A stretch of DNA of 64,000 nucleotides from Solirubrobacterales bacterium (lineage in GTDB: Bacteria; Actinomycetota; Thermoleophilia; Solirubrobacterales; Solirubrobacteraceae), in assembly GCA_026392255.1 (NCBI GenBank), contig JAPLCJ010000049.1, forward strand, positions 70,921-134,920, read 5' to 3'. Below are positions 1-64,000 of this stretch, piece by piece. Numbering within the stretch: the stretch's first letter is position 1; every line of letters begins with the position of its first letter. Below the pieces are notes generated by a model, which was given only the letters and a program-made list of their open reading frames with translations, searched no databases and was not told where the DNA came from. Made by a program: the position numbers and the translations under genes.

Positions 1-229
1 AGATCTTGTCATTGACGTCTGTGAGGTTGGCGACGAGCTTGGCGTCGTATCCGACCGAGTCAAGGAACCGCTTGAAGATCCCGAAAACAACGAACGGCCG
101 AGCATTGCCCACGTGGATGCGTCCGTACACGGTCGGCCCGCAGGCGTAGATGCCCACCTTGTTGCCCTCGCGGGGCTCCAGAGGCAGCAAATTGCCGGTC
201 AAAGTGTCGTGAATGCGGATAGGACGCAT
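1..229 (-). CDS. cysS: Cysteinyl-tRNA synthetase, N-terminal part (runs off the left edge)
   Basis: The first 76 codons of a class I cysteinyl-tRNA synthetase, which charges tRNA-Cys in the cytoplasm. Translation from the ATG at 229 shows YACGPTVYGRIHVGNARPF, the family signature: Cys30 is the first zinc ligand that recognises the cysteine thiol, and HVGN is the HIGH-type ATP-binding motif. The rest of the catalytic domain and the KMSKS loop lie outside the window. It is divergent from gluQ, with 45 bases between the two start codons. Identification is firm; whether the gene is intact cannot be seen. Confidence 0.93.
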   Translation of the reverse strand, partial: MRPIRIHDTLTGNLLPLEPREGNKVGIYACGPTVYGRIHVGNARPFVVFGIFKRFLDSVGYDAKLVANLTDVNDKI

Positions 230-274
230 CAACCGCGAGAGTAAACGTCAGCCGGCCCTCTAGCCTCCCCCGGG

Positions 275-1210
275 ATGACTCCCCCAGAACCAGATCCGGT
301 CTCCCACCTAAATCAGGGTCCTCAGTTCGGTCGTTACGCCCCCAGCCCAAGCGGCCAGCTGCACGTTGGGAACCTGAGAACCGCACTTGTGGCGTGGCTC
401 GCCGCTAGGGCCAACGACCGCGGATTCCTTGTCCGCATTGAGGACCTTGACCCAGACCGATCACACACCGCAGTTGCCGAGCAGCAGCTGGAGGACCTTG
501 CCTCGATCGGCTTGGACTGGGACACAGAGCCCATCCAACAGTCTGAACGCGACGGCGCCTACTCCGGCGCACTAACCCGATTAGAGGACGCCGGCTTGGT
601 CTATCCCTGCTGGTGCACCCGGGCTGAGCTGGCATCGGCCGCACCCCATGACCCACAGCGCCCCTACTCAGGCAAGTGTCGCCATCTGACTGTCGCCGAG
701 CGTGCAGAGCGCCAGAGCCGAGCCAACCGTCCACCCTCGCTGCGCGTCAGCCTTGGTGACGTGGAGGTCGAATGGGATGACCTCTTGATGGGCGCTCAGG
801 CAGGAGTGTCCAGCGACCCCGTGGTGCGGCGCGCGGATGGAGTCTTTGCCTACCACCTGGCTGTCGTCGTGGACGACGCAGCTCAGAACGTCGACCAAGT
901 TGTGAGAGGCGATGACCTCAGCGACTCAGTCCCCACTCAGGCGGCGCTGTATGACGCTCTCGGCCTGCCAAGGCCAACGTGGGGTCATGTTCCACTTGTT
1001 GTGGAATCAGATGGGACTCGGTTGGCCAAGCGGGAGCGCTCGGTCACCCTTGCCCGCTGGGGCGATGACGGCACGGCCCTTGCCAAGCTCGGAGCAAGCC
1101 TCAGGCTCTGCGGCCCTGAGGACTCCGATGTGACTGCAGCTGATCTGCTCAAGGGCTTTGACCTTGCAACCGTCCCGCGTGAGCCTTGGGTGCTTGACCG
1201 GCCCTTCTAA
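275..1210 (+). CDS. gluQ: Glutamyl-Q tRNA(Asp) synthetase
   Basis: A truncated glutamyl-tRNA synthetase paralogue of 311 residues that attaches glutamate to queuosine at the wobble base of tRNA-Asp. It has the GluRS catalytic fold but no anticodon-binding domain; length matches the family (about 300). The HIGH-type motif is HVGN at residues 30-33. Zinc ligands Cys112, Cys114, Tyr131 and Cys135 follow the GluQ C-x-C-Y-x3-C pattern. The ATP-loop motif is LAKRERS instead of KMSKS, as in actinobacterial members. A full GluRS would be about 480 residues, so this is not gltX. It ends 13 bases from the convergent end of the mannosyltransferase gene. A missing ribosome-binding site leaves the exact start slightly open. 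Confidence 0.9.
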   Translation: MTPPEPDPVSHLNQGPQFGRYAPSPSGQLHVGNLRTALVAWLAARANDRGFLVRIEDLDPDRSHTAVAEQQLEDLASIGLDWDTEPIQQSERDGAYSGALTRLEDAGLVYPCWCTRAELASAAPHDPQRPYSGKCRHLTVAERAERQSRANRPPSLRVSLGDVEVEWDDLLMGAQAGVSSDPVVRRADGVFAYHLAVVVDDAAQNVDQVVRGDDLSDSVPTQAALYDALGLPRPTWGHVPLVVESDGTRLAKRERSVTLARWGDDGTALAKLGASLRLCGPEDSDVTAADLLKGFDLATVPREPWVLDRPF

Positions 1211-1223
1211 CCCCGCGGGTAGC

Positions 1224-2672
1224 TCAGCCCGAATGCGGCCAGCCGACGCCCAGGGGCAGCAGCCAACGAACAGCCTGAATCGTCATCACCGCGACAGTCA
1301 AGGACACGGCACCAACCCGAACACGGCGGTCCGCACTCAAGGCTGCAAAGGGCAACGACCAGATCACATACCAAGGGTGCAGCTGCGTCGAGAGCGCTAG
1401 GGACGCCATGATCGCCACGCCTGCGGCGCCGATCCACCCGTCCTTGGACCTGGTCGCAACACGGACCGCCTGAACAATTACGGCGAGGACCACCGCGAAC
1501 AGCAAACCTCTGGCAAGGGGTCCTACCTGCCCAAGCCCAAGGTAGCCCGCGAGTACTCCTGGAATCGACTTCAACTCCCCGATGTGCTGGCCCGTTCCGT
1601 TAGCAACGGTTGCCGGAGCCTTCATCCAATCGAATCCATAGAACAGCGTCGCTACCAAGCCAACTGCCGCAGTTACGGCCGCAAACCCGATGGCAGCCTC
1701 CTTGGCGCCGTTCTCAGCCCTTTTGCGGGCTCCAACGAGCAGGAATGGAAGAACTAAGCCCGCAGAGCCTTTAATCGCCACAGCAGCGCCCAGAACGGCC
1801 CCAGCGGACCGTGGCTTGGCTTGGACGACCAGCCTGACTGCGGCTAACACAACCGCAAGCATGAGGAGATCGTTATGACCACCACCCAAGGCATAGACCA
1901 ACAGCAGTGGGTTTAGAGCAACGAACGCCAATGCTTGAGCCGGAGGACGGCCGAGGTCACGGGCGATTGTCCATGTCAGCCAGGCGCAGCAACCGGCTGA
2001 GGCAAAGCCAACAAGCTTCAAGATCCACATCCCCGCGGGCAGACCAAACACTGTCAGCCCTGCGGTGAAGAGCGTGAACATTGGTCCGTACACGGATGGC
2101 GTGTCGCACCAGATCAGGCCGGTCCAACCGAACGCGGGGTCCTGTGGTCTAACGACAGGACCGTGCTGATACGGGTTGACCCCGTGGAGCACTTGGAGCC
2201 TCCCGGCAGAGAGGTAGGTGAAGATGTCTGTTGAGAACAGTGGTGGAGCAATCAGCAGGAGGAAGTACACCCCTCCGATTGCCCATGCCAGCGTCCGCAG
2301 CGGAATTGAATCAGCGTCACGGACTACCGCCATCCACGCGAGCGCGAGGAGGGTGAGCCCCAGAACGACAATTGCCTTGCCAACAGACATGCCCGCATCA
2401 ACCGTCGACTGACCAAGATTCTCCGCAGTTGACTTGAGTGGACTAAAGACGCCAAGGATCCAGTTCGGGAGCGTTGATCCAGGAGCTCCGATCGGAACAA
2501 TGAACCTCGTCATCGGGGAGGCGACGACTAGGACACCAATCAGCCCGGCAATAGTGATTAGACCTTGTTTGGCTCCGAAGCCCAAGCCAGCCAATCTGAG
2601 AGGGGCTGATCCACCTGGGGTTGCTGCGGCAAGTTCTGGCGACTTGCCCGAAGACGCTGTACTCAGCGCCAT
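1224..2672 (-). CDS. GT-C membrane mannosyltransferase, MptB-like
   Basis: An integral membrane protein of 482 residues with about 12 hydrophobic segments. It resembles polyprenol-phosphomannose-dependent alpha-1,6-mannosyltransferases (MptA/MptB), which build lipoglycan mannan outside the membrane. The first extracellular loop has the acidic motif DIFTYLSAGR, then NPYQHGP and SVYGP, all characteristic of this family; the loop Asp is the expected catalytic base. The start overlaps the ispF stop by one base (TGATG), so the gene is the last of an ispD-ispF-mptB unit. This links isoprenoid precursor synthesis with use of a polyprenyl-linked sugar. The acceptor glycan is unknown, and a related GT87/DUF2029 function is possible. 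Confidence 0.75.
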   Translation of the reverse strand: MALSTASSGKSPELAAATPGGSAPLRLAGLGFGAKQGLITIAGLIGVLVVASPMTRFIVPIGAPGSTLPNWILGVFSPLKSTAENLGQSTVDAGMSVGKAIVVLGLTLLALAWMAVVRDADSIPLRTLAWAIGGVYFLLLIAPPLFSTDIFTYLSAGRLQVLHGVNPYQHGPVVRPQDPAFGWTGLIWCDTPSVYGPMFTLFTAGLTVFGLPAGMWILKLVGFASAGCCAWLTWTIARDLGRPPAQALAFVALNPLLLVYALGGGHNDLLMLAVVLAAVRLVVQAKPRSAGAVLGAAVAIKGSAGLVLPFLLVGARKRAENGAKEAAIGFAAVTAAVGLVATLFYGFDWMKAPATVANGTGQHIGELKSIPGVLAGYLGLGQVGPLARGLLFAVVLAVIVQAVRVATRSKDGWIGAAGVAIMASLALSTQLHPWYVIWSLPFAALSADRRVRVGAVSLTVAVMTIQAVRWLLPLGVGWPHSG

Positions 2673-3166
2673 CAGGCGCCGGCCTCAACTTCCGTCAAGG
2701 AAACCACGGCCATCGCGGACATTCCCTCTCCACGACCAACGAAACCGAGTCCCTCACCACGAGTGGCCTTGACGCTGACCCGGTCAACGGGGATGCCAAG
2801 CGCCCCAGCCAATGTCGTGCGCATTTCGTCCCGGTGACCAATCAGCTTCGGAGTCTCCAGGTTCACCGTCGCATCCACGTTCCAAGGCTTAAAACCAGCC
2901 TGATGGACATGCTCTACCGCTTTACGCAGGAGCTCAACCGAATCAGCCCCAGCGTGCTGCTCATCCGTGTCAGGGAACAGCTCGCCGATATCTCCTAAAG
3001 CTGCCGCCCCTAGGAGAGCATCAGTAATTGCGTGGCAAAGGACATCCGCGTCAGAGTGCCCGACGGGGCCAAACTCGCTGTCAATCGTGACGCCGCCAAC
3101 CACCATGGGCCGCCCCGGGGCAAGCGGATGAACGTCGTAGCCGATCCCGAAGCGCGGAGGAGTCAT
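2672..3166 (-). CDS. ispF: 2-C-methyl-D-erythritol 2,4-cyclodiphosphate synthase
   Basis: Fifth enzyme of the MEP isoprenoid pathway; it converts CDP-methylerythritol 2-phosphate to the cyclic diphosphate with release of CMP. The protein has 164 residues, normal for the family. Metal ligands Asp11 and His13 (GYDVHPL) and His45 (VLCHAI) are present, as is the C-terminal GFVGRGEGMSAMAV motif that lines the trimer cavity. The start codon overlaps the ispD stop (ATGA) and its stop overlaps the next gene by one base, indicating translational coupling. Identification is certain. Confidence 0.97.
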   Translation of the reverse strand: MTPPRFGIGYDVHPLAPGRPMVVGGVTIDSEFGPVGHSDADVLCHAITDALLGAAALGDIGELFPDTDEQHAGADSVELLRKAVEHVHQAGFKPWNVDATVNLETPKLIGHRDEMRTTLAGALGIPVDRVSVKATRGEGLGFVGRGEGMSAMAVVSLTEVEAGA

Positions 3167-3870
3167 CGCGAGACAATCGCTTTCGCGCGTCGACCAAGAA
3201 TCAGCTCGGCAAGATCAAGATCGTTCTGGGTTGTCACTTTGAAGTTCTCCGATGGTGAATCGACTAGCTGTACGGCGAGCCCAAGGGCCTCAGCCAAAGC
3301 AGCATCATCCGTGGCCGCTGAGAGAACATCTTCACCTTGATCCAGCGCCTGAGCGAGAGCCCTATTCGTGAAGGCCTGCGGTGTCTGTACCGCCCTCAAG
3401 GTATCCCGGCTCGGCGTGGACAAGACGTTTCCGTCCTCGTCAGCAACCTTAATAGTATCGGTGACTGGCGTTGCGGCAATCGCCACCTCACAGCCAGTGC
3501 CCGGAGCAACTGCTGCAACAAGACGCTCGATCAGCTCCGGTTGCACAAATGGCCGAGCAGCATCGTGAACAAGTACGGCCTGCGAGGGGTCCAACTCGCC
3601 TGCTGCCGCTAGAGCCGCACGGACGGAGAGGGAACGCTCGGCCCCGCCCTCACAGACCACACAGCCCTCAAGCGCTTCAGCCTCACCGCCGGTCTCCGCG
3701 GTCCAACCAGACGGGACAGCGACCACAATGCGATTAATTGCCTCGACCGCTCGGAAGGCGTCAATACTCCAGGCGACTAGTGGTCGCCCTCCACACGGAA
3801 TGAACGCCTTGGGAACACTGCCCCCAAGACGCTCGCCGCTTCCAGCAGCGACGATCAGCGCGACCGCCAC
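3163..3870 (-). CDS. ispD: 2-C-methyl-D-erythritol 4-phosphate cytidylyltransferase
   Basis: Third MEP-pathway enzyme; it joins CTP and methylerythritol 4-phosphate. The nucleotide-binding loop is LIVAAGSGERLG followed by VPKAF; VHDAARPFV, TDTIKV and QTPQAF are further family motifs. The reading frame extends upstream to 4116, but that part overlaps carD and is unlike any IspD. I place the start at the GTG at 3870, which follows an AAGGGA element by nine bases and gives 235 residues, the usual size. The stop forms an ATGA overlap with ispF. Loss of both ispD and ispF would normally be lethal in a MEP-dependent organism. Confidence 0.95.
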   Translation of the reverse strand: MAVALIVAAGSGERLGGSVPKAFIPCGGRPLVAWSIDAFRAVEAINRIVVAVPSGWTAETGGEAEALEGCVVCEGGAERSLSVRAALAAAGELDPSQAVLVHDAARPFVQPELIERLVAAVAPGTGCEVAIAATPVTDTIKVADEDGNVLSTPSRDTLRAVQTPQAFTNRALAQALDQGEDVLSAATDDAALAEALGLAVQLVDSPSENFKVTTQNDLDLAELILGRRAKAIVSR

Positions 3871-3895
3871 CGTTTCCAATCCCTTGATCTGACCG

Positions 3896-4474
3896 TCAGC
3901 CTGCTGCGGCTGCGGCCTTGTGCCCGTTGGACTTGGCAAGCAGGTTGTCGAGGTGCTCCTCGGCCTCCTCGTCCTCCATGCTGAGGGCGTACTGAAGCTC
4001 TGAAGCAAGGTTGGTCTTCGCCTTGGTGAACATCTGCTTCTCACCTGTTGAAAGGCCCTTGTCAGTCTCGCGAACGGCAAGGTTGCGAACAACCTCGGCG
4101 ATCTCGAAAACATCACCGGTCTTGAGCTTGTCGCGATTGTGCTTGAAGCGACGGTTCCAGTTCTTTGGCATCTCGGAACACTCCGCGTTGATCAGACGCA
4201 GAAGCTTCTTCAAGGTCTTGTCATCCATGACCGGACGCAAACCGTTCTCCGCTGCATTGTCGGTGGGGAGCAGAATCGTCATGTCGTTGTGATGAATCCG
4301 GATGGTCAGGTATTCACGCTTCTTACCAACGACCTCCATCTTCTCCTTACGAACTACCTCGCCGGCACCGTGATGTGGTGAGACGACTGAGTCTCCGACT
4401 TTGAAGTCGATTGCTTCAACCTTGATTGCAATTTCAAGGTCTTCGATGCTTAGTTCTTCTTCGCTGCTTGGAAT
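3896..4474 (-). CDS. carD: CarD-type RNA polymerase-binding transcription factor (probable ATT start)
   Basis: CarD binds the RNA polymerase beta subunit and stabilises open complexes at promoters, notably for rRNA. The first in-frame ATG (4339) would delete half of the N-terminal Tudor-like polymerase-interaction domain, including DFKVGDSVVSPHHGAG. Upstream of it there is no in-frame ATG, GTG or TTG before the disA stop region. An ATT at 4474 sits five bases after a perfect GAGGAGG Shine-Dalgarno, giving 192 residues. The C-terminal DNA-binding part contains EMPKNWNRRFKHN, with the Trp that wedges the -10 element, and an acidic helix ends the protein. Lies between disA and ispD. The family call is certain; the ATT start is an inference (a sequencing error is the alternative). 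Confidence 0.93.
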   Translation of the reverse strand: MPSSEEELSIEDLEIAIKVEAIDFKVGDSVVSPHHGAGEVVRKEKMEVVGKKREYLTIRIHHNDMTILLPTDNAAENGLRPVMDDKTLKKLLRLINAECSEMPKNWNRRFKHNRDKLKTGDVFEIAEVVRNLAVRETDKGLSTGEKQMFTKAKTNLASELQYALSMEDEEAEEHLDNLLAKSNGHKAAAAAG

Positions 4475-4479
4475 GGTGT

Positions 4480-4486
4480 CCTCCTC
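4480..4486 (-). promoter_or_regulatory. Strong Shine-Dalgarno deciding the carD start
   Basis: GAGGAGG read on the minus strand, followed by the five-base spacer ACACC and then ATT at 4474-4472. Spacing is ideal for initiation. No standard start codon lies in frame near it. This supports the unusual ATT start for carD. Confidence 0.6.
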
Positions 4487-4517
4487 TTTCGGCAGGCGCC
4501 CCGATGGGCAAGCCTTG

Positions 4518-5636
4518 TCAGATCTGCAGGTAACGGTCCACGAGGTTGATTTCTTGAAGCCGGCGCAGACCCTCGCGGATGTCCTTAGCGCGCAGCTCTC
4601 CTACTCCTTCGATTGACTCCAGCTCACCCTCGGCTGAACCCAGCAGATCCTCGAGGCCATCGAAGGCCTCGACGATTCGCTGGACTACCAGCTTGGGAAG
4701 GCGTGGAATCCGACCGAGAACGCGGTAACCCCTAGGGGCGACTGCGTGATCGATCGTGTTGACCTTGCGGTCATGGCCGAGCAGCTCTGCGAGCCGCCCG
4801 AAGTCAAGAAGATCTTGGTGTGAAAGGCGTGCCAGCTGTTCCATCACACCGGCAAGCCCGTCGGGGCCCATCTCACGTACGTAATCATCGACGAGTGCGG
4901 CCTTGTCGGCAGCAACTCCCGTCAGGACCTCATCAAGCTGCATCTCAATCAGCCTGCCCTCAGTGCCGAGCTCAACGATGTGACGCTCGATCTCAGCGCC
5001 CATGCGCGTGACCATCTCACTGCGTTGCAGCACAGTCAGAACATCGTGAAGGGTGGCGCTGCTCTCAAATTCGAGTGCTGTGAGGCGAGTTGAGACCTGG
5101 TCCAAGCGGCTGCGGTATTTGTCGAGCGTGGCAAGAGCCTGATTGGCCTTGGCAAGAACCTGTGGAATGTCCTCAAGGATGTACTTGGAACCATCGGCGT
5201 AGAGCGAGACAACCTCACGGCGCTGAGAGACCGCGATGACAAGAGCGTCAGCTTGCTTGGAGAGCCGCTCAGCGGTCCTGTGACGTGTCCCCGTCTCGCT
5301 GGACATGATCGTCGGATCAGGGGTCATCTGGACGTTGGCCCAGATAATCCGCGTCGCACTCGGGTTCAGCAAAATAGCCCCGTCCATCTTCGCCACTTGG
5401 TAGAGGAATGCCGGTGAGTAGTCGATGTCAAGACGGATACCACCCGAGATCATCTGGGCAAGTTCCTCCGGATCACCGATCACGATCAGCGCGCCAGTTC
5501 GGGCATGAACGATGTTGTCAATGCCTTCTCTGAGAGCAGTGCCAGGGGCCACCATCTCGAGCGAACGGACCAGACCAGGGTCTTGACGCGAGTCTAGTTC
5601 TACTGTCTGATCGTCGCCTGATCGTCCCTGAATCAC
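4518..5636 (-). CDS. disA: Diadenylate cyclase DisA (c-di-AMP synthase, DNA-integrity scanner)
   Basis: Makes cyclic di-AMP from two ATP and slides along DNA, stopping at branched structures. The 372-residue protein has the N-terminal DAC domain with MDGAI (Asp85-Gly86-Ala87) and GTRHRTAERL (residues 116-125), both needed for catalysis. A helical linker follows, and then a C-terminal helix-hairpin-helix DNA-binding domain with SIEGVGELRAKDIREGL. The start is a GTG at 5636. It lies 89 bases after radA, the conserved pairing known from Bacillus and mycobacteria, where RadA inhibits DisA. Length and motifs show an intact enzyme. Confidence 0.96.
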   Translation of the reverse strand: MIQGRSGDDQTVELDSRQDPGLVRSLEMVAPGTALREGIDNIVHARTGALIVIGDPEELAQMISGGIRLDIDYSPAFLYQVAKMDGAILLNPSATRIIWANVQMTPDPTIMSSETGTRHRTAERLSKQADALVIAVSQRREVVSLYADGSKYILEDIPQVLAKANQALATLDKYRSRLDQVSTRLTALEFESSATLHDVLTVLQRSEMVTRMGAEIERHIVELGTEGRLIEMQLDEVLTGVAADKAALVDDYVREMGPDGLAGVMEQLARLSHQDLLDFGRLAELLGHDRKVNTIDHAVAPRGYRVLGRIPRLPKLVVQRIVEAFDGLEDLLGSAEGELESIEGVGELRAKDIREGLRRLQEINLVDRYLQI

Positions 5637-5725
5637 AAGACCATTCTAACGGGAGCGCAAATTTGGCGCGCCGACGCAGGGTTTGCTGTCGCGGCCAACT
5701 AAAAAGCCAACAATTAGCGCCGATC

Positions 5726-7096
5726 TCAGACGGCTTGGAGGCGATCTTCACCGCTGGTAATGACTGCAGCGAGCGCATCTCGCAACGAAGCTACCTCGCG
5801 GGAATCCCCTCCAGCCCCTGGCGGAGCAAGGACCGGCTGAAGCCCAAACTTGCTGGCCTCGGCAAGACGCCTATCCGGATGACCCACGGACCTAACTTCT
5901 CCGGTCAGACCAAGTTCTCCGAAGCAGGCCACAGGAGTCTTCCCGTTGCCGGGAATTACGCCCTTGGCAGCTGCGGCCACAGCAATCGCTACTGCTAGGT
6001 CAGCACCGGGCTCATCTACACGCACCCCACCAACCACGTTTAGGAAGACATCAGCAGCCCCCAGCGAAATCCCTCCATGGCGTGTCAGTACGGCAAGGAC
6101 TAGAGCTAGTCGATTGCGGTCAATGCCGTTGGCAATCCGCCTGGGCTGTGTCAGTTCGGATGGGGACACCAAAGCTTGGACCTCAACCAGCAGCGGGCGG
6201 GAGCCCTCCATCGCACACATCACGACGCTGCCGGGAGCTCTTTTGGCCTCGGCAACAAACCTCGCGGAGGCATCCAGTACTTCGACGAGCCCACCGTCAG
6301 CCATCTCAAACACTCCAGCCTCAGCAGTTGACCCAAATCTGTTCTTCATGGCTCGAAGAGTTCTGTAAGTCCTTTCACGCTCCCCTTCGAACAGCAGGAC
6401 GCAATCAACAAGGTGCTCAAGAACCCGCGGGCCCGCAAGGTCGCCTTCCTTGGTGATGTGGCCAACCAGCACGACCGCTGTGCTCTGTGATTTGGCCGCA
6501 CGCATAAGCGCTCCGGCTACCTCACGCACCTGCCCCACGCTGCCGGGCGCGCCGTTGAGGCCGTCTGCATGCAGTGTCTGGACTGAGTCAATGACGCAGA
6601 CAGATGGGCGCTCCTGCTGGAGAGTTGCGACGATCGTGCCCAGATCCGTCTCTGCCAGCACCGGAACATCCAGTGCACCTCCACCGAGGCGTTGGGCTCG
6701 GAGCCGGATCTGCTGGGCCGATTCCTCTGCGCTGACGTAGAGCACCTTCTCACCCGCATCAGAGAGGTTTGCAAGGGCCATTGAAGTCAGCGTGGACTTG
6801 CCGATACCTGGGGCCCCGCCCAGTAGGACAGCGGAACCAGGGACCAGCCCGCCGCCTAGGACGCGGTCTAATTCTCCAATGCCAGTGGCTAGCCGCTTCT
6901 CCGCGCTGGCAGAGACCTGACTCAGTGGAATTGGAGACGAAGCCTTACCCAGCTTTGACTTAGTTGGGCCGGTGGTTGACTCCCGCCGCTCCTCAACCAG
7001 GGTGTTCCACTCATCACAGCCCGGGCACTGACCATGCCATCTAGCGGCTTGGTGCCCGCAGGACGAACAGACGTGAACTGTTGAGGACTTTGCCAT
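5726..7096 (-). CDS. radA: DNA repair protein RadA
   Basis: RecA-like helicase that promotes branch migration during recombination. The 456 residues show an N-terminal four-cysteine zinc finger (CSSCGHQAARWHGQCPGC), a Walker A motif GGAPGIGKST near residue 95, the RadA-specific KNRFGST motif, and a C-terminal Lon-protease-like domain without a working protease dyad, as is typical. It is followed by disA and preceded, 30 bases upstream, by the CDGSH gene; all run in one direction and probably form one unit with clpC. Nothing odd was seen. Confidence 0.97.
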   Translation of the reverse strand: MAKSSTVHVCSSCGHQAARWHGQCPGCDEWNTLVEERRESTTGPTKSKLGKASSPIPLSQVSASAEKRLATGIGELDRVLGGGLVPGSAVLLGGAPGIGKSTLTSMALANLSDAGEKVLYVSAEESAQQIRLRAQRLGGGALDVPVLAETDLGTIVATLQQERPSVCVIDSVQTLHADGLNGAPGSVGQVREVAGALMRAAKSQSTAVVLVGHITKEGDLAGPRVLEHLVDCVLLFEGERERTYRTLRAMKNRFGSTAEAGVFEMADGGLVEVLDASARFVAEAKRAPGSVVMCAMEGSRPLLVEVQALVSPSELTQPRRIANGIDRNRLALVLAVLTRHGGISLGAADVFLNVVGGVRVDEPGADLAVAIAVAAAAKGVIPGNGKTPVACFGELGLTGEVRSVGHPDRRLAEASKFGLQPVLAPPGAGGDSREVASLRDALAAVITSGEDRLQAV

Positions 7097-7126
7097 CGCC
7101 CTATGAGACCCCTCGGGCCGGACGGA

Positions 7127-7339
7127 TCAGGAGTCGGCCCGAATGACCGACTCGAAGCCGCACTCGCGGTGGGCTCCGTCGCAGAACGGCTTGTCAGCGG
7201 ATGCCCCGCACCGGCAGAGAGCGATTGGTTCACCGCTTGTTTCGCGGATCAGGTTGCCTTCGTTGTCAACAACGCGGACCGGTCCGTTGATCTTGAGGGA
7301 TCCGTTGTCGCGGACCTTGATTTCGACTATTTCGCTCAT
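7127..7339 (-). CDS. CDGSH-type iron-sulfur protein
   Basis: A 70-residue soluble protein with a single CDGSH zinc-finger-like motif: Cys42-x-Cys44, then PFCDGAH with Cys53 and His57. In the mitoNEET family these three cysteines and one histidine bind a labile 2Fe-2S cluster. The N-terminal half is a short beta-rich stretch. It starts 9 bases after clpC and ends 30 bases before radA. The function of bacterial single-domain members is not established; a redox or cluster-transfer role is plausible. No membrane anchor is present, unlike the eukaryotic relatives. Confidence 0.85.
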   Translation of the reverse strand: MSEIVEIKVRDNGSLKINGPVRVVDNEGNLIRETSGEPIALCRCGASADKPFCDGAHRECGFESVIRADS

Positions 7340-7348
7340 AACTTCAGC

Positions 7349-9937
7349 CTATTCGATGACGTCGTCGTCAGCCGGCGCAGCCTCAGGTGCCGCTTCGTCT
7401 TCAGACGAATCGGACTCTTCGGCTCCGGCCCCGACAGCAACTGGCTGCGGCGCAGGCTTGATCACAGTGATGTTGACCTCTGAGGCTTCAGGATCCTCGC
7501 TCTCCGGTGCGCGCTCCACAAGAACAGTGTCGCCGTCGTCGAGTTCGGCGCGGAGAACGAAGTCGGCGAGTGGGTCCTCGATGTACCTCTGGATCGCACG
7601 GCGCAATGGCCTTGCCCCCATTGATGGGTCCCAGCCCTTGTCAACGAGCAGGTCCTTGGCTTCATCAGTCAACTCAAGCTGCAGGCCGCGCTCGGCGAGT
7701 GACTCGCGGATGCGGTGCAGGAGGAGGTCAACAATGGTCTTGATCTCATCACGGCTGAGTTTGTGGAATACGATCACGTCATCGATCCTGTTGAGGAACT
7801 CTGGACGGAAGACCTTCTTAAGCTCGCCCATGATTCGGCTCTTCATGTCCTCGTAGGTAATCCCTGTCTCATCGTCGGAGACGGCGAAACCAAGCGGCGT
7901 GTTGCGCGCGATCTCGGATGCCCCGATGTTTGAGGTCATGATCACGATGCAGTGACGGAAGTCGACTGTGCGGCCCTGCGAATCCGTCAGGCGGCCGTCT
8001 TCAAGGATCTGAAGAAGGATGTTGAAGACATCTGGATGTGCCTTCTCGATCTCGTCGAGCAAGAGCACCGAATAAGGCTTGCGTCGCACAGCCTCAGTGA
8101 GCTGACCACCCTCGTCATAACCGACATAGCCCGGAGGCGAACCAACGAGCCTGGAAACAGCGTGCTTCTCCATGTACTCAGACATGTCAATGCGAATCAT
8201 TGACTCTTCGTCGCCGAACAGGAATTCAGCAAGGGTCTTGGCGAGCTCAGTCTTGCCGACACCTGATGGGCCGAGGAAGACAAACGAGCCAGTTGGACGC
8301 TTGGGATCCTTGAGGCCTGCCCGCGAGCGACGCATTGCCTTGGAGATGACCTCAACCGCAGCCTGCTGCCCGATCACGCGCTTGTGGAGTTCCTCCTCCA
8401 TGCGGATCAACTTCTGGGTCTCGGCCTCGGTCAGCTTGAAGACTGGAATGCCTGTCCACATGGAAACGATGTCAGCGATTTCCTCTTCGCCAATTGATGG
8501 ACGTTCGGTCTCTTCGCCCTCTTCCCATGAGTCCTCAAGCTCGCGCTTCTTTTGCATCTGCTGACGTTCCTCGTCGCGCAGACTTGCGGCCTTCTCAAAG
8601 TCTTGTTCCTCAATCGCAGCTTCCTTCGCGCGACGGGTCGTTTCAATTTCATCCTCAAGCTCGCGATGCACCGGTGGCGCGCTCATTGACTTGATGCGCA
8701 TCCGGGATGCGGCCTCGTCGATCAGGTCGATTGCCTTGTCTGGAAGGAAACGCTCGGAGATGTACCTGTCAGCCAGATCCGCAGCGGCTTCAAGTGCCTC
8801 ATCCGTGATCTCAACCTTGTGATGGGCCTCGTACCGGTCGCGGAGACCGCGAAGAATCTGCACGGTTTCCTCAGTCGAAGGCTGCTCAACACGGATCTGT
8901 TGGAACCGGCGCTCAAGTGCTGAGTCGCGCTCGAGGTACTTGCGGTACTCGTCCAGGGTTGTCGCACCAACTGTCTGCAGCTCGCCACGGGCAAGCGCAG
9001 GCTTGAGGATGGAAGCGGCGTCGATGGCACCCTCAGCGGCACCAGCCCCGACAAGGTTGTGGATCTCATCGATGAAGAGAATGATGTCCCCGCGCTGGCT
9101 GATCTCCTTCATGACCTTCTTAAGGCGTTCCTCAAACTCACCGCGATACTTGGAACCGGCGACGAGAGCAGCAAGGTCAAGGGTGTAAATCTGCTTGCCC
9201 TTGAGGAGCTCTGGGACGTCAGCATTGATGATCCGCTGGGCCAAGCCCTCGACAACGGCCGTCTTACCAACACCGGGTTCACCGACAAGTACTGGGTTGT
9301 TCTTCGTGCGTCGCGAGAGGATCTGCATGATCCGCTCAATCTCAGTCTCGCGCCCAACGACTGGATCAAGCTTGCCGTCGGCAGCGAGCTTGGTCAAGTT
9401 GCGGCCGAACTGGTCAAGCAGCTTCGAGGACTTCTTTCCCTCGCCTGAGCCTTCACCGCGTTCAGCGCTGGCACCCTTGCCCGAGCCCTGGCGACGTCCG
9501 CCTGGTCCGGAAAGCATGCGGATGACTTCGTTACGAATCTTGTCTGCATCAGCGTCAAAGTCGAGCAGGATGCGGGCTGCCACACCTTCGTTCTCACGGA
9601 TTAGGCCAAGCAGGATGTGCTCGGTGCCAATGTAGTTGTGGCCGAGCGAGAGGGCCTCACGCAGGGCAAGCTCCAGCACCTTCTTGGCGCGAGGAGTGAA
9701 AGGGATCTGACCGGAGGTGACTTCTTCTCCGGAGCCAACGATGCGGACAACCTGGGAGCGGACCTTCTCAGCGGTGATGTCAAGGCTCTCGAGGACGCGG
9801 GCGGCAAGGCCTTCCTCTTCACGCAGCAAGCCAAGCAGAACATGCTCGGTGCCGATGTAGTTGTGCTTCAGGGTCCGGGCTTCTTCCTGCGCGAGGACGA
9901 CTACCTGACGTGCTCTTTCAGTGAACCTTTCGAACAT
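7349..9937 (-). CDS. clpC: ATP-dependent Clp protease ATP-binding subunit ClpC
   Basis: AAA+ unfoldase that feeds proteins to ClpP. It has 862 residues: two N-terminal Clp repeats (about 1-145), first ATPase domain with Walker A GEPGVGKT at 219-226, a UVR-like coiled segment ([17 protein letters not shown]), and the second ATPase domain with [10 protein letters not shown]. The coiled M-domain of normal ClpC length distinguishes it from ClpB. The C-terminus is a strongly acidic tail ([15 protein letters not shown]). The start is preceded by an AGGAGAGGGGG stretch. A 119-base gap separates it from lysS and probably holds its own promoter. Confidence 0.97.
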
Positions 9938-10056
9938 CTGCGTCCCCCTCTCCTAATCGAGTGACCAACGGCAATAGTGCATCCTAGCAACGCTTCCCGG
10001 ACGAGCGGACTGAACTGTCCGCTCAAATGGTCTTACGGACTAGATCAGGCTGCGGG

Positions 10057-11541
10057 TCAGGATTCGTCGCGCATGGCTGGGAAGAGGACGACCTCTCGGA
10101 TCGTCTTGCTTCCAGTCAGCAACATCACTAGGCGATCGATGCCGATCCCAATGCCGCCAGTCGGTGGCATGCCCTGCTCTAGCGCGCGAAGGTAAGCCTC
10201 GTCAAATGGCTGTGCCTCCTCATCACCGGCGGCCGCATCGGCACGCTGTGACTCAAACCGACGGCGCTGCTCATCAGGATCGTTGAGCTCGCTGAAGGCG
10301 TTGGAGATCTCCATCCCAGCCGCGTAGGCCTCAAATCGCTCAACTAGCCCGGGCTCGGATCTGTGGTCCTTCGCAAAGGGCGAGAGCTCAACTGGGTAGT
10401 CAAAGAGAATGGTTGGCTGGATCAGCTCAGGCTCCACGTGCTTAGTCAGCAGCTCGTCAACCAGCTGTGGCCACGTGTCGGTCTTTGGGACCTCAAGGCC
10501 CTTGGCCTCCATCTCCTTGGCGAGCGAATCCCGATCGCGGTGGGCGAGGATGTCTACTCCGCAGCGGCTCAAGATTGAGTCTCTAAGGCTCTCGCGCTGC
10601 CACGGGGACTCAAAGTCGATCTCGCCTTCGTACTCAATCTCCTTGGCAACATGGCGGACTAGGTCCTCCAGGCGGGAGGCGATCACCATGTAGTCGGAGT
10701 AAGCCTCGTACCACTCAAGCATCGTGAACTCTGGGTTGTGCTTCGGGGAGATTCCCTCGTTCCGGAAGTCCTTACCAAGTTCGTAGACGCGCTCAAGGCC
10801 GCCCACAATCAGACGCTTGAGGTACAGCTCAGTTGCTATCCGCAAGAAGAAGTTCCGGTCAAGTGCGTTGTGATGCGTGGTGAAAGGCCTCGCCGCTGCC
10901 CCGCCATAAAGCGGCTGCAGGACTGGAGTCTCGACCTCGATGAATCCGTCACGGTCAAGGAAGCCACGGATTGCGGTGATCACTTTGGCCCTCGTCACGA
11001 ACAGGTCCCGTGCATCCTCTGACGCAATCAAGTCCAGTTCGCGTCGGCGATAACGGGTCTCAATGTCCTTCAGACCGTGGTGCTTGTCGGGCGGTGGACG
11101 CAAAGACTTGGCCAGCAGAGTTACAGCGTCCAGCTTGAGCGAGAGCTGTCCTCGTTTGGTCCTAATGGCAGTTCCATCCACGCCGATCAGGTCGCCAAGG
11201 TCTAGATCACGCACCGCCTCAAAGGCTTCCTCGCCGAGATGGTCTGTTTGGGCAAGGAGCTGAATCCGGCCGCTGCGGTCATAGAGGTCAAGGAAGGCGG
11301 CTCCACCCTGGCCGCGGCGGGCAGCAAGGCGCCCGGCGACACGGTGCTTGGATTCAGTCTCCTCACCATCCGCGAGTCCGTCATGGGCGGAGAGGACTTC
11401 AGCGATTGCCTCAACCCCCTCAAATGAATGTGGGAAAGGCTCGCCACCCTGCTTACGCATGGCATCAGCCTTCTCGCGGCGGGCTGCCACGAGCTCCTCC
11501 TCTCGACTCTCGCCGATCGGCTCCTCAGGGACGTCGGACAT
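10057..11541 (-). CDS. lysS: Lysyl-tRNA synthetase, class II
   Basis: Charges tRNA-Lys. An OB-fold anticodon-binding domain (about residues 55-150) precedes the class II catalytic core: the motif 2 region reads YELGKDFRNEGIS and motif 3 GIGIGIDRLVMLL. The open frame extends to 11607, but the extra 22 residues overlap greA; the ATG at 11541 lies four bases after the greA stop and gives 494 residues, the normal size. The greA-lysS order is common in actinobacteria. All catalytic motifs are intact. Confidence 0.96.
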   Translation of the reverse strand: MSDVPEEPIGESREEELVAARREKADAMRKQGGEPFPHSFEGVEAIAEVLSAHDGLADGEETESKHRVAGRLAARRGQGGAAFLDLYDRSGRIQLLAQTDHLGEEAFEAVRDLDLGDLIGVDGTAIRTKRGQLSLKLDAVTLLAKSLRPPPDKHHGLKDIETRYRRRELDLIASEDARDLFVTRAKVITAIRGFLDRDGFIEVETPVLQPLYGGAAARPFTTHHNALDRNFFLRIATELYLKRLIVGGLERVYELGKDFRNEGISPKHNPEFTMLEWYEAYSDYMVIASRLEDLVRHVAKEIEYEGEIDFESPWQRESLRDSILSRCGVDILAHRDRDSLAKEMEAKGLEVPKTDTWPQLVDELLTKHVEPELIQPTILFDYPVELSPFAKDHRSEPGLVERFEAYAAGMEISNAFSELNDPDEQRRRFESQRADAAAGDEEAQPFDEAYLRALEQGMPPTGGIGIGIDRLVMLLTGSKTIREVVLFPAMRDES

Positions 11542-11545
11542 GCTT

Positions 11546-12019
11546 CTAGCCGATCTTGGTGATCTTGAGCTTGCGCTTCTTGCCGTTAGGCAGCGCAACA
11601 TCAACAACGTCGTTGCGCTTCTGGCCTAGAAGCGCCTGACCCACAGGGGATTCATTGGATACCTTGCCGGCAGCGAGGTCGGTCTCAGCAGACCCGACAA
11701 TCGTGAATACAAGGCTTTTTGCACTCTTTTGGTCCTTGACGTGGACGACAGAGCCGATGCGGACCATGTCAGTTCCCAGCTTTTTGGTGTCAACGACTGT
11801 CGCTGACCGCAAACGCTCCTCGATCTGGGCAACCTTTGACTCAACCATCGCCTGCTCGTTCTTGGCATCGTCGTACTCAGAATTCTCGGAAATATCCCCG
11901 AATTCACGGGCTTCCTTGATGCGTTCGGCAACCTCGCGGCGGCGATCCGTCGTCAGGTGTTCAAGCTCTGCTTTAAGCTTTTCGAGGCCCTCTTGGGTGA
12001 GGATTACGTCTCTTGGCAA
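11546..12019 (-). CDS. greA: Transcription elongation factor GreA
   Basis: Rescues backtracked RNA polymerase by stimulating transcript cleavage. The 157-residue protein has the N-terminal coiled coil whose tip carries the acidic pair in REFGDISENSEYDDAK, and a C-terminal FKBP-like domain with ESPVGQALLGQKRND. Size and layout are standard for GreA. It is co-directional with dusB (67 bases upstream) and lysS (4 bases downstream). No anomaly. Confidence 0.97.
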   Translation of the reverse strand: MPRDVILTQEGLEKLKAELEHLTTDRRREVAERIKEAREFGDISENSEYDDAKNEQAMVESKVAQIEERLRSATVVDTKKLGTDMVRIGSVVHVKDQKSAKSLVFTIVGSAETDLAAGKVSNESPVGQALLGQKRNDVVDVALPNGKKRKLKITKIG

Positions 12020-12086
12020 AATATCTTCTCCTGGGAACGGTCGTGCCCATCAGGGAGGCGGCAGTCTAGCAGTGACCGAGGCCTGA

Positions 12087-13076
12087 TCAGATTGCGTGAG
12101 CTAAGGCATGGGAATGGAAGATCTCCCGAGCCGCCTCAACCCCTTCTGCGCGCTGCATTGCGTCCTGGAGGTCCTTGCCGCCTGAAAGGCGCTCGATGTA
12201 CCACGGGTAGAACTTCCGCAAGTACCGGCCAGCCCTGTCTACGCCGATGTGTTCGACGGCGCTATCCATCGTCCAATCAAGCTCCTCAACCACCTCTTGG
12301 GCAGTTGGTGGCTCGTCGCGTGTGCCGAGCACCTCAGCGAACAGCCATGGATTGCCCATCACACCGCGAGCGAGCATGACCGCGTCAGCGCCCGTGTAGT
12401 CAAAGACATGCTTGATTGTCTCCACATCCTTGAGTCCGCCGGAGATGGTCACGGGGATATCGAGGGCCTCAACGACCTCACGGGCAAGGTCATAGTCCGG
12501 GATTCCCTTGTGAGCCTGCGACGCATGCCGGGGGTGAAAGCCGATTCCGACTACGCCGGCGTCGTCTTGAAGACGCTTGGCGAGGGTGACTCCATCGCGC
12601 TCGCCGGGCTTCTGCCCAGGCCGGATCTTCACGGTTACAGGCAAACCAGATCCACGCGCGGCAGCAGCAGCCACCGCGACAGCGCGGTCGTGGTCGCGTA
12701 GAAGGGCCGCGCCAGCTCCTGTCTTGCAGACCTTTGGCACTGGGCAACCCATGTTGAGATCAATCATGTCGGCACCCGTAGCGGCGACCACTTCGGCGGC
12801 TGCCTCCATCGCATCGGGGTCCTCGCCAAAGAGCTGAATGGCAATTGGGTGCTCGTCAGGGTGGATGCGGAGCATCTCGTTGCAGGTCTTCTCGTTGCCG
12901 TGCTTGATCGCGTGGCTGGAGATCATCTCCGACGTCAGGAGCCCGGCACCAAACCTGCGGGCTTGGAGCCGGAAGAACCAGTTGCCGATGCCGGCAAGCG
13001 GCGCGAGGGTGACACGATTTGGAATCGCGACCCCACCGATCTCAAAGGGTTCATTTAGATCTCTTGTCATTGGCAT
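12087..13076 (-). CDS. dusB: tRNA-dihydrouridine synthase (DusB-type)
   Basis: FMN-dependent reductase that converts uridines of tRNA D-loops to dihydrouridine. It has 329 residues: a TIM barrel starting with the FMN-binding segment LAPLAGIGN, the signature DLNMGCPVPKV followed by CKTGAGAAL (the Cys after KV is the proton donor), VTVKIRPG, and a C-terminal helical domain with YPWYIERLSGGKDLQDAM. Two start codons lie six bases apart (13076 and 13070); neither has a clear ribosome-binding site. It lies between coaX (23 bases) and greA. Confidence 0.93.
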   Translation of the reverse strand: MPMTRDLNEPFEIGGVAIPNRVTLAPLAGIGNWFFRLQARRFGAGLLTSEMISSHAIKHGNEKTCNEMLRIHPDEHPIAIQLFGEDPDAMEAAAEVVAATGADMIDLNMGCPVPKVCKTGAGAALLRDHDRAVAVAAAAARGSGLPVTVKIRPGQKPGERDGVTLAKRLQDDAGVVGIGFHPRHASQAHKGIPDYDLAREVVEALDIPVTISGGLKDVETIKHVFDYTGADAVMLARGVMGNPWLFAEVLGTRDEPPTAQEVVEELDWTMDSAVEHIGVDRAGRYLRKFYPWYIERLSGGKDLQDAMQRAEGVEAAREIFHSHALAHAI

Positions 13077-13099
13077 CTCAGAATAGGGCAGGCAGCGGG

Positions 13100-13873
13100 T
13101 CAGGCAGATTCTGTGTTGCGCTCATGGATGAGACGCAGCCCGGTCAAGGTAAGAAGGTCATCGATCTCGTCCACGCGCTTGCAGGAAGGAACGATCACAT
13201 GGGCCTGTCCGCCAGTGGCGATGACCTGCATGTCTGGACCAAGTTCGCCCTCGAGGCGTTCGAGGATTCCATCCACAAGCCCAGCGAAGCCGAAGATCAC
13301 GCCGGACCGCAATGCCTCAACGGTGCTCTTGCCAATCACCTCACGTGGCTCAGCAAGATCAACCTTAGGCAGCTTGGCCGCCTTCTCGGTCAGGGCATCA
13401 ACTGAGATCTCAACACCAGGAGCAATCAGGCCGCCGAGGTAGTCGCCCTCAGCTGAGACAGGATCGAATGTGATCGCCGTCCCAAAGTCGACAACCACGC
13501 AGGTGGTCTTGAAGTGATCAAAGGCCGCAACAGCATTGACCAAGCGATCAGCGCCAATCTCACGCGGATTGTCGTAGCGCAGGCTCATCCCCGTCTTTAC
13601 GCCCGGACCAACGACGATTGGAACATGACCGAGGTAGTTGTCGCCCACAAGCCGCCACGCCTCACCAAGAGCAGGCACGGTTGAGGAAACGATCGTCGAA
13701 CCGAGATCACTAAACGCGACGCCCCTCAGTTCAAGCAGGCTGCGCAGGGCAGCACCCAGCTCATCACCGGTGCTGTCGCGGACTGTCGCGAACCGCCAGT
13801 GCTCAATGAGCTCTGTTCCACGGAAGGTCCCGAAATGGGTTTGTGTGTTTCCGACGTCTACGGCGAGAAGCAT
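13100..13873 (-). CDS. coaX: Type III pantothenate kinase
   Basis: First step of coenzyme A synthesis; phosphorylates pantothenate. The 257-residue ASKHA-fold protein begins MLLAVDVGNTQTHFG (phosphate-1 loop with the catalytic Asp), contains GADRLVNAVAAF and VVDFGTAITFD (phosphate-2 loop), and the GGLIAPGV motif. It is the first gene of the coaX-dusB-greA-lysS run and is divergent from the glutathione-transferase-like gene, with only about 20 bases between the starts. The family is clear. Confidence 0.95.
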   Translation of the reverse strand: MLLAVDVGNTQTHFGTFRGTELIEHWRFATVRDSTGDELGAALRSLLELRGVAFSDLGSTIVSSTVPALGEAWRLVGDNYLGHVPIVVGPGVKTGMSLRYDNPREIGADRLVNAVAAFDHFKTTCVVVDFGTAITFDPVSAEGDYLGGLIAPGVEISVDALTEKAAKLPKVDLAEPREVIGKSTVEALRSGVIFGFAGLVDGILERLEGELGPDMQVIATGGQAHVIVPSCKRVDEIDDLLTLTGLRLIHERNTESA

Positions 13874-13896
13874 GAATCCCCATTATGCTCGCGATC

Positions 13897-14640
13897 ATGA
13901 TTAAAGCGACGCTCTGGCAGATTCCCGGCTCCCACCCATGTGAGGCAGTCCACACCGCAATGACCATGAAGGGCTTGGAAGTTAAGACCGTGGACTTGCT
14001 CCCGGTCATGCACAAGCCGGTCCAGCGAGTGATGTTTGGCGAGGCCACAGTGCCCGGCGTTGTGTTCCCCGGTGAGCGCGTTGTTGGCTCCCGGCGGATC
14101 ATGAAGCGCCTTGACGAGCTAGTCCCACAGCCAGCCCTGTTCCCAGCGGATCCAGAGCAGCGCGCAAAGGTTGAGGCGGCAGAGGTTTGGGGCGACGACG
14201 TCCTCCAAGCGACAGTCCGACGACTCCTCTGGGCTGTGGCGAGGCATGACCAGAAGAAGGTCCTCACCGGCCTCGCCGACCCAGAGACACTTCCCATCCC
14301 ACTTCCGGTCGCCATGAGCATCGCCAAGCCAATGGTTTGGATGGAGCGCAGGATTCACGGTGTGACTGAAGAGACAGCAAAGACAGACCTCGCTTCCCTC
14401 AAGGGCCTGCTTGACCAGGTTGACCTTCTGATCAGCGAAGGCGTCATTGGCGGCGAGTCCCCCAACGCTGCAGATCTGCAGATCCTCTCCTCGATCAAGC
14501 TGCTCTCGGCAATTGGCGACTTCCACCAAGTTCTCCAGGGCCGCCCGAGCGTTGCAATCGCTGACCGCGTATTCCCTAAGTCTTCAGGCGATGTTCCCGC
14601 CGGCGTACTGCCAGCGGATGAACTCGCACTGCTCGCCTAG
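13897..14640 (+). CDS. Glutathione S-transferase-like protein
   Basis: A cytosolic protein of 247 residues with a thioredoxin-fold N-terminal domain (KATLWQIPGSHPCEAV, then a beta-alpha-beta ending in VPGVVFPGERVVGSRRIM, the region that contacts the thiol cofactor) and an all-helical C-terminal domain. This is GST architecture. Cys14 lies near where GSTs have the catalytic residue. Actinobacteria of this type usually lack glutathione, so the real substrate may be another thiol or none. I chose the second ATG (13897), where the fold begins; the frame opens at 13885. No nearby gene suggests its role. Confidence 0.7.
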   Translation: MIKATLWQIPGSHPCEAVHTAMTMKGLEVKTVDLLPVMHKPVQRVMFGEATVPGVVFPGERVVGSRRIMKRLDELVPQPALFPADPEQRAKVEAAEVWGDDVLQATVRRLLWAVARHDQKKVLTGLADPETLPIPLPVAMSIAKPMVWMERRIHGVTEETAKTDLASLKGLLDQVDLLISEGVIGGESPNAADLQILSSIKLLSAIGDFHQVLQGRPSVAIADRVFPKSSGDVPAGVLPADELALLA

Positions 14641-14646
14641 CTCTTC

Positions 14647-15159
14647 TTAGAAGAGCGGCGGTCCGGCAACCCGGACGTCCTGATTCTCCCTCGGGACGGC
14701 GAAGGCCTGAGCAACGCTCTCGCCTTTGGCAGTAACTAGATCGGGATCAAGTTCAAGCATTGGAGCCATCACAAATCGCCGGCTCAGCACCTCGCGGTGA
14801 GGAATATCTAGCCGCTCTGAACTGAAGACAAGGTCGCCAAGGTGGAGGACATCAATGTCCAGCGGTCGCGGACCGTGCCGTGGGCCGTTGGGGTCCCGAC
14901 CGAGATCCAGTTCGATCTGCTTCACGATGTCGAGTAGAGCCTCGGGCTCAAGGTCTGTGTTGACTGTGACGCAGGCATTGAAGAAGTCCGGCTGGTCAAG
15001 GATCTCCCCAACCGGCTCGGTTTCCCAAACTGAGGACGAAGCCTCAACCTCAACACCGCGCTCCCGCAGGAGTCGGATGCCTTCCTCCATGTTCCCCCGA
15101 CGGTCACCCATGTTGGAACCGAAGCCGAGGTAACCGACGCGGGTTGGCCTGTCGGTCAC
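14647..15159 (-). CDS. folK: 2-amino-4-hydroxy-6-hydroxymethyldihydropteridine pyrophosphokinase
   Basis: Transfers pyrophosphate from ATP to hydroxymethyldihydropterin in folate synthesis. In 170 residues it shows YLGFGSNMGDR near the start, the WETEPVG loop, and RHGPRPLDIDVL, the signature containing the two magnesium-binding aspartates, then IPHREVLSRRFV. The start is GTG in a GTGA overlap with the folB stop, so translation is probably coupled. It is the last gene of folP-folB-folK. Confidence 0.96.
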   Translation of the reverse strand: MTDRPTRVGYLGFGSNMGDRRGNMEEGIRLLRERGVEVEASSSVWETEPVGEILDQPDFFNACVTVNTDLEPEALLDIVKQIELDLGRDPNGPRHGPRPLDIDVLHLGDLVFSSERLDIPHREVLSRRFVMAPMLELDPDLVTAKGESVAQAFAVPRENQDVRVAGPPLF

Positions 15160-15527
15160 TGTGCTTGGCGAACCAGTTCCACAGAGACGCCGTCCATGGC
15201 GAGTGGAACCGGTGGCTCCGGCTTTGTGGCACGGATCCAGATCAGGCTGATCGCAAACTCGGCGAGCAGTGTGTCGGCAATCATCGAGATCAAGGCCTCA
15301 AGTGTCCGATACGACTTTGCGGTGGCAAGCTCAGCCACCCGCAGGCTGACTGCCCCGTAGTCGACGGTCTCAGCCACATCGTCGCTCTGGAGTGCCCCTA
15401 CCGAAGGGGATTCAATCCGAAGGTCAAGCACAAGTACTTGGCCAACCTCCTGCTCCGCATCGGACACCCCGTGGTGCGTGTAGACGGAGAGACCTGAGAT
15501 CTCAATGGCAACTTGGTCGCCGTTCAT
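15156..15527 (-). CDS. folB: Dihydroneopterin aldolase
   Basis: Cleaves dihydroneopterin to hydroxymethyldihydropterin and glycolaldehyde. The 123-residue protein matches the tunnel-fold family: YTHHGVSDAEQEVGQ (pterin-anchoring Glu), the catalytic Tyr in VDYGAV and the catalytic Lys in RATKPEPP. The frame opens at 15548, but the ATG at 15527 forms an exact ATGA overlap with the folP stop and begins where the family normally starts. Sits between folP and folK, the usual order. Confidence 0.94.
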   Translation of the reverse strand: MNGDQVAIEISGLSVYTHHGVSDAEQEVGQVLVLDLRIESPSVGALQSDDVAETVDYGAVSLRVAELATAKSYRTLEALISMIADTLLAEFAISLIWIRATKPEPPVPLAMDGVSVELVRQAQ

Positions 15528-16375
15528 GTCGTCTGCTGCGATTCCCATGACTCGCCGAGCAAACTAGCAGCCGCGACCTCCAAAGCCTGAACGGATTGCG
15601 CAACATCATGCACCCGGAAGATCCTCGCTCCGCGCTCCAGAGCGATCACTATCGCCGCAAGGCTCCCCGGCAGGCGATCGCCGGTCTCTGCCCCAGACAC
15701 CTTTCCGATAAACGCCTTGCGACTTGCGCCGACCAGCACGGGGTGCCCCAGCGCCACGATCTCATCAAGTCTGTTGAGCAGTTCTAGGTTGTGACCAGTG
15801 GTCTTCCCGAAGCCGATACCGGGGTCAAGCCAGACCTTGCCAGGCTCAATCCCTGCAGCTACCAAACCCTCAACCTGAACTTGAAGGTAGTCGCGTATGT
15901 CGCTGACCACATCGCCGTAGGTAGGACTCGTCTGCATAGTGCGGGGCTCGCCCTGCATGTGCATCACACACACCTCGCAGCCCGCTGCGGCAACCACGCC
16001 CTTCATGTCCTGGTCCCCAGTCAGCCCAGTCACATCATTGACAATGTCAGCGCCGGCCTCAAGCGCCCGTAAGGCCACTTGAGCCTTGGCAGTATCGATC
16101 GAAATCCTTATCCCCGCAGGCCGTGCAGCCACTAAGCCCTCGATTACGGGCAGAACACGCCGTAGCTCCTCAGCAACACCAACAGGCTCAGCGCCTGGAC
16201 GCGTTGATTCCCCACCAATGTCAAGGATCGCCGCTCCCTGCTCCGCAAGCTCTAGGCCGTGCGCTACTGCCTTCTCAGGGTCCAGCCACTGCCCACCGTC
16301 CGAGAAGGAGTCGGGCGTGACGTTGACAATTCCCATTACCTCGAAGGCGCTCACACCGCCGATGCTACGGCTCAA
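15524..16375 (-). CDS. folP: Dihydropteroate synthase
   Basis: Condenses hydroxymethyldihydropterin pyrophosphate with p-aminobenzoate; target of sulfonamides. The TIM-barrel motifs are MGIVNVTPDSFSDGG, DIGGESTRPGA and VWLDPGIGFGKT, with VGASRKAFIG near the C-terminus, all in 283 residues. The start is a TTG at 16375 overlapping the arfB stop (TTGA); a GTG seven codons further in is an alternative. Folate genes here follow ftsH, as in several Gram-positive genomes. No folE is in the window. Confidence 0.96.
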   Translation of the reverse strand: MSRSIGGVSAFEVMGIVNVTPDSFSDGGQWLDPEKAVAHGLELAEQGAAILDIGGESTRPGAEPVGVAEELRRVLPVIEGLVAARPAGIRISIDTAKAQVALRALEAGADIVNDVTGLTGDQDMKGVVAAAGCEVCVMHMQGEPRTMQTSPTYGDVVSDIRDYLQVQVEGLVAAGIEPGKVWLDPGIGFGKTTGHNLELLNRLDEIVALGHPVLVGASRKAFIGKVSGAETGDRLPGSLAAIVIALERGARIFRVHDVAQSVQALEVAAASLLGESWESQQTT

Positions 16376-16797
16376 CCGTCAGGGTTGCCGCGAAGGCGCT
16401 TGGTCTCACCGCGCCGCTTCTTCGCAGTGATCCGCTTTTGGACCGAGGACCGCGATGGCTTTGTCTTACGCCGTGGAGCTGGTGGCGGGGCAAATGCCTT
16501 GGTGAGCGTCTCAACCAGGCGCTTCTCAGCCGCTTGACGGTTCTGCCTCTGCGAGCGGTGCTCTGAGGCCACAGCCGTGAGCGTGCCGTCAACTAGCTTG
16601 CTACCAAGCCGCTGGATTGCCCTGTCGCGGAAGTGCTGGCTAACCGATTGGGAGTGAACAAGATCGAACGTCAGCTCAACGCGAGAATCAGTGGTATTCA
16701 CGCCCTGCCCGCCTGGGCCCGAGGAGCGCGAGAACCGGACTGAGAGTTCAGAGCGTGGGATTGACACCCACCCGTTGATTCTGATCGGCTCAGACAT
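16372..16797 (-). CDS. arfB: Peptidyl-tRNA hydrolase ArfB (ribosome rescue factor)
   Basis: Codon-independent release factor that rescues stalled ribosomes. The 141-residue protein has the GGQ catalytic loop in SRSSGPGGQGVNTTDSRVEL near residues 24-43, followed by a strongly basic C-terminal tail (KTKPSRSSVQKRITAKKRRG) that in the family enters the empty mRNA channel. It lacks the codon-recognition domain of RF1/RF2, which excludes those. It lies 32 bases after ftsH and overlaps folP by four bases. Confidence 0.93.
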   Translation of the reverse strand: MSEPIRINGWVSIPRSELSVRFSRSSGPGGQGVNTTDSRVELTFDLVHSQSVSQHFRDRAIQRLGSKLVDGTLTAVASEHRSQRQNRQAAEKRLVETLTKAFAPPPAPRRKTKPSRSSVQKRITAKKRRGETKRLRGNPDG

Positions 16798-16829
16798 GAG
16801 AGAGCCGACTGGTGTGACTCATCCTGCCC

Positions 16830-18800
16830 TCAGACTGATGGAGGAGTCTCGTCAGGTCCGCGCATTTCCGTGGGGCCACCGGCAAGGCCGGGGCGAGGGA
16901 ATGGGCCGGTACCCGGAGAGCGCTCAGGCTCAACGGCAGGAACACCTGGAGCCTCTGGCGGCTCTGGCTCTGCTGCTTCAGGCTCATCGTGGAAGACCTC
17001 GCTTGAAGGCTTGCCTTGCATCAGGGCCTCAAACTGTTCACGCTCGATCGTCTCGCGCTCGAGCAGAATGAGGGAGATGCGCTCAAGGTCTTCTCTGCGG
17101 CCGCTCAAGATGTCACGGGCACGCTGGTGCGCACTCTCGACAATGCGGTGGATCTCATCGTCGATCTCACGTGCGATCTCGTCGGAGTAGTCGGCCTGGG
17201 CGCTGAACTCGCGTCCAAGGAAAGGCTGTGACTGGTCATGCCCAAACACACGGGGACCGAGCTTCTCGCTCATGCCAAAACGCATCACCATCTGCTTAGC
17301 AGTGCTTGTCACCTTCTCAAGGTCGTTACTGGCGCCCGTGGTGATCTCGTCAAAGACGATCTCCTCAGCGGCACGCCCACCAAGCGTCATGGCCATGATG
17401 TCCAGAAGCTCTGCGCGCGTGGTGAGGAACTTGTCCTCGGTGGGCATCGAGATCGTGTAGCCGAGCGCCTGACCACGGCCAATAACCGAAATCTTGTGAA
17501 CTGGATCTGCGTGCTCGAGGTCGTGCCCGACAATGGCGTGGCCCATCTCGTGGTAGGCGGTGATCAACCTCTCCTTGTCACTCATGACCCGGGTCTTCTT
17601 CTCCGGGCCGGCAATCACTCGCATGATTCCCTCTTCGAGCTCAACCTGCGTGACCTCACGCTTGCCTGTCCGTGCGGCGAGAAGAGCGGCCTCGTTAACG
17701 AGGTTGGCCAGATCAGCACCGGTGAAGCCAGGTGTCTGGCCTGCGAGCACATCGACATCAATTTCGCGGGCGAGTGGCTTGCCCCGCGTGTGGACTTCGA
17801 GGATCTTGGCGCGACCCTTGCGATCTGGGCGGTCCACGACAATCTGACGATCGAATCGACCGGGGCGCAGAAGTGCGGGGTCAAGGATGTCGGGGCGGTT
17901 GGTGGCTGCGATCAGGATCACGTTGTCCTTCATCTCAAAGCCGTCCATCTCGACCAGAAGCTGGTTCAGCGTCTGCTCGCGCTCATCGTGCCCGCCACCC
18001 ATGCCTGCTCCGCGGTGACGACCAACTGCGTCGATCTCATCAATGAAGATGATGCAGGGGTTGTGCTGCTTGGCCTGCTCGAAGAGATCCCTCACACGAC
18101 TGGCGCCTACACCGACAAACATCTCGACAAAGTCAGAGCCTGAAATTGAGAAGAACGGAACCCCAGCTTCTCCGGCTACCGCACGAGCAAGAAGGGTCTT
18201 GCCAGTCCCGGGAGGGCCATAGAGCAGCACTCCCTTGGGAATCCGTGCGCCGAGCGCTTGGAACTTCTTCGGGTTCTCAAGGAACTCCTTGATCTCGTGA
18301 AGTTCCTCGACTGCCTCATCAACGCCGGCTACATCACGGAATGTGATCTTCGGGGCATCAAGGCTCAACCGTTTGGCCTTGGACTTGCCGAACGACATGA
18401 CCTTCGAACCGCCGCCCTGGACTTGGTTCATCAGGAAGATCCAGAAGCCGATGAAGATCACGAAAGGCAGGACGTACGTGAGGAGCGAGATCCAACCGTT
18501 GGTTTTGCGGCCTTGGACATCGAATGAGACCTTGGCGTTCTGAAGTTGGGTCTGAAGCTGCGGATCCGCAGGGTTCCAACCTGTCTCGTGAGTCTTGCCG
18601 TCAGTGAGCTTGACCGTGACCGTGCTGTCCTTGGTCTTAAGGTCAGCGCTCTTGACCTTGCCGCCCTTGATGTCGGTCTGAAGATTGGAGTACGTGTACT
18701 TGGGAGCCTTCGTCCCAGGACTAATCAGCTTCTGGGCAAAGAACGCGAGAATGACGACCACGAGGATCGGAAATGCTGCACCTTTGAAAAAACGGCTCAT
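16830..18800 (-). CDS. ftsH: ATP-dependent zinc metalloprotease FtsH
   Basis: Membrane AAA+ protease for misfolded and regulatory proteins. It has 656 residues: transmembrane segments at about 10-24 and 106-124 enclosing a small extracytoplasmic domain, AAA domain with Walker A GPPGTGKT at 195-202 and [10 protein letters not shown] (Walker B), the second region of homology [10 protein letters not shown], and the zinc site HEMGH at 417-421. The C-terminal tail is rich in Pro and Glu. It belongs to the conserved tilS-hpt-ftsH block. Confidence 0.98.
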
Positions 18801-18926
18801 TCTGTTGATTTTCCCCTCAGGCCTCGCCGGATGTCGGCGAATCGGCTGATAGTCGCCAGAGTAGCAGCGGAAAGCGGTTCTGGCTGCCTCTCATGTGTGC
18901 CGGGTTCTGCCCGACAGCATCGTTAA

Positions 18927-19472
18927 TCAGGTTGCTTTTGGCTCGAGTGCCGCGACATAGGGCAAATTGCGATGGCGTTCCTGATGGTCAAGGCCAAAGC
19001 CAATAACAAATCGGTCAGGAATCTCAAAGCCCACATACTTGACATCCGCCGCCTCAGGCCTACGGATTGGCTTAGACAGCAGGGTGCACACTTCAAGACT
19101 CTTGGGACTTCTTGCCTTGAGATTGCGGATCAGATATTGGAGGGTCAAGCCAGAGTCGACAATGTCCTCGATGATCAAGACGTCGCGGCCCTCCAGTGGC
19201 GCGTCAAGGTCTTTGATGATCCTGACGACACCAGACGACTGGGTTGCCGAGCCGTAGGAAGAGACGGCCATGAAGTCAACCTCGCAAGGCACCTCGATTG
19301 CACGCATCAGGTCAGCGATAAAGAAGAGGGCGCCCTTAAGTACTCCAATCAAGAGGAGGCCTTGGTCCAAGCCTGCGTAGTCGCGGCTGATCTCGGCCGC
19401 AAGCTCCTTGACACGATTGTTGAGTTCGTCGGGCTGGACGAGGATCTCGCCTATCTGCTCTGGGTTGGGCAT
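18927..19472 (-). CDS. hpt: Hypoxanthine phosphoribosyltransferase
   Basis: Purine salvage enzyme that makes IMP/GMP from the base and PRPP. The open frame reaches 19583, but the ATG at 19472 lies ten bases after the tilS stop and yields 181 residues, the family size. The PRPP-binding signature VLIIEDIVDSGLT is at residues 98-110, with the LKGA loop (LIGVLKGALFF) upstream and the flexible SSYGS loop between them. It lies between tilS and ftsH, as in Bacillus. Confidence 0.96.
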   Translation of the reverse strand: MPNPEQIGEILVQPDELNNRVKELAAEISRDYAGLDQGLLLIGVLKGALFFIADLMRAIEVPCEVDFMAVSSYGSATQSSGVVRIIKDLDAPLEGRDVLIIEDIVDSGLTLQYLIRNLKARSPKSLEVCTLLSKPIRRPEAADVKYVGFEIPDRFVIGFGLDHQERHRNLPYVAALEPKAT

Positions 19473-19482
19473 GCGGGGCAGC

Positions 19483-20448
19483 CTAACTGCCGAGGGGGGC
19501 GCGAGGAATGAACCGCAGCACTCCGCGCTCAACGACCGCCCTAACGCCACCCGGGACATCCAACATCGCCAGGCCGTGATCACTCAGTTTGGCAATGTCA
19601 TCTGCCCTGCGAGCAACCCCAGGAGCGAGGCGTCCTGCGGCTTCATCAGCCAAGCGCTGGACGGTCAGCCGACGCAGTGCCGACGGCTGTTCCCGCAGCC
19701 TTGCCAGAGGAATTGTGCGGTTAGGTGCTGTTCCGTCGATCAGCCCATCAACTAGATCATCAAGGACCGCGGCCTCGTCGCGCAAGATCTCTGCAGTGGC
19801 AACAACGTTGGCCTCAGCCGCTGGGTGAATCTCCTTGAGCGCCTCGACCAATCCCGCTCGTAGCCGATTGCGAGCAAACGCTGGACTTGAGTTAGATGGG
19901 TCATCGGCAGTGACAAACCCCCGCGAGCGGCAGTACGCAACCGTCGCCGAGCGCTCCACTCCGAGCAGAGGCCTAATTAACTTGCCTGATCGCGGCGTCA
20001 TCCCCAGCAGTGCTCTGCGTCCCGGAGCGGCGGCTAGGCGGTAAAGGACAGTCTCAGCTTGGTCACTGGCCGTATGCCCTGCGGCAATCGTCGCCCCAAG
20101 CTCAGCCGCCATCTCGGTCGCAATCGCATACCTGTTCTCGCGGGCCCAACCTTGGATGTTGCCCTGCGCGGAGTTTGCATCCAGAGTCCGAACCTCAAGC
20201 CGGACGGCAATTGCGGCACAAATATCTACGCAGATCGCAGTATCAGCCTCTCCGGGCCTGAGGCCATGGTCGATGTGAAGTGCTGTAACCGACTTCGCCC
20301 CCGCCAACCTTGCTGCGACATCGGTCAGGCAAACCGAGTCCGGCCCACCTGACAGGAGGACGACAACTGGACCACCCGGAGGGAGTAGACCACTACCCCG
20401 GGCCGCCTCAACAACCCCGTGGCCACCTTCAGCCACGGCTGACCTCAC
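19483..20448 (-). CDS. tilS: tRNA(Ile)-lysidine synthetase
   Basis: Modifies C34 of the CAU-anticodon tRNA-Ile to lysidine so that it reads AUA. The N-type ATP pyrophosphatase motif SGGPDS is at residues 33-38, followed by HIDHGLRPGEA, AAGHTASDQAETVLYRL and the NRLRAGLV motif. It has 321 residues, at the short end of the family, so the extra C-terminal domain of E. coli TilS is largely missing, as often in actinobacteria. The start is GTG, overlapping the stop of the upstream coiled-coil gene (GTGA). Confidence 0.95.
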   Translation of the reverse strand: MRSAVAEGGHGVVEAARGSGLLPPGGPVVVLLSGGPDSVCLTDVAARLAGAKSVTALHIDHGLRPGEADTAICVDICAAIAVRLEVRTLDANSAQGNIQGWARENRYAIATEMAAELGATIAAGHTASDQAETVLYRLAAAPGRRALLGMTPRSGKLIRPLLGVERSATVAYCRSRGFVTADDPSNSSPAFARNRLRAGLVEALKEIHPAAEANVVATAEILRDEAAVLDDLVDGLIDGTAPNRTIPLARLREQPSALRRLTVQRLADEAAGRLAPGVARRADDIAKLSDHGLAMLDVPGGVRAVVERGVLRFIPRAPLGS

Positions 20449-20768
20449 TTTCCGCTCTTGCGGGGCGCGGCCTTTGGCTTCTTGGCGGCAGGCTTGGATG
20501 CGGCCTTGGTGGCCGGCTTCTCCAGCGCAGCTAGCCGCTTCTCAATATCGGCGAGACGCTGTTCAACCTCGCGCACATCCTCGCGGGAGGCAACGCGGAG
20601 ATCATCAAGTGTGTCCCTCAGCTTCCCGGCTACTTGAGAGACCTCCTCTACAAGGTCCTGCGCGCGTTCACGGGAGGCGCTCGCCTGACCGACAGTCGCT
20701 TGGACCGTTCTGTCAACTGCGGTGCGGAGTGCATCTGCTGCTTCACGTGAGCTCTGTGGTCGTGCCAT
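20445..20768 (-). CDS. Phasin-like coiled-coil protein with Lys/Pro/Ala tail
   Basis: A 107-residue protein of unknown function. Residues 1-75 form a continuous amphipathic helix/coiled coil (ADALRTAVDRTVQATVGQAS, then EVEQRLADIEKRLAALEKP). The last 30 residues are a basic low-complexity tail of AxKPAAKK type, like histone H1 or PHA-granule proteins. Its layout is shared by the gene at 21498-21920, suggesting paralogues. A phasin or DNA-binding granule-partition role is possible. The stop overlaps the tilS start. I used the second ATG (20768); GTG at 20777 also fits. Confidence 0.65.
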   Translation of the reverse strand: MARPQSSREAADALRTAVDRTVQATVGQASASRERAQDLVEEVSQVAGKLRDTLDDLRVASREDVREVEQRLADIEKRLAALEKPATKAASKPAAKKPKAAPRKSGK

Positions 20769-20798
20769 AGCCACCAAGAGTACCCCTATCCTCGCCGT

Positions 20799-21488
20799 GT
20801 GGCCACTTTGCCCAGAATCCTCCGTCCTACCGCTCCGCCTTGCGAGCAGGTCATCCTTGTGGGCGATCCCGGCAGAGCGCTATTTCTAGCTCAGCAGCTA
20901 CTTGTGCCTCCAGCCCCGATGTTCAATCACCACAGGGGCCTTTGGGGATACAGCGGCCCAGCTGCCTCCGGGAAGGGCAACCTGCTGATCCAGGGCGCGG
21001 GAATGGGCGGTCCTAGTCTGGCGGCTGTCGTGACAGACCTGATTGCCCTTGGGGCAAGGACCTTCGTCCGTGTTGGAACGGCCAGCGCCACCAACTCCTC
21101 GGGTCTTAGCCCAGGCGGGATCCTGATTGCCCAAGACGCTGTCGCCGCTGATGGTGCGGGTAACGCCCTCGCTATCGGGGAGCAGATCGTCAGCTCTGAC
21201 CCAGACCTGATGGCCTCAGCCGCAGCAGACCTCCAGCACGAAGCCACCGTGGGTCGCGTGCTCTCATGCGATATCCCTCAAGACCCACCCGACTGGGCTG
21301 CGGCTCACTCCAGCGCGGCAATTGACATGTCTACGGCCGCGCTCTATGCGCTCTGTAGTCGCGAAGGCCTCGCCGCAATCTCACTGCTGGTCATTACCGG
21401 CACACAGTCAGACCCGCTCACGGAGGAGGCCCTCAACTCCTCGGTTGCTGTCGCAGGCGCCACAGCTGCACGCCTGCTCCAAGCCTGA
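20799..21488 (+). CDS. Nucleoside phosphorylase family protein
   Basis: A 229-residue protein with the PNP/UDP phosphorylase fold. Family motifs: VGDPGRA near the N-terminus (phosphate loop), GAGMGGPS (second phosphate-contacting loop), ALGARTFVRVGTAS, and AIDMSTAALYAL at the place of the usual EMETAALY, where the Glu/Met pair binds the ribose. Replacement of the Glu-Met-Glu pattern by Asp-Met-Ser may alter substrate use. The start is a GTG. It lies alone on the plus strand between two phasin-like genes on the minus strand. Uridine or purine nucleosides are the likely substrates; the specificity is not readable. Confidence 0.78.
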   Translation: MATLPRILRPTAPPCEQVILVGDPGRALFLAQQLLVPPAPMFNHHRGLWGYSGPAASGKGNLLIQGAGMGGPSLAAVVTDLIALGARTFVRVGTASATNSSGLSPGGILIAQDAVAADGAGNALAIGEQIVSSDPDLMASAAADLQHEATVGRVLSCDIPQDPPDWAAAHSSAAIDMSTAALYALCSREGLAAISLLVITGTQSDPLTEEALNSSVAVAGATAARLLQA

Positions 21489-21497
21489 GTAGCCGAC

Positions 21498-21920
21498 TTA
21501 GCCTTTCTTCGCGGCTGGCTTCTTCGCAGCTGGCTTCTTGGCAGCAGGCTTCTTGGCAGCAGGCTTTTGACCAGCGACGGCCTTCTCTATTGCGGCAAGC
21601 CGATCGTCTAGCCCTCCAAGGCCCTCAGTGCCGAGCAGCGACTCAAGGCGATCAAGCGCATCTTCAACCCCTTCGAGACGCTGTCCAACCGAGCGAACGC
21701 GTCGCGTCAGGCGGGAGAGGTCTGCTGCCGAGGGCAGGTTTAGTGCGCCCATCGCTGCCTCCTGAGCCTGACTTGCCCTTTCACGGGCTTCAAATGCTCT
21801 ACCTAGCGCACCCGTAAAGACTGGGTTTTCGAGCAGGTCGCCGACGACCTTCCCTATTGCTTCCTCGCCAGAGCGCTGAATCCGCTCTCGAATGCCTTCG
21901 TCAGTCGTCTCTTCGCTCAT
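21498..21920 (-). CDS. Phasin-like coiled-coil protein with PAAKK repeats
   Basis: A 140-residue protein of unknown function. An acidic N-terminus is followed by helix-forming stretches (LEGVEDALDRLESLLG, LDDRLAAIEKAVAG), and the end consists of four PAAKK units, an H1-like basic tail. The architecture parallels the 107-residue protein at 20445-20768, but the order of acid and helix differs and identity is low. I chose the ATG at 21920; the frame opens at 21938. Phasin-like (PHA granule) or nucleoid-associated function is a guess from composition only. Confidence 0.6.
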   Translation of the reverse strand: MSEETTDEGIRERIQRSGEEAIGKVVGDLLENPVFTGALGRAFEARERASQAQEAAMGALNLPSAADLSRLTRRVRSVGQRLEGVEDALDRLESLLGTEGLGGLDDRLAAIEKAVAGQKPAAKKPAAKKPAAKKPAAKKG

Positions 21921-21938
21921 CTTTGATTTGGCTCCCAC

Positions 21939-22130
21939 TTGATTTGATCTGGTTCCCTGATTCGGGCACCCCCGACGATAGCTAAGCCGCGGACAAGCTG
22001 AATCCCGTGAGCGAGCTTGTTAACGCCATGTTTCTTCACGTCCCAACTGACGGCCTAAGCACTTCGGACTTGGTACCTTCCTATGTGTGGACAATCCGAC
22101 AGGGGTCGTCCGGGAGAAGCCGCACATCAA
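21939..22130 (+). promoter_or_regulatory. Leader of the wall-hydrolase gene, with hairpin
   Basis: A 190-base gap between divergent genes. It contains a perfect seven-base hairpin, ACAAGCT at 21993-21999 and AGCTTGT at 22014-22020, preceded by CGACGATAGCTAAGCC at 21973-21988. Leaders of wall hydrolases in actinobacteria often carry the c-di-AMP (ydaO) riboswitch. The GCTAA element is reminiscent of its 3' part, but I cannot fold the rest into that consensus. Low confidence as a riboswitch; the hairpin itself is visible. Confidence 0.3.
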
Positions 22131-24275
22131 GTGAAGAACACCTCAAACAGGAAACTCAAAGCCGCCGCAGTGAGCCTCGTGACCATGAGCATGGTCACGC
22201 TGATGCTCGCCGTTCCAGCCGCAGCTGATCGCAACATCAAGATCATCCTCACGGGGACCTCAGGCGAACAGATCACTCGCTTTGTGACTGTTGACGACAC
22301 CGAGCCGATTGACGCACTCTCACTTGCCACCAAGTTTGCAATCACTGACGAGATCGTCTCGATAACTGATGTGACCCCAGCGCCACTGCCGAAGCCAAAA
22401 CCTAAGCCCAAGCCACACAAGCCAGCTGTAAAGCCGCACAAGTTGAAGCCTAAGCACGTCAAGCGGAAGGCACCGACCGTCACCATTGGCCTCCCTGGCC
22501 TCACCCCACTCGGAACCCCGGGAGAGTTGATCTCCCAGTTCAGCATTCCTCCTTTCCTCCTTCCGATCTACCAAGCGGCAGGAATCGAATATGGAATTCC
22601 ATGGCAGGTCCTCGCTGCGATCAACTCAGTTGAGACCAATTACGGCCGCAACCTGTCGACCTCCTCTGCTGGCGCCGTCGGCTGGATGCAGTTCATGCCA
22701 GCAACATGGAAGACCTACGGCGTCGACGCCAGCGGCGACGGTAAGGCCGACCCCTACAACCCTGCGGACGCAATCTTCGCGGCAGCAAGGTACCTGAAGG
22801 CATCTGGTGGAACATCGGATATCAAGGCCGCGATCTTCTCCTACAACCATGCAGGCTGGTATGTCAATGACGTTATTCACCGCGCACGGATGCTGGCCGG
22901 GCTTCCAGACCAACTTGTGGGTTCGCTGACCGCACTCGCAGAAGCCATGTACCCAGTTGACGGACCCGCAACCTCTAGCGCACGCAGCGCGAGCTCTGGC
23001 AGCTCAACCACTGTTCACATCAAGGGGAAGCCTGGCGCAGCCGTCGTGGCAGCCGCTGACGGAAAGATCGTCAAGATCGGAACGTCCGCCAAGATCGGCC
23101 GCTACATCATCTTGCGCGACGCATTGGGCAATACGTTCACTTACTCCGGGCTTGGAACGATCTCACGCCGCCACGTAATGCGAAAAGAGATGGCGGTCAG
23201 TGCTAGACAGCTCTCCAAGGAGCTCCGACTCAGCCTCCACGGCGAGCCAAGCGCAAGTGGCGAAGCAACGGCTGGAAGTGCGTCCATCTTGGGTGCTGCC
23301 GATGACCGCAGGCGCCTTTTCGCCAACCCATCTCGCCCCAAGGCCTACAAAGCCGGCGGCGAAGAGCAGCTCGCCGAAGCAGCCGGCCCCGCCAATCTTG
23401 CTGACTGGTTCACCGTGCCGGTGAATATCCCGCGTAGAGAGGCCGTGATCAGATCCCTGAAGGCTGGGTCAACGGTCATTGGCGGCACCATCATCGGTCG
23501 CGTCAACACCCCAGCCGATTCCGACACTGGCTCGATCAACTTCGGAATTCGCCCCGCGGGGAAGAACGCTCCTGCGATCGACCCAACACCGATCCTTGCC
23601 GGCTGGAAGCTTCTGGCCGCCAGCACAAACGGTGGCGCCGGTCTCCGCTTTGCTGCGCTTGGCTCAGGTTCACCCACTCTTGGTCAGGTACTCCTGATGG
23701 GCAAGAGTTCACTCGGGCACAAGGTCCTCTCCGATCCACGCATCACGATCTACGACTGCGGCCGGGCTGACATCGAGGCCGGTGCTGTTGATCGCCGTGT
23801 TCTGGCGACGCTTGTGTACCTCGCAGACAACGGGATGAACCCCACAGTCAGCTCGCTCACCTGCGGCCACCCGTACCTTTCTAAAGCAGGACATGTCTCA
23901 GAGCACTCCGCTGGAGCTGCCGTTGATATCGCTGCAATCAACGGGACACCGATCCTTGGGCATCAAGGCCGCGGCTCGGTCACAGACCGTGCCGTCCGGC
24001 TCCTACTGGCACTCCAGGGCGCAATGCACCCACACCAGATCATCACGCTGATGAAGTACACCGGAACTGACAACACTCTTGCCCTCGCTGACCATGACGA
24101 CCACATTCACGTTGGCTTCTACCCCGATGGCAGCACCGGATTGCTAACCACCTCTGGCAAGGAGATCAGCTCACAGCAGTGGTCAACGCTGATCGGACGA
24201 CTCCGCAGCGTGGCAAACCCCCGCGTGACTAGCGCTGCATCAAAGTTTGCGACGCGGAGCAGCGGCCGCGGCTGA
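22131..24275 (+). CDS. Secreted three-domain cell wall enzyme: lytic transglycosylase, degenerate M23, M15-like
   Basis: From the GTG at 22131 (714 residues) a signal peptide is seen (KLKAAAVSLVTMSMVTLMLA, then VPAAAD). A Lys-Pro linker (PKPKPKPKPHKP) follows. Residues about 140-260 are an SLT lytic transglycosylase: catalytic Glu168 in NSVETNYGR, then AGAVGWMQFMPATW. About 305-545 resembles M23/LytM (GAAVVAAADGKIVKIG, INFGIRPAG) but the zinc-binding histidines are absent. About 570-690 resembles M15/VanY-type carboxypeptidases: SEHSAGAAVDIAA and DDHIHVGF keep the zinc ligands. Thus two active domains flank an inactive scaffold. The open frame extends to 22083, but the signal peptide argues for 22131. 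Acts on peptidoglycan outside the membrane. Confidence 0.85.
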   Translation: MKNTSNRKLKAAAVSLVTMSMVTLMLAVPAAADRNIKIILTGTSGEQITRFVTVDDTEPIDALSLATKFAITDEIVSITDVTPAPLPKPKPKPKPHKPAVKPHKLKPKHVKRKAPTVTIGLPGLTPLGTPGELISQFSIPPFLLPIYQAAGIEYGIPWQVLAAINSVETNYGRNLSTSSAGAVGWMQFMPATWKTYGVDASGDGKADPYNPADAIFAAARYLKASGGTSDIKAAIFSYNHAGWYVNDVIHRARMLAGLPDQLVGSLTALAEAMYPVDGPATSSARSASSGSSTTVHIKGKPGAAVVAAADGKIVKIGTSAKIGRYIILRDALGNTFTYSGLGTISRRHVMRKEMAVSARQLSKELRLSLHGEPSASGEATAGSASILGAADDRRRLFANPSRPKAYKAGGEEQLAEAAGPANLADWFTVPVNIPRREAVIRSLKAGSTVIGGTIIGRVNTPADSDTGSINFGIRPAGKNAPAIDPTPILAGWKLLAASTNGGAGLRFAALGSGSPTLGQVLLMGKSSLGHKVLSDPRITIYDCGRADIEAGAVDRRVLATLVYLADNGMNPTVSSLTCGHPYLSKAGHVSEHSAGAAVDIAAINGTPILGHQGRGSVTDRAVRLLLALQGAMHPHQIITLMKYTGTDNTLALADHDDHIHVGFYPDGSTGLLTTSGKEISSQQWSTLIGRLRSVANPRVTSAASKFATRSSGRG

Positions 24276-25068
24276 TTCAAGCCCGCAGCGGAAGTTCGGA
24301 TTCGTCCAGTTTGACTTCGCAGGTCCGCTTGGACTACCAGAAGGTCGATGGGTTGTTCGCGACTCTGGCGCCCCCAGCCCGTCACATGTCCTGATTGTTG
24401 ATCAGCTTGCCGCTCCGGCAAAGCTGCGGCGCAAGAAGGTTGAGCAAGCCCCCGACCCGGCCGAGCTGCAGATCACCCGGGTCACCGTGATCGACACACT
24501 CTCGGAGCTTCCCGATACTCCCCCGAGTGCTGTTACTGATGCTGCTGCACTCGTTCAGCGAGCGCTGACTCTCGCCGCACTTGCATCGCCGCTGAGCCCA
24601 GGCGCGATTGAGCTGCCATCGCCCGTCGGGATTCGCACGGGCTTTGGATCTGGCGCTGAGGTTGCCGACAGCGGCTGGTCAGAGGTGTCTGAGGTGCCCT
24701 TGACCGCACCTAGTCGCCGTAGGCGTCGCGCTGCTCAACCCAACGAGGAGACATTCTCAGCACTACTCGGTGGCCGAGTCGGCATTCCCGTCTCAGCCCT
24801 AATCACTCTGCGGGCACGACGGGACCTCGACTCGGGTCGCATTCGGGAAGCTGCAATCCAACTTGAGGCGGCGATCAACACAGCACGGACCGAACTTGGC
24901 GGGTTAGTCCCTCCTGACTCCTTGGAATCGTTGGTCGCCCACGCTGTTGCTGTGGCCGCGGCAGCTGAGGCTGCCCGCGCAGGTGATCTGGACCCAGAGG
25001 GCGAGGAAGTAGTTGCGACGGCCCTTGCGCGCCTAGAGACTGCTCAGCGGCAGGCGCTACGAGGCTGA
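24247..25068 (+). CDS. Conserved-looking protein of unknown function
   Basis: A 273-residue soluble protein I do not recognise. The N-terminal part (FGFVQFDFAGPLGLPEGRWV) looks like a beta-rich domain; the middle has a basic stretch (SRRRRRAAQP); the C-terminal 110 residues are alanine-rich helices (RIREAAIQLEAAINTAR; AHAVAVAAAAEAARAGD) suggesting a TPR-like or coiled region. The only available start upstream of the domain is a TTG at 24247, overlapping the previous gene by 29 bases. Its end overlaps the convergent sirtuin gene by 12 bases. Codon use is like the neighbours, so it is probably real. Confidence 0.6.
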   Translation: MRRGAAAAADSSPQRKFGFVQFDFAGPLGLPEGRWVVRDSGAPSPSHVLIVDQLAAPAKLRRKKVEQAPDPAELQITRVTVIDTLSELPDTPPSAVTDAAALVQRALTLAALASPLSPGAIELPSPVGIRTGFGSGAEVADSGWSEVSEVPLTAPSRRRRRAAQPNEETFSALLGGRVGIPVSALITLRARRDLDSGRIREAAIQLEAAINTARTELGGLVPPDSLESLVAHAVAVAAAAEAARAGDLDPEGEEVVATALARLETAQRQALRG

Positions 25069-25830
25069 GGCCGGCTCTAGCCGGTCAACCTCAGCGAGCA
25101 ACTCTTCAAGCTCACGAACGACATCCCCGCTCGACCTGAAGTCCGCGTCCCCGTCGAGTGGCGTTTCCCCTTGGGTCAGGATCGCGATGCGCCCCCGTGT
25201 TGCCTTAGTCAGCTTCGGTAGGCCGGCGGCAGGTTGCACCTCCAGAGAACTACCGATGCAGATGATCAGGTCCGCGCCAACCGCCAAGCCCGAGGCTTTA
25301 AGCATTGGCTCCTCAGGCAGCATCTCCCCGAACAGAACCACGCCAGGGCGAATCATCGAGCCGCAGAAGCAGCGCGGAACGCCGTCAACGGACATGCCCG
25401 CCAGCTGACGCACATCACTCAGACTGCTTGGCGCGCGGCAGTCAACGCAGTAAGAGGTTTCGATCGACCCGTGCAGTTCGATCAGCTCTTGCGTACCGGC
25501 TGCTGCGTGAAGGCGATCGACATTCTGCGTGATCACACCCTCCACATGCCCGCGGGATTCAAGCTCAACGAGGATCTGATGCGCCCGGTTAGGCCGGATG
25601 CCTTCAAGGCTCGCAAATCGCTCAGCGTAAAAAGCCCAAAATGTCTCTGGTTCGTTCTGGAGCACATCAACGTGCGCGACGGCCATCGGGTCCACATTGG
25701 CCCACATCCCTGTCCCAGGCGTTCGGAAATCCGGGATGCCCGATGGGGTCGAGATGCCGGCTCCCGTCAGGACCGCGACTGAATCAGCATCGACAATCCA
25801 TTCGGCAAGCTCGGCCAGCGAGCTCGTCAC
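25057..25830 (-). CDS. Sir2-family NAD-dependent protein deacylase
   Basis: Removes acyl groups from lysines using NAD. The 257-residue protein has the Rossmann motifs GAGISTPSGIPDFR and TQNVDRLHAAAG, catalytic His in ELHGS, and a zinc ribbon with CVDC and CFC. The Ala/Tyr/Arg residues that mark desuccinylases cannot be assigned with certainty, so acyl preference is open. The start is GTG, in a GTGA overlap with the PadR-like gene, so the two are co-translated. Confidence 0.92.
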   Translation of the reverse strand: MTSSLAELAEWIVDADSVAVLTGAGISTPSGIPDFRTPGTGMWANVDPMAVAHVDVLQNEPETFWAFYAERFASLEGIRPNRAHQILVELESRGHVEGVITQNVDRLHAAAGTQELIELHGSIETSYCVDCRAPSSLSDVRQLAGMSVDGVPRCFCGSMIRPGVVLFGEMLPEEPMLKASGLAVGADLIICIGSSLEVQPAAGLPKLTKATRGRIAILTQGETPLDGDADFRSSGDVVRELEELLAEVDRLEPASAS

Positions 25831-26291
25831 TGCCCCAGTACTTCCTTGCGGATCCGCTCAATCGCGACGGCCAGAGAATCAAGACGGGGGCTCAGCTCTG
25901 CTGCGAGGCGATCGCGCTCAACGCGACCTGTGTCGGTGATCGCATAGAACCGCCGTGAGCGCCGCTCTGGATGCTCCCAAGACCCTTCCAGTAGACCGCC
26001 GGCCTCAAGGCTGCGCAACAGTGGGTACATCGTGTTGGGATTTGCGGCCACTACACCGCCCGTTAGCTCACCCACGCGGTCAATCAGTTGGTTGCCATAT
26101 GACGGACCGGCGGACACCTCGTGCAGGACGAGCAGCGAAAGCAGACCGGCGCGCCGAAGCTCACCCACCAACGGATCCGAGCCCCCAGGCCCAGCCTTCG
26201 TCCCCTTGCCGCCGGCTCCGCCCTCATCGACAGGTGTGGACCCGACAGCGTCGGCTGCCGCGCGGCGGGCATCTGCAGAGCGTTGAGGCAC
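25827..26291 (-). CDS. PadR-family transcriptional regulator
   Basis: A 154-residue repressor-like protein. After a disordered Gly-rich N-terminus of about 40 residues, it has the PadR winged helix: LLSLLVLHEVSAGPSYGNQL, then NTMYPLLRSLEAGGLLEG and RRFYAITDTG for the wing. A short C-terminal helix would dimerise. It overlaps and presumably is cotranscribed with the sirtuin gene, which may be its target or simply a partner. The ligand is unknown. Confidence 0.88.
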   Translation of the reverse strand: MPQRSADARRAAADAVGSTPVDEGGAGGKGTKAGPGGSDPLVGELRRAGLLSLLVLHEVSAGPSYGNQLIDRVGELTGGVVAANPNTMYPLLRSLEAGGLLEGSWEHPERRSRRFYAITDTGRVERDRLAAELSPRLDSLAVAIERIRKEVLGQ

Positions 26292-26325
26292 GTGAGGATC
26301 ATCGCACTCAGCCTGAACGCACGAC

Positions 26326-26349
26326 GGCCCCGGGTTCTCACCCGGGGCC
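26326..26349. terminator. Strong stem-loop after the acyl-CoA dehydrogenase gene
   Basis: GGCCCCGGG (26326-26334) and CCCGGGGCC (26341-26349) form a perfect nine-base stem with a six-base loop. It lies between the stop of the acyl-CoA dehydrogenase gene and the padR start, both on the minus strand. There is no T-tract directly after it on the minus strand, so it may stall or protect RNA rather than act as a classic intrinsic terminator. Confidence 0.55.
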
Positions 26350-26380
26350 GCGAGCCCTACTGAATCTTTTGCTCGAGCCG

Positions 26381-27553
26381 TTAGACCGTTGCAGGTGCTG
26401 GTTCCTCGGCACGCCGTGGGAGAAGAGTCTCCTTGGCGATAACGAGGCGCTGAATCTGGGATGTGCCTTCGTAGAGCTGCATGATCTTTGCGTCACGCAT
26501 GATCTTCTCTACCGGGTACTCCTTGATGAAGCCGTAACCGCCGTAGACCTGGACTGCGTCCGTGGCGACTTCCATTGCCGTATCAGCGGCAAACCGCTTG
26601 GCATGGGATGACTCGATCGTGTTGCGTGCACCCTGGTCGAGCAGGACTGCTGACTGCCAAGTGCCCAAGCGCGCAAGGTGAACCTTGGTTGCCATGTCGG
26701 CGATCATGAACTGAATGGCCTGATGAGCAGCAATTGGAACGCCGAACTGGACGCGCTCCTTGGAGTACGCAATGGCGTGGTCCATTGCTGAACGGGCGAT
26801 GCCAACGGCCATGGCAGCGACGCCTGGACGGGTGCGATCGAGCGTCATCATTGCCAGCTTGAAGCCGCCGTTCTCCTCACCGAGAAGGTTCTCGGCTGGG
26901 ATCTCAACCTCATTGAAGGAGACAGTTGCGGTGTTTGACGCCCGCTGACCCATCTTGTCTTCCTTCTTGTCAACAACCACACCTGCGTCACGTGGAACAA
27001 CGAATGCTGAGATGCCACGGTGGCCAGCGTCCTTGTCGGTCTTGGCGTAGACGGTGTACCAATCGGCGTACTCACCGTTGGTGATGAAGCACTTCTGACC
27101 GTTGATGACGTACTTATCACCCTTCTTGGTGGCAGTGGTGCGCATGCTTGCTACATCGGAACCAGCGCCTGGCTCTGTCAGGCAGAACGATGCAAAGAGT
27201 CCACCCTCGCCGAGGCGGGTGAGGTACTCCTTCTTGGTTGCTTCGCTGCCGCCGAGCAGTACCGGCGCTATGGCAAGACCATTACAGGAGAGGGATGTGC
27301 CAATGCCTGAGCAGCCCCAGCCCATCTCTTCCTCGATCAGAGTGCCTTCGAAGTAGGAAGCGCCTGGGCCGCCGTACTCCTCTGGGAGGTGGCTGTTCAT
27401 CAGGCCAACTTCCCAAGCCTTCTTCAAGACTTCCTTGGGCCAGCTGCCGTCCTTGTCGTGAAGGTGTGCGACTGGGCGCATTTCCTTCTCGGCAAAATCA
27501 TGAGCCATCTCGCGCAGTGCACGCTGCTCATCTGTAAGTGTGAAATCGACCAT
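26381..27553 (-). CDS. Acyl-CoA dehydrogenase
   Basis: FAD enzyme of beta-oxidation that makes trans-2-enoyl-CoA. The 390 residues give the usual three-domain fold: helical N-terminus, beta domain with CLTEPGAGSD and FITNGEYADWY, and a C-terminal helical domain with VYGGYGFIKEYPVEKIMRDAKI split around YGG; catalytic base is probably Glu362 in LYEGTSQIQR. Substrate chain length cannot be read. An excellent GGAGGT ribosome-binding site lies nine bases before the ATG, and a TTGACTC/GAGTCAA palindrome lies upstream. The gene seems to be monocistronic. Confidence 0.95.
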   Translation of the reverse strand: MVDFTLTDEQRALREMAHDFAEKEMRPVAHLHDKDGSWPKEVLKKAWEVGLMNSHLPEEYGGPGASYFEGTLIEEEMGWGCSGIGTSLSCNGLAIAPVLLGGSEATKKEYLTRLGEGGLFASFCLTEPGAGSDVASMRTTATKKGDKYVINGQKCFITNGEYADWYTVYAKTDKDAGHRGISAFVVPRDAGVVVDKKEDKMGQRASNTATVSFNEVEIPAENLLGEENGGFKLAMMTLDRTRPGVAAMAVGIARSAMDHAIAYSKERVQFGVPIAAHQAIQFMIADMATKVHLARLGTWQSAVLLDQGARNTIESSHAKRFAADTAMEVATDAVQVYGGYGFIKEYPVEKIMRDAKIMQLYEGTSQIQRLVIAKETLLPRRAEEPAPATV

Positions 27554-27607
27554 TTTCCGTCTACCTCCGGGGTTGGGGCGACGGGACCGGCCCGGGCGCC
27601 AAGAATA

Positions 27608-27623
27608 TTGACTCGTGAGTCAA
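27608..27623. promoter_or_regulatory. Palindromic operator-like site upstream of acyl-CoA dehydrogenase
   Basis: TTGACTCGTGAGTCAA is a 7+2+7 inverted repeat 55 bases before the acyl-CoA dehydrogenase ATG. Size and symmetry fit a TetR-type regulator of fatty-acid degradation, which often controls such genes in actinobacteria. A TATTCT that could be a -10 box follows directly on the minus strand. No cognate regulator is in the window. Confidence 0.5.
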
Positions 27624-27711
27624 CGAACTGATGACAAAGGTTAGCGCCTATGGGCGGACGGCTCAATCCCCAACCAGAACTTGGGCGAAAACCGTCAGCT
27701 AGCGCCGTGGA

Positions 27712-28854
27712 TCAGGCGAACCAGAAGGTGACGCCGAAAACGACGTAAAGCATCAGAAGCTGCATCCCCTCAAACCAGGTGGAGCGGCCTCTCGCAGTCA
27801 CGAATCCGGTCACGATCGCACCCAGCAGAAGGGCTGCTAGCTCATAGCCGTTGAAGACAAGGGCCATTGGGTGCGGGCCTAAAACCAAAGAGGCAAGAGC
27901 AACCACAGGCGCAACGAAAAGCGCGATCTGAGCTGCCGAGCCAACTGAAATGTTGATCGCGAGACTCATCTTGTCCTTCGCCGCCACTGCCACAGCGACC
28001 CAGTGTTCAGCTGCGTTGCCGACAATCGCCACGATGACAACACCAACGAAGAACTCCGACGCTCCGAGCGCGCGGGCGGCGTCATCGACGGACCCGACAA
28101 GGATCTCGCTCATCCATGCCACGAGTACTCCTGAGGCGGCGAGCAGGAGGATGGACTTGCCTAGTTTCCAAGTTCCAGTGACCTTCCCTTGAACCGGGTT
28201 AAAGATGTCCTTGTGGGTCACAAGGGAAAAGATCAGCCCGGCTATGTAGGTGAGGATCAGTACGACGGCAATAACGATGCTTAGCTGTTCGATCTTCCCA
28301 CTGCCGAAGTCGACATCTGATTGACCAACGATCGGCAGCGATTGTGCGGTCGGATGGACGAGCACCCAAAGAGCCGGCATCGTCAGGGCCACAACGGCCA
28401 GCAGGAGCATCCCTGACTGAGCGCTGGCGCCGGTGCTGTTAAAGGTCTGCTCTCCTCCTCTGTGCTGCTTCCGGAGCCCCCCGGCGAGCATTGAGGCGCC
28501 GAGCACCAGAAGTACGTTGCCAAGTACTGAACCAACGAGAGACGCCTTGACGAGCTCGTGGAATCCGCTGTCGAGTGCAACCAGAGCGATGATCAGCTCT
28601 GGGCCGTTACCGAAGGTCACATTCATCAGCCCCCCAATGCCGGGTCCGGAACGGGCGGCTAGGTGCTCCGTCGCGCGGCCCATCACGGCCGAGCAAGGAA
28701 TGAGCGCTAGCGCCGCCGCGAGGAAAATCAACAGCTGCGAGCCGTTGATGTGATTCAGAACGACCGCTGTGGGGATCAGCAGAACAAGTGGTACCAAGAG
28801 CTTCGGGAGTAGCCCCCCGGGCAGAACTTCAGTTTCGTCGTCATCCAGATTCAT
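27712..28854 (-). CDS. Ca2+/H+ antiporter, CAX type
   Basis: Cation exchanger of the CaCA superfamily that exports calcium in exchange for protons. The 380 residues contain about 11 hydrophobic segments and the two inverted-repeat signatures GNGPELIIALVAL (near residue 82) and VGNAAEHWVAVAVA (second half), whose glutamates bind Ca2+. A short acidic stretch precedes the first segment. The start overlaps the stop of the upstream secreted-protein gene (ATGA), so both are co-translated. Confidence 0.9.
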   Translation of the reverse strand: MNLDDDETEVLPGGLLPKLLVPLVLLIPTAVVLNHINGSQLLIFLAAALALIPCSAVMGRATEHLAARSGPGIGGLMNVTFGNGPELIIALVALDSGFHELVKASLVGSVLGNVLLVLGASMLAGGLRKQHRGGEQTFNSTGASAQSGMLLLAVVALTMPALWVLVHPTAQSLPIVGQSDVDFGSGKIEQLSIVIAVVLILTYIAGLIFSLVTHKDIFNPVQGKVTGTWKLGKSILLLAASGVLVAWMSEILVGSVDDAARALGASEFFVGVVIVAIVGNAAEHWVAVAVAAKDKMSLAINISVGSAAQIALFVAPVVALASLVLGPHPMALVFNGYELAALLLGAIVTGFVTARGRSTWFEGMQLLMLYVVFGVTFWFA

Positions 28855-29876
28855 TTAGTGAGCTCCTTGGAACACTTCTTGGCCTCGTCAAGATTCTTAG
28901 CAGCAGCGACACACGCCTCAAAGCTCTTAGCGGCTTTCCCAACCCCATTCGCCCCCTTGGTGACTACTCCTGTGACCGCCCCAATCAGAGCCGACAGTTC
29001 GTCAAACGGCCTACCTGACTTCGGAGTCTCGATCGTCTGAGGCTGATTTAGTTCGGTGATGGTAGCCATGAAGACGAGGCTCGTCGGGCGCTGGCCGTCC
29101 ACAGCACCGACCTCAACCGTCACCTCAATCTTCCGCAGGGCGTGATCGGCTTTACCTGACCAGACGTTGATCTCCGCCTTCTTTACCGCGTCGGTGATCT
29201 TCTTCTGCACCGCTGCAGTGATCGTCGGAACGTCTACTAGGCCTCCACCAACAGCGCCTGCGGCTCCGAGCAGGGAACCGAAGTCACCAACCAGCTTGCC
29301 ACCATCGACGCCTGCACGGACATGCACAGTCTCCGTCCCACCAATGTCCTCATAGCCGACGGTCTCAGGGTTTTTAAGCCAGTCCTGAGGCCGGAAGCCC
29401 ACACGGTCAAGCAGTGACGAGGACGACTTCGAGCCATCGCCGAGGTAGGACTTGCTGAAAGCAGACCAGACCGTGTCGGGGAGTTTGTAGTTGAGACCAG
29501 CGAGGCCAAGCCAACCAGCTTTCCCATCGCTTGTGAATTCAATCTTGACGCTGCGCGACCCAAGCCCAAGGCCCGTGGCCATCTTGAAAGTAGGCACGGT
29601 GCCCTTCCCGTTGCTTGAGAACGGTCCTTTCAGGGTGATCGCCAACTTCCCGCTGTCGCCAGTGAGTCCGGCGCCGTCGAGGTTGATGGCGGCGTCCAGA
29701 ACCCCAGAGGAGTATTTGTGCGGCTCGTCAAACGTCTGGCGTAGGACCGTCGTTGGGTCTTCCGACGGCTTGCCAGAAGCGAAGACAACCCATGCTGTTG
29801 CACCAAGGATCACGCCTGTCAAAGCAAGCAAGATCAGCCAACGGCCAATGGTCTTCTTGTGAGGGGGCTCCTGCAC
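28851..29876 (-). CDS. Membrane-anchored extracytoplasmic protein, unknown function
   Basis: A 341-residue protein with a single N-terminal membrane segment (WLILLALTGVILGATAWVVF) and a large outside domain with many short beta strands (VKIEFTSDGKAGWLGLAGL; ETVHVRAGVDGGKLVGDFGS). The strand pattern and the VHVRAGVDGGKLV-type segment recall LppX/LprG-like lipid-carrier folds, but I see no lipobox, so this is weak. Two cysteines near the C-terminus could form a disulfide. It is coupled to the Ca2+/H+ antiporter gene by an ATGA overlap and divergent from the epimerase-like gene (38 bases apart). Confidence 0.6.
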   Translation of the reverse strand: MQEPPHKKTIGRWLILLALTGVILGATAWVVFASGKPSEDPTTVLRQTFDEPHKYSSGVLDAAINLDGAGLTGDSGKLAITLKGPFSSNGKGTVPTFKMATGLGLGSRSVKIEFTSDGKAGWLGLAGLNYKLPDTVWSAFSKSYLGDGSKSSSSLLDRVGFRPQDWLKNPETVGYEDIGGTETVHVRAGVDGGKLVGDFGSLLGAAGAVGGGLVDVPTITAAVQKKITDAVKKAEINVWSGKADHALRKIEVTVEVGAVDGQRPTSLVFMATITELNQPQTIETPKSGRPFDELSALIGAVTGVVTKGANGVGKAAKSFEACVAAAKNLDEAKKCSKELTK

Positions 29877-29914
29877 CTAGCCCGAGGCTAGCAGCGACCC
29901 CCTAAGATTGAGCC

Positions 29915-31372
29915 ATGTTCCGCGGTGCCTTGAGGGTACTTGCGGTTCCTCTGGCCCTGTTGGCGCTGATCACAGCATCTGGGGCGGAGGCGTCGCGACC
30001 ACCACTCCTCCACACAGGAGTAGACGGCCGAATCACAGCCGTCAGCGACTCCCTGCCCGGAGACCTCCCAACCTTCGATGGACCGTCGAGAGCGATCGCA
30101 GCAAACCGTGGGCAGGCTGCGAATTCGAGTGTTGTCGGCTACGCAATACGCAGGATGTTGGCTGCCCACGCAATCACCAGCCTCCAAGCCTCCGATGCGA
30201 CTGCAACTTGGGCCGCTGCTGTGCGGACCCGCCGCAAGCTGCACGGGACGCCGGGTAATGAGCTTGAGAACGTAATCGCTGAGATCGCCGCCATCGCAAA
30301 TCGCAAGGCCCTCACACCCAGTCGACTGCCACTCCTGATGCTCACTGCTAAGCGAAACACTGAGTTCTTCTCTCTCGGAAAGACCCCGTCCTACCACCAG
30401 CGAGTCACCTTTGGCGCGAGCGACCTTGTCTGGCAGTACTACCCCGGCCAAGGCTTACAACTTCAAGTTCTCGCAACATTTGGTGTGGCCAATGGCCTCT
30501 GGCGAGCCAACCTTCCCGGACACTTGCGCACGCTGCTTGACGAAATGCTCGCCCTACGGGCAAATCGCGCCGGCGGATCCGCTTGGGAATACGCCTTTAG
30601 CTGGGATGGCGGGGCTCCCCCTTGGACCAGCTCAATGTCCCAGTCGACTGGGATCCAGGCGATGACACGTGGAGCCGAGCTTCTCCACGAACCCAAGTAC
30701 CTGAATGCAGCAAAGTCGGCCCTCGCGATCTTTAAGAAGCCCACCCCCAGCGGAGTGCGCGTAGAAACCGCAAGAGGCCCGTGGTACGCGATGTACTCAT
30801 TTGACTCTTCAGGGAGAATCCTCAACGGTTTCCTCCAGACGCTGGTTGGCCTCAATGAAATGGCGGTTAGAGGCAGCAACAGCTCTGCCAGCCAGCTCTT
30901 CACTGCCGCCGAGCCGGTAGCCCGGGCGGCCGTTCCGGACTACATCAAGAGCGGCTGGTCCTACTACAGCCCGGGAGTCTGGTCGACAACGGGCTACCAG
31001 TCATTGACTGCTGGGTTCCTTGATGAGCTTTGCCAGAGGACCCTGCAAAGCACCTACTGCACGGCAAAGGCTCGCCTACAGCGCTTCCCTCTCGCACCGC
31101 CACGCATTGCTGTTCGAACGCACCGCGTCGCAACCGGGAAGCCATCGGACATGAGCATCTGGATATCCAAACCAGCAGCGGTGTCGATCACTGTCACTAT
31201 CGGTCACAGACGCCTGAAGTCGTTGCGCACTGATTGGAGCCCCGGGTACCACCGCCTAAAGCGCGTCCCAATCCCCCATGCCCCGGGAACACTCCGGGTT
31301 CGTGTAGAGGCAGTCGACTACTCCGGCCACTCCGCCACCGTTACCGGCAGCGTCCAAGCAGTTCACCGCTAA
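29915..31372 (+). CDS. Secreted D-glucuronyl C5-epimerase-like protein
   Basis: A 485-residue protein with signal peptide (ALRVLAVPLALLALITASGA). The middle has an alpha/alpha-barrel with WQYYPGQGLQLQVLATFG and, near residues 285-320, GPWYAMYSFDSSGRILNGF followed by LQTLVGLNEM, the signature of the C5-epimerase C-terminal domain (the tyrosines participate in proton transfer in heparosan epimerase). The last 90 residues look like a beta-sandwich (SITVTIGHRR; TLRVRVEAVDYSG), maybe carbohydrate-binding. It probably acts on an exported uronic-acid polymer. Substrate unknown; no polysaccharide cluster is beside it. Confidence 0.72.
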   Translation: MFRGALRVLAVPLALLALITASGAEASRPPLLHTGVDGRITAVSDSLPGDLPTFDGPSRAIAANRGQAANSSVVGYAIRRMLAAHAITSLQASDATATWAAAVRTRRKLHGTPGNELENVIAEIAAIANRKALTPSRLPLLMLTAKRNTEFFSLGKTPSYHQRVTFGASDLVWQYYPGQGLQLQVLATFGVANGLWRANLPGHLRTLLDEMLALRANRAGGSAWEYAFSWDGGAPPWTSSMSQSTGIQAMTRGAELLHEPKYLNAAKSALAIFKKPTPSGVRVETARGPWYAMYSFDSSGRILNGFLQTLVGLNEMAVRGSNSSASQLFTAAEPVARAAVPDYIKSGWSYYSPGVWSTTGYQSLTAGFLDELCQRTLQSTYCTAKARLQRFPLAPPRIAVRTHRVATGKPSDMSIWISKPAAVSITVTIGHRRLKSLRTDWSPGYHRLKRVPIPHAPGTLRVRVEAVDYSGHSATVTGSVQAVHR

Positions 31373-31390
31373 CCGTTCTACCGTTAGACC

Positions 31391-31747
31391 ATGCCCGAAC
31401 CCAGAGACTCCGAAGCCTTGGCAGCGCTGATGACGCTTGCGACGCGCCTACGTGACACCGCCTCTGCAGTCGCATCGAGAGCGGACGCTGCCGCATCGGG
31501 CACGGTTGGCCGTCAACAGCCCACAGATGAAGGGCCAGAAGATCCGTGGGACAGCGCGGACTTCGGAGCGATGGCTGACTTCTTCAGGCTGCTTGGCGAC
31601 ACAGTGCCTCAAGAGCTGCGAGCCCGCTTGGAAGGTTCTACCCGCGAGGCGCTGATGGCCCTCCGGGCGCTGATTGACTGGTATTTGGAAAGGCCTGATC
31701 TCGCCGTTGACGGTGAGTCCTTCGAAGACAGCGACCCGGCGTCGTAG
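31391..31747 (+). CDS. Small acidic helical protein, unknown
   Basis: A 118-residue acidic protein, ATG start, 18 bases after the epimerase-like gene and 12 bases before the EVE gene. N-terminal helix (ALAALMTLATRLRDTASAVA), acidic linker (DEGPEDPWDSADFG), and a C-terminal helix ending in ALRALIDWYLERPD. I do not recognise a family with certainty. Position and codon use suggest a real gene in the 31.4-33.0 kb plus-strand run. Confidence 0.55.
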   Translation: MPEPRDSEALAALMTLATRLRDTASAVASRADAAASGTVGRQQPTDEGPEDPWDSADFGAMADFFRLLGDTVPQELRARLEGSTREALMALRALIDWYLERPDLAVDGESFEDSDPAS

Positions 31748-31759
31748 ACTCAAACGCAG

Positions 31760-32215
31760 ATGCCAAAAGCAACAACATGGGTACTGACGTCCTCTCCGGA
31801 CAACCACACCGCCACGTGCGAGACGGGGTTCAGTGTGATCGGCCTCAAGGAACGCAACCGCAAACGTGCGGAGCGGATCGAGCCAGGTGACAGGATCGTT
31901 CTCTACCTGACAAAAGAGATGACCTTCGGAGGCTCAATCACTGTCACGGGTGAGATGTTCGAGGACCGAAAGAAAATCTGGCCGGGCAAGCCGGGCAACC
32001 CTGACCCGTACCCATGGCGCTTCCCAACCGAGCCAGAGGTTCAAATCGATCCCGACAGCCATGTTCCTGCCGAGAAGCTGAAGGACAAGATGCAGCACAT
32101 CCTCAAATGGCCAGCAGACCACTGGAAGTTGGCCTTCCAGGGTCAGATCCGCGAAGTAAGCGACGCCGACGCCAAGCTGCTTCTCAAAGAGCTCCGCGCG
32201 GCCAGCCGTGGCTGA
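31760..32215 (+). CDS. EVE-domain protein
   Basis: A 151-residue PUA-like fold protein. It begins with the family's TTWVLTSSPDNHTA, has FSVIGLKERNRKRAERIEPGDRIVLYL, the GSITVTGEMFEDR strand, and a Trp-rich groove (YPWRFPTEPEV; LKWPADHWKLAFQGQIREVS). EVE domains read modified bases in DNA or RNA, and are found in some defence and restriction systems; here it is alone, with no nuclease beside it. It is followed by a membrane-protein gene overlapping by eight bases. Confidence 0.8.
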   Translation: MPKATTWVLTSSPDNHTATCETGFSVIGLKERNRKRAERIEPGDRIVLYLTKEMTFGGSITVTGEMFEDRKKIWPGKPGNPDPYPWRFPTEPEVQIDPDSHVPAEKLKDKMQHILKWPADHWKLAFQGQIREVSDADAKLLLKELRAASRG

Positions 32216-32963
32216 GAGCGAGCAAAGGGACCCTTTCCTTAACAGGGTTGGAGCCTCAGTCGTAAATGGCTTCCGTCGTGCAGTCAACTCGTGGGGAGGC
32301 CTCAACTCAAATCAGCGCTTGGCCGGTGCTGCCTCCGCCCTACTCTTTGGGACGCTCCTGCTTCCATGGTTCCAACAGACACAGTTCGACCGATCAGGAC
32401 AGCCCCAGACGCTAACGGTCAGCGGAATGGCAGCATTCACTTTCGTTGAAGCGTCAGTCCTCCTCGTCTGCTGCTCAATCCTCGTAATGCTCTTCGCACG
32501 GGGCGAGCAGCGCGCGTTTCACCTGCCGGGCGGAGATGGCTCAATCATCGCGCTGGGCGGCGGTTGGTCCCTTCTGCTGCTCGTTATACGAGTGCTGTTC
32601 TACCAGCCAACACACGTCGGGGCGGATACTGGAATCAAGTGGGGTGTGCTCGTGGCGATAGCAGCCGCAGTTGCCGTACTTGGCGCTGGGCTGAGAATGC
32701 GTGCTCTTCATATCCCCGAGCCTGGGCAGCGCCGCAGGACCAGGGTCCCCAGCGCGACACCACCTCCTGAGGCAACTGTCGCCGACGACCAAGACCTGCG
32801 CAAGGTCCACTTTGGAGGGATTGAGGCGCCTGTTCGCCCCGCGACTGCCGCGGCGGGCGGCAAGCCCCCTAAGTCAGGCGATGACCCGACGTTGGAGCAG
32901 CTTGCGATCCCGCTCGACGACCAGCCGTCCCCCCGCCGCCTCCGTCCCAAGCGCGATCACTGA
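32208..32963 (+). CDS. Membrane protein of unknown function
   Basis: A 251-residue protein with four predicted membrane segments between about residues 40 and 165 (LAGAASALLFGTLLLPWF, FVEASVLLVCCSILVMLF, ALGGGWSLLLLVIRVLF, WGVLVAIAAAVAVLGAGL). The cytoplasmic tail of 85 residues is basic, Pro-rich and probably disordered. A GTG start overlaps the EVE gene. No known family seen. It ends 33 bases before the MoxR gene. Confidence 0.6.
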   Translation: MAESEQRDPFLNRVGASVVNGFRRAVNSWGGLNSNQRLAGAASALLFGTLLLPWFQQTQFDRSGQPQTLTVSGMAAFTFVEASVLLVCCSILVMLFARGEQRAFHLPGGDGSIIALGGGWSLLLLVIRVLFYQPTHVGADTGIKWGVLVAIAAAVAVLGAGLRMRALHIPEPGQRRRTRVPSATPPPEATVADDQDLRKVHFGGIEAPVRPATAAAGGKPPKSGDDPTLEQLAIPLDDQPSPRRLRPKRDH

Positions 32964-32996
32964 TCTTCGCCGCGCTGGACCTGTCATTCTGGCGGG

Positions 32997-33890
32997 GTGT
33001 CCACAGGCCCAAAAACAGCAGAAGACCTCGCCGCCCAACTGACCGCGGACGGCTATCTGGCCGATACCCAGACAGCCTTGGTCGCATGGCTTGCGATCGA
33101 GCTGGGCAAGCCCGTACTTGTCGAGGGACCAGCTGGTGTCGGCAAGACCGAGCTCGCTAAGTCCCTCTCCCGGGTTCTAGACCGGGATCTAATCCGTCTT
33201 CAGTGTTACGAAGGCCTTGACGAGGCAAAGGCCCTCTACGAATGGAACTACCGCAAACAGCTGCTGCGCATTCAGGCCGAGAGCGACGGAGCCGGGTGGG
33301 ACAAGGTCCAAGACGACATTTTCGGCGAGGAGTTCCTGCTGGAACGCCCACTGCTCGAGGCAATCACCTCCGAGGAGCCGGTGGTCCTGCTGGTCGATGA
33401 GATCGACAAGACCGATCAAGAGTTCGAGGCAATGCTCCTAGAGCTGCTCTCCGACTTCCAAGTCTCAGTTCCCGAGCTGGGCACGATGACATCCAAGTCG
33501 CACCCGGTCGTGTTGCTGACCTCAAACAACTCACGCGAGCTGACTGAGGCCCTTAAGCGTCGCTGTCTCTACCTCTGGATCGACTACCCAGAAGCCGAGC
33601 ATGAGCTTGCCATCATCCGCCTCAAGGCACCTGAGCTCTCCGCAACTGTGTCGGCCAAGCTCGTAGAACTTGTGGGTGAGATCCGCGCACTTGACTTGAA
33701 GAAGCCACCATCGATAGCTGAATCAATCGATTGGGCCCGCGCCCTGCTCCTACTTGGCGCCGACAGCATTGACTCCAAGGTCTTCGCTGAGACTATGAGC
33801 GTGATCGTCAAGCACCGCAGCGACCTGGAAACAGTCGCCGCGCGCGTGGGCATGAAGCTGGCCGGCGGCGATGCCGCAACCGCCAGCTGA
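32997..33890 (+). CDS. MoxR-type AAA+ ATPase (CoxD-like)
   Basis: A 297-residue AAA+ protein: Walker [16 protein letters not shown], Walker B VVLLVDEIDKTDQEFEAM, sensor 1 VVLLTSNNSRELTEALKRR. The insert-2-containing MoxR group works with VWA partners in cofactor assembly; CoxD acts with CoxE in maturing CO dehydrogenase. Here the next gene is a CoxE-like VWA protein overlapping by 20 bases, so they function as a pair. No CO dehydrogenase gene is in the window, so the client is unknown. Confidence 0.9.
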   Translation: MSTGPKTAEDLAAQLTADGYLADTQTALVAWLAIELGKPVLVEGPAGVGKTELAKSLSRVLDRDLIRLQCYEGLDEAKALYEWNYRKQLLRIQAESDGAGWDKVQDDIFGEEFLLERPLLEAITSEEPVVLLVDEIDKTDQEFEAMLLELLSDFQVSVPELGTMTSKSHPVVLLTSNNSRELTEALKRRCLYLWIDYPEAEHELAIIRLKAPELSATVSAKLVELVGEIRALDLKKPPSIAESIDWARALLLLGADSIDSKVFAETMSVIVKHRSDLETVAARVGMKLAGGDAATAS

Positions 33891-35250
33891 CACAAACTCC
33901 AGCACTGGGTTCGATGCGAACCTGCTGGCCTTCACCCACCAGCTGAGGGGCGAAGGAGTGGCAGTCGGCACAGCCGAGCTGCTCGATGCGACTGCTGCCA
34001 TTGGGCACGTGGCCTGGGCCGATCGCGACGCTGTCCACGGGGCGCTCTCCGCAACTCTCGCGAAGTCCCCAGAGGACAGACGCATCTTCGACATCGTTTT
34101 CGACCGGTTCTTCTTCCGCGCGGCAGAGCAGGCTGCCCTAGACCTTGGGGAGCCAGTCGCCGGATCCCAGCCTGGCGACGAGGACGCCGCACGGATTGAC
34201 ATCGAGAAGCTCAAGCAGCAGATTGCTCAAGCTTTGCGTGACGGCTCCGATGGCAGCGTTCGAGATATGGCGCGGCTTGCAGTCGCTGCATTTGGCCAGA
34301 CGCAAGGCGGCAGTGGAGTAGTTGGGGTTGATGTCCAGCGAATTCGACGGGAGCTACCTGCCGAAGATGCTCGTGCGGCAGGTATCCCACGGGACAGACT
34401 TCGATTGTTTGAGAAGGAGGTCCGCCGGGAATTGGAGCGTCAGACCATCGAACGCACCCGGAGTCTTCCCCCTGCGCGACCGTTGGGCGACCTCGAGCGC
34501 GGCTTGCCCACCGGCCCAGCTCAAGACCTAGCTGAGATCCACAAGGTCATCGCTCAGCTGCGCCGCAAGATGGCAACGAACGGACAGCTGCTGCGCGGCC
34601 AGAAGCGAAGCAATGTGATTGACGTCCGTAAGACAGTCCGAGCCTCGCTCCAGACCGGTGGCGTACCTGTCGTACTCAAACAGCGGCCAAAGCGTCCAAA
34701 GCGCCCAGAGATCTTCGTGCTCTGCGACGTATCGACATCGGTGACGTCCTCGTCTGTCTTCTTCCTTTCGGTTCTTCACGCCCTGCATGACTCGTTTAGA
34801 AAGATGCGCTCCTTTGTCTTTATCGAGCGGATCAGCGAGGTCACCGAAGTATTCGAGAAGGAGCGCGACTTCAAGAAGATCTCGCGTGCCATCACAACCG
34901 ATGCGGGAGTGGCTGATGTCAGCGGCTACACCGACTACGGGCGAGTCTGGTCAGAGTTCCTCGCACAGATTGAATCCGAGCTCCACCCGCGGGCCACAGT
35001 CATCGTGCTCGGCGATGCGCGCACGAATGGCCGTCCTGCACGCGAGGACCTCTTTGCTCAGGTAGCTGCCCGGGCTGGCAGAACTTTCTGGCTCAACCCA
35101 GAGCCCAAGCTGTACTGGAACTACGGTGACTCAGTCATCAACGCCTACGCCGAGTACTGCATCGCTTACGAGTGCTGGACAGCGGCTCATCTGAGTGACT
35201 TTGTGGAGGCTCTCACGCGTCCAGGCACACCACGAGCCTCTCAGCGTTAG
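33871..35250 (+). CDS. VWA-domain protein, CoxE-like
   Basis: Partner of the upstream MoxR-type ATPase. In 459 residues, a helical N-terminal half with RDMARLAVAAFGQTQGG-like segments is followed by a VWA domain: MIDAS motif DVSTSVTSS after EIFVLC, TDYGRVWSEF, and VIVLGDARTN. The MIDAS Asp-x-Ser-x-Ser is only partly conserved as DVSTS, enough for metal binding. Such pairs remodel protein complexes, often inserting metals. Start ATG overlaps moxR. Stop lies just before the ABC ATPase. Confidence 0.88.
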   Translation: MPQPPADTNSSTGFDANLLAFTHQLRGEGVAVGTAELLDATAAIGHVAWADRDAVHGALSATLAKSPEDRRIFDIVFDRFFFRAAEQAALDLGEPVAGSQPGDEDAARIDIEKLKQQIAQALRDGSDGSVRDMARLAVAAFGQTQGGSGVVGVDVQRIRRELPAEDARAAGIPRDRLRLFEKEVRRELERQTIERTRSLPPARPLGDLERGLPTGPAQDLAEIHKVIAQLRRKMATNGQLLRGQKRSNVIDVRKTVRASLQTGGVPVVLKQRPKRPKRPEIFVLCDVSTSVTSSSVFFLSVLHALHDSFRKMRSFVFIERISEVTEVFEKERDFKKISRAITTDAGVADVSGYTDYGRVWSEFLAQIESELHPRATVIVLGDARTNGRPAREDLFAQVAARAGRTFWLNPEPKLYWNYGDSVINAYAEYCIAYECWTAAHLSDFVEALTRPGTPRASQR

Positions 35251-35251
35251 C

Positions 35252-35989
35252 TTGACTCCGGTGGCCTCCACCCTTCAGCTGACCGATGTCAGCTTCACTA
35301 GGCAGCGACGCAGCGCGCAGCCTCTAGCGGTGCTCGACCGGATCAGCCTGACACTCGAGCCGGGAGAGACGCTCGCTCTCGTAGGCCCAAACGGGTGTGG
35401 CAAGAGCACCCTGCTGGAGTTGGCGTGTGGACTCCTTTCCCCCACTTGGGGAACTGTGCAAGCGCCCCCAATTGCCCTCATGCCACAGCGCGGACTGCTG
35501 ATGCCCTGGGCAAATGCTGTCGACAATGCCGCCCTTGCGCTGCGCGCCGAGGGAGTCTCTAAACGGGCAGCTCGCGAGACGGCGAGAGATTGGCTAGTTC
35601 GCTTAGGGCTGTCTGAATTTGAGGATGCTCGGCCCCATGAGCTATCCGGTGGGATGCGGCAGCGGCTGGCCCTCGCGCGCACCCTTCTCGCTGGCCGCCC
35701 GATTGTGGCGCTTGACGAGCCCTTCGCTGCGCTTGACGCAATCAGCAGGATCGAGGCCGCACGCTGGCTGACCAGCGCCCTTGGCGAAAGCGACCGCGCC
35801 GTTCTGCTGGTCACACACGATGTTGAAGAGGCAGCTGTTCTGGCCGACCGCGTCGTTGTTCTCTCGCCTCGTCCCGCATCGGTTGTCACTCAGGTTCAGC
35901 TGACCGGCCCTGTCCCTCGCCTGAGGACCTCACCCGAGGTACTCGCAGCACGCGAAGCAATACTTTCAGCGCTAGGCGTAACAGGATGA
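35252..35989 (+). CDS. ABC transporter ATPase (SsuB/TauB-type)
   Basis: ATP-binding subunit of a type I importer, 245 residues from the TTG at 35252 (a GTG at 35261 is equally possible). Walker A GPNGCGKST, Q-loop MPQRGLLMPWANAVDN, signature LSGGMRQRLALARTLL, Walker B IVALDEPFAALDA and switch THDVEEA are all intact. The MPWANAVDN pattern after the Q-loop is typical of the nitrate/sulfonate/taurine/pyrimidine group. It overlaps the permease by four bases (ATGA). Confidence 0.9.
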   Translation: MTPVASTLQLTDVSFTRQRRSAQPLAVLDRISLTLEPGETLALVGPNGCGKSTLLELACGLLSPTWGTVQAPPIALMPQRGLLMPWANAVDNAALALRAEGVSKRAARETARDWLVRLGLSEFEDARPHELSGGMRQRLALARTLLAGRPIVALDEPFAALDAISRIEAARWLTSALGESDRAVLLVTHDVEEAAVLADRVVVLSPRPASVVTQVQLTGPVPRLRTSPEVLAAREAILSALGVTG

Positions 35990-36732
35990 TCCGCGGTCTC
36001 CTTGTGATCGCAGCACTCCTCGGCCTCTGGGAGCTGTACTGCGCGCTCTCCGGGGTAGATCAGCTTGTCCTTCCCTCTCCGGCCGACGTCGCGCAGGCGC
36101 TCTGGACCGACCGTGGGCTTCTCTGGTCCGCGCTCTTAGTAACTGCTGGGGAACTACTTCTAGGCCTCTCGGTTGCTCTGGTCGTCGCAATTGCAGCGGC
36201 TATTGGCATCCACCTCTCCCGCTCGCTCCGCAATTCCGTCTACCCCGTTCTAGTCGCTTCCCAGACAGTCCCGATCCCTGTGATCGCAAGCCTTCTCGTT
36301 GTGTGGCTGGGGTACGACACTGGTCCCAAGGTTGTGATCGTTGCGCTTGTGGCGTTCTTCCCGGTCGTGGTTGGGATTCTTGACGGCCTCGCCGGAATTG
36401 ATCCTGAGCTAGACCTCGTGGCGCGATCTTTTGGGGCCGGCCGGCTGCGGAGATTCCGACTTGTAGAGGCACCCGCAGCCCTACCAGGCGCCCTTACCGG
36501 CCTCAGGATTGCGGTTGTGATTAGCGTGATCGGAGCGGTCTTTGCGGAACAGGCTGGGGGTGACTCCGGCCTGGGCTTCGTCATCCAACAGGCACTCCCA
36601 CAGCTTCTTACCGCGCGGGCCTATGCCGCTGTGGTCGTCCTCTCAGCGCTCGCCCTAACAGCCTTCCTGCTACTCACGGCCGTCCAAACAAGGTTGCTGC
36701 CGTGGACCCGCCTGCGACAATCAGAGCAGTGA
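35986..36732 (+). CDS. ABC transporter permease (SsuC/ThiX-type)
   Basis: Membrane subunit of 248 residues with six segments. It contains the coupling-helix EAA-like motif (DPELDLVARSFGAGRLRRF and VEAPAALPGALTGLRIAV), which contacts the ATPase. The start, LPSPADVAQALW, matches the taurine/sulfonate/pyrimidine-type permeases. It is coupled to the ATPase (ATGA) and to the binding-protein gene (GTGA). The transported compound cannot be read from this sequence. Confidence 0.9.
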   Translation: MIRGLLVIAALLGLWELYCALSGVDQLVLPSPADVAQALWTDRGLLWSALLVTAGELLLGLSVALVVAIAAAIGIHLSRSLRNSVYPVLVASQTVPIPVIASLLVVWLGYDTGPKVVIVALVAFFPVVVGILDGLAGIDPELDLVARSFGAGRLRRFRLVEAPAALPGALTGLRIAVVISVIGAVFAEQAGGDSGLGFVIQQALPQLLTARAYAAVVVLSALALTAFLLLTAVQTRLLPWTRLRQSEQ

Positions 36733-37505
36733 CTCGGATCGCGCCCACAGGCCTAGCTCTACTTGGGATTGCCTTCACGGTTGGCTGCGGAACTAAGGCC
36801 GATGTCACAACTTCATCAACCCTCACCCCCGTGACGGTCTCGATGCCACCAATCCTTTCCCAGAAGACTCGGTGCCTAACCGACGCACAGACCACTGGTG
36901 CGTTCACAACTGCGGGTCTCTACGTGAACCTCACGGCTCAGCCCAACCAGGCAGCGCCAATAAAGATGCTCACCGCTGCTCGAGCTGACCTTGCGGTCAC
37001 AACTCCAGCTGAACTTGTCACGTTGCGCGATGCGGGATCTCCCCTGATCTCAGTGGCTCAGCTGACACGCGTTCCCCTTCAGCAAGGAACAGACAAGCCC
37101 AAGACGGCGCGGGCGGCCACAGCCCAGACAGTTGGGTCACCCACCATCCTTGTGGCAACACGCGACACCGTGACGGGTCGCGGGTCAATGCTGAGGCGCT
37201 TTCTCCAAGCGGTAGGTCGATCCTGCACCAACCTCCCGCCAAAGCAGCCGTCTGCCGCTCAGATGAAGAAGTTGAAGGCCAAGGCGGCCAAAGCAGCTAA
37301 GGCCCATAAGGGCAAGGTAGTCAATGCCGAACCGGCGATTTTCGTCTATGCCAACACCGCACGCGATGGACACCCGTGGGGTTGGCAATCCCCCGCCGAT
37401 TGGGACACCCTGGTGCGGAATCTGGCCAAGGCAGGAAAGCTGCGCGGTGCCGTTGCCCCCGACACCGTCTTCACCAACGAGTTCCTCGCGGGAGAGGGAA
37501 GCTGA
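36729..37505 (+). CDS. Short substrate-binding lipoprotein of the ABC importer
   Basis: From the GTG at 36729, which makes a GTGA overlap with the permease stop, 258 residues. Lipobox at TVGC (LALLGIAFTVGCGTK) anchors it outside. One SsuA/THI5-type lobe is visible (AGLYVNLTAQP; AARADLAVTTPAELVTLRDAG), then VGSPTILVATRDTVTGRGS and LRRFLQAVGRSC. About 60-70 residues that form most of the second lobe in relatives (normally around 310-330 residues) seem absent, and a Lys/Ala stretch (KKLKAKAAKAAKAHKGK) is inserted. It may be truncated or specialised. Substrate unknown. Confidence 0.65.
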   Translation: MTRIAPTGLALLGIAFTVGCGTKADVTTSSTLTPVTVSMPPILSQKTRCLTDAQTTGAFTTAGLYVNLTAQPNQAAPIKMLTAARADLAVTTPAELVTLRDAGSPLISVAQLTRVPLQQGTDKPKTARAATAQTVGSPTILVATRDTVTGRGSMLRRFLQAVGRSCTNLPPKQPSAAQMKKLKAKAAKAAKAHKGKVVNAEPAIFVYANTARDGHPWGWQSPADWDTLVRNLAKAGKLRGAVAPDTVFTNEFLAGEGS

Positions 37506-37532
37506 TCTGACGGCAGGGCGCCGCCGCGAGGC

Positions 37533-37826
37533 TCAGCGCTCAGCTAGCCGGTGGATGTCAATCAGGATGCTTGTGGTCGATTCGATCGCCGGCATCCTCT
37601 CGCCACGGCGCCGTGACGACAACTTGCGCTGTGGCTGCTGAGCAACCTTTGCGACAACAACCGCAGTGACAGCACCAGCAGCCGCGCCCACGGTCGCTAC
37701 CGCAGCAGCCTTTGCAACTGGGGCCAATGCCTGCGCCCTCTGGACAACGGCTGCTCTACGGGTGAGCGTGTCAACAACCAGCTCGCCCTCAAACAGTTCC
37801 TCGTCGCTGTTGTGAATCTCTGACAT
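37533..37826 (-). CDS. Small membrane protein, unknown
   Basis: 97 residues from the ATG at 37826. Acidic N-terminus (SEIHNSDEELFEGELVVDTL), an alanine-rich membrane segment (APVAKAAAVATVGAAAGAVT), and a basic C-terminal part. No family recognised. It sits between the convergent end of the ABC operon and the GNAT gene, which ends 38 bases beyond its start. Codon use is similar to neighbours. Confidence 0.5.
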   Translation of the reverse strand: MSEIHNSDEELFEGELVVDTLTRRAAVVQRAQALAPVAKAAAVATVGAAAGAVTAVVVAKVAQQPQRKLSSRRRGERMPAIESTTSILIDIHRLAER

Positions 37827-37864
37827 CAAGGGCGATAATGCCTGCCGCCGCGGTCGGAGCCGGG

Positions 37865-39028
37865 TCAGGCCCCGAAAGGCTGGGGGTCCTGTGGTTGGGC
37901 ATCAGACTCGAGAAGTTGCTCGTAGATCCGATACTTACGGATGATTTTTCCGCCCATTCCCTCCATCGCCCGATTCATCGGAATGTTTGTCTCCAAAATC
38001 CAACCGGTCTCACCCCAAGACTGAGGGGTTCGCTCAGCTGCGTCGTAGTGCAGCGCGTACATCTTGGCCGCTACGCCTGCGTGCTGGTATTCCTTCCGCA
38101 CGCCTAGCGCAAACACCCGTACTCGGTCGATCTTGCGCTGGTACCAGAGAGCTTTGAGCCAGCCGAAGGGAAGCAGCCGACCGTTGAGGTGGGCGAGTAC
38201 TTGGTTGAAGTCCGGGAGGGTAAGCGAGGCCCCAACAACCTCCCCATCCTTCTCGGCGATGTAAGCCCAGTTCTTGTCCATGATTGGCTTGAGGTTCTTG
38301 GCGTAGTGGACTGCTTCCTCGCGCTCCACAGGAACGAAAGCCCAGTTACGAGCCCAAGCTTCGTTGTAGACCTCGATGAACTTGGGGATCTCTTCCTTGA
38401 GCTTCCGTTTGTTCATTGGACGGACATCGATTCCGTGCTTGGTCTTGACTTCCTCAGCCATCTGGAAGATCGCCGGATGAACACTCTCGCGATCGTCTAC
38501 GTAGAGACTCCACATGTGGGTGTCCATCACCTTGTTGAGGCCAGTTCCCTCAAGGAGGGCTGGGTAATAAGGCATCGTCCAGTCCGTGAGGATGGATGGC
38601 GGGAGGTCGAATCCGTCGATCAAGATTCCACACTCGTCGTTGGTCGTAAAGCTCATTGGGCCCACCACGCGGTCACGGCCTCGCTCACGCAGCCAGTCAG
38701 ACGCTGCGGTGAGCAGTCCTGTGGCGGCCTCTTGATCGTCCTCACACTCGAAGAATCCGAACAGTCCCCAGCGGTTGCCCTGGAACTCATTCAGGTTGCG
38801 ATCAATGTGTGCGCTCAGTCGCCCGACCACCTTGCCATCCCTGCGGGCAAGGAAGTACTCGGCCTCAGCGTGATGAAAGAACGGGTTCTTCTTTCTGTTG
38901 AGAACCTGCTTGCGCTCAAATCTGAGCGGAGGCACCCACATCGGCTCGTTACGATAGAGCCGATAAGGAAACTCCACGAACGCCCTCATGTCCCTACGGG
39001 ACGCTGTTGGGGTTATCTCGACCGACAC
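37865..39028 (-). CDS. GNAT-fold acyltransferase (candidate ceramide-synthase-like)
   Basis: 387 residues from the GTG at 39028 (preceded by an AGGG element; the frame opens at 39064). It has EFPYRLYRNEPMWVPPL near the start, NPFFHHAEAEYFLARRDGK, and a second GNAT-like half (FALGVRKEYQHAGVAAKMYA, the acyl-CoA pyrophosphate loop). This large, double GNAT-like family is often labelled N-acetyltransferase or YghO-like, and I recall that the bacterial ceramide synthase of Caulobacter is an acyltransferase of this fold. It is divergent by 23 bases from an alpha-oxoamine synthase that could be serine palmitoyltransferase. The lipid function is inference; the fold is fairly clear. Confidence 0.7.
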   Translation of the reverse strand: MSVEITPTASRRDMRAFVEFPYRLYRNEPMWVPPLRFERKQVLNRKKNPFFHHAEAEYFLARRDGKVVGRLSAHIDRNLNEFQGNRWGLFGFFECEDDQEAATGLLTAASDWLRERGRDRVVGPMSFTTNDECGILIDGFDLPPSILTDWTMPYYPALLEGTGLNKVMDTHMWSLYVDDRESVHPAIFQMAEEVKTKHGIDVRPMNKRKLKEEIPKFIEVYNEAWARNWAFVPVEREEAVHYAKNLKPIMDKNWAYIAEKDGEVVGASLTLPDFNQVLAHLNGRLLPFGWLKALWYQRKIDRVRVFALGVRKEYQHAGVAAKMYALHYDAAERTPQSWGETGWILETNIPMNRAMEGMGGKIIRKYRIYEQLLESDAQPQDPQPFGA

Positions 39029-39051
39029 AAAAGGCACCCTACATTCCGACG

Positions 39052-40296
39052 ATGCCGACTCCACCTGATGTCTTCTCCAAAGTCCGAGGCCACGAGCGCG
39101 AAGAGCAGCTCAAGGCTGCCCGCGACGCGGACCTCCTTCCCTACTTCCGGCTGGTGGAATCGCCGGCTGCTCCGATCGTTGAAATGGAGGGTGCCGAGCG
39201 AGTCATGCTCGGTTCAAATAACTACCTCGGACTGACAGGCGACCCGCGGGTCATCGAAGGTGCACAGGCTGCCCTTGACAAGTACGGGACGGGATTGACT
39301 GGGTCACGTCTCCTGAACGGCACGACCCCACTCCACGTGGAGCTTGAAGAGCACCTAGCCCGCTGGATGGGGACGGAGGACGTAATTGTCTTCACCACTG
39401 GGCACCAAGCCAACATGGGAGCGCTTGGGACTCTGCTCGGCGTTGGCGACACTGTCGTTGTGGACTCGGCCGCGCACGCGTCGATCCTCGACGGAATCAT
39501 GCTCTCTAAGGCCAAACTTCGGCCGTTTAGGCACAACCGGCTGGACAAGCTCGAACGACAGCTGCAGCGTGCCGCTGAGGATGGCGGCGGGGTGCTTGTT
39601 GTGGCTGAGGGCCTGTACTCAATGGAGGGCGACATTGGGCCACTGCCCGAGATTGCCGATCTCGCCAAGCAGTACGGCGCGAGGTTCATGGTCGACGAGG
39701 CCCACTCGGTTGGAGTTCTAGGCGCGACAGGGACCGGGGCCAGTGAGATGTTCGGCATCACGGACAAGGTTGACCTTCGAATGGGCACGTTCTCTAAGTC
39801 GTTTGCTTCCTGCGGGGGATTCATCGCCGGCGATGCAGATGTCGTTGACTACCTGCGCGTATCGAGCCGCTCGTACATCTTCACCGCGTCAGGGGTACCC
39901 GCAGCTCTTGGAGCCACCAATGCTGCGCTGAAGATCATCGACTCAGACGAGGGGAAAGAACTTTTTGCCCGCCTGCTTCAGAACGCGCGCAGGCTCGCAG
40001 ATGGGCTCGAGGCGATTGGCTTCCGGGTGATTCGAAGCGAGGGCGACCTAGTAACACCAGTCGTTCCGGTCTTGGTAGAGGATGACTGGAAGGCAATCCT
40101 CCTCTGGAAGGCGCTCTACGACGCGGGCGTCTTTGTCAATGTCGCCATCCACCCCGCTGTTCCACCTGGTGGAGCCCTTTTGCGTACGAGCGTCATGGCA
40201 ACTCACGACGACGCGGTGATTGATCGCGCACTTGGCGTGTTCGCGGCCGTCAAAAAGACATTTGAAGCCGAACACGGGCCACTTCCGTCTGATTGA
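39052..40296 (+). CDS. Alpha-oxoamine synthase (serine palmitoyltransferase / KBL / BioF family)
   Basis: PLP enzyme that condenses an amino acid with an acyl-CoA. It has 414 residues from the ATG at 39052; the frame opens at 39007 without family-like residues. PLP lysine is Lys249 in GTFSKSFASCGGF, with Asp215 and His218 in MVDEAHSVGVLG, His142 in DSAAHASILDG stacking the cofactor, and GSNNYLGL near the N-terminus. KBL, BioF and SPT share these residues. The GNAT neighbour favours SPT; no biotin or threonine-degradation gene is adjacent. Confidence 0.85.
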   Translation: MPTPPDVFSKVRGHEREEQLKAARDADLLPYFRLVESPAAPIVEMEGAERVMLGSNNYLGLTGDPRVIEGAQAALDKYGTGLTGSRLLNGTTPLHVELEEHLARWMGTEDVIVFTTGHQANMGALGTLLGVGDTVVVDSAAHASILDGIMLSKAKLRPFRHNRLDKLERQLQRAAEDGGGVLVVAEGLYSMEGDIGPLPEIADLAKQYGARFMVDEAHSVGVLGATGTGASEMFGITDKVDLRMGTFSKSFASCGGFIAGDADVVDYLRVSSRSYIFTASGVPAALGATNAALKIIDSDEGKELFARLLQNARRLADGLEAIGFRVIRSEGDLVTPVVPVLVEDDWKAILLWKALYDAGVFVNVAIHPAVPPGGALLRTSVMATHDDAVIDRALGVFAAVKKTFEAEHGPLPSD

Positions 40297-40557
40297 CACC
40301 CAGTCAGAACGCGAGATCCGTTCCAGCCGGCTGAAATCTCGCACGTAATACCAGCAAAGAGCGAATGTTCTGAAGCTCGGGGCCTTGCTCATTTGAGCCT
40401 TTCCTATAAGTTCCCATCTGTCTCCGGTTGCCGTTGGAGGACGCCAACCGAAGAGGTCTTTTTAGATGAAAACGCAGGGCGGCCCCCGCTGCCCCGGGCG
40501 TAGCCTTCCCTACCGGGAATGTGTGCTGACGCCCTACAACATGGGAGGAATTTCAAT
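40297..40557 (+). promoter_or_regulatory. Leader region of the IHF-like gene with possible 31-codon ORF
   Basis: 261 bases without a gene in the usual sense. At 40466-40561 a 31-codon frame starts with ATG nine bases after AGAGG (40452-40456) and ends in a TGA that overlaps the IHF ATG as ATGA. It could be a leader peptide that couples translation to the IHF gene. GC-rich stretches (for example GGCGGCCCCCGCTGCCCC) could form hairpins. No clear promoter was recognised by eye. Confidence 0.35.
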
Positions 40558-40905
40558 ATGAGCGTCAAGTCACAGTCCGCAGCAAAAGCAGAACCACAGC
40601 ACCTGGTCGCCCTTGCCAGAGCCAACCGGGTTCGTCTTGCCAGAGCAGCGCTCAAACGAAACATTGCATCCGGGGAAACCGAGCTCGCGGGCGTCCTGCT
40701 GAGCAACCCTTGGGAAGTCGAAAGCATGACCGTCGCCGACCTTCTGTCATGCCAGCGCCGCTGGGGAGTCACCCGCTGCCGCCGATTCCTTGCCAAGTCC
40801 AGAATTTCCGAAACTCGCACTGTTGGCACGCTCACCCAACGCCAACGCATCGAACTTGCCGACCGCCTTCAGACAGAACCCAACCTGAAGTCCGTTAGCT
40901 CCTAG
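40558..40905 (+). CDS. Actinobacterial-type integration host factor (mIHF-like)
   Basis: A 115-residue basic DNA-binding protein. The ATG at 40558 follows GGGAGGA by eight bases, so it is preferred to 40519. It matches mIHF layout: long basic helix (ALARANRVRLARAALKRNIASGETELAGVLL), then MTVADLLSCQRRWG and VTRCRRFLAKSRI, and TVGTLTQRQRIELADRL. The canonical helix-hairpin-helix PGVGKVRA is replaced by RWGVTRCRR. Known mIHF lies beside gmk; this gene does not, so it may be a second copy. It overlaps the convergent membrane gene by four bases. Confidence 0.75.
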   Translation: MSVKSQSAAKAEPQHLVALARANRVRLARAALKRNIASGETELAGVLLSNPWEVESMTVADLLSCQRRWGVTRCRRFLAKSRISETRTVGTLTQRQRIELADRLQTEPNLKSVSS

Positions 40906-41384
40906 AGGTCTCTGTCAGCCTGCCTGCGGCTGAAGTCAGACCGCAGGGGTAGGTAGCAGGCGATCAACACGCCCACTGCAGCAGGCGGGATCACCACTCC
41001 CGGGGCGCCTAGGAGTGCCAGAACTCCGACTAGCACCGAGGCCGGTATGCCAGCAAGGACAGCGGCATGTGAACGGAAGCCAACGCGGTGCTCGCGCAGC
41101 GACTGCTCGAAGCCAGCAACCGAACCGAGCAGAAGGCCCACGATCAGGATGCCAGTCCCTGTTCGCCCCCCAGTGACGAAGCCTCCGACCGCCATTACGA
41201 GGCCCACTCCTACGGCGATCTCAGTCAGCGGAAGTGGCGCCCATGGCGGTGGGGGCGGCCCGTCTTGGGTCGATACTCCCGAACGACCATGCTCAGCTGC
41301 CTCAGAGTGGGCAGACTTGGGATCCAATCCGACATGGGGCGCCGCAGTGGGAGCGCCCGCGCGGCGCCGTGAGCGCTTACCCAT
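40902..41384 (-). CDS. Membrane protein, unknown
   Basis: 160 residues. A disordered basic and Pro-rich N-terminus (about 55 residues) precedes three or four hydrophobic stretches (EIAVGVGLVMAVGGFVTGG, GILIVGLLLGSVAG, AVLAGIPASVLVGVLALLG, PPAAVGVLIACYLPL). It begins 11 bases after the next upstream gene on the same strand and converges on the IHF gene. No recognised family. Confidence 0.6.
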   Translation of the reverse strand: MGKRSRRRAGAPTAAPHVGLDPKSAHSEAAEHGRSGVSTQDGPPPPPWAPLPLTEIAVGVGLVMAVGGFVTGGRTGTGILIVGLLLGSVAGFEQSLREHRVGFRSHAAVLAGIPASVLVGVLALLGAPGVVIPPAAVGVLIACYLPLRSDFSRRQADRDL

Positions 41385-41395
41385 CTAGTGGGCCC

Positions 41396-41902
41396 TCACT
41401 GTGTGGCGAGAGTGCGGCGCTTGCCGCTGTCGCCAGGTAAGGGACAACCGGATGAGATCTTGACGTGCCACCACCCGGCGAGCATGCCGATCAGTCCAAG
41501 CCGTGGGCGGACATGCCAGTGACCGCATCCAACTAGCCCGGCATCCTGGCGGGAAACGCGAAGCCACCGATACGCCTTGGGATCAGCCAGCATCAACTCC
41601 ACCTGACCCCTGGCCTCCTCCTCCCGCTGCCGCACCTGCGTCAGCGTTCGGCGAGCATCCTCAAGTCGGTTTGCCATCAGGTCCCTGCGGGCCTCAAGTA
41701 CTGCGAGCGACTGAAGCCTTGGAACCCCGCCAGGCAATGCTGGAAGGTCAAGAGCAACAGGATGAGCTTGAGCAACAAGCAGTGCGGTTTGAGCCTCAAG
41801 CTTGCCAATTTGGGCGCGGAGTGCCCTTCGCGCGATGCGCTCAGCCTCGAGGGTCGAGACGACCCCTGAGACAAGCTCGGGTGCTGGTGCAGTGACGCTC
41901 AC
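41396..41902 (-). CDS. Coiled-coil protein with C-x-H-x-H motif, unknown
   Basis: 168 residues. The first 110 are helical and Ala/Leu-rich, with heptad-like EARRDLMANRLEDARRTLTQ. The C-terminal domain carries Cys-Gly-His-Trp-His at residues 125-129 and, after a hydrophobic stretch (LGLIGMLAGWW), His146 and Cys152. These four or five Cys/His could bind a metal. I know no named domain with this pattern, and the function is unknown. It is on the same strand as the flanking genes, 48 bases after the B3/B4 gene. Confidence 0.5.
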   Translation of the reverse strand: MSVTAPAPELVSGVVSTLEAERIARRALRAQIGKLEAQTALLVAQAHPVALDLPALPGGVPRLQSLAVLEARRDLMANRLEDARRTLTQVRQREEEARGQVELMLADPKAYRWLRVSRQDAGLVGCGHWHVRPRLGLIGMLAGWWHVKISSGCPLPGDSGKRRTLATQ

Positions 41903-41950
41903 AACACCTTGAGGGTACCAGCGGTAACCACGGACAGCGCCACCTCTTTT

Positions 41951-42571
41951 TCAGGTGGATTGGCAGAGCTCGGCGGCCCGCTCAACCGCGAGCTCACAGA
42001 CCTCTGACAGAACCCCAGGGGCAACTAAGGCGACAACCACGTACGACTCGGACTTCTTCGCTACCACTGCCTCGGCTGCTGGCTCCCCGAATAGAACACA
42101 GACGGGAAGTTCTCCGTTGAAGATCGAGACGGCTCCTGTTTTCTTGTCAACGTCCAAAAACAGTGCGGGGACGATTGTCGGATCACCCGTTTGAGCTGGT
42201 TCTAAGGCGAGGGCCCAGAGTGGGACGCCCGTTTCCAGAGTCGCTAGGGCCAGCGCATCACCTGGTATTCCGTTTGGGCGGAACCCGCCCTCCAGCAGAC
42301 GCCTTCTGACGATCGATTCAAGAGTTCCGGAGCCAGTGTCCGGATCCATCCCCAGCTGGGCTCTGAGGGCCCTGTAATGGGCTGAAACGGGCTCCGTGTT
42401 TGCGAGAACTGCGGTTGCACCTGTGATTCGGTCTGCGGCATGGTCCAGTTCCAGCTGAAGGCCCAGCGAGTCAGGGCGCGCACCCCCCTGGACCGCAACC
42501 CAGAGAATCCCAATGCCGGGGAGTTCCGCAGCCAACTCCTCGGTGACGCTGCCCCGTATTGCCTCCATCAC
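41951..42571 (-). CDS. B3/B4-domain protein (PheRS beta-subunit editing-like domain)
   Basis: 206 residues with the tRNA-synthetase-associated B3/B4 fold: ALRAQLGMDPDTGSG, then LESIVRRRLLEGG, GIPGDALALATLETGVPLWAL (the region that in PheRS beta carries the editing site). Free-standing B3/B4 proteins may hydrolyse misacylated amino acids or bind tRNA. It overlaps the thioredoxin-like gene by four bases (ATGA) and lies at the end of the MCE operon, an unexpected place. Confidence 0.75.
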   Translation of the reverse strand: MMEAIRGSVTEELAAELPGIGILWVAVQGGARPDSLGLQLELDHAADRITGATAVLANTEPVSAHYRALRAQLGMDPDTGSGTLESIVRRRLLEGGFRPNGIPGDALALATLETGVPLWALALEPAQTGDPTIVPALFLDVDKKTGAVSIFNGELPVCVLFGEPAAEAVVAKKSESYVVVALVAPGVLSEVCELAVERAAELCQST

Positions 42572-43137
42572 TGAAGCAGTTCAGAGGCCTTGTTCGCAAG
42601 CCAGACAGGATCTGTTGTGTCAGAGCCGATCAGCGTTCCACGGACCTCACCTCCGCGGGAAGCGACAACAGCTGTCGGGCAGACGGCAATCCCGTAACGC
42701 GTTGACAGCGCGCCGTCCCGATCCTGGACGACGGTCACACCGGGGGCCCGAAGCGCAAACTTACGCAGCTGAGTCCGTGAGCCTTGGAGTCCAACAAGAA
42801 CTCGGGTTATCCCCGGATATTTAAGTCCTGCGAAGGAATCAGCGAGGCCGGCGCAGTCTTTGTCGGAAACGGTCACGAACCCAATGATCATTGGCCCTGT
42901 CTTGAGTGCGGAGCAGGATGTGAAGGCGCCCTTCAATTTGACTCCGCAAGCCGAGTCCGAAATGTTGACATCTCCCACCAGGGTGGACAAGGCAAGCGGG
43001 GCTGCAAACACCGGCATTGCACTACCCACGGCAGGGCCTCGAGCCCCGCTCCCCTTGTGCTCAGAGGTTGCGACCAGGATCGACACTCCGATGACTGCGA
43101 GGACTACAGCCCCGACTAGCCTCGATTGCCTTTTCAC
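42568..43137 (-). CDS. Membrane-anchored thioredoxin-fold protein
   Basis: 189 residues, N-terminal signal anchor (LVGAVVLAVIGVSILVATS), then an AhpC/TlpA-like fold (GPMIIGFVTVSDKDCAGLADS; VTVVQDRDGALSTRYGIAVCPTAVVAS). The usual CxxC at the first motif is VSDKDC, so only one cysteine stays there; the cis-Pro is present in CPTAVV. It cannot be a standard dithiol oxidoreductase. It is coupled to the MMPL gene (one-base overlap, GTG start) at the end of the MCE operon, suggesting a role in folding or protecting exported subunits. Confidence 0.65.
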   Translation of the reverse strand: MKRQSRLVGAVVLAVIGVSILVATSEHKGSGARGPAVGSAMPVFAAPLALSTLVGDVNISDSACGVKLKGAFTSCSALKTGPMIIGFVTVSDKDCAGLADSFAGLKYPGITRVLVGLQGSRTQLRKFALRAPGVTVVQDRDGALSTRYGIAVCPTAVVASRGGEVRGTLIGSDTTDPVWLANKASELLQ

Positions 43138-45740
43138 TAGGCCGGATTCCCTCGTCGGTCAAGCACTCTGACCATTGCCGGAACGATGATCACGACTGCT
43201 ACTAGGGCGACAAGAAGATCAACGACAGTTGCCAATCCAAAGTCACGCAGGATCCTGATATCGCTCAGGAGGAGGACTCCGAAACCAGTGATCACCGTAA
43301 GCGCCGAAACCCCGATGGCCCTGCCCGTCGTGGCAAAAGCGTGGGTCAGCGCGTCCTCCACGCCTACTCCCTTCAACTGTTCAGCCCGCGATCGCTCCGA
43401 GAGCAGGACCGCGAATTCAGTTCCGATGGCGATTACCAATGCACCAAGCGCTGCTGAAAGAGGGTTGAGATCAATTCCCAAGATCCACAGAGCGAGCGTG
43501 GCCCAACCCGTTGCGAGTGCAGTTGCCGCGATCGGGACCGCGATGCGTCGGGCTGACCGCAGGGCAACAAATAGAACCAGCGCCGCTCCGAGCAGCGCGA
43601 CCAACGTAATCAGCCTCCGCGATCCGGCATCTGAGAGGCGCTCGTTGGCTGAGGCAGTTATCACCGGGAGACCGCCCACCTGAGCGGTGATGCCGGCTGG
43701 GGCAGTCTTGGCCCGCTCGCGCAAGTCGTCAAACACTGCCTGCTGGTCAGCCAGCGGCATCAGCCTCACCCCAAAACTCGTCAGCACCGCGTCACCGTTG
43801 GCGGTGATGACCGCTGACTTGAAGTACTCAGGGACCGCTGCGATTGCCGCCTTAGTATCGGCCGCAGAGCCACTCCCACTGACGAGGTCAGTCAGCGAGA
43901 CACCGGGGCACAGCGCGGCCCCACGGCAACCAGTCTTTGGTGAATAACCCCAGCGCTGCAGGGCGCCGGACTCAACACCAGCAAGCCACTTAAGCGTCGC
44001 GGGATCAGTGACCCCGGGTCCCGTCAGCAACAGATCGACTTCGCCAGCAACCCCTGTCTGTGTCTGGAGGGCTTCAAGGTTCCTCAGCGCCGGCGTGCCT
44101 GACGGAACAAGCCTCGTAATGTCGGACTCCACCGCGAGATTCCCCTCAACGGCCCATCCTGCCAACGAAAGTGCCAGCGCCACAAGTAACACCCGACCGG
44201 GATTACGTACCAAAAGTCCCGAGACGGTGGCAACGCGGCCTTGGCCTTTCAAACGCTGACTGACCGGCGCGAGCAGCCCCTTGATCCCAAGTCCCGCCGA
44301 GTCCATCCAGTCAGCTGCGCGTCCGGTGAGGTTGGGCGCAGTCAGCCCACCGGCCAAGCCAGCTGACCCAACAGCGAACGCCGCCACGAGAGCAATTCCG
44401 ACGCCTGCCACGAGGACAAGGCCAAAGCCTCTAACCATGGGCACGGGCGACAACATCAATGCTAGAAAGCCTGCGGCGGTAGCCATCGCGGCAGCAACAA
44501 TTGGCGGCCCGGCGACCCCAGCCGCCTCGACAGCGCTTTCCTCCACAGATGCTCCTGCTGATTGCTCCAACTCAATCGCCCTCGCCTGAAGCTGCACCGC
44601 ATAGTCAACTGCCAAGCCGATCAGGACGGGAACGCCACCTACCGCAGCAACTGTGAAGGAAAGACCGAGGATGGCCATTCCTCCGAAGACCAAAGACGTC
44701 GTCAGTAGGGCAAGCAGCAGCGGGAGAAGCCTTGCTCGGACTGGAAACGCTAACCCGAGTGCAAGCGCCATCAGGAGTGCCGCTGCCAGAAGCAGCGGCA
44801 AGGCGCCTGCCGCAACCTCATCCGCGAGCGAGTCAGCCAAGACGCTGGCTCCAGTAACTACGTAATGCCCGTTGCGGAGACGGAAGTCTGGCATCCGAGT
44901 TGCCGCCTCAACGTCCTTAACCAGCTGCCGCTTGGCTACATCACTCAGACCCGTTCGTGGGCGGACCTGAATCAAGGCGGCCTCAGCTGAAGGGAACAAG
45001 CCGGAGAACTGAGCTTTGGGCTGCCCCACCCCGCGGCTGGCATCAAACGCAACTAGAGAGACAAAGTCCTGATTGGCAATGCTGGGAAGGCCCTTAATCC
45101 CGGTCTGGACTTGGAGTTGGGCAAGTAGAGCGGCGGACTTTTTCTGTTCAGCCTCACCTGCTGCGGCGGCAGCTGCGGCGGCTTCCTGGGAAGTCTTCCC
45201 GGCTGCGAGCGCGTCCCGCCGAGCTTTGGCGGATGCGGTCTCGACGCGGAGCGCAGCACTTTTGAGCTCGGTACTAAGAGCAGCGGTCAGCTGGTTGGAA
45301 GCCTCGTTGATGAATGTTGCTGGTCCGTAGACACGCTTGACCGAGCCGCTCTTGGCAATCCGCGCACACGCACTATCCGCTCCCCCATATGGCTGAGCAC
45401 CCTTGGGCACTTGCCCTCCAAGGCAGCCCTCGAGCTGAAGAAGTCGGCCGATATCTGTCGTCAGCAGGAGCTCACGCAGGTTCTCCTGCGCCATCACAGC
45501 AATGGTGTCATCTCCGAACCTTGCCCGAATTTGATCTGTGGACGCAGCTGCTGCGCTGGCCTTGGGAACTAGCGCGTCTGTGCCCGCAGACGGCTTCAGA
45601 CCGAAGAACGCTGCCCCAGCGAAGCTCAGCCCCACAACCACCGCAAACAGACCGACAACTCGCCTATTGGCAGTGCAGAAAAGTGACAGCGCACTCAACG
45701 CCGATGACAGGCGACCAGTCTGCTCTGGAGTTTGGGACAT
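43137..45740 (-). CDS. MMPL/RND-family lipid exporter
   Basis: 867 residues with about 12 membrane segments in two halves, each preceded by a large extracytoplasmic loop: N-terminal segment LFAVVVGLSFAGAAFFGL, a loop containing SGSVKRVYGPATFI, then LPLLLAAALLMALALGLAF; the second half starts at GRVLLVALALSLAGWAVEG. The VGGVPVLIGLAVDYAVQ stretch carries the Asp-Tyr pair of the proton path in RND proteins. MMPL proteins export lipids. It follows the MCE genes, 34 bases after the last, so it probably works on the same lipids, either exporting or partnering the importer. Confidence 0.85.
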   Translation of the reverse strand: MSQTPEQTGRLSSALSALSLFCTANRRVVGLFAVVVGLSFAGAAFFGLKPSAGTDALVPKASAAAASTDQIRARFGDDTIAVMAQENLRELLLTTDIGRLLQLEGCLGGQVPKGAQPYGGADSACARIAKSGSVKRVYGPATFINEASNQLTAALSTELKSAALRVETASAKARRDALAAGKTSQEAAAAAAAAGEAEQKKSAALLAQLQVQTGIKGLPSIANQDFVSLVAFDASRGVGQPKAQFSGLFPSAEAALIQVRPRTGLSDVAKRQLVKDVEAATRMPDFRLRNGHYVVTGASVLADSLADEVAAGALPLLLAAALLMALALGLAFPVRARLLPLLLALLTTSLVFGGMAILGLSFTVAAVGGVPVLIGLAVDYAVQLQARAIELEQSAGASVEESAVEAAGVAGPPIVAAAMATAAGFLALMLSPVPMVRGFGLVLVAGVGIALVAAFAVGSAGLAGGLTAPNLTGRAADWMDSAGLGIKGLLAPVSQRLKGQGRVATVSGLLVRNPGRVLLVALALSLAGWAVEGNLAVESDITRLVPSGTPALRNLEALQTQTGVAGEVDLLLTGPGVTDPATLKWLAGVESGALQRWGYSPKTGCRGAALCPGVSLTDLVSGSGSAADTKAAIAAVPEYFKSAVITANGDAVLTSFGVRLMPLADQQAVFDDLRERAKTAPAGITAQVGGLPVITASANERLSDAGSRRLITLVALLGAALVLFVALRSARRIAVPIAATALATGWATLALWILGIDLNPLSAALGALVIAIGTEFAVLLSERSRAEQLKGVGVEDALTHAFATTGRAIGVSALTVITGFGVLLLSDIRILRDFGLATVVDLLVALVAVVIIVPAMVRVLDRRGNPA

Positions 45741-45774
45741 AGCCGGGTGTCCGCCTCAGACCCTCAGCGCGAGC

Positions 45775-47319
45775 TCAGGGAGCCGCTGCGATTTCCGGGA
45801 ACAGCTGGGAGAAGCCACTGACGTTGTCCTGCAGCGTGCAGGCAGGAGCAAACGGAGCATTCGTCGTGCCGGAGAAAGCCATCGCCTTAATGGCCTGAAC
45901 GAGTGTGGCGTCCGCATCAAAGGCTGGCGACGGACTCACAGGATGGTCCGGTGCATCAGCCGCAGTCGGAGCATTAGGCACGACCGATCCGCTGCACTGA
46001 CTAATTTGGTAGCCCTTCAGCTGGAAGCTGCTTGGCAGCACACCACCTGAGGCGCTGAAGTAAGGCGTTGTCCTGTTCGTGGTTGGCCGGTCTGGGAAGG
46101 CAACCAGCGAAAGCAGGTTGAGCGGCGCGGAGGCGCGCAGGTAGTGCGCCCCGGTGGGAGCCCACGGAAGCGGAATTCCATCAGTGGCCTGGGTTGTGCC
46201 GGCTGCGTTGCCGAGGAACGCAGGGATTGTGGTCTTGTAGACCCCTAGGAAGCTGAGCATCGGGTTGAGCTGCGCAAGGAATGGGTCTAGCTGTCCGAGG
46301 ACATCGCTCAACCCCTTATGCGTTGGGTCTCCGTTGAGGAACAGGCCAAGTGCAGGCACCCCAGCAGTCGATGCGTCCTCTAGCGCCCCGAGCTTGGTCG
46401 TAACCGTCTTCAAGGAGGGCGCAAGCTGACCTGCTGACACGAGAATTGGGCTCAACTGCTCAGCCGCAGGCTGGAGCTGTTGAATCAGCGGATCAGCATC
46501 TTGAGCGAATTCGCTCAGGCGGGTGAGTGTTTTGGTGCTCTCTGCCTCAAAGGTTGGCAGGACCTCAAATGTTTGAGCGAGCTGCTCGTTGCGCTGAGCG
46601 GTCGTGGTGAAGACAGCGTTCGAGTTAGTAATCAGCTGTTGGAACTGGTTGCTGCGCTCAGTCAACGCTGCGAACACCGTCCCTGTGTCTCGCACAAGGC
46701 CCTTGACCGCAGCCGATTCGCTGTTGAGCACGGCCATCAGCTGATCCGCTGTATCTGTGAAGGCCGGAAGGTTGCCGAAGGCATCATTCAGGTCTCCGCC
46801 CCGTCCAGCGATGCCGGCGGCCGCCCCTTGCTGCCAATCCTGGAATCCCTTCCGGGTAGGAGCATCAAAGGCCGCGAAGATCCTGTCGATCGTGACCTGA
46901 GGCCGAACCTGTTTCTCTGGGAGGGTCGCGCCGTCAGCCAACGCGACTCCGTTGGCCCTGTTGCCCGGAGTGAGCTCCACATAGGTCTCCCCGAGGAGCG
47001 TCTTGGTGCGGAGGATCGCCCGAGTATCAGCTGGGATCGGCGAGTAGCGAGGGTCGATCTGGAGCTCGGCCCTGGTGGCATTGCCCTTCCCGAGTGACAC
47101 CGATGCGACCTTCCCTACGGGGACTCCACTGATTCGAACATCAGCCTGACTGGCCAGCTGCCCGGCAGCCTCAAAATTGACGCTAACGCGGTAGCCCTTT
47201 GCTGCAAATGGGACTGGACCACCGAACGCGACCCAGAGGAACAGGATCAAGCCGAAGCAAGAGAGCGCAAAAGAGGCCATTACAAGAAGGCGTGGGAGTG
47301 TGGGGGCTTGTTTTTGCAC
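45775..47319 (-). CDS. MCE-family protein (sixth MCE subunit)
   Basis: 514 residues, GTG start. One N-terminal membrane segment (MASFALSCFGLILFLWVAF) and an MCE domain (about residues 40-120: YRVSVNFEAAGQLASQADVR, then ISGVPVGKVASV, LGETYVELTPG). A helical stretch of heptad repeats (about 135-330) follows, forming the tunnel part in mycobacterial MCE complexes, and a Pro/Thr-rich tail. It starts four bases after the previous MCE stop and precedes the MMPL gene. Ligand lipid unknown. Confidence 0.9.
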   Translation of the reverse strand: MQKQAPTLPRLLVMASFALSCFGLILFLWVAFGGPVPFAAKGYRVSVNFEAAGQLASQADVRISGVPVGKVASVSLGKGNATRAELQIDPRYSPIPADTRAILRTKTLLGETYVELTPGNRANGVALADGATLPEKQVRPQVTIDRIFAAFDAPTRKGFQDWQQGAAAGIAGRGGDLNDAFGNLPAFTDTADQLMAVLNSESAAVKGLVRDTGTVFAALTERSNQFQQLITNSNAVFTTTAQRNEQLAQTFEVLPTFEAESTKTLTRLSEFAQDADPLIQQLQPAAEQLSPILVSAGQLAPSLKTVTTKLGALEDASTAGVPALGLFLNGDPTHKGLSDVLGQLDPFLAQLNPMLSFLGVYKTTIPAFLGNAAGTTQATDGIPLPWAPTGAHYLRASAPLNLLSLVAFPDRPTTNRTTPYFSASGGVLPSSFQLKGYQISQCSGSVVPNAPTAADAPDHPVSPSPAFDADATLVQAIKAMAFSGTTNAPFAPACTLQDNVSGFSQLFPEIAAAP

Positions 47320-47322
47320 TAG

Positions 47323-48705
47323 CTAGGAGCCTCTGCAGACTGGAGCTGGGACGGTCGTTGGGCGTGGTGGGCGGAGCAGCTCGACCGTAGCCCATGCGCT
47401 GGGGCTACCGACAAGGTAGTTACCTGCAGGAGCACAAACCTCGGAGAGGATGTTGTAGATCGTGCTGAACGCATGCTTGGAGCCTAGGAACACGCTCTGG
47501 CGCACTGGACCAGCGGCATCTTGATTGATCAGCTGGGCGCTGGTGTTGTGGCCAAGCCAGAACAGGTCAAACATGTAGGACGGCACATCACCAGCAGGGT
47601 CGTACGCCAACTCATTGAGGCCGTAGTTCAGGCTCTTGCCGGTCTTTACAAGCCCAGGGCCGGCAGCGGCAAGATCCTCGGACGCTGGGGCCAGATCCCT
47701 CAGTGCAGGCTGCACTGAACTTGGACCTGAAGCCGCGGCGAATGGGCGCAGTTGCGTCTGAATCGCAGAGATTGTCTCGGAGAAGAAGTCTTGCGAAGCG
47801 ACTTGAACCGCTGTCAGCCCGCGTGCTGACGGACGGAGAGCTTCAAGTGTTGGGCCAGCAATCAACGAGGAGCTGTTGACGTTCTTGACGGCCGAGTTGG
47901 TGGCTTCAAGCGCCCCTGGCAGGAGGCTGATTGTCTTCTTCAGATTGGACTCTTGGGCTGCGAAATCCCCGAGCACGGCATTGCTGCTGTCGACAAATGC
48001 CGCCAGCTGAGTGTCTTTTTTGCCCAGCTCAGTGAGGAGCAGGCCGAGCGAGGTTGTCACACGCTTCATGTTTGCCTGCCTGTACTGAAGCTGGCTGGTG
48101 ATCTTCGCGATGTTCCGCTGTGTGGGGTCAAACCGTCTCAATACCTGAGCCAGGGTACGTCCGTTCTTAACAAGGCCCTGTCCGCCACCGTTGAGGAGAA
48201 GTACGAGGTAGTCACGCGTGTCAGCATCAAGCACGGAGAGGAACTCGTCGAAGTTGACGTCGGGCTGCGTGTGCGAAACGGGCAGAACATCATCGGGTCT
48301 CAAAGCAGGCCCACCTGCCGCAGTACCTGGGTCAAGCGCAATAACCATGTCCTTGAGGCCAGTCTTAGGGCGGAGCAGCATCGTGGCGTCAGGATGGATG
48401 CGATCACGGAACTTGGGCTCAAGCTCCATGCTGACAACTGCCCGACCGTTCTCAAGTTGGACATCCGTCACATTGCCGATGGGTACTCCCGCGACATTGA
48501 TGGTCTGTCCCTGCCCCGGGGTCACTGCTTGTGCGGTGGAGAACTGCGCTTTAAACGTGAATGTTTCCTTACCCAGAACTGGAACCCAGCTAGGGGCAAT
48601 AATGTTCTGGTGGGCGAGGATGTAAAGGGTTATGCCGCCGGCGATCACGACCAGTGAAATCACGGCGAGGAAGTCCTTCAGGTGCTTTCGGATCGCGGTT
48701 CCCAT
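47323..48705 (-). CDS. MCE-family protein (fifth MCE subunit)
   Basis: 460 residues. N-terminal anchor (FLAVISLVVIAGGITLYILA), MCE domain (about 50-130: FTFKAQFSTAQAVTPGQGQ, INVAGVPIGNVTDV, LKDMVIALDPG), and a long helical region. The start overlaps the previous stop by one base (TGATG). Its MCE domain lacks the usual SANQ-type linker, so it is the most divergent of the six by eye, but the fold is clear. Confidence 0.88.
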   Translation of the reverse strand: MGTAIRKHLKDFLAVISLVVIAGGITLYILAHQNIIAPSWVPVLGKETFTFKAQFSTAQAVTPGQGQTINVAGVPIGNVTDVQLENGRAVVSMELEPKFRDRIHPDATMLLRPKTGLKDMVIALDPGTAAGGPALRPDDVLPVSHTQPDVNFDEFLSVLDADTRDYLVLLLNGGGQGLVKNGRTLAQVLRRFDPTQRNIAKITSQLQYRQANMKRVTTSLGLLLTELGKKDTQLAAFVDSSNAVLGDFAAQESNLKKTISLLPGALEATNSAVKNVNSSSLIAGPTLEALRPSARGLTAVQVASQDFFSETISAIQTQLRPFAAASGPSSVQPALRDLAPASEDLAAAGPGLVKTGKSLNYGLNELAYDPAGDVPSYMFDLFWLGHNTSAQLINQDAAGPVRQSVFLGSKHAFSTIYNILSEVCAPAGNYLVGSPSAWATVELLRPPRPTTVPAPVCRGS

Positions 48706-50291
48706 CAGCCTGGGGATCCGTTCGGGTCAGGCAAGCCCTTACTTGCGTTGGAGTCGTTCAGGTCAAGCGGTTGGTTGGTCGGCGAAGTTACGCACTTGTT
48801 GGCAGGCTTGTAGTCAGGTGCGTTGGCTCGCCCGAAGTACTTGGGGCTTGTTCCTAGAGGCTTGCTCGGCATGTTGCCAAACAGAGGCGTCTGAAGCTGT
48901 GGGTTTCCGGTTTCGCTGTACTCGTTCATCTCAACCTTGAGGTTGCCATCGGTAGAGCTGTTCTGCGTCTGCTGGGCGCCACCGGGCTGAGCACGGATGA
49001 ACTGACCGTTGCCGTCGTAGTTCTGGCTCTCACCGGCGAGGCCAACGAGGGCGAACCAGAAGTCCTTATACGCAGCCTGGCCCGTGGAGAAGTCATAGCT
49101 TGCACCCGCATCGGTGATGCTCGTGTCACCGGTTGGGAGGAACTTGTAGTAGAAGCACTGAGCCATGTCAGTTGCTTGTGGCAGGAAGGAAATCTGCTGA
49201 CCAACCGTTGTGGCTGTATCAGCAGTTATCGGGCCGAGGAGCTTCATGACTGCCCCAAGGTTTGCCGGTGCCAAGAGAGCGGCTGTCTGTTCGGCCCAAG
49301 GGGTACCAACGGCAACTGTGGCCGGGGTCTCACGCACGGATGGGATCAGATCGAGTGAGAACGCGCTGAGTGACGGCAATGCCTTGTCCAGGCTGCCAAG
49401 CGCGTCGTAGGTGTTGCTGATTGTTGGACCTAAGAGCGCAGCTGATTGCCTCAACGCGGTCGGGTTGGAGCCCAGCCCAGACATGGTCTTACTGAAGTTG
49501 GTGACGAAGCTGGCGAGGGTCGCCTCGTTACGACCGAGCTCAGTCGTGGTCGACGCCAGACCAGAGATCAACTTCGAGAGGTCACCTGGCTTCTCACCAA
49601 GGAATCCCTGATTCACGATCGCGGTGCCCTTGAAGGCCTGCGGCGTCCACTTCAGTGACTTGTTGAGCGCTTCACCACCGGTCGTGTCGCGAACCTCAGG
49701 ATCCTGCTGGGCGTTTTCAGCAGCGGTCGGCTTGGAATTGAGGCCGGTCCCCAACCCAACCAGAAGATTCTGAAGATCCTGCCTTGATGCGTACTGCAAG
49801 CTCGTAAGCACCTGATCCAGCTGCACTGGAGTCGATGTCTGAGTTACCGGGATCACTCCACCATCTGAGACCTCAGGCGCAGAAGGGGTCCCAGGCTGAA
49901 GATCCACGAAGAAGTTGCCCTCAAGGAAGATCCGTGGGCGAATTTTGAGCTGGGCGTCCTTATGGATTGGCAGACCGTTGTCATCCATCTCCATGGTCAC
50001 TAGTGCAGCTGATGTCTTGCCGTAACGCTCTACGTCCACTACCTTGCCGACGTTGACTCCCGCGATACGGACCGGGGATGCAGGCCTGATCGAGTTAGCC
50101 GACGTGAATACTGCCTTCACCTGATAACCGCTTGTGAACGGTATGTCCTTTGTGAAGCCAAGGTAGAGGCCAACGGCCGCAACCGCGAGGAACACGGCGG
50201 CAAGCCGGGGGTTGTTCTGCGGACGCAGACGACGGGGGACTTCCTTCCCGTTGGAGCTAGCTCCGTTTGGTGTGTTTCGATCGGTGCTCAT
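48705..50291 (-). CDS. MCE-family protein (fourth MCE subunit)
   Basis: 528 residues. A 28-residue basic N-terminus precedes the membrane segment (LAAVFLAVAAVGLYLGF). MCE domain (about 50-140: YQVKAVFTSANSIRPASPVR, IAGVNVGKVVDV, LEGNFFVDLQPG). The middle is helical; the C-terminal 100 residues are Pro/Asn/Gln-rich (RANAPDYKPANKCV). It overlaps the third MCE gene by four bases. Part of the six-subunit set. Confidence 0.9.
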   Translation of the reverse strand: MSTDRNTPNGASSNGKEVPRRLRPQNNPRLAAVFLAVAAVGLYLGFTKDIPFTSGYQVKAVFTSANSIRPASPVRIAGVNVGKVVDVERYGKTSAALVTMEMDDNGLPIHKDAQLKIRPRIFLEGNFFVDLQPGTPSAPEVSDGGVIPVTQTSTPVQLDQVLTSLQYASRQDLQNLLVGLGTGLNSKPTAAENAQQDPEVRDTTGGEALNKSLKWTPQAFKGTAIVNQGFLGEKPGDLSKLISGLASTTTELGRNEATLASFVTNFSKTMSGLGSNPTALRQSAALLGPTISNTYDALGSLDKALPSLSAFSLDLIPSVRETPATVAVGTPWAEQTAALLAPANLGAVMKLLGPITADTATTVGQQISFLPQATDMAQCFYYKFLPTGDTSITDAGASYDFSTGQAAYKDFWFALVGLAGESQNYDGNGQFIRAQPGGAQQTQNSSTDGNLKVEMNEYSETGNPQLQTPLFGNMPSKPLGTSPKYFGRANAPDYKPANKCVTSPTNQPLDLNDSNASKGLPDPNGSPG

Positions 50292-51844
50292 TTGCCAGGT
50301 GGTGTCGCTGGTGGAGTGGTTGAATCGTGGAGCGTTCCGGCAAATGGGTTAAGGCCCGCGGCAGCATCCAGCTGAGCGAACTGCTTGGTTGCCGTGCCGT
50401 CTACGGATGGGAAGGACTCGTTACCGGCACCGCAGGCCTTGACCGCCTGACCTGGAGCTGCCGTGTACGGGAAGGAGTTGGAGTGGAGGTAATTGGTGCC
50501 GAACGAACCGTTCCCTGTTGGGCCATTCGCATACGTCTTGGTCGCTCCTTCAGGATTGGTGAATGGGCTGCCGGAAGCGCCGCCCTCAGAGTTGGACGAC
50601 CATGCACTCCATGGTGTGGGTCCGTTCGCACCAACAATCGGAAGTGCGCGCTGGAGCGCACCGCCGCCCGCTTGGCCTCCGGATGTGAAGGTGAACCCGT
50701 CGCTTGAACTGCTGGCAACGTTTCGAAGTAGGACGCTGAGGTAATTGCAGGTTGTCTGCGCTGGAGCCACGAAGCTGATTGTTGGATTGGCCGCTGTCGT
50801 TGTGTCATACAACCTGCTGACACCATTGGTCGTATCGGTATCGGTCAGGAAGGTCTGAAGTGACGTGAACAGCGTTGCGAGGCGCGTGTTGAGCTCAGGT
50901 GAGCGGTCAACGCCTCCGCCAGACTCGGCTCCGGCCACAACTGCTTGCGACAGCGTAGTTGCCGACGCCCCAAGGGCCTCGGTGCCTGGAGTAAGTGTCT
51001 TAAAGAAGGTTGCTGAATGAGCAAGGAACGGACGCTGGAGTGGAAGCTGAGTCGTAGCTGCGTCGAGTGCGGCAGGGCCGCCCTCAATGGTGGCCTGAAT
51101 TGAATCCGTAACCGTGGCGAGCGCGCCGAATGTGGCATCCAAGCCCATGAACAGTGACGCCTGCTCCTCAGCGACTGGGGCCGTCTGAGTTGCAGCGTTG
51201 TTCAACGCGGGGAACAACCGCACGAGGCCCGTGTTGGGATCACTGAGGTTCTTCATCACCGGCTGCAGGTTGGCCAGTAGCGGCCCGAGGTTGCGGAGAG
51301 TCTGGTTGAGGTCAAGCCCACGGCCACCAATGGCGTTCCCAAATTCGATCAGGTTGGCGCTGGAGGCGACTCTGGTCGGCTCATCAAACATGTTGAAAAT
51401 GTCATCAATCTGGACCGGCTTTGGAGTTGCTGCTGAGATAGGCATGGTTGTGCCCGTAGCGAATCCAGTCGCCGCCTTGCCGCGGGTGATGTCCACGTAC
51501 TTCAGACCCAGTGGGGATACTGGACGCACTTCGATTGTCGAGTCGCTTGGGATCGGCTCTACCTTCTTGTCCAGCTGCATTTCAATCAGGGCAGTGGTTC
51601 GGCCATCGGCCCAGGTCTTCGGAGTTATCGCGGTGACCATGCCGACTCTGGAACCGCCGATCTTGACCTCATTGCCCTTGACGAGACTGTTGGCATTAGG
51701 TACCTGAGCGGTCACCTTGTACTTGGGAACAAAGGGCAGGCCCGTATTGGCGTTGTACGCGAGGAACACGGCCACAACCGTGATCAGAATCGTGGCGCCA
51801 CCAATCAGGATTGGGTTGCCGGCGATGGAGTTACTGCGCCTCAT
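50288..51844 (-). CDS. MCE-family protein (third MCE subunit)
   Basis: 518 residues. N-terminal membrane segment (ILIGGATILITVVAVFLAY), MCE domain (about 40-125: YKVTAQVPNANSLVKGNEVK, IGGSRVGMVTAI, LGLKYVDITRG), helical middle and a Gly/Ser/Pro-rich C-terminal 90 residues (SSNSEGGASGSPFT). It overlaps both neighbours by four bases. Together with the other five it should form the hetero-hexameric MCE tunnel. Confidence 0.9.
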   Translation of the reverse strand: MRRSNSIAGNPILIGGATILITVVAVFLAYNANTGLPFVPKYKVTAQVPNANSLVKGNEVKIGGSRVGMVTAITPKTWADGRTTALIEMQLDKKVEPIPSDSTIEVRPVSPLGLKYVDITRGKAATGFATGTTMPISAATPKPVQIDDIFNMFDEPTRVASSANLIEFGNAIGGRGLDLNQTLRNLGPLLANLQPVMKNLSDPNTGLVRLFPALNNAATQTAPVAEEQASLFMGLDATFGALATVTDSIQATIEGGPAALDAATTQLPLQRPFLAHSATFFKTLTPGTEALGASATTLSQAVVAGAESGGGVDRSPELNTRLATLFTSLQTFLTDTDTTNGVSRLYDTTTAANPTISFVAPAQTTCNYLSVLLRNVASSSSDGFTFTSGGQAGGGALQRALPIVGANGPTPWSAWSSNSEGGASGSPFTNPEGATKTYANGPTGNGSFGTNYLHSNSFPYTAAPGQAVKACGAGNESFPSVDGTATKQFAQLDAAAGLNPFAGTLHDSTTPPATPPGK

Positions 51845-53382
51845 CGCTTCCCTCCCCCCAGCAGATACTTGAGCATCGCGCCATTCGCCTCAGTGTTGGG
51901 GTCAACTGGTGCTTGAGGCTTTGTCGTAGGCGTTGTCGTCGCCGGCGGAATGCCCTCGGACTGTGGGTCTGAAGCCGATGGGGCCTTCGCTCTTGGCTGC
52001 GCGACTCGAACCGCCTTCTGCGGGCGCGACCAGTTCTGCCAGCCAAATGGCCGTGAAATAACGCTTCCTCCGGCACGTGCGATTCGGGACACCATCGCCG
52101 CCGCGGCACTCACGGTCGGCTCTTCGCCGTGGTCAAAGTTTGCGCTGCAGGCGCCGTAAGTACTACCTCGGCCGACTTCCGTCGTGGCACAGGCGGCAAT
52201 CGGATAGACCAGAAGCTCGCCTCTTACATAATGGCCAGAAGCGTTGAAGCCGTTGCCAACGCCGGTCTGGAAGTAGAGGGTCTGCATCAGATATTCCCAG
52301 CCACCCGTCTTTTGGACGCTCTCAAGCAGTCCGCCGAGACCAGTGGCGAATGGGTTGAGTCCCGCGGCCATGGTCTTGGTGTTGCTAAGCGCAGTCAGCA
52401 CTGCTGGGTTTGTCAAGACGGTGCTACCCGTTGTCGCCACCGGGCTGCCCAAGGTCTTGAACGCATCGATTGAGTAATTGGCAAGTGCAGGGAGATGCGC
52501 GACAGCGCTGTTAATCGCAGCCGTGTTTCCCTGGAGTGGCTCCAGCGCCCCACCAAAGGCACTCGAGAACGCACTTAGCTGATTCATCGTCGGTGTCAGC
52601 TGTTCCAGGAAGGCTGGGAACTTCTCGAAGTTTTGCTGCAGTGCAGCACCCTTGGCGGCACTCGCTCTTGAGACAACCTCGGAGTTGCGCACGAAGCCCG
52701 CGACAGATGCTCGTTCGCGGGCGAGGGGGGCCAGCGACTTGTCCGATTTCTCGGCGAGATTAGCGAGCGTCGTGTTCTGGTCGGCGAGAATCTGCAAGAC
52801 CTTGTCGGTCTCCTGAAGGGCTGGATTAGCGCGGCGGATAACCGTGTTGAGGGTCTGGCCGTTGCCCGCAAGAGCGACACCAAACTCATTCAAGATCACA
52901 GCTAAACGCTGCCGCTGAGGGACGCGCATGATGTTGTTAATCAGGTCAATTCCAACTGGGGACGAGGTGTTCTCAACGGGAAGAAGATGATCGCCTTGTC
53001 CTGCCCCCGAAGCAATTGTCGAGAGGGTCGGGGCGGGCTTCCCGCCTGGAGGCACTGGCCTAGTTGGACTGCAGTCGATGTACTGCTCGCCGATCAGCGA
53101 CTGTGGTCGAATCACGCAGTGCGCGTCGGTCCTGAAGTCCTGATAGCCGGGGTTGTCAATCCGCAGGGTGACCGCGGCCTTGTTGTCATCGGTTACCTCA
53201 AGCTGCTCAATCACGCCAACGGTGACTCCAGCGACACGGGCTTCCTCGCCAACAGTCACCTGGTTTGCACTGTCGAAGATTGCCCTTACGCGATAACTGC
53301 CTGAATCACCGGCGGCCACGCCAAAGACCATGAGGCCAGCGCCAGCGATTAGAACTCCACCTATGGCGAGGAGGCGCTTCAT
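51841..53382 (-). CDS. MCE-family protein (second MCE subunit)
   Basis: 513 residues from the ATG at 53382, which makes an ATGA overlap with the first MCE stop; the frame opens at 53412. Membrane segment (LLAIGGVLIAGAGLMVFGV), MCE domain (about 30-115: YRVRAIFDSANQVTVGEEAR, VAGVTVGVIEQL, IGEQYIDCSP). Long helical region and a Thr/Pro-rich C-terminus (PPATTTPTTKPQAP). Cysteine pairs in the tail could be structural. Confidence 0.9.
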   Translation of the reverse strand: MKRLLAIGGVLIAGAGLMVFGVAAGDSGSYRVRAIFDSANQVTVGEEARVAGVTVGVIEQLEVTDDNKAAVTLRIDNPGYQDFRTDAHCVIRPQSLIGEQYIDCSPTRPVPPGGKPAPTLSTIASGAGQGDHLLPVENTSSPVGIDLINNIMRVPQRQRLAVILNEFGVALAGNGQTLNTVIRRANPALQETDKVLQILADQNTTLANLAEKSDKSLAPLARERASVAGFVRNSEVVSRASAAKGAALQQNFEKFPAFLEQLTPTMNQLSAFSSAFGGALEPLQGNTAAINSAVAHLPALANYSIDAFKTLGSPVATTGSTVLTNPAVLTALSNTKTMAAGLNPFATGLGGLLESVQKTGGWEYLMQTLYFQTGVGNGFNASGHYVRGELLVYPIAACATTEVGRGSTYGACSANFDHGEEPTVSAAAAMVSRIARAGGSVISRPFGWQNWSRPQKAVRVAQPRAKAPSASDPQSEGIPPATTTPTTKPQAPVDPNTEANGAMLKYLLGGGKR

Positions 53383-54755
53383 GAGCCTGGCAGCACCGCT
53401 GCTGCGTCGCATCCGGAGGCTCCACCACTAAGGAAAGGCCAGGTCATACCGCTTGGCACTGCCGCGGCCGCTCCTGGGCATCGGCGCATGTTCTGCTTGC
53501 CAGTCCCCTTGCCGCCAAAGGCTGGGTCGCCGTAGATGGAGAGGCGTTGGTCAGCATCGAGCACCGACAGATTGTTGGTGCCGCTGTTGTAGGTGTAGGC
53601 GTTGAAGGCCGGGGAGACTCGAGCGTAGTGCCCGTTCGCATCGTAGAAGGCTGTTGCTTGACCAAACTCGCGGATCCAACCGACGAGGTCAACTGTGTAC
53701 GGCCGGGCAAACTCCAAGACGCTCTGCCCGCTCTGAAGAGCACTGATTGATTCAGGGAAAGCCTTGTGCGAGTCGCCGTTGGCAAGGTCCTGAAGCTGTG
53801 GCGCGTTCTGGAATGTGTCTGTTAGATCGTTGTTGGCGCCTGACTTGTAAATCATGCCTGCGAAGGTTTTGAAGACGGGAACCGCATCCTCAGCCGCCGG
53901 CCGAAGCGCTGTGAAGAAGGCCGGAAGACCAACCGTGTTGGGCTTGGATACATCAACAAGCTGCTGGACGTCGTCGAGCGATGACCGCAGGTTGACAAAG
54001 GTGGAGTTGGCTCGCTGCAGTGTGGCGGGCAGCTTGGCGAGGGCTTGGGAGAAAGACGCGTTCTCAGCGGCGATGGAGCCTGCGAACTGGTTTGCGTTCT
54101 GAACTGCTGATGAGAGGTCATCGCGACGGGAGGCGATCGCCCCCATGGCACCAGCAGTTGCAGTTACTGCTTGTCCCAAAGTCTTCTGGTCGTCGGAGAT
54201 CTGCGCGAACACGTCGGCGGAGGTCGAGAGAGCTGGGTTGAAGTAGTAAGCAGAGAGGTTGGCCTGCTTCTCCTTACCCTTGAACCATGCACCGCTGCCT
54301 TGGAAGAGCCCCTGAAGTCCCTTCCGAGTGGGTGCGTCGAGTGTGTCGAAGATCTGGTCTAGGTCGACCACGGAAGTCGTGTGATCCTGTGCGATGGTCC
54401 CGTTGTCGGGAATCGTAGGATTGCTGTTAGGGCCAAGAGTCATCTGGATGTAGCGGTTTGCCACTCCTGAAAGCGAGGTGAGACGCACGACCGCATTGGT
54501 CCCCTGATGAAGTGGGGCGAACTCGTCGTCTACGACGATGTCAACCTGTGCCTGGTTGTCCTTGGTCAGGGAAATCGCCTGTACTGAGCCGACACCACGG
54601 CCACCAACTTGGACCTCATCGCCCTTGACTAGCTGACCAGCCGTTTTGAAGAACACCTTGTATTGATGGCCTCCGCCGCCGCTCAGGAGAACAAAACCGA
54701 GCACAAGAACCGCCGCGCCGAGCGCACCAACTGCTGCTCCGCGGGCGAGGTTCAC
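53379..54755 (-). CDS. MCE-family protein (first MCE subunit)
   Basis: 458 residues, GTG start two bases after the ATPase stop. Membrane segment (AAVGALGAAVLVLGFVLLS), MCE domain (about 32-110: YKVFFKTAGQLVKGDEVQ, VGGRGVGSVQAI, NRYIQMTLGPN). The helical part includes DVFAQISDDQKTLGQAV, and two cysteines close the C-terminus (RRCPGAAA, SGCDAA). First of the six MCE genes, so likely the counterpart of Mce-A. Confidence 0.9.
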   Translation of the reverse strand: MNLARGAAVGALGAAVLVLGFVLLSGGGGHQYKVFFKTAGQLVKGDEVQVGGRGVGSVQAISLTKDNQAQVDIVVDDEFAPLHQGTNAVVRLTSLSGVANRYIQMTLGPNSNPTIPDNGTIAQDHTTSVVDLDQIFDTLDAPTRKGLQGLFQGSGAWFKGKEKQANLSAYYFNPALSTSADVFAQISDDQKTLGQAVTATAGAMGAIASRRDDLSSAVQNANQFAGSIAAENASFSQALAKLPATLQRANSTFVNLRSSLDDVQQLVDVSKPNTVGLPAFFTALRPAAEDAVPVFKTFAGMIYKSGANNDLTDTFQNAPQLQDLANGDSHKAFPESISALQSGQSVLEFARPYTVDLVGWIREFGQATAFYDANGHYARVSPAFNAYTYNSGTNNLSVLDADQRLSIYGDPAFGGKGTGKQNMRRCPGAAAAVPSGMTWPFLSGGASGCDAAAVLPGS

Positions 54756-54757
54756 TC

Positions 54758-55570
54758 CTACTCCATCCCCAACGGACCCTGTGACTCGCCCGACAGGAAC
54801 TGACGAACGAAGGGATTCGAGGATTCAAATAGGTCGGTGGCAGCGCCGGATTCAACAATCTGGCCCTTCCAAAGCACGGCGATGTACTCGGCAACGCGTC
54901 GAGCCGAGGCAATGTCGTGGGTGATGACTACATAGGCCCCGCCGTTTTCAGCGTGGATCTCCTGGATCAACTCACAGAGCAGTGCGGTTCGGACAGGGTC
55001 GAGGCCGGAGTCGGGCTCATCAAAGAGCACGATGTCGGGATCAAGCACGAGCGCACGAGCGAAACCTGCACGCTTGCGCATGCCGCCGGAGAGCTCGTTG
55101 GGCATCTTGTCATTTGCATCGCCCAAGCCGACTTCGTCTAGGCGCTGGTTGACGATGTGGGCGATTTCGTCCTCACCCTTGTCCGTGTGCTGGCGGAGCG
55201 GGAAGGCAACATTGTCGTAAAGGTTCATTGAGCCAAAGAGCGCGCCGTCTTGGAACAGAACGCCGAACTTCTTACGCATTTCAAAGAGGTCGTCATCTGG
55301 CATGGCAGGGACTGACTCACCGTGGATCAGCACGTCACCGTCATCCGGGTAAAGCAGTCCAACCATGTGCTTGATGCAGACCGACTTACCGGTACCTGAT
55401 GGCCCCAGAATCATCGATATCTGGTCTTGAGGCAAAGCCATATCAAGTCCATTTAGGACTTGGTTACGACCGAAAGCCTTCTTCACGCCGATGAACTCGA
55501 TCGCCGCGTTCTCAACGGGAGTGGTACGTCCCGCGTGCCATTGATAGTCGTCTGTGGTTTCCATGCTCAT
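54758..55570 (-). CDS. ABC ATPase of the MCE transporter (MlaF/Mkl-like)
   Basis: Drives lipid transport together with the two permeases. 270 residues from the ATG at 55570 (the open frame reaches 55729, inside the permease gene). Walker A GPSGTGKSV, Q-loop VLFQDGALFGSMNLYDNVAF, signature LSGGMRKRAGFARAL and Walker B IVLFDEPDSGLDPV, all of the MlaF/Mkl type. In mycobacteria the Mkl gene is unlinked; here it is inside the operon, after the permeases and before the MCE genes. Confidence 0.93.
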   Translation of the reverse strand: MSMETTDDYQWHAGRTTPVENAAIEFIGVKKAFGRNQVLNGLDMALPQDQISMILGPSGTGKSVCIKHMVGLLYPDDGDVLIHGESVPAMPDDDLFEMRKKFGVLFQDGALFGSMNLYDNVAFPLRQHTDKGEDEIAHIVNQRLDEVGLGDANDKMPNELSGGMRKRAGFARALVLDPDIVLFDEPDSGLDPVRTALLCELIQEIHAENGGAYVVITHDIASARRVAEYIAVLWKGQIVESGAATDLFESSNPFVRQFLSGESQGPLGME

Positions 55571-55572
55571 AT

Positions 55573-56370
55573 CTATCCCCCGATCGGTGCCCTGGGATTT
55601 GCACCCCAAAAGAGTTGTGTTCCCAACATTCCAATCACGTGCACAAGCACGATGTTCAGAACCATTGATTTTGCCGTTGCAGTACCCACCCCTACAGGCC
55701 CTCCGCTCGCGTTGTAGCCGTAATAACAACCGACAAGCACAATGGTTGTGGCCATAGCCATTCCCTTGATTACGCTGTACAGAAGATCGGGCGGGTTTTG
55801 GAACATCCAGAAGATCAGCTGGTAGCCACCGGATGACACCTCGCCAATCTGTTGCACTACCGCGAGGTAACTGGCCAAGAACCCGGCGCCAACACCGCTT
55901 AGGTAGACAAACGGAAGGACCATCCAGGCTGCCAGCAGCTTCGTGGAGCAGAGGAATGTCAGGGATGGAACGCCCATTACCTCAAGCGCATCGATCTCAT
56001 CGCTGATCCGCATCGACCCAAGCTCGGCGACGATGCCCGTTCCGACCTTGGCGGACATCATGTACCCGAAGGAGTAGGGCACAAGCTCTCTCAGGTCGCA
56101 CCAGGCGGCGAACACGCCGGCGTAGGCGGGCGAGCCAACCGAGCGGTTGAAGTACGCGCCCTCAATGCCGCACTGGAGGCCGATAATGAAGATCAAGCTC
56201 CAGATCACGATCGTTGAGGAGAGGATCAGAATCCCGCACTGGCGCAGTGCCTCGCCGAAGTACTTGAAGACCTTGAGGCTGTAGACCTCGCCCATAATTC
56301 GCCCACAGAAGCGGAGCAGAACCCCAGTGGATTCCAGCCAACCATTCCCCTTGGTGTTGATCGCACTCAT
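55573..56370 (-). CDS. MlaE/YrbE-type permease (second)
   Basis: 265-residue membrane subunit with five or six segments. MlaE hallmarks: LVPYSFGYMMSAKVGTGIVA, ELGSMRISDEIDALEVMG (the cytoplasmic elbow that contacts the ATPase) and VGCYYGYNASGGPVGVGTAT with the conserved YGYxASGGPxGVG. It overlaps the first permease by four bases and ends two bases before the ATPase start. Confidence 0.93.
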   Translation of the reverse strand: MSAINTKGNGWLESTGVLLRFCGRIMGEVYSLKVFKYFGEALRQCGILILSSTIVIWSLIFIIGLQCGIEGAYFNRSVGSPAYAGVFAAWCDLRELVPYSFGYMMSAKVGTGIVAELGSMRISDEIDALEVMGVPSLTFLCSTKLLAAWMVLPFVYLSGVGAGFLASYLAVVQQIGEVSSGGYQLIFWMFQNPPDLLYSVIKGMAMATTIVLVGCYYGYNASGGPVGVGTATAKSMVLNIVLVHVIGMLGTQLFWGANPRAPIGG

Positions 56371-57200
56371 CGGATCACCTGGATCTCAGGGTGTGTTGCC
56401 AACAGGGTCTGTGTGAAGACGTAGTTGAAAGCAAAAATGCCCAAGAAGGCAATAACGACGGCCTGATTCACTGCCCGCCCTACGCCCTCCGCGCCACCTG
56501 AGGCGGTCATCCCCTTGTAACAACAGACGATCGCGATGATCGCGCCAAACAGAGTGCACTTGATTACGGAACCCCAGAGGTCAACTGTAGAAGCGTTGGT
56601 AAAGAAGGTCGCCCAGAATGGACCGAGCGGCGCACCGTTGACGAGGGTCGCGATGATGCCTCCGAAGATTCCGAAGATCAGTGCGTAGACGTCGAACAGT
56701 CCCGTCACAAGCATCAGGGCGAGGAAGCGTGGGACGACGAGGTTCTTGATCGGGTCAACGCCGAGGACCTGGAGTGCGTCGAGCTCCTCACGGATCTTGC
56801 GGGCACCAAGGTCAGCTGTGATTGCAGTACCTGCAACTCCCGCCAAGACGATTGCGGTCACCGTGGGCGCGAACTCGCGAATAGAGGCAAGAACGAAGAA
56901 GCCGCCGAGTCGGTCAATCGCACCGAACAGAACGAGGAAGTTGGACGCCTGCAAACCGGGTGCTCCGTAACCGAAGGCAACGGTTGAAATCAGCAGCGGG
57001 AACCAGCAGAGCTTGAGCGCGAACAGGAACTGGCTGACGAACTCGCCTCCATACGGATAGGGCGGTTTCACAGCGCTAACCAGCGTTTTGCCGGTCAGAA
57101 TTATCATGTCGCCAGCCTCCTCAAGGAGGTTCTTTGCGGGCATCAGTGCTCTCTCGCCTACGGTTGGCAACCTGTTGATCTCTCTCTTCCTCCCCATCAT
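56367..57200 (-). CDS. MlaE/YrbE-type permease (first)
   Basis: 277 residues with several membrane segments. Diagnostic parts: PPYPYGGEFVSQFLFALKLC, REFAPTVTAIVLAGVAGTAI, ARKIREELDALQVLGVDP (ATPase contact) and KGMTASGGAEGVGRAVNQAV. The start is the ATG at 57200 (the next codon is ATG too); an internal ATG at 57143 is a possible alternative. It heads the fourteen-kilobase MCE operon and is preceded by an inverted repeat directly at the start. Confidence 0.93.
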   Translation of the reverse strand: MMGRKREINRLPTVGERALMPAKNLLEEAGDMIILTGKTLVSAVKPPYPYGGEFVSQFLFALKLCWFPLLISTVAFGYGAPGLQASNFLVLFGAIDRLGGFFVLASIREFAPTVTAIVLAGVAGTAITADLGARKIREELDALQVLGVDPIKNLVVPRFLALMLVTGLFDVYALIFGIFGGIIATLVNGAPLGPFWATFFTNASTVDLWGSVIKCTLFGAIIAIVCCYKGMTASGGAEGVGRAVNQAVVIAFLGIFAFNYVFTQTLLATHPEIQVIR

Positions 57201-57220
57201 GGGTATACGGATGCATACCC
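57201..57220. promoter_or_regulatory. Inverted repeat at the head of the MCE operon
   Basis: GGGTAT at 57201-57206 and ATACCC at 57215-57220, with an eight-base centre, directly upstream of the first permease start. It can be an operator or an RNA hairpin hiding the ribosome-binding region. The divergent lipoprotein gene starts 163 bases away. No MCE-repressor gene (such as a TetR or FadR type) is next to the operon. Confidence 0.4.
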
Positions 57221-57383
57221 CCCTTGGGGCTAGAACATTACGACAGCAGCATCTTCGCCGCTAAACCGGGATGTCCTTGCATCCAATATGGCGCGCATGA
57301 GCGCCAGACACGCCGGTTCAAAACCGGGCTCATCTACCCGAGCCCGGTAAGCCCCGGCCTGACGGTGGTACGCTGCCGCGGCT

Positions 57384-58016
57384 GTGAGAAGGAGCCTGAC
57401 AACCATCGCCGTGATCAGCGGCACGCTCGCCATTTCAGGTTGCGGCGGTTCGACGTCGGGGTCAAACCAGTCTCACGCGGATGGCACCTTCAGGGTCTCC
57501 ACGCCCGGCATCTCGTTCCCCGTCTCTCAGCACATCAACAAAGAAGCAGTACTTAAGATCCCGGTTCGCAACCTTGGTACTCGGCCTATCCCGGATGTGA
57601 CCATCACCTTGACCACAGGCACCTCGGGGACTAGCGCGCCTGCCTTCTCCAACGTGGACAGTCAACCGGGTCTAGCTGAGCACTGGAAGCACGTTTGGTT
57701 CCTAGACCTCCCCCCAGCGAACGGCGATACCGCGCTCGCAAACTCTTGGAGCCTTGGCGAAGTTGCTCCTGGAGCAACAGCGACCTTCACCTGGCACGTC
57801 CACCCGTCCATCACTGGGCCTCATCTTCTCAACTGGAAGATCAGTCCGGCGATGCTTGGTGGCCAAGCCGTTCTGGTCAATGGTGCCCCAGCCACAGGGT
57901 CTTTCCAAGTTGTCATCAAAAGCAAGGCGCCCTCCGCGACAGTCCGATCAGACGGAACGGTCGCGAAGGACTACACCCCTGCTTCTACTCGCAAGACTTC
58001 ACCGGCCAAGCCTTAG
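57384..58016 (+). CDS. Lipoprotein of unknown function
   Basis: 210 residues, GTG start. Signal peptide with lipobox (LAISGC) at residues about 14-20, then a disordered Ser-rich piece and one beta-sandwich domain (VLKIPVRNLGTRPIPDVTIT; GEVAPGATATFTWHVHPSIT) of the DUF11/CARDB kind. Ends in a Lys/Ser/Pro tail. It is divergent from the MCE operon and could bind the outside of the cell, but no specific function can be stated. Confidence 0.7.
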   Translation: MRRSLTTIAVISGTLAISGCGGSTSGSNQSHADGTFRVSTPGISFPVSQHINKEAVLKIPVRNLGTRPIPDVTITLTTGTSGTSAPAFSNVDSQPGLAEHWKHVWFLDLPPANGDTALANSWSLGEVAPGATATFTWHVHPSITGPHLLNWKISPAMLGGQAVLVNGAPATGSFQVVIKSKAPSATVRSDGTVAKDYTPASTRKTSPAKP

Positions 58017-58033
58017 GTTGCTGCTGGAGCTGA

Positions 58034-58063
58034 GGGTGGCGGAACCCCCCGGCGCCGCCACCC
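58034..58063. terminator. Stem-loop between converging genes
   Basis: GGGTGGCGG at 58034-58042 pairs perfectly with CCGCCACCC at 58055-58063 (loop of 12). It lies between the ends of the lipoprotein gene and glnB, so it may serve both strands. A T-tract is lacking on either side. Confidence 0.6.
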
Positions 58064-58090
58064 CCGTTGTCGCCCCAGCGTGAGCCGTTT

Positions 58091-58453
58091 CTAAACCTCT
58101 CCGTCAGGGTGGGTCTGGAGGGTTTCCTCGCCTGACTCCCCCGTTCGGATTCGATAGGACTGCTCCACGGGGAGGATGAATACCTTTCCGTCCCCGACGT
58201 TCCCGGTCCTTGCGTGGGTGAGGACTACCTCAACGACGGTCTGTACATCTCCGTCAGAGACGACGCACTCCAGCTTGATCTTGGGCCGTAGGTGGTTGGT
58301 CACCGTGGCACCTCGGTAGTGCTCAGTGATGCCCTTCTGTCTGCCGGAACCCTTCACCTCGCTGATTGAGAGTGATGGGAAGCCCAGCCGCAGCAGGTCC
58401 TCTCGGATTGGCTCGAATGATTCGTGCCTGATATATGCGACGACCATCTTCAT
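58091..58453 (-). CDS. PII signal protein, GlnB/GlnK type, lacking Tyr51
   Basis: Trimeric nitrogen sensor, 120 residues. The T-loop sequence KGSGRQKGITEHYRGATV keeps Tyr46 but has Val at position 51, where E. coli GlnB/GlnK is uridylylated and streptomycete GlnK is adenylylated. ATP-binding motif TGNVGDGKVF and RIRTGE are present. It overlaps the amt stop by four bases (ATGA), the typical amtB-glnK pairing (order reversed here on the minus strand: amt first). It should control Amt, GlnN or others by binding only. Confidence 0.93.
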   Translation of the reverse strand: MKMVVAYIRHESFEPIREDLLRLGFPSLSISEVKGSGRQKGITEHYRGATVTNHLRPKIKLECVVSDGDVQTVVEVVLTHARTGNVGDGKVFILPVEQSYRIRTGESGEETLQTHPDGEV

Positions 58454-59982
58454 GCCGTTACCTCCGGGTCAGAGACGGGCCCTGTACCAATGCGGTCCAG
58501 GGCTGAGACAGCGCCATAGCCAACGAGCTCTGGCGCAGGGATGAACTGTTCTGGGTAGCCGTACATGCCGTGCTCTGAAATGTCCAGACCGGCGTTCTCT
58601 TCCGCTGGCGTTACGCGGAGGCCGTAGGTCTTCTTGATCACCCAGAAGGTGAAGAAGGACATTGCGAATACGAATGTGAATGCAACTACCACCGTTACTG
58701 ACTGTGCGATTAGCTGCTTGAAGGACCCGCTGTATACAAGTCCGCCGGCAGGGTCACCAAATGCGTTGTACTTGGCGAGCGCTGGGACCGTGAAGATGCC
58801 ACAGGCCAACGTTCCCCAGATACCGGCCAGGCCGTGAGCTGAGAGCGCACCAACCGGGTCGTCAATCTTCTTGTCGATGGCATAGACGCCAAGGACAACG
58901 ATGATCCCGGCGACGCCACCGATGATCGGCGCAGCCCAGAGGGCCACATAACCGGACCCGGCTGTGATCGCAACCAGAGCAGCGATCATTCCGTTACCGG
59001 CCATGCCGATGTCAATATTGCCCGTCTTCAGCTTGGCAACAAGGAGTGCCATCAGCACACCTGCACCGGCAGCAACCATTGTGATCGTGGCTACCTCAGG
59101 GAAGCGGCCGTCAATCGCATTCAGTGTTGAGCCGCCGTTGAAGCCAATCCAACCGATTAGAAGGATGATCACGCCAAGCCCGAAGAGAGGCATGTTGTGG
59201 CCTGGGATTGCCCGTGGCTTTCCGTCTGGGCCGTACTTGCCTCGTCGTGGCCCAAGCAGCAGCAATGCTGCGAGTGCACCGGTAGCGCCGATCAGATGCA
59301 CCGCTGTGGAGCCAGCGAAGTCCTGTACCCCCACGATGTGGCCGATCCAACCGCCGGACTGGAGAAACCCACCACCAAAGACCCAATGGGCTCCAAGTGG
59401 GTAGATCAGGCCAGCAAAGACAACGGCGTAGATGATGTAAGCACCGAACTTGATCCGCTCAAGCGTCGTTCCCCAAACAATCGCTAGCGACACAGCGCAG
59501 AACGACATCTGGAACAGGAACTTCGAGGACACGCTCGCGCTCGAGAAGGACATCACGCCGAATACAGACTGGGCATATCCACCACCGGGCACACCGTCAG
59601 CCAGAGCCGGCATCTTGAATAGGAAGCCACCCGAGTTACCGACGTACTTGCCATTGCCAAACGCGAGGGCGAATCCGCAGATCCACCACATCAGAGCGGC
59701 GATGGAGAAGTTCGTCAGGATCTTGGCGACGATTGTGCCCGCGTTCTTTCCACGCGAGAAACCGATCTCCAAGAGGGCGAACCCTGCCTGCATGAATATG
59801 ACGAGCGTTGCCGCAATAACTACCCAAAGGGTGTTGATTGCGATGCCCGGCGAGAAATCCGACGGGACTGAACTGGCGTCATGGGACAGCGTTGCTGGCG
59901 TTTCGGCGAGACCTACTGCCGGCACCAACATCAGTGCACCAAAGGCCACAAGGGCCAAGAGTGCGACTTTCTTCCTATTCAT
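58450..59982 (-). CDS. amt: Ammonium transporter
   Basis: 510-residue Amt/MEP/Rh channel. Signal-like N-terminus (VALLALVAFGALMLVPAVGL), 11 membrane segments, and the twin histidines: HLIGATGALAALLLLGPRRG and SAHGLAGIWGTLACG lie in the pore. FAGSTAVHLIGA and NMPLFGLGVIILLIGWIGFN are classic motifs. A long cytosolic C-terminal tail binds PII. A strong AAGGAGG site lies four bases before the ATG. It is coupled to glnB. Confidence 0.95.
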   Translation of the reverse strand: MNRKKVALLALVAFGALMLVPAVGLAETPATLSHDASSVPSDFSPGIAINTLWVVIAATLVIFMQAGFALLEIGFSRGKNAGTIVAKILTNFSIAALMWWICGFALAFGNGKYVGNSGGFLFKMPALADGVPGGGYAQSVFGVMSFSSASVSSKFLFQMSFCAVSLAIVWGTTLERIKFGAYIIYAVVFAGLIYPLGAHWVFGGGFLQSGGWIGHIVGVQDFAGSTAVHLIGATGALAALLLLGPRRGKYGPDGKPRAIPGHNMPLFGLGVIILLIGWIGFNGGSTLNAIDGRFPEVATITMVAAGAGVLMALLVAKLKTGNIDIGMAGNGMIAALVAITAGSGYVALWAAPIIGGVAGIIVVLGVYAIDKKIDDPVGALSAHGLAGIWGTLACGIFTVPALAKYNAFGDPAGGLVYSGSFKQLIAQSVTVVVAFTFVFAMSFFTFWVIKKTYGLRVTPAEENAGLDISEHGMYGYPEQFIPAPELVGYGAVSALDRIGTGPVSDPEVTA

Positions 59983-60288
59983 TGGTCCTCCTTAGTGAGG
60001 GGTGGTTGGGAGCGAACCTGCTGACTGCAGTGGCCATCTTCGTTCTCCCGGTTGGATAAGTCATTGGACATAGGGATGAACATTCGGACCGGGGCTTCGC
60101 CGATTGGGCGACGGTTGTAGGGTTGTGAAGCCGTCGTAGTGCCCGTGGGAGCAAGGAACCTCCGGTTGTTTGTCCACACGGATAGTGCGCGGGGAGCGCA
60201 GGACACCTAGGCTCCCGTCAAATACCGCTTTTCGGACCTTTAGCCAACTGGCTAAAAACCCCGACAGACACCAGGAGGAATCCCCAGA
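59983..60288. promoter_or_regulatory. Divergent control region between amt and glutamine synthetase
   Basis: 306 bases without a gene. It contains the two ribosome-binding sites (AAGGAGG for amt at 59987-59993; AGGAGG for the synthetase at 60273-60278), two GGTTGT copies near 60113-60125, a GACGG/CCGTC hairpin around them, and the palindrome listed separately. Nitrogen-responsive promoters for both genes are expected here, but I cannot assign -35/-10 boxes with confidence. Confidence 0.55.
60239..60256. promoter_or_regulatory. Perfect 18-base palindrome before glutamine synthetase
   Basis: TTTAGCCA, AC, TGGCTAAA: two perfect eight-base arms with a two-base centre, 32 bases before the ATG of the synthetase gene. 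It lies in the likely 5' leader or promoter and could be the site of a nitrogen regulator (for example a GlnR- or MerR-like protein). The two-base loop makes an RNA hairpin unlikely. Confidence 0.55.
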
Positions 60289-62442
60289 ATGGCATCCCGT
60301 AACCGTGAGCAGAACGTCGTCGCCGCCCGATGGACAGCCGATGGCACCGAACTTGGTCGCACCGACCTGACTGCCCCTGGAGCCGACATCTTCGGCGAGA
60401 ACGTCTTCTCCCCAGTTGTCCTCAAACAGCGTCTTCCCAAAACCATCCACCGCAAGCTTCTGCGCACCCTTGAAAACGGCGAAGCCCTCGACCCAACCCT
60501 CGCTGACGCAGTAGCCACGGCAATGAAGGACTGGGCCATGGAGCACGGCGCCACCCATTACACGCACTGGTTCCAGCCTCTTACCGGTTCAACCGCTGAG
60601 AAGCATGACTCCTTCTACGGCCCGGTCGGCGATGGCACAGCCCTCGCTGAGTTCTCCGGCAAGGAACTGATCCAGGGTGAGCCCGACGCATCCTCATTCC
60701 CAACCGGCGGTATTCGCGCAACCTTTGAGGCCCGCGGCTACACGGCCTGGGACCCAACCAGCCCTGCCTTCATCCTTGAGAACCCGAACGGATCGCTGCT
60801 CTGCATTCCGACCGCGTTTGCGTCTTGGACCGGAGAGGCTCTTGACACCAAGATCCCACTCCTGCGTTCAATGGATTCGCTCTCACGGTCAGCACTGAAG
60901 GCACTCAAGCTTCTGGGCGACAGTGAGACCGAGCGCGTCTTCACAACCGTTGGACCAGAGCAGGAGTACTTCCTGATCGACGAGCAGTACTACTTCGAGC
61001 GCCCCGACCTGATCAACACGGGCCGCACTTTGTTTGGTGCCAAGCCACCCAAGGGCCATGAGCTTGACGATCATTACTTCGGTTCCATCCCAGAGCGCGT
61101 TCTTGCCTGCATGATGGACACCGAGCTTGAGCTGGCGCGCCTTGGCGTTCCAATCAAGACCCGTCACAACGAAGTGGCCCCGGCGCAGTACGAAGTCGCG
61201 CCGATCTTTGAGAGCTCCAATGTCGGTGCTGACCACCAGCAGCTGACAATGCAGATCCTCCAGAACGTGGCCCGTCGCTATGGCCTTGTCTGCCTTATTC
61301 ACGAGAAGCCATTCGCTGGCGTCAACGGATCCGGCAAGCACAACAACTGGTCAATGAGCACTGACGGAGGCGAGAACCTGCTTAACCCAGGTGCTACCCC
61401 GCACGAGAACCTCCAGTTCCTGTTCTTCTGCTCGGCAGTAATTCAGGCTGTCAACAAGCATCAGGGTCTGATCCGCGCGACCGTCGCATCCGTTGGTCAG
61501 GATCACCGTCTTGGCGCCAATGAGGCACCGCCGGCAATCATGTCCGTGTTCCTTGGCGGAGAGCTTGACCGTGTCTTTGACGCGATCGAAAAGGGCAAGA
61601 CGACCCGCAGCAAGCCAGGATCATTCCTTGGCCTTGGCTCCGATGTCTTGCCACCGCTCGCCCTTGATGGTGGCGACCGAAACCGAACCAGCCCATTTGC
61701 ATTCACGGGCAATAAGTTCGAGTTCCGCGCACCAGGCTCAAGCCAGTCGATCAGCTTTGTCAACACGGTGCTCAACACTGTTGTGGCCGAGGCAATCGAT
61801 GACCTTTCAGCCAAGCTGAGCAAGGCACTCAAGACCCGCAAGTCGATTGAAGCGGCACTGATGCCAGTCCTGAAGGCAAACCTGAAGGAGAACAAGCGCG
61901 TTCTCTTCAGTGGGGACGGCTACAGCGAGGAGTGGCACGCCGAGGCTGCAAAGCGCGGGCTTAAGAACCTCCGCACAACCCCGGATGCTCTTCCTGAGAT
62001 GGTCGCACCAGCGACGATCAAGGCCTTCACCAAGTACAAGGTCCTCAACAAGCGTGAGCTTGAAGCTCGCTACGAGGTAGCTGTCGAGCAGTACGTAACC
62101 GGCCTCAATATTGAGGGCGAGACCGCGGCATCAATGGCACGCACGATGATCCTCCCAGCAGCAACTCGCCATCTGGCAGAGCTGCGCGCAGCCGAGGTCC
62201 CAGCCCTGGTGGACGAGACAGCAGCCCTTGTGGACGAACTGTTCGCAGCCATTGGCACCCTTGAGAAGGCCAACGCCGGCGAGCCAAGCCGTGGCGGAGT
62301 CCTCAACCATGCCAAGTACATGCGCGACCAGGTCATTCCAGCAATGGAAGCGACCCGTGAGGTTGCCGACAGGCTCGAAGGCATCGTTGCCGACGACCTC
62401 TGGCCACTCCCCAAGTACCAGGAAATGCTGTTCATCAAATAG
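60289..62442 (+). CDS. glnN: Glutamine synthetase type III
   Basis: Makes glutamine from glutamate and ammonia with ATP. 717 residues, twice the size of GSI (about 450), with GSIII motifs: [71 protein letters not shown] and [18 protein letters not shown]. Metal-binding glutamates are in EQEY and NEVAP. Replaces or adds to the actinobacterial GSI, and is divergent from the ammonium transporter. A strong AGGAGG site ten bases before the ATG fixes the start. Confidence 0.95.
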
Positions 62443-62470
62443 CGGTCGGTTTCAAGACCAATGCAGTACT

Positions 62471-62496
62471 AAGGGCGGTCCGAAAGGGCCGCCCTT
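62471..62496 (+). terminator. Terminator-like stem-loop after glutamine synthetase
   Basis: AAGGGCGG at 62471-62478 pairs with CCGCCCTT at 62489-62496, with the loop extendable by C-G and T-G pairs to a CGAAAG hexaloop. TGTCTTTG follows, a weak T-rich tract. It lies 29 bases after the stop and 74 bases before metH. Confidence 0.7.
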
Positions 62497-62569
62497 GTCT
62501 TTGCGCCCTTGCGCCATAAAACCCGCAATCCGCGTCAGGCTTTGCCGCCATTGGTAATGTCAGGAATCG

Positions 62570-64000
62570 ATGCGCGACTTCCTTAAGACAGTCAATGAGC
62601 AGATCGTCGTCTTTGACGGCGGAATGGGCGCAACCTTGGAAGAGGTTGACCTCACTCAAGCCGACTACGGCGGACTGGCCGGCAAGTGCCACGAGGCCCT
62701 TGTCCTCAACCGTCCGGATGTCATTGAAGGCGTCCACAGGTCGATGGTCGAGGCCGGCGCGATCGTCGTCGAGACAGACACTTTCCAAGCCTCCCGGATC
62801 AAGCTTGACGAGTGGGGACTTGCCGAGCACACGCTTGAGATCAACATCAAGGCAGCAGAGATCGCACGCAAGGCAGTAGGTGAAGACCTCTTCGTTGCCG
62901 GCTCAATCGGCCCAACAGGCTTCCTTCCAGCATCCGACGACCCAACACTCGGTGGGATCTCATTCCGCGAACTTCAGGTCGTATTTGAGGAGCAGGCCAG
63001 GGGACTCGTGCAGGGCGGTGTTGACCTGATCATCATCGAGACCGCGCAAGACATTCTCGAAGTCAAGGCCGCGATCTTCGGCGCTCGTCAAGCCTTCGAG
63101 GCAACTGGCAAGAAGCTGCCCCTGATGGTGTCCGTCTCGCTCCTGCCAAACGGCGGCAAGATGCTCCTTGGTACTGACATCTCCTCAGTCCTTACAACTC
63201 TCTCTGCGCTTGAAGTTGATGTGATCGGCCTCAACTGCTCAACCGGCCCAGAGGACATGCGCGACGCCGTCCGCTTCCTAGGCGAGTTCGCTCCAATGCC
63301 AGTTCACTGCATCCCTAACGCTGGCCTGCCACTCCAAGGCCCCGAAGGCGAGACGATCTTCCCTGACGAGCCTGAACCGCTCGCCGCTGCGCTTGCCGAG
63401 TTCGTGGACCGTTACGGCGTCAGCATTGTTGGCGGCTGCTGCGGAACTACGCCTGAGCACATTGCTGCCATCGCAAAGGCCGTTGAGGGTAAGAAGCCAG
63501 TGCCACGGCCCGCGGCTCGTCCAGCTTTTGTGTCCTCGATGATCACCGCCTCGGCGCTGGTCCAAGACCCCCGCCCCACCCTCGTTGGTGAGCGTGTCAA
63601 CTCGCAGGGCTCCCGTAAGGCCAAGGAAATGCTGCTGGCCGACGACTACGACGGCCTTGTGCGTATTGCCGAAGATCAGGTCGAAGGCGGCGCTCACGTT
63701 CTCGACGTCTGCGTGGCCCTGACCGAGCGACAGGACGAGGACGAGCAGATGCGGGAAATCGTCAAGCGGATCTCGCTGACCCAGACCTCCCCAATCCAGA
63801 TTGACTCGACTGAGCCAGAGGTGATCGAAGCCGCCCTTGAGCAGATCCCAGGCCGGGCAATTGTCAACTCGGTCAACCTTGAAGCTGGCCGCGACAAGAT
63901 GGACCTGATCGTGCCAATGGCCCGCCAGCACGGCGCTGCGGTCATCGCCCTCACCATTGACGAGGTCGGCATGGCCAAGACCGGCGAGCGCAAGCTTGAG
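62570..64000 (+). CDS. metH: Cobalamin-dependent methionine synthase, N-terminal part (runs off the right edge)
   Basis: Transfers the methyl group of methyltetrahydrofolate to homocysteine. 477 codons visible. Homocysteine domain: FDGGMGATLEE at the start, zinc ligands Cys223 (GLNCSTGPE) and Cys290-Cys291 (GGCCGTTPEH). The pterin-binding domain starts at about residue 325 (PTLVGERVNSQGSRKAKEML) and contains IQIDSTEPEVIEAALEQIPG and NSVNLEAGR. The cobalamin and activation domains lie beyond the window. Start ATG at 62570 with a weak AGGA site. Confidence 0.94.
   Translation, partial: MRDFLKTVNEQIVVFDGGMGATLEEVDLTQADYGGLAGKCHEALVLNRPDVIEGVHRSMVEAGAIVVETDTFQASRIKLDEWGLAEHTLEINIKAAEIARKAVGEDLFVAGSIGPTGFLPASDDPTLGGISFRELQVVFEEQARGLVQGGVDLIIIETAQDILEVKAAIFGARQAFEATGKKLPLMVSVSLLPNGGKMLLGTDISSVLTTLSALEVDVIGLNCSTGPEDMRDAVRFLGEFAPMPVHCIPNAGLPLQGPEGETIFPDEPEPLAAALAEFVDRYGVSIVGGCCGTTPEHIAAIAKAVEGKKPVPRPAARPAFVSSMITASALVQDPRPTLVGERVNSQGSRKAKEMLLADDYDGLVRIAEDQVEGGAHVLDVCVALTERQDEDEQMREIVKRISLTQTSPIQIDSTEPEVIEAALEQIPGRAIVNSVNLEAGRDKMDLIVPMARQHGAAVIALTIDEVGMAKTGERKLE

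What the first reader, a model, noticed from the sequence alone, without database searches (positions are those of the whole stretch)
3896..4486. carD appears to start with ATT
The frame carrying the conserved N-terminal polymerase-binding domain has no ATG, GTG or TTG. A GAGGAGG ribosome-binding site is placed five bases before an in-frame ATT. AUU starts are known for infC, where initiation factor 3 discriminates against them, so this could tie CarD level to translation-initiation capacity. An assembly error is the plain alternative.
Basis: partly seen in the sequence, partly recalled or inferred. Interest (0 to 1): 0.55.

Follow-up and report, generated by a model that had tools for sequence, protein, structure and literature searches.

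The report
Conserved AUU/AUC start on carD
In one order of bacteria the gene for the RNA-polymerase regulator CarD begins, in nearly every genome looked at, with the very weak start codon AUU or AUC behind a strong ribosome-binding site, which suggests that its protein level is deliberately held down or controlled at the first step of translation.

Summary
On the minus strand the carD frame has no ATG, GTG or TTG between its upstream stop (4603) and ATG 4339, which lies inside the RNA-polymerase-interacting domain. ATT 4474-4472 sits five bases behind GAGGAGG. It is not an assembly error. In the same order (by record titles, Solirubrobacterales) the corresponding codon is ATT in 48 and ATC in 17 of 71 readable carD copies (64 of 70 genomes, 38 of 39 genera, four families). 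One genus has ATG there (5 copies); one further copy is canonical. The 52 carD genes fetched from other families of the class and 21 from a phylum search have ATG, GTG or TTG. ATT is far commoner here than among ordinary Ile codons of the same genes, and the second residue is Pro, Ser, Thr or Ala in 62 of 65, as fits a true start. A weakly resolved tree asks for three changes between AUY and canonical. Best reading: a real AUU/AUC start kept by selection that restrains CarD synthesis, probably through IF3 discrimination as shown for infC and Streptomyces sigR. The IF3 step is inferred. infC itself has a canonical codon at its start in the 29 order loci read. My searches found no report of this for carD.

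The parts
3896..4474 (-). carD coding sequence, read from ATT to TGA, 192 codons plus stop
   Evidence: Pfam CarD_TRCF_RID and CarD_C; frame checked
4472..4474 (-). proposed start codon ATT (AUU)
   Evidence: Corresponds to ATT/ATC in 65 of 71 readable carD copies of the order, and to ATG in the five copies of one genus
4480..4486 (-). Shine-Dalgarno sequence GAGGAGG, 5 bases before ATT
   Evidence: Sequence; SD match of 6-8 bases at 58 of the 61 AUY sites that the rule itself chose in the order
4409..4471 (-). acidic N-terminal extension (residues 2-22) before DFKVGD, absent from the outgroup carD genes sampled; its second residue is Pro here and Pro/Ser/Thr/Ala in 62 of 65 AUY copies
4518..5636 (-). 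disA, upstream neighbour; 43 bases between its stop and the ATT
   Evidence: NCBIfam NF010009, 5.2e-139

Best explanation
carD in this order (Solirubrobacterales by record titles) is translated from AUU or AUC by ordinary initiator tRNA, recruited by a strong Shine-Dalgarno sequence. The weak codon has been kept by selection, most simply since one gain near the base of the order, where the gene also has an acidic N-terminal extension that outgroups lack. It works as a built-in brake: IF3 rejects many initiation complexes on AUU/AUC, so CarD is made at a small fraction of what an AUG would give and its rate responds to IF3 and initiation conditions. Shown here by comparison: position, conservation, and exclusion of other starts in many genomes. 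Inferred: initiator methionine at this codon, low yield, IF3 dependence and any regulatory response.
For: (1) 65 of 71 readable carD copies of the order (64 of 70 genomes, 38 of 39 genera, in all four sampled families) have ATT (48) or ATC (17) at the site. (2) 16 of 71 copies have no ATG/GTG/TTG at all between the upstream stop (or the end of the fetched stretch) and the conserved domain, and in several only 4-6 codons separate an upstream stop from the AUY codon (L005, L006, L011, L016, L022, L029, L066). (3) The five copies of genus g20 have ATG at the corresponding place behind AGGAGG (spacing 6 in two, 4 in three), followed by Thr in four and Pro in one. (4) ATT:ATC is 48:17 at this codon against 38:392 among Ile codons of the same genes' bodies (Fisher 9e-29) and 23:110 in the extension (1.5e-14); relatedness is not corrected. 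Fourfold sites carry T in 8.4%. (5) Second residue Pro, Ser, Thr or Ala in 62 of 65, against 11.4% Pro+Ser+Thr and 7.7% Ala in the rest of the extension. (6) Tree: 3 changes between AUY and canonical, 18 when ATT and ATC are kept apart. (7) Precedents: IF3 represses sigR from GTC in Streptomyces, and infC uses ATT/ATC (PMC5472188, abstract and passages); in S. aureus conserved AUU/AUA starts with extended SD gave about 10% of AUG, up to 30% for ccpN AUA in rich medium (PMC13009471, passages). (8) No unusual RNA fold at the window site (z 0.02).
Against: No protein or ribosome data exist here. The tree rests on 82 columns, 58 of 105 inner branches are open and 8 are starred. Ten of 65 AUY copies have some canonical in-frame codon upstream of the conserved domain with an SD match of five or more (for example G002/L004, ATG seven codons downstream of the ATC), some of them in the end of disA, and L026 has an ATG two codons upstream, so single members may start elsewhere. 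Four sites (L012, L020, L083, L084) were placed by hand because the rule chose nothing (L020) or a codon within the end of disA, for L083 a TTG; L020 has no SD match of four or more. G192 (L073), of a genus that otherwise has AUY, has only canonical candidates with a weak SD. A weak start could also set a low level without any response to conditions.
Confidence: 0.82

Rival explanations
1. AUU/AUC is the start, but only as a fixed low-yield setting (for example to keep CarD low against DisA on a shared message), with no IF3-linked response.
For: carD lies 43 bases behind disA on the same strand. PMC13009471 saw no medium effect for the AUU gene cvfC1 (passages). infC has a canonical codon in the order loci read.
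Against: A weaker SD would do the same, yet the SD stays strong (58 of 61). infC and sigR, which join an odd codon to IF3 control, are the tested precedents (passages).
Confidence: 0.4
2. The true start is another codon: a canonical one downstream, an upstream CTG, or an upstream frame joined by frameshift.
For: Some relatives have ATG four codons downstream (ATC ACA GAG CTA ATG). The window has an in-frame CTG at 4495.
Against: 16 of 71 copies have no canonical codon available before the conserved domain. The ATG four codons on is ATC, ACG or GTG in near relatives (L036, L043, L051). The AUY site is the one that recurs behind the SD. A frameshift was not tested apart from reading the other frames of the window.
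Confidence: 0.07
3. Assembly or sequencing error at 4472-4474.
For: The window comes from a fragmented genome of 61 contigs.
Against: The 97%-identical relative and 64 of 70 genomes of the order have ATT or ATC, among them single-contig assemblies (G011, G196, G150, G167).
Confidence: 0.01

Closest known systems
infC (IF3) AUU/AUC start, autoregulated by IF3
   Same: AUU or AUC start, as stated for E. coli (ATT) and Streptomyces (ATC) in PMC5472188 (passages)
   Different: The gene is a transcription regulator, not IF3; IF3 dependence of carD untested; infC of this order has a canonical codon in the 29 loci read
Streptomyces sigR with GTC start (PMC5472188, abstract and passages seen)
   Same: Transcription regulator of an actinobacterium; very strong SD (AGGAGGTG); odd start in 32 of 34 species with GTT in 2
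   Different: Codon GTC/GTT, one genus; there codon changes and IF3 tests were done. Here AUU/AUC over an order of 39 sampled genera, no experiment
S. aureus cvfC1 (AUU) and ccpN (AUA) (PMC13009471, passages seen)
   Same: Conserved non-canonical start with extended SD; ccpN is a transcription regulator (catabolite control protein N)
   Different: Other gene families and phylum; mapped by ribosome profiling and tested with reporters there
E. coli pcnB AUU start (named in passages of PMC1780047 and in a reference of PMC13009471)
   Same: AUU limits translation
   Different: Different gene; breadth of conservation not looked up
Mycobacterial CarD control by antisense RNA and Clp (PMC8820732, abstract seen)
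   Same: CarD level is controlled after transcription, partly at translation
   Different: Mechanism there is antisense RNA and proteolysis; canonical start there is recalled

Membership tests
CarD family (CarD_TRCF_RID + CarD_C) | N-terminal RNA-polymerase-interacting domain and C-terminal CarD domain | tested here: met
   Pfam 50.9 and 108.8 bits against cut-offs 23 and 23.1; NCBIfam gave no CarD match, only mfd below cut-off
Genes with a conserved non-canonical start codon | No canonical start fits the conserved frame | tested here: met
   The window and 15 further copies of 71 have none before the conserved domain; ten of 65 AUY copies have one with an SD match of five or more
Genes with a conserved non-canonical start codon | Odd codon and strong SD conserved across species | tested here: met
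   65 of 71 copies; SD of 6-8 bases at 58 of 61 rule-chosen AUY sites
Genes with a conserved non-canonical start codon | Protein begins at that codon in the cell | not testable with these tools
   Needs N-terminal proteomics or start-site profiling
IF3-repressed start codons (infC, sigR type) | Yield rises with a canonical codon or impaired IF3 and falls with extra IF3 | not testable with these tools
   No experiment possible; infC is present in 40 of 41 genomes of the order searched

The most novel reading that the evidence does not exclude
In this order carD took the role that the AUU codon plays in infC elsewhere. An IF3-gated start makes CarD, a global activator of stable-RNA promoters, a read-out of the balance between initiation factor and free 30S subunits, so that ribosomal RNA synthesis is tied to initiation capacity in a whole order, while IF3's own gene lacks that loop.
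Probability: 0.22. Interest if true: 0.82.

Novelty: new member of a known kind. Interest (0 to 1): 0.62.

Why it matters
Few bacterial genes are known to keep an AUU/AUC start by selection, and this one is on a general RNA-polymerase regulator across an order. It offers a single-codon test of whether translation-initiation fidelity feeds back on transcription. It also predicts that gene callers limited to ATG/GTG/TTG truncate or drop carD in these genomes (a prediction; no annotation of these genomes was examined).

Tried and rejected
Assembly error: rejected by relatives. Start elsewhere: rejected for the family as a whole, not for each single member. A structured leader: the fold of 4420-4530 of the window is ordinary (z 0.02); relatives were not folded. 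A genome-wide habit of AUY starts: not seen in the window or in 30 of 36 strong-SD sites of the genome; sites with weaker SD were not surveyed. The looser pattern (452 sites against 186 for the reversed pattern) was not used, since the reversed pattern differs in base make-up. One search read only one orientation and was replaced. Shared control with infC: of 40 infC matches in the order 30 came as loci, and 29 of these could be read, each with ATG, GTG or TTG at the conserved start; of 30 class outgroup loci 25 could be read and 24 have a canonical codon there (the exception, L266, has TAG). In one search a stricter infC motif missed more loci; searches are used. Papers: (listings) gave no report of a non-canonical carD start; the word also matched cardiac and similar words, so they say little. 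Hecht 2017 (all 64 codons) is not held and was not read. Rows dropped before the tally of 71: G018 and G024 (C-terminal fragments only) and G178/L069 (contig ends inside the extension); the second matches of G178 and G186 were not examined. Family f10 of the class was not sampled for start codons.

Full report
Observation. On the minus strand the carD frame runs from after a TAG at 4603 to the TGA ending at 3896. It holds no ATG, GTG or TTG before ATG 4339, which lies inside the RID domain. ATT 4474-4472 follows GAGGAGG by five bases. The product read from ATT has both CarD domains above Pfam's cut-offs. The neighbours on the same strand are radA, disA, carD, ispD and ispF (disA ends 43 bases before the ATT).

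Relatives. The window lies in a genome of 1.66 Mb in 61 contigs. All 41 genomes of the first search of its order match carD, two of them (G018, G024) only by C-terminal fragments. Named loci of the same clade are titled Solirubrobacterales, Solirubrobacteraceae, Conexibacter, Actinomycetes, Actinomycetota or Thermoleophilia. Of the 21 named loci, 18 show ATT or ATC behind an SD, two titled Thermoleophilia (L047, L049) are canonical and one (L050) is truncated. Two of the 18, Conexibacter CPCC 206217 and 205762 (L033, L034), have RefSeq (NZ_) accessions and are not titled MAG.

Tally. together hold 73 genomes of the order; the start could be read in 70 (71 copies, as G005 has two). The rule took, within 17-52 codons before the conserved D-F-K-V-G-D, the codon among ATG, GTG, TTG, CTG, ATT, ATC and ATA with the best SD match; four loci where it chose none (L020) or a codon in the end of disA (L012, L083, L084; for L083 a TTG) were placed by hand. 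Result: ATT 48, ATC 17, ATG 5, GTG 1; no ATA and no CTG. The five ATG copies are all those of genus g20. The GTG copy (G192, L073) has ATG and GTG close together with a weak SD. By genus, 38 of 39 have AUU or AUC in some copy, and four genera (g1, g8, g15, g35) hold both. In three loci (L012, L079, L092) two such codons stand in tandem and either may serve.

Outgroups. Of 52 carD loci fetched from other families of the class, 51 have ATG, GTG or TTG one to three codons before the conserved F/Y by script, and the one the script missed, L121, has TTG by eye. All 21 loci L212-L232 of the phylum search, 19 of them outside the class, do too; the other matches of that search were not fetched. The acidic extension of about 20 residues is thus peculiar to this order in these samples, along with the odd start.

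Why it is the start. The ATT:ATC ratio at the site, 48:17, is the reverse of the genes' own Ile usage, 38:392 in the body (Fisher 9e-29) and 23:110 in the extension (1.5e-14), and fourfold sites carry T in only 8.4%. These tests ignore relatedness, so the figures overstate the evidence, but four genera show ATT/ATC exchange within themselves. The second residue is Pro, Ser, Thr or Ala in 62 of 65, residues that permit removal of the initiator methionine (established knowledge, recalled), in an extension that is otherwise 38% Glu and Asp. A tree of 110 CarD fragments, 82 columns, gives 3 changes between AUY and canonical and 18 when ATT and ATC are kept apart; one gain and two losses is the natural reading, but most forks are unresolved (58 of 105 inner branches open, 8 starred), and the outgroups did not fall outside all of the order in the drawing, which is rooted at the midpoint.

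Is carD alone? In the window it is the only convincing case. In the genome 36 sites fit RAGGAGG-N4-6-ATY; of the 30 that came as loci only carD and one 62-codon frame could be starts. Sites with weaker SD were not surveyed. infC has a canonical codon at the conserved start in 29 of 30 order loci, one unread, and in 24 of 25 readable class outgroup loci.

Mechanism. That AUU/AUC is used is strongly supported by comparison. That it lowers yield follows from measured cases: about 10% of AUG in S. aureus, up to 30% for ccpN in rich medium (PMC13009471, passages). That IF3 is the discriminator follows from infC and sigR (PMC5472188, abstract and passages). The persistence of a strong SD with a weak codon, rather than a weak SD with AUG, is what the IF3 model predicts and a simple low-level model does not, but this is an inference. 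CarD activates rRNA transcription in mycobacteria and its level is set by antisense RNA and Clp there (PMC8820732, abstract), so translational control of carD has a physiological rationale.

Verdict. A real and conserved non-canonical start; new for carD as far as my searches show (listings of one open-access library); a new member of a small known kind.

Noticed in passing
L146-L175 (infC loci of the order), roughly 60 bases before the INERIR motif: In many of these loci infC starts with CTA-GTG-CCG-GTC or similar without a visible Shine-Dalgarno sequence, often with CTTGAC about 20-25 bases upstream; perhaps leaderless or overlapping a promoter.
   Followed up: partly
L266 (infC of G119), about position 1468: The codon at the usual infC start position reads TAG where a relative (L277) has TTG; an error or another start codon.
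   Followed up: no
G005: L016 and L093: Two carD copies in one genome, both with ATT at the start site.
   Followed up: no
L014, L039, L046, L062, L063, L067, L087: The acidic N-terminal extension of CarD is lengthened to 34-51 residues in several members.
   Followed up: no
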